Assembly (NCBI GenBank): GCA_947461015.1
Contig: CANHIR010000013.1
Location: forward strand, 1 to 20,940
Origin: Bacteroidota bacterium
Lineage (GTDB): Bacteria; Bacteroidota; Bacteroidia; Chitinophagales; Chitinophagaceae
Direction: 5' to 3'
Length of the DNA: 20,940 bases
Position numbers and translations under genes: made by a program. Under the pieces are notes generated by a model. That model saw nothing but the letters and a program-made list of their open reading frames with translations. It was not told where the DNA came from and made no database searches. This document shows, in pieces, positions 1-20,940 of this stretch (position 1 is the first letter of the stretch; the number at the start of each line of letters is the position of its first letter).

Positions 1-141
1 AAAACCTACTAAAGTTACTTTATCTCCTTTTTTCAAAGATTTAGTTACTGCTTCGATGAAAGCATCTAAAGCTGCGTTAGCTGATGTTTTTGGTAAATCT
101 GCGCTGTCCGCGATGTGTGCGATTAATTCTGCTTTGTTCAT
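1..141 (-). CDS. HU-family DNA-binding protein, N-terminal part (partial)
   Basis: This is the first 47 codons of a histone-like HU/IHF-family protein; the rest lies beyond the left edge. The reverse strand reads MNKAELIAHIADSADL, followed by a helix containing ALDAFIEAV and the segment KKGDKVTLVGF. This is the classic HU start: two helices for dimerisation, then the first strand leading to the DNA-binding arms. HU proteins are small (about 90-100 residues) basic dimers that bend and compact DNA without strong sequence preference. The ATG at 141 matches the invariant MNKxELI start of the family. The gene appears to be transcribed alone, 260 bases downstream of the DUF4286 gene, with a TAnnTTTG-type element about 33 bases upstream of the ATG. 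The family call is secure; which HU paralogue it is cannot be told. Confidence 0.93.
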   Translation of the reverse strand, partial: MNKAELIAHIADSADLPKTSANAALDAFIEAVTKSLKKGDKVTLVGF

Positions 142-401
142 AGATGTGTTTTTTATAGTTTTAAACGATAGAACAAATTTATTAGCTTTTATGAAACGAA
201 AAAATATTTTGCCATTTATTTTTCATTTTATTTTTCCACTATAACCCTTAAATAGCAAGGTTTTCAAGTGGAATTAGCCTTAAACGTTTGAAATCATTTT
301 TTTATAAAAATCGCTGAAACCCTTTGTGGTATTGATTTATAACCCTCAAAAAGCTGAAATATAGGCCTGTAGGGCGTTTTAGCCATTTAAACTATCCACA
401 A
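142..401. other. Intergenic region between the HU gene and the DUF4286 gene
   Basis: These 260 AT-rich bases hold the probable HU promoter near the HU end. An 8-base direct repeat, ATAACCCT, occurs at 241-248 and 339-346 but has no regular spacing or other copies. I see no convincing hairpin followed by a T-run for the operon ending at 402, no RNA gene and no plausible small coding sequence. Confidence 0.5.
174..181 (-). promoter_or_regulatory. Possible -7 promoter element for the HU gene
   Basis: The reverse strand reads TAAATTTG, an exact match to the Bacteroidota -7 consensus TAnnTTTG, about 33 bases upstream of the HU start. The region about 20 bases further upstream is T-rich but has no clear TTTG, so the -33 element is weak. 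Confidence 0.4.
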
Positions 402-704
402 TCAATTCACAATTTGCATGGTCGTAACAAAGTGAAAACATTGATCCCCCCAGGTTTTTTGCAACTCGTCTAGTAGGGGATTTGCAAATGTATCCTTGAA
501 AAGAGCTATGTTTTCGGGGGTTTGAGTAAACAATTGTAAGGTATAGGTTGGTGCTTGATCCGAGGTCACTTCCAATTCATAAAAATGTTGGTTTTGGAAA
601 CAACTTGTTTCTTTCAACATAGGTATGAATTTAGATTTCATCCATTCAAGCCATTGTTCCTGGAGGTTTGGCGCTATCTGAAAACTAATATTGTATACTT
701 GCAT
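402..704 (-). CDS. DUF4286 family protein
   Basis: This 100-residue protein looks like the DUF4286 family, a small single-domain group common in Bacteroidota, predicted to adopt a ferredoxin-like or dimeric alpha/beta-barrel fold. Features seen are the opening strand MQVYNISFQI, an amphipathic helix with the segment QWLEWMKSKFIPMLKET, a strand around residues 52-60 with TYTLQLFTQT, and a C-terminal TWGDQCFHFVTTMQIV. There is no signal peptide or membrane segment, so it is probably cytoplasmic. It is the last gene of a minus-strand run, 16 bases downstream of exodeoxyribonuclease III, so it is probably co-transcribed with it. The biochemical role of the family is unknown to me, and the context with xth does not prove a repair role. 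Confidence 0.8.
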   Translation of the reverse strand: MQVYNISFQIAPNLQEQWLEWMKSKFIPMLKETSCFQNQHFYELEVTSDQAPTYTLQLFTQTPENIALFKDTFANPLLDELQKTWGDQCFHFVTTMQIVN

Positions 705-720
705 CGTAAAATAGGTAAGG

Positions 721-1491
721 TTATTGTTTTATTTCAATGACAATTGGGCAATGATCACTGTGTTTTACCAAGGGTAAAATACTTGCTTCTTTAATTTGTT
801 TTTCCAGTGACTGTGTGGTACATAAATAATCAATTCTCCAACCTTTATTATTTAATCTAACCGACGGAAAACGTTGACTCCACCAGGAATATGCTCCAAT
901 GGCTCCTTCATTTTTATGTCTAAAACTATCTATCCAGCCAGCGGCTAAAAATTTATCCATCCATGCTCTTTCCTCGGGTAAAAATCCGGAGGATTTTTTA
1001 TTTCCTTTTGGATCATGAATATCAATTTCCTTGTGTGCAATATTATAGTCGCCCGCTAAAATGATATTGGGTCTTTCTTTTTTTAATGCTTGAATCCAAA
1101 TAAAGAATTCATCTAACCATTGATATTTATAGGTTTGTCTTTCATCGCCACTGGTGCCGGATGGGAAATAGGCATTCACAATAGTAAGGTCGCCAATATC
1201 TACTCTTATTACCCTTCCTTCATAGTCGCTCATTTCATACCCACTTCCACAAGCAATGAAGGTTGGCTTTGTTTTACTAAAAACCGCAACACCACTATAC
1301 CCTTTTTTTTGTGCTGGATACCAAGCAACATGATAGCCCATATTGGTAAACAACGTTAAATCAATATCCGTTGGAGCTGCTTTTGTTTCTTGCACACAGA
1401 ATATGTCTACTGTATATTCCGTTAGCCATTCAATTAACCCTTTTTTTATGGCAGCTCTAATTCCATTTACATTATAACTAACTATGCGCAT
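721..1491 (-). CDS. xth: Exodeoxyribonuclease III (AP endonuclease family 1)
   Basis: This 256-residue enzyme belongs to the Xth/ExoA/APE1 family, which cuts DNA at abasic sites and removes 3' blocking groups in base-excision repair. The signature motifs are all present in order: YNVNGIRAA with Asn7, QETK with Glu35 (metal ligand), NAYFPSG with Tyr108, GDYNIAH with Asp148 and Asn150, GWRIDY with Asp221, and the terminal SDHCPIV with Asp246 and His247. The length is normal for the family (250-270). No signal peptide is present, as expected for a cytoplasmic repair enzyme. The gene starts 8 bases after the stop of an unrecognised secreted-protein gene and is followed 16 bases later by the DUF4286 gene, so the three probably form one transcript. 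The ATG at 1491 begins directly with the conserved first strand MRIVSYNVNG, which supports this start. Confidence 0.95.
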   Translation of the reverse strand: MRIVSYNVNGIRAAIKKGLIEWLTEYTVDIFCVQETKAAPTDIDLTLFTNMGYHVAWYPAQKKGYSGVAVFSKTKPTFIACGSGYEMSDYEGRVIRVDIGDLTIVNAYFPSGTSGDERQTYKYQWLDEFFIWIQALKKERPNIILAGDYNIAHKEIDIHDPKGNKKSSGFLPEERAWMDKFLAAGWIDSFRHKNEGAIGAYSWWSQRFPSVRLNNKGWRIDYLCTTQSLEKQIKEASILPLVKHSDHCPIVIEIKQ

Positions 1492-1499
1492 TCCTTAAA

Positions 1500-2876
1500 T
1501 TAAATGGGATTTTGAAATATTTCACTAAAGGAAAACATAATTAAAAAGTTCATTAGGTTTTCGGGTATCGCTTTATCAACCAATACCATTTGTGTTGGTC
1601 TTTCTCCTCCAGTTAAAATTAATGACAACTTATTATTGATAAATATGGTTTTTATAGTATTGTCTGCACTTAATTTTATAGAAAAAGCAGTATTGTTTAT
1701 TTTACCATCAATTGATTTTCCATGTATAATTGGAACTTTAGCAATATTAATTTTATCGGTCAAAGCATATTGCTTTGTACTGTCATAGCCGTTGTAAATA
1801 ATTTCGGAATAATAGTATTTGTCTTTTTCTGCTACTAAGTCCTTGACCATGAAATACCCAATACTATCTTTACTATTGTAAATTTTGTGAACGGAATCTG
1901 GTAAAAATGAAAGGGCCAACTGGTTCAACCCTCCAGGTGTTTCGACCTTAAACTCTAAATAGCCTTCCAAATTATAATCAAGGTCTTTTTTAACATCCCT
2001 TAGCTGTTGAATTACCTGATAATATTCATTATTATAATTGTTAATCCTATTCTTTTTAATTAGGCTAACTATATTTTTATACGGGTAGTCGGTGCGTTTG
2101 TCTTTTAAATTTATTTTATTTAAAATAGCGGAAGGCGTTCTTAAAATTTGGATTTCGTTGCTTAAATTAAACGATATAAATTTTTTAGTGGTATCGAAAA
2201 TTATTCTAGGCTGATTGTGTACATAGGGCATCCAATAATTATCGGTGGTGTAAGCGCTAGGTACTTTAGCATCCATATATTCAACATCTTCCCTTTCCGG
2301 CGCCAATAAATTCATTGTCTTTGCAATTGCATTATAAATATAATTAGGAGAACTAGCGGAAGCTTTGTTGATAAACCCAATGCCTATTGAAGTGACCGGT
2401 GTAAGTCCTAAAATGATTGATTTTTGTAAAATTTTAGTTTGGTCTTTATTAAATAAGCTAATGGTAATGAGCCAACAACTATGCAAGCTGTCCACTTTCT
2501 TGCTTTCTAATTCAACTAATTTATTATTAGCTAAAAAGAAGGGGTCCATTTCATATAATTCCAAATAGGCATGATAATCAAAATCCCTAGTATTTGCCCA
2601 ATTAATATTTATTTTCCCTAATTGATTTTGCTTAGTTAAATACAATGATTTTGTAACAATATTGGTGTCTCTTGTAAGATCTAGTTTTGAAAAAAAACCA
2701 GCGTCTAAGGCATTTAAAATAGGGTGAATATCTTCGGGAAGCTGCCAATATTTAGCTGTTGGATTAATGGAAGAATACACTTGTATTTGTTCCAAAGCTA
2801 GTTTTTTTTGCCCCCAACTATTTAAAAAAAGTGTCTGGCAAAGTAAAAATAAGATAAATTTAAAGGAAGGTTTCAT
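1500..2876 (-). CDS. Secreted protein of unknown function
   Basis: I do not recognise this 458-residue protein. It begins with a clear Sec signal peptide: a basic start (MKPSFKF), a hydrophobic core (ILFLLCQTLFL) and a likely cleavage after SWG near residue 22. There is no lipobox, so the mature protein is probably periplasmic or secreted rather than a lipoprotein. The remainder is rich in Asn, Lys, Ile and Tyr with alternating polar and hydrophobic stretches, suggesting beta-rich folds. I see no further membrane helix, no catalytic motif and no outer-membrane barrel ending. It is the first gene of a three-gene minus-strand run with xth and the DUF4286 gene (8-base gap to xth). A TAnnTTTG-type -7 element and a 12-base palindrome lie just upstream. 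The coding call is firm; no function is proposed. Confidence 0.85.
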   Translation of the reverse strand: MKPSFKFILFLLCQTLFLNSWGQKKLALEQIQVYSSINPTAKYWQLPEDIHPILNALDAGFFSKLDLTRDTNIVTKSLYLTKQNQLGKININWANTRDFDYHAYLELYEMDPFFLANNKLVELESKKVDSLHSCWLITISLFNKDQTKILQKSIILGLTPVTSIGIGFINKASASSPNYIYNAIAKTMNLLAPEREDVEYMDAKVPSAYTTDNYWMPYVHNQPRIIFDTTKKFISFNLSNEIQILRTPSAILNKINLKDKRTDYPYKNIVSLIKKNRINNYNNEYYQVIQQLRDVKKDLDYNLEGYLEFKVETPGGLNQLALSFLPDSVHKIYNSKDSIGYFMVKDLVAEKDKYYYSEIIYNGYDSTKQYALTDKINIAKVPIIHGKSIDGKINNTAFSIKLSADNTIKTIFINNKLSLILTGGERPTQMVLVDKAIPENLMNFLIMFSFSEIFQNPI

Positions 2877-2895
2877 GTGTAGATTTAAGCAATAT

Positions 2896-2903
2896 CAAAT
2901 TTA
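2896..2903 (-). promoter_or_regulatory. Possible -7 promoter element for the secreted-protein/xth operon
   Basis: The reverse strand reads TAAATTTG, matching TAnnTTTG, 19 bases upstream of the ATG at 2876. No clear TTTG is present at the expected -33 distance, but a perfect palindrome fills the spacer region. Confidence 0.45.
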
Positions 2904-2910
2904 GTTATTT

Positions 2911-2922
2911 TAGTGTACACTA
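2911..2922. promoter_or_regulatory. Perfect 12-base palindrome, possible operator
   Basis: TAGTGTACACTA is a perfect inverted repeat in the 101-base divergent gap between the secreted-protein operon (minus) and the LOG gene (plus). It lies inside the spacer between the probable -7 element at 2896-2903 and the expected -33 position, where a bound repressor would block RNA polymerase. No regulator gene is adjacent, so the binder is unknown. Confidence 0.35.
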
Positions 2923-2977
2923 CTTCATTATTTATGTTAACTTCAAATAGACTCATCCGCTAAAATTCATCATTTTT

Positions 2978-3730
2978 ATGCAAGAAGATACTATGAAACC
3001 CAATCAACGACGCATTATACCAGCTAGTAATATCAGCTACCATTTAGAGGGTCCTAAACCTAGGATGAATGAACTTAAGTTTGCCCTTCAAATTTTTTTT
3101 CAATTTATAAAGGGGTTTAGAACACTGCATTTTATAGGTCCCTGTATTACGGTCTTTGGTTCCGCTCGATTTAAGGAGGATCATCCTTATTATATCAAGT
3201 CTAGGGAGATGGGCAAAAGAATTGCTCAGCTTGGTTTAACTACAATGACTGGCGGTGGTCCTGGTGTTATGGAGGCAGCCAACAGGGGGGCTTTTGAGGA
3301 AGGGGGAAAATCGGTAGGTTGTAATATAAAACTGCCTTTTGAGCAAAACCCCAACCCTTATACAAACGTATCCATTACGTTCAATCATTTTTTTATAAGA
3401 AAAGTATTAATGGTTAAATATTCCTATGGCTTTATTATAATGCCTGGCGGTTTTGGTACAATGGATGAGTTTTTTGAAACTTTAACCTTGGCTCAAACAA
3501 AAGTGATTAATGATTTTCCAATAGTGGTAATGGGGTCGGCTTATTATGAGCCCTTTAATCAATGGGTGGAAAAAATGATTGCAGAAGGAACGATATCAGA
3601 GGAAGATAAAAAGTTTATGTTATTTACAGATAGCGAGGACGAAGCCATTGAACATATATCAAAATACGTCCGCAAGCATTATAAAGTCAAACCACGTAAA
3701 CGTTTGTGGTGGTTGTTTGAAAAAGTATAA
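2978..3730 (+). CDS. LOG-family protein (TIGR00730 type)
   Basis: This 250-residue Rossmann-fold protein belongs to the LOG (LONELY GUY) family, whose studied members are phosphoribohydrolases that release a base from a nucleoside 5'-monophosphate (for example cytokinin riboside monophosphates). The two family signatures are clear: GGGPGVMEAA at residues 92-101 and PGGFGTMDE at 156-164, with the expected conserved arginine at 141. The core covers roughly residues 55-235. An N-terminal extension of about 50 residues and a basic C-terminal tail (HYKVKPRKRLWWLF) flank it. There is no signal peptide. A second ATG at 2993 (MKPNQRR) is preceded by the purine-rich AGAAGA and is an equally reasonable start. 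The gene is convergent with metH (19-base gap). The natural substrate cannot be read from sequence, and the old label 'lysine decarboxylase' should be avoided. Confidence 0.9.
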   Translation: MQEDTMKPNQRRIIPASNISYHLEGPKPRMNELKFALQIFFQFIKGFRTLHFIGPCITVFGSARFKEDHPYYIKSREMGKRIAQLGLTTMTGGGPGVMEAANRGAFEEGGKSVGCNIKLPFEQNPNPYTNVSITFNHFFIRKVLMVKYSYGFIIMPGGFGTMDEFFETLTLAQTKVINDFPIVVMGSAYYEPFNQWVEKMIAEGTISEEDKKFMLFTDSEDEAIEHISKYVRKHYKVKPRKRLWWLFEKV

Positions 3731-3749
3731 CTGTTAAAAAACACTTTCT

Positions 3750-6482
3750 TTAATCAATCACTGGTTGCAGCCATCTTGTGATGTATTCCAAGGTTTGACC
3801 TTTTCTTTTTGCATAATCTACTACCTGATCCTGCTGAATTTTACCCAATCCAAAATATTGTGATTGAGGATTTGCAAAATACCAGCCACATACGCTAGAG
3901 GCTGGATACATTGCCAAGCTTTCAGTTAAGGTAATGCCTGTGTGCTTTTCGGCATCTAATAAACTAAACAAAGTGTATTTTTCGGTATGATCCGGACAGG
4001 CAGGATAGCCTGGCGCTGGTCTTATACCTACATAATTTTCTTTAATTAATTCAGTATTGTCTAAATGTTCATCTTTTGCATAACCCCAGAATTCCTTTCT
4101 TGTTTTTGCATGTAAGTATTCTGCAAATGCTTCAGCTAAACGGTCGGCTAAGGCTTGTAAAATAATTTTATTGTAATCGTCATAGTTTGCTTCAAATGCT
4201 TTGATATGTTTTTCAATACCATGAATAGTAACCGCAAAAGCACCTAGATAATCTTTTTTATTTTCTGCAGCCGGACAAATAAAATCTGCCAAAGAAAAAT
4301 TAGGTTGTCCTGCTGCTTTTTTTGCTTGTTGCCTTAAGAAATGCAATTGCGTATTTTCATTTCCATGATGTAAAGTGATATCATCATTAAGGCTACTTGC
4401 TTCCCAGAATCCTATCGCTCCTTTAGCAGTTAACCATTTTTCTTGAATAATTGTTTGTAATAACGCATTGGCATCTGCATATAATTTAGTTGCTACTTCG
4501 CCCACTTTTTCGTCGGTTAATATGGCAGGGAAATTGCCATGTAATTCCCATGCAATAAAGAAGGGCTTCCAGTCTATATAATCTACCAGCACCGATAAGT
4601 CGGATATTTCAATGGCTTGGTTGCCGGTAAAGCTTGGGGTAGTGGCCTCAAATTTTGACCAATCAATGGCCATTTTATTTTGTAAAGCTTCCACATATGG
4701 GGTGGATTGTTTCACTGTTTTTTTATTGTCAAAATCTGACTTTAATTGAACATATTCTTTATCTAAATTTTCTAAGAAGCCTATTTTTTGTTCTTTATTT
4801 AGTAGGGAACCTGCAACCGTCACACTTCTTGATGCATCCAATACATGTATTACACCATCATTGTATTCAGGTGCTATTTTCACCGCAGTATGCATACGAG
4901 ATGTAGTAGCACCTCCAATCATTAAAGGAATGTTCATACCGCGACGCTTCATTTCCTTAGCAATATGTACCATCTCATCTAGGGAAGGTGTAATTAAACC
5001 ACTTAATCCAATAATATCTACTTCATGCTTAACCGCTTCTGCTAAAATTTTATCTGCAGGTACCATTACACCTATGTCAATAATTTCATAACCATTACAA
5101 CCTAATACTACACCCACAATATTCTTACCAATATCATGCACATCGCCCTTTACCGTAGCTAATAATATTTTAGCAGGCCCTTTGGTTTGTCCATTTGGAT
5201 TGGATGATGCATTTTTTAACCTTTCTTTTTCAGCTTCAATGAATGGCGTTAAAACTGCCACACTTTTTTTCATCACACGCGCACTTTTTACCACCTGTGG
5301 CAAAAACATTTTTCCTGCTCCAAATAAATCACCCACTTGATTCATGCCTGCCATTAATGGACCTTCAATTACTTCCAATGGTGCACTATATTGTAATCTT
5401 GCTTCCTCGGTATCCTCCTCAATAAAATCGGTAATGCCATTAATTAAAGAATGGGCTAATCTTTTTTCTACGGTATCGTTTCTCCAAGCTAATTTTAATT
5501 TATTGGCTTCCTCCGAAGATTGTCCTGCATTTTCACCACTCGCTTTTAAATTATCTGCATAAATAATTAATGCTTCGGTTGCTTGGTTATTATCATTGTT
5601 CTTATTTAAAATAACGTCTTCGCATAAATTTCTTAGTACAGGATCAATCTCATCATAAACCACTAATTGCCCGGCATTTACAATACCCATATCCATCCCC
5701 GCTTTAACAGCATGGTATAAAAACACAGCATGAATAGCTTCACGTACTGCTTCGTTGCCTCTAAAGGAGAAAGATACATTGGATACACCTCCACTCACTT
5801 TTGCTAATGGCATTTTTTGTTTTATCACACGGGTTGCTTCAATAAAGTCTACCGCATAGTTATTATGTTCTTCAATTCCTGTTGCAACTGCAAAAATGTT
5901 GGGATCAAAAATAATATCCTGTGGATCAAAACCAACCTGCTCCACTAAAATTTTATAGGCACGCTCGCAAATTTCTATCTTTCTTTCCTTCGTGTCGGCT
6001 TGTCCAACTTCATCAAATGCCATAACAATCACCGCTGCACCATAGGCTTTGCAAATATGCGCTTGCTCAATGAACTTTGCTTCTCCCTCTTTCATAGAAA
6101 TAGAGTTCACAATACATTTTCCTTGTACACATTTTAATCCAGCTTCAATAATTTCAAACTTTGAACTATCAATCATCACTGGAATACGCGCAATATCGGG
6201 TTCACTTTGCATTAAGTTCAAAAATGTAGTCATGGCTTTCACGCCTTCTAGTAAAGCATCATCCATGTTCACATCAATTACCTGCGCTCCGCTTTCTACT
6301 TGCTGACGCGCTACCGATAATGCTTCCTCGTATTTATTTTCTTTAATTAAACGCGCGAATTTTTTAGAACCAGTTACATTGGTTCTTTCTCCCACGTTTA
6401 CAAAATTAGTTTCGGGACGAATTACTAAAGGTTCAAGTCCTGCTAGTCTTAGATAAGGCTTAATATGTATTGATTCGCTCAT
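3750..6482 (-). CDS. metH: B12-dependent methionine synthase, pterin/cobalamin/reactivation subunit
   Basis: This 910-residue protein is the C-terminal three-quarters of cobalamin-dependent methionine synthase, which passes a methyl group from methyltetrahydrofolate through cobalamin to homocysteine. Domains in order are: the pterin-binding barrel (about residues 20-290, starting at [13 protein letters not shown]); the B12 cap helices (about 325-425, with [15 protein letters not shown]); the B12-binding Rossmann domain (about 435-570, with KGDVHDIG containing the cobalt-ligand His449, then GLSGLITPS and GGATTS); and the SAM-binding reactivation domain (about 590-910, with [12 protein letters not shown] at 821-832). 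All key motifs are intact. The homocysteine/zinc domain is absent here and is encoded by the separate gene immediately upstream, 46 bases away and in another reading frame. The start at 6482 follows an A-rich stretch (AAAGAAAAAAAA) typical of phyla that seldom use Shine-Dalgarno sites. Confidence 0.96.
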
Positions 6483-6528
6483 AATTTTTTTTCTTTTATT
6501 TTAATGAAGATGATTTTTATCAAAGTCA

Positions 6529-7542
6529 TTAAATAGTTGCGTCTACAATTGGTAAAGGTCTTGGTGTTAAGTTTCTGACATTGTCCGCCATATGTTTAAT
6601 ATGATCAGGTGTAGTTCCGCAACATCCACCTACAATATTTACAAATTGATTCTTTGCCCACTCTTCAATAAAGGCGCCTGTTTGATGTGGTGCTTCGTCA
6701 TATTGTCCCATTGCATTGGGTAATCCTGCATTGGGATAAGCCGATGTATAGCAAGTTGCAATTTGAGAAAGTTCTTCAATGTGTGAACGCATTTCTTGTG
6801 CACCCAATGCGCAGTTCAAACCAACACTTAATGGGTTTGCATGTGCCACCGAAGTATAAAAAGCTTCTAAGGTTTGTCCACTTAAGGTTCTACCCGATGC
6901 GTCTGTAATCGTGCCGCTAATCATAATAGGCAATTCAGGTTTTCCTAATTTTCTAAAGTATTCCTTTATAGCGAAGATGGCCGCTTTTGCATTTAGCGTA
7001 TCAAAAATGGTTTCAACCAACAATACATCTACGCCTGCATCCACCAATCCTTTTATTTGTTCAGTATACGCTTCAACTACTTCATCAAAAGTAACTGCAC
7101 GATATCCTGGATTGTTTACGTCGGGAGATAAGCTTAATGTTTTATTCAATGGTCCAATAGATCCTGCAATGTATTTTTCGGAAGTATTAGGATGTTTTGA
7201 TTTGTATTGATCAATGGCGTCGCGCACACATTTTGTAGCAGCTACATTTAATTCATAAGCCAATTCCTGCATGTCATAGTCCGCCATGGCAATGCTTGTA
7301 CTACTAAATGTATTTGTTTCAATAATATCGGCCCCTGCTTCTAAGTATTGTAAATGAATACCTGTAACAATGGATGGCTGTGTAATGCACAACAAATCAT
7401 TATTACCTTTTAAATCGCTATGCCAATTGGCAAATCGAGTGCCTCGATAATCTTCTTCGGTTAATTTATGGCGTTGAATCATGGTACCCATGGCGCCATC
7501 AATGACTAAAATCCTTTCTTTAAGTGTATCCTGTATTGACAT
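6529..7542 (-). CDS. Homocysteine S-methyltransferase subunit of split methionine synthase
   Basis: This 337-residue protein is the N-terminal module of methionine synthase, which binds and activates homocysteine through zinc. The start [17 protein letters not shown] matches the MetH N terminus. The three zinc-ligand cysteines are present: Cys244 in GLNCALG, and Cys307-Cys308 in GGCCGTTP. The protein ends shortly after LTPRPLP, which in one-piece MetH is the linker leading to the pterin domain, so the break falls exactly at a domain boundary. A complete enzyme must form by association with the 910-residue product of the next gene. Split MetH pairs like this are, to my knowledge, found in other Bacteroidota. 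The pair is probably one transcript starting from the promoter at 7694-7725, with a long structured leader. It could be annotated metH N-terminal subunit or, less precisely, a homocysteine S-methyltransferase (mmuM/bhmT-like). Confidence 0.94.
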
Positions 7543-7577
7543 AAATAAATTTTTTATGCAACACCCAAAAGGACGAA

Positions 7578-7609
7578 CAAAGCTAATTCACCAATAAACC
7601 TATACTAAA
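7578..7609 (-). promoter_or_regulatory. Weak second promoter candidate for metH
   Basis: On the reverse strand TTTA (7609-7606) is followed after 20 bases by TAGCTTTG (7585-7578), an exact -7 match with a poor -33. Transcription from here would start near 7571 and leave out the structured leader. It may be chance in AT-rich DNA. Confidence 0.25.
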
Positions 7610-7635
7610 GGGGATAGGTTGTATCGTTTATTAGT
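7590..7635 (-). promoter_or_regulatory. Leader hairpin that competes with the pseudoknot
   Basis: In the metH leader RNA, ACUAAUAAAC (7635-7626) can pair with GUUUAUUGGU (7599-7590) over 10 positions including one G-U pair. Inside it, CCUAU (7618-7614) can pair with AUAGG (7603-7599), sharing one base with the outer stem. The 5' strand is the same one used by the upstream pseudoknot pairing, so both cannot form at once. No U-run follows, so it is not an intrinsic terminator. Confidence 0.35.
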
Positions 7636-7684
7636 TCTTTTTTCCTTTCGGATGGCAGGTTGAACAATAAACAAATCCACCTGC
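7626..7684 (-). promoter_or_regulatory. Candidate pseudoknotted leader RNA of metH
   Basis: Read on the minus strand, GCAGGU (7684-7679) pairs with ACCUGC (7660-7655), enclosing an 18-base loop. Within the loop, GUUUAUUGUUC (7672-7662) is complementary over 11 bp to GAAC plus AAUAAAC (7637-7634 and 7632-7626), with a single bulged U at 7633, giving an H-type pseudoknot. Between the two, UCC-GAAA-GGA (7652-7643) forms a short hairpin with a GNRA tetraloop. The predicted transcription start is only a few bases before the first stem. I do not find the conserved cores of SAM-I, SAM-II, SAH or cobalamin riboswitches. A role in sensing a methionine-cycle metabolite is inference only. Confidence 0.4.
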
Positions 7685-7693
7685 AATGCGGGG

Positions 7694-7725
7694 CAAAGTT
7701 AGGTTAGTATTAGCTTGTAGCCAAA
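7694..7725 (-). promoter_or_regulatory. Bacteroidota-type promoter for metH
   Basis: On the reverse strand TTTG (7725-7722) is followed after 20 bases by TAACTTTG (7701-7694), matching the -33 TTTG and -7 TAnnTTTG consensus with the usual spacing. It is the best promoter in the window. Transcription is expected to start near 7689-7686, giving a leader of about 145 bases before the metH ATG at 7542. Confidence 0.65.
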
Positions 7726-7804
7726 TTCGTAAGTGAATAATACACTTTTGGCCCAATATTTAATGTTAAAACATTGAAACTAAAGATTTTACCGAATTTG
7801 GCTA
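7718..7804. repeat. 12-bp perfect inverted repeat spanning the recR stop and metH promoter
   Basis: TAGCCAAATTCG (7718-7729) and CGAATTTGGCTA (7793-7804) are perfect inverted copies separated by 63 bases. One arm contains the recR stop codon (7802-7804) and the other contains the -33 TTTG of the metH promoter. Between them are two small hairpins: AAGTG/CACTT (7731-7735, 7743-7747) and AATGTT/AACATT (7762-7767, 7770-7775). No T-run follows in either direction. Confidence 0.5.
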
Positions 7805-8416
7805 TTTAATATACTGATGTATAGGTTGTCTGTTAGAAATGCTTTTGCCTAATGTCATTTCATCGGCGTATTCTAATTCACCACCAAATGCAATTCCCCT
7901 AGCAATGGTCGTAATCCTGCAAGTATTGTTTGCTAATTTCTTTTGAATATAATAGATGGTCGTATCCCCTTGAATGGTTGGGTTTAAGGCAAATACCAAT
8001 TCGGTCACTTTGTCTTTTGTAACTCTTTCAATAAGGGATGCTATGGTTAATTGCTCGGGTCCAATTCCATCTAATGGCGAAATAATACCACCCAATACAT
8101 GATAAGTGCCATGAAATTGCCCCGTATTTTCAATGGCAATCACATCTCTTATATTTTCTACCACACAAATGGTATCTTTTTGTCTTCCGGAATTTGCACA
8201 AATGGAACAAATGGTTCCATCACTTATATTATAGCACTTTTGACAGAATTGAATTTCATTTCGCATTTTTTGAAGGGTTTCTGCAAATAAGGAAGTGACA
8301 CCTTTTTCTTGTTTTAACAAATGCAATACTAACCTTAGTGCAGTTTTTTTCCCAATGCCTGGCAGTTTAGCAAATTCTGCTACTGCGTTTTCAAGTAAGG
8401 AAGAAGGTAATTGCAT
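7802..8416 (-). CDS. recR: Recombination mediator protein RecR
   Basis: This 204-residue protein is RecR, which with RecO (and RecF) loads RecA onto SSB-coated single-stranded DNA during gap repair. The order of motifs is canonical: a helix-hairpin-helix at residues 18-30 (LPGIGKKTALRLV); a four-cysteine zinc finger with Cys58, Cys61, Cys70 and Cys73; and a Toprim domain beginning at CVVENIRDVIAIE with acidic Glu87, followed by HVLGG and TTIYYI. The C-terminal ARGIAFGGELEYADEMTLGKSI matches the conserved end of the family, and the length is typical (about 200). No recO or recF is present in the window. The gene starts 20 bases after the lipoprotein gene stop, so it is probably the third gene of the helicase-nuclease operon. 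The stop lies inside a 12-bp inverted repeat. Confidence 0.97.
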   Translation of the reverse strand: MQLPSSLLENAVAEFAKLPGIGKKTALRLVLHLLKQEKGVTSLFAETLQKMRNEIQFCQKCYNISDGTICSICANSGRQKDTICVVENIRDVIAIENTGQFHGTYHVLGGIISPLDGIGPEQLTIASLIERVTKDKVTELVFALNPTIQGDTTIYYIQKKLANNTCRITTIARGIAFGGELEYADEMTLGKSISNRQPIHQYIK

Positions 8417-8436
8417 AAAATAAATGATTTGTAAAA

Positions 8437-9855
8437 TTACTTATTAATTGTAATAAACAATTCATTATCCCAGTCGGCCCTTATTGATAATTTATTAGGG
8501 ATAATCCATACTTTCTCGGGTTGTTTTTTGGGCTTCCCAAATCCAAATGCACCTGTGTCCCATTTCCCATTTTTATTATCGTCTTCTAAAATTTTAATTT
8601 GATACTCACCAGGAGGCAATTTTGCAATATTTAAATTACTTTGATGGATGGGAAAACTAAATTTTACTTTTTCGTCTTGTGATAACAACAATATTGGGGT
8701 ATTGTATTTTTCGTATCCGGTAAGCTTTATTGCACAAGCTCCATACGCTTTGTCAAGTTTGGTAGTAAATACAAGGGTATCTGTTTTCACCAATGTATTT
8801 TCGAGGGTATCTTTTATTGCGTTTTGTGGAATGATTAAATGAAACTTTGTATTGCTAGGCCAAGCATGTTGAATTTCTATTTTATTAGGAGTGACACTAT
8901 CTATATTTATGGTATAACCCTTCATTGCATTGTGTAAAGTATCGGTCAAAATAATTGGAAAACTGTCATTTAAATGAATGGGTGTTTCAAAAACCAATTG
9001 CAAAGGGTGAAGTAAATCTTGTTCCTTGCCTTCTAAACTTTTTGTATATTTTAAAGAGGGTGTATTGCGTTTAAGTTGCTTACTATTGACGGTTTTTTTC
9101 TTTTCTGTTTTTGGGTATCCCTGAAATGCATACAACTGAATGGAATCTTTTGAATTACCTGCTTGCACGGTGTTGTCCAAAAAGGCAAATAATTTTGTGC
9201 TATCATCGTATTTTTTTGTGTAATCATTTGGCAGCACATACACATTAAATTGTTTATTTGGTAAATAGTTAAAACCAAATTTTCCTTTACCATTTATATG
9301 TGTATAGTACAAAGGTTTATTTTTGAATATAGCAGTATCATTATCTGTAGGATGTAACAAAACAAGCAAGCTACTATCCACTTTCCCAGTTTCGGCCAAA
9401 ACGACCGTTCCCTGTATTCTTCCACTATCAATAAAATTTCCGGTGCTAAAAACGTAAGTAAAGTTTTGCGCAATATTGCCTTCATTTACATCTCGTATAG
9501 CTGTTCCAAATTGTATGCTATATGTTGTGTTCGGTGTTAATGTGTCTTTGATCCGGATGCGTAATTTATCTAAATTTGATTCGATCAGTGGATTGTTTTT
9601 TAGGTTGGGAGAAACCACTACGTTTTCTTGTAAATTACTAGTATTAATAAATTCATTAAAGCTGATGAGTATTTCCTTTGGCTGAACACCAATTGCTGAG
9701 TCATTGGGAGTGGCTTTAATACGATAGGGTGGAATACTGTCCCTTGGACCGCCACTTGGTGGAACAATATTTGCGCAAGAAATTAATGAAGGAGCCAGAT
9801 AAAAGGCCAAAATGATCTTCATTAAAATAGAGGCGCAGGTCAATCTTTTTATCAT
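8437..9855 (-). CDS. Ig-like domain lipoprotein (Big_5/SbsA type)
   Basis: The product is a 472-residue predicted outer-membrane or periplasmic lipoprotein. From the ATG at 9855 it begins MIKRLTC, then a hydrophobic stretch and a lipobox LISC with the lipidated Cys27. Immediately after it comes PPSGGPRDSIPP, the characteristic opening of Bacteroidota Ig-like lipoproteins, followed by a Big_5-type Ig domain over about 100 residues (KEILISFNEFINT, and NTTYSIQFGTAIRDVNEGN ending in YVFSTG). The rest is beta-rich, and a late segment with DDNKNGKWDTGAFGFGKP resembles a pre-albumin or calcium-loop-like beta sandwich. An in-frame ATG at 9891 exists, but it would overlap the helicase gene by 26 bases and add a hydrophilic tail before the signal peptide, so 9855 is preferred; ATG 9822 is also possible. 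The specific function is unknown. It sits between a helicase-nuclease and recR. Confidence 0.85.
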   Translation of the reverse strand: MIKRLTCASILMKIILAFYLAPSLISCANIVPPSGGPRDSIPPYRIKATPNDSAIGVQPKEILISFNEFINTSNLQENVVVSPNLKNNPLIESNLDKLRIRIKDTLTPNTTYSIQFGTAIRDVNEGNIAQNFTYVFSTGNFIDSGRIQGTVVLAETGKVDSSLLVLLHPTDNDTAIFKNKPLYYTHINGKGKFGFNYLPNKQFNVYVLPNDYTKKYDDSTKLFAFLDNTVQAGNSKDSIQLYAFQGYPKTEKKKTVNSKQLKRNTPSLKYTKSLEGKEQDLLHPLQLVFETPIHLNDSFPIILTDTLHNAMKGYTINIDSVTPNKIEIQHAWPSNTKFHLIIPQNAIKDTLENTLVKTDTLVFTTKLDKAYGACAIKLTGYEKYNTPILLLSQDEKVKFSFPIHQSNLNIAKLPPGEYQIKILEDDNKNGKWDTGAFGFGKPKKQPEKVWIIPNKLSIRADWDNELFITINK

Positions 9856-9865
9856 AATTGCAAAC

Positions 9866-12800
9866 TTAGTCAGATTCTTCCATATCCCCATTTTGGAGTT
9901 GGTTTAAAGCAACAGTTAACTCATTGTTTTTAACAAAATTACACCAATGACATTCAGGTTGCCCGCATCCAGCGTAAAAATCCTTTTGTTGTATTTTTTC
10001 CCATACTGTATTTATCTGTTGCGTTACCGTGGTAATGTCTGCCTCTGATATATGGATGGATACTTTTTCAAATTCCTTCTTTTTATTGGGTTCCACAAAA
10101 TCAAATTCTGCAGTAGTCACTTCCCATTGTTTGGGGTGGTGGTTTAATAATATCTTATAAAACACCGCTTGTCTCCAATAATCACCTCCATTAGGGTTTT
10201 TATCATTTGGCCCAAGCAATTTTTCCTTTGCATTTTCAACACTGCCAGTTTTATAGTCAATTACCACAACTTGTTTTCCATTGAATTCAATTTTATCAAT
10301 GGCCCCTTTTAAGGGTATGCCATTTAGCACTACATTATTAATTCTATACTCAGTAGTTACTACTTTATTCCACTGTTCAACATATTGATCATAATATTTT
10401 GTAAGTACAATTTCGCCCTGCTCTTTTCTTCTATTAAATTCAATCTGCGTAAATGCTTCTCTGTGCCTAGCCATGTAAAAATTAAAGTCTTGCACTAGTT
10501 CTTGTTTATCTGGAAACTTATTTTCTCTTTCTTGCATTTTTTTAAACAACTTGTTTAAAGCGTCATGCACCGCAGAACCAAAAGTAGTGGCTTCGGATTT
10601 ACCTGAGGGCACCCTAATTAAGCTATTGTAGTAAAAATGCAATGGACATTTTAAATAGTTATTTAAAGCAGTCACATTCATGGTAAACTGTTCAACTTTT
10701 GGCCCAATAAAATCATCTTCTAATTGTTTTATTTGGGGTTGAATAGTGGTTTGGATATGTAATAACTTGTACTGCAACTTAACAGTATCCTCTAATTGCC
10801 TTTCAACAATATATTTTTCATTTCCTTCCATTAATTCAATCACAAATTGACTAGGCTCTGCTACTTTGCCATCTGCTTTATTTAATGCATATGAAATTTG
10901 TATTTCTTTTTTTGCGCGCGTGAGGGCAACATAAAACAACCTTCTTAATTCTTCTTTGTCATCGGCGTTTTCTAAACTGCTAAGCACGGTATCGGGCAAT
11001 GTGTACCCTGTATTATTTGCAGCACGTTTCTTTTCCCAAAAATGTGCATTGGTGCCAGCTACAAAAACATATTCAAATTCTAAACCTTTACTGCCATGGG
11101 TTGTTAGCAAATTCACCCCAGATATTCCACCTGTTGTTATTGGTAAAGGCAAACGAATGCCTTCTTTTTGCATCAACGCTAACATTTCTACTAAATCCTT
11201 TAATTTTAAATTGGGTCGACGATGTGTTTCTTCTTTTATAAAATCAAAAAATTTGGTAATTACCTCTAATTCAAATTTTTTGTCATTGGAACTCAAAATG
11301 GTTTGAATCATTCCTGTTTTTTGTAATACCTGTTCCACTAAATTTAGTAAAGTGACATTTGGCACTTCGCTAATTAAAGATTCTAATACCTGCACCGCTT
11401 TTGCTAGTTCGGGCACCCCGCCTTCTTGAAATAAAGAGCCTTGGACTTGCTGTGTTTTGTCTACCAACACTTTTCTAAATGAGTTTTCAGGCGCACCATA
11501 TTTTAAATGGTTGGCTTCAAAAGTGAGCTTGGCAATTGTAATTGGAGAAATTTTCCACCATTTAAAATGCAAAATTTCAAATAGCAAGTTGGCTCCTTCA
11601 TAGGGCTGATCCAATTCGCAAACCAAATAATCCAATATGGTAATCACTTGCTTTACTAAAATTTGGTCCAATAAGTTGGCAGTGCGTCTTGTATAGACGG
11701 GTATATTTTTTTGCTGCAAAAAATGAGCAATCTCCTCACCATATTTATGTTCTTTATATAAAACTGCAATTTGACTTGGCTCAATCCCTTTTTCAATGAG
11801 TTGTACAATTTGTTCAGCAATGTCAATCATTTCCTCTGCCGGCAATTGGTAGGCAATTACGCTTGGCTTTATGGTGCTATGTTGATTTTCCGGAAGTGCT
11901 GCTATTAATTTTTTCTCTAAGTTGCTTATTTTATTCACTAAGCGCTCTTGATTATGATTAATAACAATCGTAGAAGCATCTAAAATGGGCTGGGTGGATC
12001 TGTAATTATTTTCAAGTACAATGGTTAATAAATCTTGTGCGTACTGATTTTGGAAATGCAACATATTTTCTACGTTCGCGCCTTGAAATCTAAAAATACT
12101 TTGATCGTCATCGCCAACTACAAATAGGTTGGGTTGTTCCCAAAAATTCACCAACAATTGAATCAATTCATTTTGTGTTCCACTGGTATCCTGAAATTCA
12201 TCTACCAGTATATAAAGAAAACGCTCTTGGTATTGGGATAGTAAGGTTTTATTTTCTTTGAATGCTTTAATCACCCAATTAATCATATCATCAAAATCAT
12301 ACCTGTTGTAATCCTTCATCATTTGTTGAAAAACGGCAAAGCTAGCAATGGCTGCTTTTAGTTTTTCCATTTTTTCAACAGCAACATCTACCAATCCTTG
12401 CTTTAGATCCCCTGCTTCAAATTGTTTGTATTTTTTTAGGTATTGAAATTCCTTTCGGTATGGTATTTCTTTAAGGTATTCGTCCACTTTATCAATAAGA
12501 AAATTGGGAGCCCACCCTTCCTTTTTTATGGTACTAAATAGTTTTTCTAAATTGCCCATTTCGTAATAAATATCACCACGATATCTTTTCAATGGGTTGT
12601 TTTTATCAAAGCTGTCAATTAGTTTTTTTAACAGTTCAATTTTTTCTAGTTCAGAAATGGGATCTAAACTTGTTTTATCAAACAAGGATAAATTCTCTTG
12701 TATAATATCATTGCAAAAAGAATGAAAAGTGGCGATATTTACTTTATATGCACTGGTGCCTATAAAACTAACCAACCGTTTACGCATAGCAATTGCACCG

Positions 12801-13018
12801 GCGTCTGTATAAGTTAGGCAAAGTATGTTTTCTGGTGCAGTATCTGTTTCTAATAAAATTCTACCAATCCTCGCGCCTAAAATTTGCGTTTTCCCTGTGC
12901 CAGGTCCTGCAATAACCATTACCGGACCTTCGATGGTGTCTACGGCTATTTTTTGTTGTTCGTTTAAGCCTTCATAGATGGCTTCAAATGCTTTTGCTTG
13001 TTCCAGCTTGCTTATCAT
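9866..13018 (-). CDS. UvrD-like helicase fused to a RecB-type nuclease domain
   Basis: This 1050-residue protein joins a superfamily 1A helicase to a C-terminal PD-(D/E)XK nuclease, the arrangement used by AddA/AddB/AdnAB/RecB-type enzymes that process DNA ends for recombination. Helicase motifs are complete: Walker A GPGTGKT (38-44), motif II DEFQD (273-277), motif III GDDDQSIFRFQGA (302-314), motif V THGSKGLEF (640-648) and motif VI RLFYVALTRA (693-702). The nuclease (about 780-1030) shows His818 in GSAVHDAL, Asp908 in GAIDKI, the catalytic pair Asp921 and Lys923 in VIDYKTG, and Gln950 in the WRQAVFYK helix. Cys791 plus Cys1018, Cys1023 and Cys1026 resemble the four-cysteine iron-sulphur staple of AddB and Cas4. 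It heads a probable operon with the lipoprotein (10-base gap) and recR. No partner subunit is visible, so it may work alone or with a protein encoded elsewhere. I do not assign an add or adn symbol. Confidence 0.92.
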   Translation of the reverse strand: MISKLEQAKAFEAIYEGLNEQQKIAVDTIEGPVMVIAGPGTGKTQILGARIGRILLETDTAPENILCLTYTDAGAIAMRKRLVSFIGTSAYKVNIATFHSFCNDIIQENLSLFDKTSLDPISELEKIELLKKLIDSFDKNNPLKRYRGDIYYEMGNLEKLFSTIKKEGWAPNFLIDKVDEYLKEIPYRKEFQYLKKYKQFEAGDLKQGLVDVAVEKMEKLKAAIASFAVFQQMMKDYNRYDFDDMINWVIKAFKENKTLLSQYQERFLYILVDEFQDTSGTQNELIQLLVNFWEQPNLFVVGDDDQSIFRFQGANVENMLHFQNQYAQDLLTIVLENNYRSTQPILDASTIVINHNQERLVNKISNLEKKLIAALPENQHSTIKPSVIAYQLPAEEMIDIAEQIVQLIEKGIEPSQIAVLYKEHKYGEEIAHFLQQKNIPVYTRRTANLLDQILVKQVITILDYLVCELDQPYEGANLLFEILHFKWWKISPITIAKLTFEANHLKYGAPENSFRKVLVDKTQQVQGSLFQEGGVPELAKAVQVLESLISEVPNVTLLNLVEQVLQKTGMIQTILSSNDKKFELEVITKFFDFIKEETHRRPNLKLKDLVEMLALMQKEGIRLPLPITTGGISGVNLLTTHGSKGLEFEYVFVAGTNAHFWEKKRAANNTGYTLPDTVLSSLENADDKEELRRLFYVALTRAKKEIQISYALNKADGKVAEPSQFVIELMEGNEKYIVERQLEDTVKLQYKLLHIQTTIQPQIKQLEDDFIGPKVEQFTMNVTALNNYLKCPLHFYYNSLIRVPSGKSEATTFGSAVHDALNKLFKKMQERENKFPDKQELVQDFNFYMARHREAFTQIEFNRRKEQGEIVLTKYYDQYVEQWNKVVTTEYRINNVVLNGIPLKGAIDKIEFNGKQVVVIDYKTGSVENAKEKLLGPNDKNPNGGDYWRQAVFYKILLNHHPKQWEVTTAEFDFVEPNKKKEFEKVSIHISEADITTVTQQINTVWEKIQQKDFYAGCGQPECHWCNFVKNNELTVALNQLQNGDMEESD

Positions 13019-13084
13019 TTGATAAAATTAACGGCTTTCCTCTTAATGTTCGCAACAATTAAGCACCATTCTTGTTATAAATGT

Positions 13085-13558
13085 ATGTCAAAAGTATATA
13101 GTATTCAAACCGTTCAAAATTTGCCCATTGGATTAGACCAGGCCTGGGACTTTTTTAGTAGCCCAGCCAATTTGGCCAAAATAACCCCAAAGCACATGGG
13201 CTTTAATATCATAAGTAAGTTTCATGGTGATAAAATGTATCCAGGTCAAATTATTGAGTATACCGTAAGTCCGCTTTTAGGGATCCCAATGTATTGGATG
13301 ACTGAGATTACACACGTACAAGAAGGAAAGTATTTTGTGGATGAACAGCGTTTTGGACCTTATCGCCTTTGGCATCACCAACACCATTTTAAAGCGGTAC
13401 CAGGTGGCGTATGCATGGAGGATATTGTGCATTATAAAATCCCTTTGGGATTTTTAGGAGATATTGCGCAATGGATTTTAGTAAAAAAACAACTCCAAGG
13501 GATTTTTGATTATCGTTTTCAGGCAGTGGAGCAGCTTTTTGGAACATACAAGCCTTAG
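13085..13558 (+). CDS. SRPBCC (START-like) fold protein
   Basis: This is a 157-residue soluble protein with the SRPBCC helix-grip fold, which forms a deep hydrophobic ligand pocket. Features are the opening strand KVYSIQTVQNLPIGLDQAWDFFSSPANLAKITPKHMGF, typical of Polyketide_cyc-like members, a central TEITHVQEGKYFVDEQRFGPYRLWHHQHHF, and a C-terminal amphipathic helix. A longer frame beginning at 12998 would add 29 residues and overlap the start of the divergent helicase gene. The ATG at 13085 begins at the fold boundary and is preferred. No signal peptide is present. It is 114 bases upstream of kup on the same strand and 66 bases from the divergent helicase gene. Similar proteins are sometimes called 'cell division inhibitor' because of an old SulA-linked annotation. 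The ligand and role are unknown. Confidence 0.82.
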   Translation: MSKVYSIQTVQNLPIGLDQAWDFFSSPANLAKITPKHMGFNIISKFHGDKMYPGQIIEYTVSPLLGIPMYWMTEITHVQEGKYFVDEQRFGPYRLWHHQHHFKAVPGGVCMEDIVHYKIPLGFLGDIAQWILVKKQLQGIFDYRFQAVEQLFGTYKP

Positions 13559-13625
13559 TATTTGCAATTACAGGCAAAGGCAACTATTTTAAGATATTTA
13601 TAAAATACTTGCCACTTATAACGCA

Positions 13626-13652
13626 TTGTTTATATAATTTTTATAAACTTTG
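13626..13652 (+). promoter_or_regulatory. Weak promoter candidate for kup
   Basis: TTG (13626-13628) is followed after 16 bases by AAACTTTG (13645-13652), one mismatch from TAnnTTTG with a short spacer, about 20 bases upstream of the kup ATG. It would separate kup from the SRPBCC gene. Confidence 0.3.
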
Positions 13653-13672
13653 CTTTCCAATCTAAAAACTTC

Positions 13673-15676
13673 ATGGCACATACAACTAGTGGGCATGCTC
13701 ACAAACTTTCGGTAGCAGGCTTAATCGTTACTTTAGGAATTATATATGGAGATATTGGAACCTCGCCTTTGTATGTTTTTAAGTCTATCATTAATCATAA
13801 TGAAATTAACGAGCAGTTAATTTTTGGTGCTATATCGTGTGTTTTTTGGACATTGACTTTACAAACAACTTTTAAATATGTTTTTTTAACGCTACGCGCA
13901 GACAATAGAGGAGAGGGAGGAATTTTCTCACTTTTTGCTTTGATAAGAAGGTATGTGAAATGGGTGTATGTCCCAGCAATAATAGGTGCAGCAATGCTTT
14001 TAGCAGATGGAATGATTACACCACCAATTTCAGTTGCTTCTGCAGTAGAGGGTTTGGGTGGCGTAAAAGGACTTGAAAAAATAATTGTTCCTGGAAATAA
14101 TTTAACGGTGGGAATTGTAATGGCAATTATTTCTTTATTGTTTTTCTTTCAACGTTTTGGTACTAAAATTGTTGGTTTTGCATTTGGCCCAATCATGCTA
14201 ATCTGGTTTACCATGATTTTAGTTTTGGGATTTTTACAAGTTATTCATCATGTAGAAATATTAAAATCATTGAATCCTTATTATGCATATGATTTGCTCA
14301 TGCATTATCCTAAAGGATTCTGGTTACTGGGTGCTGTATTCTTATGTACTACAGGTGCGGAGGCTTTATATAGTGATTTGGGGCATTGTGGACGCCAAAA
14401 TATTCAAGTAAGCTGGATGTTCGTAAAAATTGCACTTATTATAAACTATATGGGGCAGGGGGTATTTTTATTGGTACAATTCAATGCTTTTAAATCAGCC
14501 CATCCTGGACAGGCATTCTTCTTAAATGACATTAATCCTTTTTACGAGTTAATGCCGCATTGGTTTTTATTAGCTGGTATTTGCATTGCTACAGTAGCTG
14601 CAATTATTGCTAGCCAGGCATTAATTAGTGGCTCCTTTACCTTAATTTCTGAAGCCATTAGTTTAAATTTTTGGCCACGTGTAACCATTAAATTTCCAAC
14701 AGATCAAAAGGGACAAATTTATATTCCTAGCTTGAACCTACTATTATGGGTAGGATGTATCACCATGTTATTCTTTTTTAGAAAAAGTGAACATATGGAA
14801 GCTGCCTATGGATTCTCTATTATCATCACTATGATCATGACCACCATTTTGATGAATTTTTATATGTTGAATGTAAAAAGATGGAGTCAGGCAGTTGTTG
14901 CTATTATTATATTGGTTTTTAGTGTTGTAGAAATTTCTTTTTTTATCGCTAATGTTGTAAAAGTAAAAGAAAGCTATATCACTTTTGTTTTCTCATTGAG
15001 TATGATTTTTGTAATGATGATTTGGCATCGTGCGCGTAAAATTGCGAATCGTTATTTGGATTTTGTAAAAATGAAAGACTATTTGGATCCTTTGGTTGAA
15101 TTAAGTGCCGATAAAGACATGCCTAAATATGCTACGCATTTAGTATACTTAACAAAAGCAAATAATCATCGTGAAATTGAGCATAGAATTATTGATTCTA
15201 TTTTAAATCGTAAGCCAAAACGTGCTGATATTTATTGGTTCATTCATATAGACCGAACTGACTCTCCTTATGGCATGGAATACAGCATTAGAGAATTGGT
15301 AGATGACAAAGTGATGCGTGTGGATTTTAAATTAGGTTTTAGGATTCAACCAAGGGTAAATGTGTTGTTTAAAAAAGTAATGCAGGAATTAAATGAGTGC
15401 CAAGAATTGGGTATATATAGTAAGTATGAATCTCTTAAGAGTAAGGACTTCCATACAGATATTACCTATGTGATTATTGAAAGCTTCTTTAGTATTGAAA
15501 ATGAACTATCATTAAGAGAAGACTTTATTATGGATGCTTATTTTAATATTAAGCAATTGGCGCAAAGTGATCAAAAGGCCTTTGGATTGGACAATGACAT
15601 GACTGTTGTGGAACATGTGCCATTAATTATAAAGGCCAATGAGAACCTGCCCTTAAAGCGCGTTTTTGAAAGGTAA
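13673..15676 (+). CDS. kup: KUP-family potassium uptake transporter
   Basis: This 667-residue inner-membrane protein belongs to the KUP/HAK/KT family, which imports potassium with protons. The signature GIIYGDIGTSPLYV is at residues 23-36, followed by DNRGEGGIFSLFAL and LLADGMITPPISV, both family hallmarks. About a dozen hydrophobic helices fill residues 15-460, including GAVFLCTTGAEALYSDLGHCG and the segment ATVAAIIASQALISGSFTLISEA. A soluble C-terminal domain of about 200 residues follows, with HLVYLTKANNHREIEHRI, typical of the family. The length is standard (620-700). A short C-terminal domain ends near KRVFER. The gene stands alone after the SRPBCC gene and is convergent with the glycosidase gene (21-base gap). 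No potassium or c-di-AMP riboswitch was seen in the 114-base upstream gap. Confidence 0.96.
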   Translation: MAHTTSGHAHKLSVAGLIVTLGIIYGDIGTSPLYVFKSIINHNEINEQLIFGAISCVFWTLTLQTTFKYVFLTLRADNRGEGGIFSLFALIRRYVKWVYVPAIIGAAMLLADGMITPPISVASAVEGLGGVKGLEKIIVPGNNLTVGIVMAIISLLFFFQRFGTKIVGFAFGPIMLIWFTMILVLGFLQVIHHVEILKSLNPYYAYDLLMHYPKGFWLLGAVFLCTTGAEALYSDLGHCGRQNIQVSWMFVKIALIINYMGQGVFLLVQFNAFKSAHPGQAFFLNDINPFYELMPHWFLLAGICIATVAAIIASQALISGSFTLISEAISLNFWPRVTIKFPTDQKGQIYIPSLNLLLWVGCITMLFFFRKSEHMEAAYGFSIIITMIMTTILMNFYMLNVKRWSQAVVAIIILVFSVVEISFFIANVVKVKESYITFVFSLSMIFVMMIWHRARKIANRYLDFVKMKDYLDPLVELSADKDMPKYATHLVYLTKANNHREIEHRIIDSILNRKPKRADIYWFIHIDRTDSPYGMEYSIRELVDDKVMRVDFKLGFRIQPRVNVLFKKVMQELNECQELGIYSKYESLKSKDFHTDITYVIIESFFSIENELSLREDFIMDAYFNIKQLAQSDQKAFGLDNDMTVVEHVPLIIKANENLPLKRVFER

Positions 15677-15697
15677 GCTACTTTCTAAACCATTTCA

Positions 15698-17185
15698 TTA
15701 TAATAATACTAGATCACTAAGTTGATTTTGTAATCCGATGGCTACCAAATAATATTGAGCATTGGGTTGTTTGTTAATATTTAACTTATTAAAGTCAATA
15801 ATTTTGGTTTCACTTGGAACAATTAATTCAACAGCATACGTATTGTTTTGCTTACTAAGTACGGCTAATTGCTTTACTTTTTTTACTTCACTAATTTGGA
15901 TCGCATAAGACTGCGCATCTTGTATCTTTACAATGGGTGCAGCTACCTTATATTGAACCAACCAAGGCATGGTGGGTTGTAAGGCAGGTTTTCGGTAATA
16001 GTTATTTTGCAAAGTGTCATTCCAATGATTGGGGTTTGTGTTAAACGTTTTACTACTAAAATAGGCACTACCTCTTGTGTTTTTTAAACTCCTTAAGCTT
16101 TTAATTTGATATGGCAGTTCATGGCTGCTTTTCCAGTTGGGGGTAGTTCCTGCTCGGTATATTCCATGCCCAATATATAAATTTCTGTTATGATTATTTT
16201 GATCCCACCAATTAACGAGTTCGTCATAATCGGCTAAAGCATGTCCATGTTCCCAATATAATTGCGGTATAATATAATCTACCCAACCCTTTTTTTCCCA
16301 TAGCATGATGTCGGCATATAAATCATCATAGTTGGTAACACCCGCCTTGGTATTACTTCCGTTAGGATCTTGTGATTTATTTCGCCATACACCAAAAGGA
16401 CTAATGCCAAATTGAACGCCTGGTTTAATATTATGAATCGTTGCAGACATTTGCTTAATGATGGTATCACAATTGCTTCTTCTCCAATCATCCTTCGTTA
16501 ATTCTTTTCCATATTTTTTATACGCTGCTTCGTCGTTAAATTCTTTTCCGGGTACTTTATAAGGATAAAAATAGTCATCCAAATGAATGGCGTCAACATC
16601 ATACCTGGTTACGATATCACTTACTACTCTGTTTACATGCCTCCAAACCTCTGGCAAGCCAGGGTTGAATATTTTTTTATTGTCGTAAGTCACAAACCAT
16701 TCTGGATGTGTTTTGGTTAAGTGATTAGGAGCGATACTAGACTTTTCTGTATTAAATACTGCTCGATATGGATTAATCCATGCATGAAATTCCATTCCGC
16801 GTTTATGCGTTTCGGTAATCATAAATTGGAGTGGATCGTAAAAAGGACTAGGTGGTAATCCTTGTTGACCCATCAAATATTCGCTCCAAGGCTCTAAAGT
16901 AGAAGGGTATAATGCATCTCCAGCTGGACGTACCTGCATGATTATAGCATTCATGCCATTTTTTTTATGCAAATCTAAAATTGCGATAAATTCATTTTTT
17001 TGTGCTTCATTACTCAAGCCGGTTTTGCTTGGCCAGTCTATATTAATAACAGATGCTACCCATACTCCTCTAAATTCGAAAACATTTTTGTCCTCTAATT
17101 TAGGTTGCGCAAAAACAAAAAGATTACATACCACCAAAACCATGCTTAGTAAAAATCTCATAATTACTTTTTTATTATTTTTCAT
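15698..17185 (-). CDS. Secreted GH10-like glycosyl hydrolase (GHL10/DUF187)
   Basis: This 495-residue predicted exported enzyme has a TIM-barrel of the GHL10 (DUF187, UPF0748) family. An N-terminal signal peptide spans a basic start, a hydrophobic core and a cleavage near VFA-Q at residue 26. The barrel begins at FEFRGVWVASVINIDWPS (about residue 36). Diagnostic segments are QVRPAGDALYPS (84-95), FHAWINPYRA (133-142) and AIHLDDYFYPY (199-209), whose paired aspartates are probable catalytic or substrate-binding residues. A C-terminal beta domain follows the barrel. Members such as YngK are thought to cut cell-wall or storage glycans, but the substrate is not established. The ATG at 17185 overlaps the MarR-family gene's stop by 11 bases, giving translational coupling; ATG 17161 (MRFLL) is an alternative. 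It is the last gene of the gcvH-vanZ-marR run. Confidence 0.9.
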   Translation of the reverse strand: MKNNKKVIMRFLLSMVLVVCNLFVFAQPKLEDKNVFEFRGVWVASVINIDWPSKTGLSNEAQKNEFIAILDLHKKNGMNAIIMQVRPAGDALYPSTLEPWSEYLMGQQGLPPSPFYDPLQFMITETHKRGMEFHAWINPYRAVFNTEKSSIAPNHLTKTHPEWFVTYDNKKIFNPGLPEVWRHVNRVVSDIVTRYDVDAIHLDDYFYPYKVPGKEFNDEAAYKKYGKELTKDDWRRSNCDTIIKQMSATIHNIKPGVQFGISPFGVWRNKSQDPNGSNTKAGVTNYDDLYADIMLWEKKGWVDYIIPQLYWEHGHALADYDELVNWWDQNNHNRNLYIGHGIYRAGTTPNWKSSHELPYQIKSLRSLKNTRGSAYFSSKTFNTNPNHWNDTLQNNYYRKPALQPTMPWLVQYKVAAPIVKIQDAQSYAIQISEVKKVKQLAVLSKQNNTYAVELIVPSETKIIDFNKLNINKQPNAQYYLVAIGLQNQLSDLVLL

Positions 17186-17636
17186 TGGACCTGTTACGCA
17201 ATTTGTCCAATATTTGATTTATTTGTGAAGCTTCGCTTTCTGAAACGCCTTTTAATGTATCGTCAATTTGATTGTTGTATTGATCTAATTTAATGACCAA
17301 TTGTAATCCCTTATCTGTTAAGGTAATATCTACTAATCGTTTGTCTGCTTTGCATGCCGATTTTTGTACCAAGTCTTTTACAATCAATCGGTCAACAATT
17401 CTGCTGGTGTCACTCATTTTGTCCAACATGCGTTCCCTAATTTGCAAAGTACTTAATGGCGTGTCGCTCCCTCTTAAAATTCTAAGGATATTATATTGTT
17501 GCAGTGTAATGTCTTCTTTGCTTAAAAAACTAGCAATTCTTTCATTTAACCAATTGGCTGTAAAAATAATATTTATACCCATTTTCTGAAACTCGTTTCT
17601 GAAATTAGGTTGTTGTATGTCTTTTTCTATGCCCAT
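17175..17636 (-). CDS. MarR-family transcriptional regulator
   Basis: This 153-residue winged-helix protein belongs to the MarR family: dimeric repressors that usually respond to small phenolic ligands or oxidants. Seen are N-terminal dimerisation helices (about 15-40), the segment ITLQQYNILRILRGSDTPLSTLQIRERM, a recognition helix around residues 70-88 (LDKMSDTSRIVDRLIVKDLV), and the wing with ADKRLVDITLTDKG (97-110), the classic MarR wing signature DxRxxxxxLTxxG. It sits 5 bases after the VanZ-family gene and overlaps the start of the secreted glycosidase gene by 11 bases. MarR proteins often control neighbouring genes, but I cannot identify an operator palindrome in this cluster, so the targets remain unknown. 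Confidence 0.92.
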   Translation of the reverse strand: MGIEKDIQQPNFRNEFQKMGINIIFTANWLNERIASFLSKEDITLQQYNILRILRGSDTPLSTLQIRERMLDKMSDTSRIVDRLIVKDLVQKSACKADKRLVDITLTDKGLQLVIKLDQYNNQIDDTLKGVSESEASQINQILDKLRNRSNEK

Positions 17637-17641
17637 ATAAA

Positions 17642-18031
17642 TTAGTTTCTCTTACTTATGGATTTATTTTTTAGCCAAGTAAAGATAGGTAATGCAACCA
17701 TTGCTCCCACTGTATCTGCAAGCATGTCTGCTACTTCAAATCCCCTGCTAGGCACAAAGTACTTTTGATAGTATTCCATGGCAATGCCATATAACATACA
17801 AAAAATGAGTACATAAGCTTTTGCCCTTATGGTTTTATAACGCTTATTTTTTAAGTGTTCAAAATGGTAAAAAATAGAAAATGATAAAGATCCGAACAAA
17901 ACAATATGTACAATTTTATCAATAGGAATGTATCCAAACCAATTTGAGGTTGTGTGAAAATTATTTCCAGGCAAACTCAATAAAACAAAGATGATTACTA
18001 TTTCTGCAATCACCCATAACCATGTTTTCAT
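17642..18031 (-). CDS. VanZ-like family membrane protein
   Basis: This 129-residue small integral membrane protein has about four helices: near residues 3-20, 38-57, 72-90 and 103-121. It carries the VanZ-family signatures DKIVHIVLFGSLSFS (after the first helix) and MEYYQKYFVPSRGFEVADMLADTVGA, with the conserved acidic and Arg-Gly-Phe motif. The named member VanZ gives modest teicoplanin resistance in enterococci, but most family members, including those beside gcvH in Bacteroidota, have no known role, so resistance should not be inferred. It starts 9 bases after the gcvH stop and ends 5 bases before the MarR-family gene, so it is probably co-transcribed with both. Confidence 0.88.
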   Translation of the reverse strand: MKTWLWVIAEIVIIFVLLSLPGNNFHTTSNWFGYIPIDKIVHIVLFGSLSFSIFYHFEHLKNKRYKTIRAKAYVLIFCMLYGIAMEYYQKYFVPSRGFEVADMLADTVGAMVALPIFTWLKNKSISKRN

Positions 18032-18040
18032 TGATATAGA

Positions 18041-18418
18041 TTAATGTACCAAGCTAGCATAGGCTTCGCTAGTCATCAATTGCTCGAAATCGGCTGCATT
18101 GTTAACCGTTACTTTAACCATCCAACCTGCTCCATATGGGTCGGTATTTACTAATTCTGGATTAGCAGCAAGTGCGGGGTTTACTTCTGTAATGGTACCC
18201 GCCAAAGGCAAGAACAAATCACTTACCGTTTTAACGGCTTCTACTGTTCCAAATACAGCTTCAGCAGCTAAGCTTTTACCTACTGTATTGATATCTAAAT
18301 ATACAATATCACCCAACTCACCTTGAGCGAAGTCGGTAATACCAATGGTCGCAGTAGTACCTTCAATTTTAATCCATTCGTGATCTTTTGTGTAACGTAA
18401 GTCGGCAGGGAATTGCAT
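18041..18418 (-). CDS. gcvH: Glycine cleavage system H protein
   Basis: This 125-residue lipoyl carrier shuttles the aminomethyl group between the P and T proteins of the glycine cleavage system, feeding one-carbon units to folate. The opening [14 protein letters not shown] and [17 protein letters not shown] are diagnostic, and the lipoylated lysine is Lys63 in [12 protein letters not shown]. The C-terminal [11 protein letters not shown] matches the family end. The length is standard (125-130). No gcvP, gcvT or lipoate ligase gene is in the window, so the system is dispersed. It heads a compact four-gene run (vanZ-like, marR-like, GHL10). A promoter candidate with TTG (18468-18466), a 19-base spacer and GATATTTG (18446-18439) lies just upstream. 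Confidence 0.97.
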
Positions 18419-18438
18419 AGTATGTTTTTTTATTGTTG

Positions 18439-18468
18439 CAAATATCTATAAAATCCCTAAAAAACCAA
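18439..18468 (-). promoter_or_regulatory. Promoter candidate for the gcvH cluster
   Basis: On the reverse strand TTG (18468-18466), a 19-base spacer and GATATTTG (18446-18439) approximate the Bacteroidota -33/-7 pattern, with one mismatch in TAnnTTTG. It sits between the small upstream gene and the gcvH ATG at 18418. Confidence 0.35.
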
Positions 18469-18472
18469 TCTA

Positions 18473-18820
18473 CTAATATCGAATATTGTCAAAATACAGC
18501 AAAATATGGTCTTTTAGGAAAACCTCCTGCTCCATCAAATTCATCACTGGGAGTTGTTTTAATTGCTTAAAATGGGGCCATCCTTCTTCGTCTTTTCCTT
18601 CCAATAAATAATAGCCACTAGGAGACAATATGGAACATATTGCAATATGCATTAGATCCTGCTTTTGCTCCTTAGAAATTTTTTCCCTAATAAAACCGGT
18701 TTCCTGCAATCCTATTAAAAATAATACAGCTTCTGTGTCTGGTTTTTTCCCAAATTGATCCATTAGTTTCTTCTCTAAATCCCACCATCTTGTCTGAAGA
18801 TCGTCCTGTATATTGGCCAT
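18473..18820 (-). CDS. Small conserved-looking hypothetical protein
   Basis: I do not recognise a named family for this 115-residue protein. It starts MANIQDDLQTRWWDLEKKLMDQFGKKPDTEAVLFLIGLQETG, followed by a helical segment KISKEQKQDLMHIAICSIL, then strands SGYYLLEGKDEEGWPHFKQL, and ends with an acidic-aromatic tail. The composition is balanced and acidic, with no signal peptide or membrane helix, suggesting a cytoplasmic mixed alpha/beta protein. A longer frame from 18844 adds eight residues, but ATG 18820 fits the -7-like TACCTTTG at 18849-18842, from which the transcript would begin near 18836, downstream of the longer start. It is divergent from serS and 54 bases upstream of gcvH. The coding call is based on frame length, normal codon content and position. 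Confidence 0.72.
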   Translation of the reverse strand: MANIQDDLQTRWWDLEKKLMDQFGKKPDTEAVLFLIGLQETGFIREKISKEQKQDLMHIAICSILSPSGYYLLEGKDEEGWPHFKQLKQLPVMNLMEQEVFLKDHILLYFDNIRY

Positions 18821-18841
18821 ATGATAATGTCTATTTTTTAG

Positions 18842-18889
18842 CAAAGGTAGGGGATATCAATGCTTAGTAGGTTGGTTTGATTATCTTTG
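18842..18889. promoter_or_regulatory. Divergent -7 elements between the small gene and serS
   Basis: TACCTTTG on the minus strand (18849-18842) and TATCTTTG on the plus strand (18882-18889) both match TAnnTTTG, facing away from each other in the short divergent gap. Neither has a good TTTG at -33. The plus-strand element would give a serS leader of only about 8 bases. Confidence 0.4.
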
Positions 18890-18903
18890 CCAAAATTCTC
18901 TCT

Positions 18904-20175
18904 ATGTTACAGGTAAACTTCTTGCGCCAAAATACCGAGTTGGCTAAAAAGAAATTGGCTATCAAACACTTTGCTCATTTGAATTTAGTGGATGAAGTAA
19001 TCGCCATTGACGATCAAAGAAAGCAGCTACAAGCTTCTTTTGATGACATCCAATCCAAGGTAAATGCTGCTTCCAAAGAAATTGGCGGACATATGGCAAA
19101 AGGGGAGAAAGACAAAGCAGAGACTTTGAAAAATGAGGTAGCCGCGTGGAAATTGCAGATAGATCCTTTGAAAGAACAAATGGCTGCAGTGGAAACGCAT
19201 TTGCAACAAGTAATTGTACAATTTCCTAACCTCCCACACGATTTGGTTCCCTTGGGTAAAACGCCTGAAGAAAATGAAGTGGTGCGTGAGGGTGGAGCAT
19301 CGCCTACCTTACATGCAGGTGCCGAAGCCCACTGGGATTTAATTAAGAAATACAATTTAGTAGACTTTGAAACAGGTGCTAAAATAACGGGTAGTGGTTT
19401 TCCATTGTACATTGGAAAAGGTGCAAAGTTTCAACGTGCATTAACACAATACTTTTTAGATTTTAATACTGCAGCGGGGTACACAGAATATTTACCACCA
19501 TTTATGGTGAATGCTGCTTCGGCCTTTGCAACAGGACAATTGCCGGATAAGGAAGGACAAATGTATCATGCAACCGAAGATGATTTTTATTTAATCCCAA
19601 CTGCGGAAGTACCTGTTACCAATGTTTTCCGTGATACTGTATTAAAAGAAACCGATTTGCCAATTCAAATGACCGCCTATTCTCCTTGCTTTAGAAGAGA
19701 GGCTGGAAGTTTTGGAAAAGAGGTGCGTGGTTTAAATAGAGTGCATCAGTTTGAGAAAGTAGAGATCATCCAAATTGTGCATCCCGATAAAAGTGACGCC
19801 GTTTTAGATGAGATGGTAGCACACGTTGAAAAATTATTGGTTAGCCTGGGTTTACAATATCGCATTTTAAGATTATGTGGAGGCGATATGGGATTTGCTT
19901 CAGCCATTACTTATGACTTTGAAGTGTATAGTGCTGCACAAGAAAGATGGTTGGAGGTAAGTAGCGTAAGTAATTTCCAAGCATATCAAACCTATAGAAT
20001 GAAGTGTAGATTTAAAGATGCAGATGGTAAAATACAATTTGCACACTCCTTAAATGGAAGTTCTTTGGCATTACCAAGGATTTTTGCGGCCATCGTTGAG
20101 AACTATCAAACAGAGCATGGCATTGCATTACCTAAAGTATTACAATCTTATTTTGGTTCAGAAAATTTAGTGTAA
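18904..20175 (+). CDS. serS: Seryl-tRNA synthetase
   Basis: This 423-residue class II synthetase attaches serine to tRNA-Ser (and to tRNA-Sec where present). The N-terminal long coiled-coil arm (about residues 25-110, charged and Lys/Glu/Gln-rich) binds the tRNA extra arm. The catalytic core shows motif 1 near ALTQYFLDF, the TAEVPVTN loop, motif 2 FRREAGSFGKEVRG followed by HQFEKVEI, and motif 3 HSLNGSSLALPRIFAAIVEN. The segment YDFEVYSAAQERWLEVSSVSNFQAYQ is typical of SerRS. The length is normal. A longer frame from 18877 adds nine residues that match no family start; MLQVNFLRQN at 18904 matches the conserved MLxxxxLR start and is chosen. Transcription ends at the strong hairpin at 20206-20237. 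Confidence 0.97.
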   Translation: MLQVNFLRQNTELAKKKLAIKHFAHLNLVDEVIAIDDQRKQLQASFDDIQSKVNAASKEIGGHMAKGEKDKAETLKNEVAAWKLQIDPLKEQMAAVETHLQQVIVQFPNLPHDLVPLGKTPEENEVVREGGASPTLHAGAEAHWDLIKKYNLVDFETGAKITGSGFPLYIGKGAKFQRALTQYFLDFNTAAGYTEYLPPFMVNAASAFATGQLPDKEGQMYHATEDDFYLIPTAEVPVTNVFRDTVLKETDLPIQMTAYSPCFRREAGSFGKEVRGLNRVHQFEKVEIIQIVHPDKSDAVLDEMVAHVEKLLVSLGLQYRILRLCGGDMGFASAITYDFEVYSAAQERWLEVSSVSNFQAYQTYRMKCRFKDADGKIQFAHSLNGSSLALPRIFAAIVENYQTEHGIALPKVLQSYFGSENLV

Positions 20176-20205
20176 TAGTCTATTAGCATAATCAATGAAT
20201 ATCAT

Positions 20206-20237
20206 AAAAAAGCCCCTCCAACTGGAAGGGCTTTTTT
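20206..20237. terminator. Bidirectional intrinsic terminator after serS
   Basis: AAAAAAGCCC pairs with GGGCTTTTTT, then after one mismatch TCC pairs with GGA around an AACT loop, giving a 13-bp hairpin with a 6-T run on one strand and a 6-A run (T-run on the other) on the opposite side. It lies between convergent genes: 30 bases after the serS stop and about 46 bases after the end of the outer-membrane barrel gene on the other strand. Confidence 0.92.
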
Positions 20238-20283
20238 GTATCGTCTAAACCAAGGCCGTTATTTAAACCAATGTTGTATTGTA

Positions 20284-20940
20284 CTAAAACTTACTAAATC
20301 TTACACCCACTGCAAAAGGTGCCATATCAAAATGTGTTAATTTATTATCAAATAAATTGGTCGTATTGAAAGAGCCATATAATCTTATGTTACCAATACC
20401 CAATTCGCCAATTGTAGCCATTTTAAAGTTGTTTAAATTAAAATTGCCATTCACTTTACGCTTGCCTCTCTCCTCGCTTATTTGCTTGGTATGAGATTGT
20501 AATAAGTATCCAGTGCTTACACCTATACTTGCGTAAAAGCTTCTACTATTGTCAGGGTTAGACTGAAAATTCAATTGTACTGGGACGGTTAAATACTCAA
20601 CAAAAAGTTTGTTTTTGCTAAAAGTTACATTGTCAAAATAGGGGATGGAATTAGGTGCTTTGCTAAAGCTAATGGGTTGTTCAAATCGAAAATTGTACAT
20701 TTCAAATCCAACTCCATATTTTAAGTTCAAATAGTGCTTATACAAACTTGCTTTTTGTTGTACAATCCAAATATTTACGTTACTTGATTTAACATTGTTC
20801 AATTTCAAATCATTACTAGTTACATATTTAGGCATGAATCCATTCATTGGAATAGCATAATAAACAGGCTCGGTTTTGTCAGTGTAATTAGCAAACCCCA
20901 AATCTAATATCCACCAATTGGTCATAATGCGTTTGTTCTC
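20284..20940 (-). CDS. Outer-membrane beta-barrel protein, PorT-like (partial)
   Basis: The last 218 codons of a probable outer-membrane beta-barrel run off the right edge: the frame stays open through 20940 upstream of the first in-window ATG at 20925, so that ATG is probably internal. Alternating strands rich in Tyr, Phe, Asn and Gly (YLNLKYGVGFEMYNFRF, VPVQLNFQ, FYASIGVSTGYLLQ, MATIGELGIGNIRLYGSFN) and the final VGVRFSKF ending in Phe are typical of 8-10 strand barrels recognised by the BAM machinery and of the PorT/OmpW-like group in Bacteroidota. The mature protein would be in the outer membrane. The specific function is unknown because the N-terminal part is missing. It shares the terminator at 20206-20237 with serS. 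Confidence 0.75.
   Translation of the reverse strand, partial: ENKRIMTNWWILDLGFANYTDKTEPVYYAIPMNGFMPKYVTSNDLKLNNVKSSNVNIWIVQQKASLYKHYLNLKYGVGFEMYNFRFEQPISFSKAPNSIPYFDNVTFSKNKLFVEYLTVPVQLNFQSNPDNSRSFYASIGVSTGYLLQSHTKQISEERGKRKVNGNFNLNNFKMATIGELGIGNIRLYGSFNTTNLFDNKLTHFDMAPFAVGVRFSKF

Follow-up and report, generated by a model that had tools for sequence, protein, structure and literature searches.

The interval between recR and the genes for the vitamin B12-dependent methionine synthase of a Chitinophagaceae bacterium raises the question of whether the leader of the metH transcript is a regulatory RNA and, if so, what it responds to and how it acts. The window analysed here is contig 13 of the draft genome G000 (20,940 nucleotides; the genome is 71% complete), and the leader is the interval between recR (7802-8416) on one flank and the metH N-terminal gene (metH-N; 6529..7542) on the other, all on the minus strand. 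The metH-N gene encodes the homocysteine S-methyltransferase domain (Pfam PF02574, E 1.2e-100) and is presumed to be under the control of the leader RNA; the metH C-terminal gene (3750..6482, minus strand), with pterin-binding, B12-binding and activation domains according to Pfam, comes next and likely belongs to the same operon. Upstream of the first helix (P1) of the structure described below, and ending 9 nt before it, lies TAACTTTG (7694..7701, minus strand), which we take to be a Bacteroidetes −7 promoter element of the TAnnTTTG type. Because elements of this kind (TAnnTT[TC]G or TAnnTTG, at most 40 nt upstream) were present in 125/130 related leaders compared with 13/130 shuffled ones, P1 very likely marks the 5′ end of the RNA.

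Just 3′ of this promoter, the minus strand from 7684 to 7626 folds by its complementarities as an H-type pseudoknot, and the six-base-pair stem, complementary loop and mini-hairpin that the initial annotation had placed in the leader all lie where it had put them. The P1 5′ strand GCAGGU (GCAGGT in DNA; 7679..7684) pairs with the P1 3′ strand ACCUGC (ACCTGC; 7655..7660). It is followed by L1, GGAUUU (7673..7678), a putative major-groove third strand, and by the P2 5′ strand GUUUAUUGUUC (DNA GTTTATTGTTC; 7662..7672), which forms 11 pairs with the P2 3′ strand GAACUAAUAAAC (DNA GAACTAATAAAC; 7626..7637), leaving one bulged U at 7633. The mini-hairpin P3, UCC-GAAA-GGA (7643..7652), is optional: it varies in length and sequence and is missing in many relatives, the connecting loop ranging from a few nucleotides without a hairpin up to long hairpins. 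The smallest motif seen spans 42 nt (L384) and the largest in the listed matches 108 nt (L164).

The structure drawn from one sequence proved to be more than a chance fold. When metH leaders were retrieved by the metH protein alone, the core was present in 24/24 leaders from the same genus, window included, and in 0/6 leaders from other families of the order. The core also recurs among matches found by RNA pattern or covariance model. The exact P2 pattern was detected in 43/396 genomes of the order, every one of them in Chitinophagaceae, and a reversed-pattern control gave no match in the same 396 genomes. A covariance model of the sequence plus the P1 pairs (R1, built from alignment set A2) matched 182/244 Chitinophagaceae genomes and 77/101 genera, usually once per genome. 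Downstream of the motif metH was the only gene seen: metH-N followed in 29/30 fetched exact-pattern matches (in the remaining one the contig stops 219 nt downstream), in 80/80 further fetched R1 matches, and in 75 of the 80 matches listed from a scan of named genomes, the other five contigs ending within 120 nt. That scan gave at least 119 matches, and among the 80 listed the titles were all Bacteroidota, many of them Chitinophagaceae, except for one ‘uncultured bacterium’. The three match sets (30, 80 and 80) overlap in genomes, and across them six contigs without metH-N end 14-219 nt downstream. Comparative sequence data thus establish both the conserved RNA and its link with metH.

Beyond Chitinophagaceae no match held up among 395 genomes of the class, 11 of which matched, eight of these within the family. 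One non-family match (L185, genome G954) was read as a contaminant: its core and the next bases are the same as those of the family locus L176, it sits on a 4-kb contig, and the genome is listed at 4% contamination. Two further matches outside the family (L187 and L188) were weak and lacked metH. Second copies were indicated in nine genomes; the two matches of G443 look like one locus split by a contig end, and nine other extra matches, with E values of 0.02-0.09, were taken as chance, 0/3 of those read (L386, L388, L389) being located before metH. Divergent copies were sought in 20 of the 62 motif-negative family genomes, 19 of which had metH; the motif was absent in the 17 loci that could be judged, two being too short upstream, and one of the 19 carried SAM-I. 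By eye, about ten motif-negative family genomes (L189-L206) have a promoter-like element near the metH ATG, as if the mRNA were almost leaderless. The 130 leaders used for the promoter comparison were gathered by a regular expression requiring ATTT, TTATTGTTC and AACTAAT; it was applied to 140 loci (L001-L060, L101-L180), of which 134 matched, the six misses being the other-family leaders, 133 had metH and 130 were distinct. This set leaves out L071-L100 and the loci of the class-wide, named-genome and second-copy searches.

Conservation and covariation of both helices, the check named in the initial annotation, was borne out for P1, and for P2 in its first half: P2 is conserved, with only two covarying changes. 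Both sides of P1 change in 7/7 pairs of set A2 (50 sequences) and in 5/7 pairs of set A4 (79 distinct model-found sequences), the other two being invariant; pairing is kept in approximately 84% of P1 cells and is often absent at the outermost counted pair (A2 columns 2-33). When changes were mapped by parsimony onto a metH-N tree for 129 leaders, 35 compensatory branches fell on P1 (5.0 per pair), compared with 0.38 per pair and a maximum of 4 for column pairs that are not partners. Within P1, no compensatory branch falls on the pair adjoining L1, and of the 88 changed branches of the outermost pair only 3 are compensatory. Since the exact-pattern sets behind A2 fix P2 by choice, P2 was counted on A4, which comprises 80 matches (79 distinct) out of 182, picked by us from listed places. 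Here P2 was nearly invariant, with 99.7% of cells paired, three U.G wobbles, three unpaired cells and two compensatory changes (G-C to A-U in L154; U-A to A-U in L173), which lend thin support to the P2 register in which U7630 faces A7668. In topology this is an H-type pseudoknot with the P2 3′ strand downstream of P1.

The initial annotation had failed to match the leader to the SAM-I, SAH, THF or cobalamin cores, and the Rfam search agreed, listing no riboswitch family, preQ1 included. Rfam covariance models gave no credible match to the metH leader and none at the gathering score; the leader alone, searched at E values up to 10, listed no SAM family, and the matches obtained were snoRNA and microRNA noise, so that a strong match to a known riboswitch family was not found. 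SAM-I (RF00162) likewise precedes metH in L026-L029 and L207, but it is described as a four-way junction fold (PMC6061858) rather than an H-type pseudoknot, and its Rfam model does not match the metH motif although it detects SAM-I in those same loci. The SAM/SAH riboswitch (RF01727) also lies upstream of a methionine-cycle gene, but is reported from Rhodobacterales before metK (PMC2864571), and its Rfam model gave no match to the motif. In the open-licence literature on Chitinophagaceae riboswitches, Bacteroidetes SAM-II and metH pseudoknots, no title or opening among the papers listed described this metH-leader RNA. Conservation, P1 covariation and the lack of an Rfam family all support the earlier proposal that methionine synthase has a new or diverged regulator here, and the RNA probably represents a new type of metabolite-sensing switch.

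The initial annotation had found no match to the SAM-II core either, and this stands at the level of profiles, as the motif fails the SAM-II covariance models; it does not stand at the level of structure, where topology and key residues are those of the SAM-II/SAM-V core except at one ligand-contacting position. In the reported SAM-V structure, the third strand puts U8, U9 and U10 into the groove of P2, the bulged U47 pairs with the adenine of SAM, U20:A48.U9 faces the sulfonium, and A50 together with A18 holds the amino acid (PMC6061858). In the metH leader the UUU of L1 corresponds to U8-U10, A7668, U7667, U7666 and G7665 to A18, U19, U20 and G21, and the bulged U7633 to U47. By sequence, therefore, the U-rich third strand near P1 and the U19:A49, U20:A48 and G21:C46 pairs with the bulged U are all present, and the third strand would form a triple helix with P2. 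The A50 position is occupied by U7630, facing A7668, so that the contact made by A50 in SAM-V is changed. Across the 79 distinct model-found sequences, L1 contains AUUU in all (GAUUU in 78), the P2 5′ strand AUUGUUC in all, the P2 3′ strand AACUAAU in all, and the A50 position is a U facing A in all. The core letters also occur in 130/130 of the larger leader set, but the regular expression for that set requires them. The chance of the shared core was approximately 3e-5 in a post hoc simulation with a fixed layout.

Compared with SAM-V as described (RF01826; PMC6061858), the metH motif shares the P1/P2 pseudoknot, the UUU of L1, AUUG opposite C-U-AA with its bulged U, a P3 between P1 and the P2 3′ strand (optional in the metH motif), an A-rich joint and a proposed translational logic. 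It differs in having U for A50, which can pair with the equivalent of A18, and in a P2 that runs on as GUUU/AAAC without a turn. It also lacks a covariance-model match and possesses an alternative anti-P2 helix. SAM-V occurs in a different phylum and with a different gene. The long-loop SAM-II form (RF01726), listed for Bacteroidetes in Table 1 of PMC2864571, was detected in 33/247 class genomes, and the best 20 of the 33 were fetched. All 20 have the [GA]AUUUG third strand together with UUG and C-U-AA as in the metH motif, but A at position 50 instead of U. These 20 loci come from Bacteroidia outside Chitinophagaceae (L238-L257), and 18 precede metK (called by eye, one checked by Pfam), the other two lying at contig ends without a gene call. 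RF01726 was found above its cut-off in 0/147 Chitinophagaceae genomes, and R1 does not recover SAM-II sites in 18 loci. Because the motif model misses SAM-II, the kinship rests on topology and residues and may reflect convergence; and because profile methods link the two in neither direction, we liken the motif to SAM-II/SAM-V rather than file it as a member.

What, then, would the RNA bind? Rfam places SAM-I upstream of metH in 4/6 of the other-family leaders (L026, barely above cut-off, L027, L028 and L029; not found in L024 and L025) and in the motif-negative Chitinophagaceae locus L207. Within the family, SAM-I is present in 15/20 motif-positive and 16/20 motif-negative genomes searched, and in the 12 motif-positive loci read it lies before Cys/Met-metabolism PLP enzymes or homoserine dehydrogenase (read by eye; Pfam was used to check five of these loci). 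As SAM-I thus precedes metH in relatives and other sulfur-amino-acid genes in the family, SAM is the first guess, and by analogy the ligand is most likely SAM or a close adenosyl relative. Our preferred explanation, to which we give even chances, is an uncatalogued, family-restricted metH riboswitch working like SAM-II/SAM-V, most likely for such a ligand, with a translational OFF sense. It is weakened by the U in 79/79 sequences at the position that holds the SAM amino acid in SAM-V, by the failure of every Rfam SAM model to score the motif and of R1 to find SAM-II, and by metH being the only gene seen downstream, while SAM-I serves other genes in motif-positive genomes.

Some of these points favour the reading that the fold is the same but the ligand another, whether SAH, MTA or adenosine or else a folate or cobalamin linked to the MetH reaction, with the A50-to-U change having removed the contact to the methionine tail. 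Inosine at A50 is reported to cause a severe loss of SAM binding in SAM-V (PMC6061858), metH is the only gene seen downstream of the motif, SAM-I already stands before the other sulfur-amino-acid genes, and a change of ligand has a described precedent in SAM-I variants that sense spermidine (PMC10853860). Nevertheless, the motif retains the uracils that in SAM-V lie opposite the sulfonium of SAM, and the SAM-I riboswitches on metH in four of the six other-family leaders also point to SAM, so that we consider another ligand possible but somewhat doubtful. Given the change at position 50, SAH, MTA or some other compound must be taken seriously as the second guess, and only tentatively would we go as far as a new riboswitch class, restricted to metH and to this one family, Chitinophagaceae, in which the SAM-II/SAM-V pocket was retuned by A50 to U for a non-SAM ligand such as SAH, MTA or another methionine-cycle product. 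At stake is whether a single base retunes a SAM aptamer or SAM is bound without the A50 contact; the family thus offers a natural experiment in which the amino-acid contact of a SAM-II/SAM-V-like pocket has been replaced. With this motif, a central enzyme of one-carbon metabolism acquires an uncatalogued, strongly conserved candidate regulatory RNA across a large family of bacteria, and Bacteroidota would gain a compact regulatory switch of approximately 60 nt.

A structured leader that binds no small molecule, being instead a protein or ribosome site or a pure P2/anti-P2 attenuator, appears unlikely. Bistable pairing alone could answer to translation or to a protein, and the ligand is our inference; however, the core is near-invariant exactly where SAM-V has its ligand-binding triplex, while loops and spacings vary freely, as in aptamers.

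In the SAM-type riboswitch that we prefer, L1 would sit in the major groove of P2, and a planar ligand (the adenine moiety of SAM or of a closely related adenosyl compound being the likeliest) would stack at the bulged U7633 and stabilise P2. Formation of the pseudoknot would withdraw the P2 3′ strand from a downstream complement (anti-P2), and the freed anti-P2 would base-pair close to the start of metH; alternatively, the start codon would be abutted by P2 itself. In either case translation would be turned off. Without ligand, the P2 3′ strand would pair downstream and leave the start open.

Such an anti-P2 is conserved by sequence: it lies 20-40 nt after P2 in most leaders and is of the type CGUUUAU-AGUUC. 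CGUUU was found at +18..+55 in 89/125 leaders and is missing in 36/125, compared with a mean of 7.7 and a maximum of 14 after shuffling; in two other windows it was found in 4/74 and 2/129. The local pairing score of the P2 3′ strand reached p <= 0.05 in 60/125 leaders, and a reversed query did as well in 15/125. In folds predicted without the pseudoknot, 107/125 leaders have the P2 3′ strand paired to downstream sequence (>0.5), with a median peak 31 nt after P2; of shuffled cores placed on a 96-leader subset, 25.5% paired in this way. By eye, changes of the last core base look compensated in L124 and L161 (A with a downstream U) and in L173 (C with a downstream G), but of the six leaders with a last A and room downstream, four (L050, L123, L130, L172) lack a matching U and two (L124, L161) have it. 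For the window leader the predicted alternative fold is strong (z −4.2), and the P2 3′ strand is predicted to pair downstream with probability 0.73; its partner in the minimum-energy fold lies at 7579..7596 on the minus strand, 7587-7579 pairing with 7637-7630 and 7596-7592 with 7626-7622. The anti-P2 score of this leader by itself is not significant (p 0.07), while that of the family as a whole is.

Folds of the start region point the same way in a minority of leaders. Reserving the core for the pseudoknot raised the predicted pairing of the start region by more than 0.2 in 27/96 leaders and lowered it in one, compared with 2-9 rises and 1-6 falls of 96 in shuffled-core controls; in 69/96 leaders no such rise occurred, and in the window leader the predicted value is 0.456 both ways. 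By eye, the freed anti-P2 would be complementary to the bases adjoining the AUG in L016, L017, L019, L020, L022 and L059. The AUG follows the core at a distance of 2-11 nt in four leaders (L144, L157, L163, L169); that of L177, by eye, shares the last core base. The conserved anti-P2, the start-region folds and these five leaders with an AUG abutting P2 suggest a translational OFF switch; the 36/125 leaders without CGUUU, the pairing score significant in only 60/125, the 69/96 leaders without a start effect, the unchanged start region of the window leader and the mere two compensatory changes of P2 weaken our preferred explanation.

If the same aptamer controlled transcription instead, by termination or Rho, the long leaders (as much as 457 nt between core and AUG), the alternative hairpins with U-rich stretches after some of them (by eye) and the unchanged start region of the window leader would be accounted for; however, the five leaders just mentioned are too short between P2 and AUG to fit a terminator, and by eye the U-runs do not directly follow the hairpin, making transcriptional control improbable. 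Finally, the near-perfect inverted repeat GTTTATTGTTC...GAACTAATAAAC could be read as a DNA operator bound by a protein, but we rejected this highly implausible idea because P1 compensates along RNA-pairing lines and the spacing of the arms varies widely, and the element nearly always begins just after the promoter-like element (125/130).

Three further observations concern the sequences around the core. In the window leader, the P3 segment CAUCCGAAAGGA (7643-7654) has a predicted alternative partner in UCCUUUUGGGUG (7562..7573, minus strand; 12 pairs, p 0.01), 20-31 nt before the AUG. In the small-genome subclade to which the window belongs, the P3 segment is complementary to the stretch before the AUG at p <= 0.05 in 9/14 leaders, some of them near-identical, and this pairing is a possible second switch helix. 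In L123, L130 and L173 a sequence almost identical to the P2 3′ strand (GAACUAAU or AACUAAUAAAACG) was noted by eye directly at the start codon of metH. Lastly, GTTGYGTCRCWCNCTTGTAC, present in the leaders L128, L141, L149 and L158, occurs as a repeat scattered in very large numbers over some Chitinophagaceae genomes: a backward-pattern control gave none, and its copies number 0 in G218, 5 in G463, 221 in G112, 549 in G450, 1053 in G172 and 1297 in G497.
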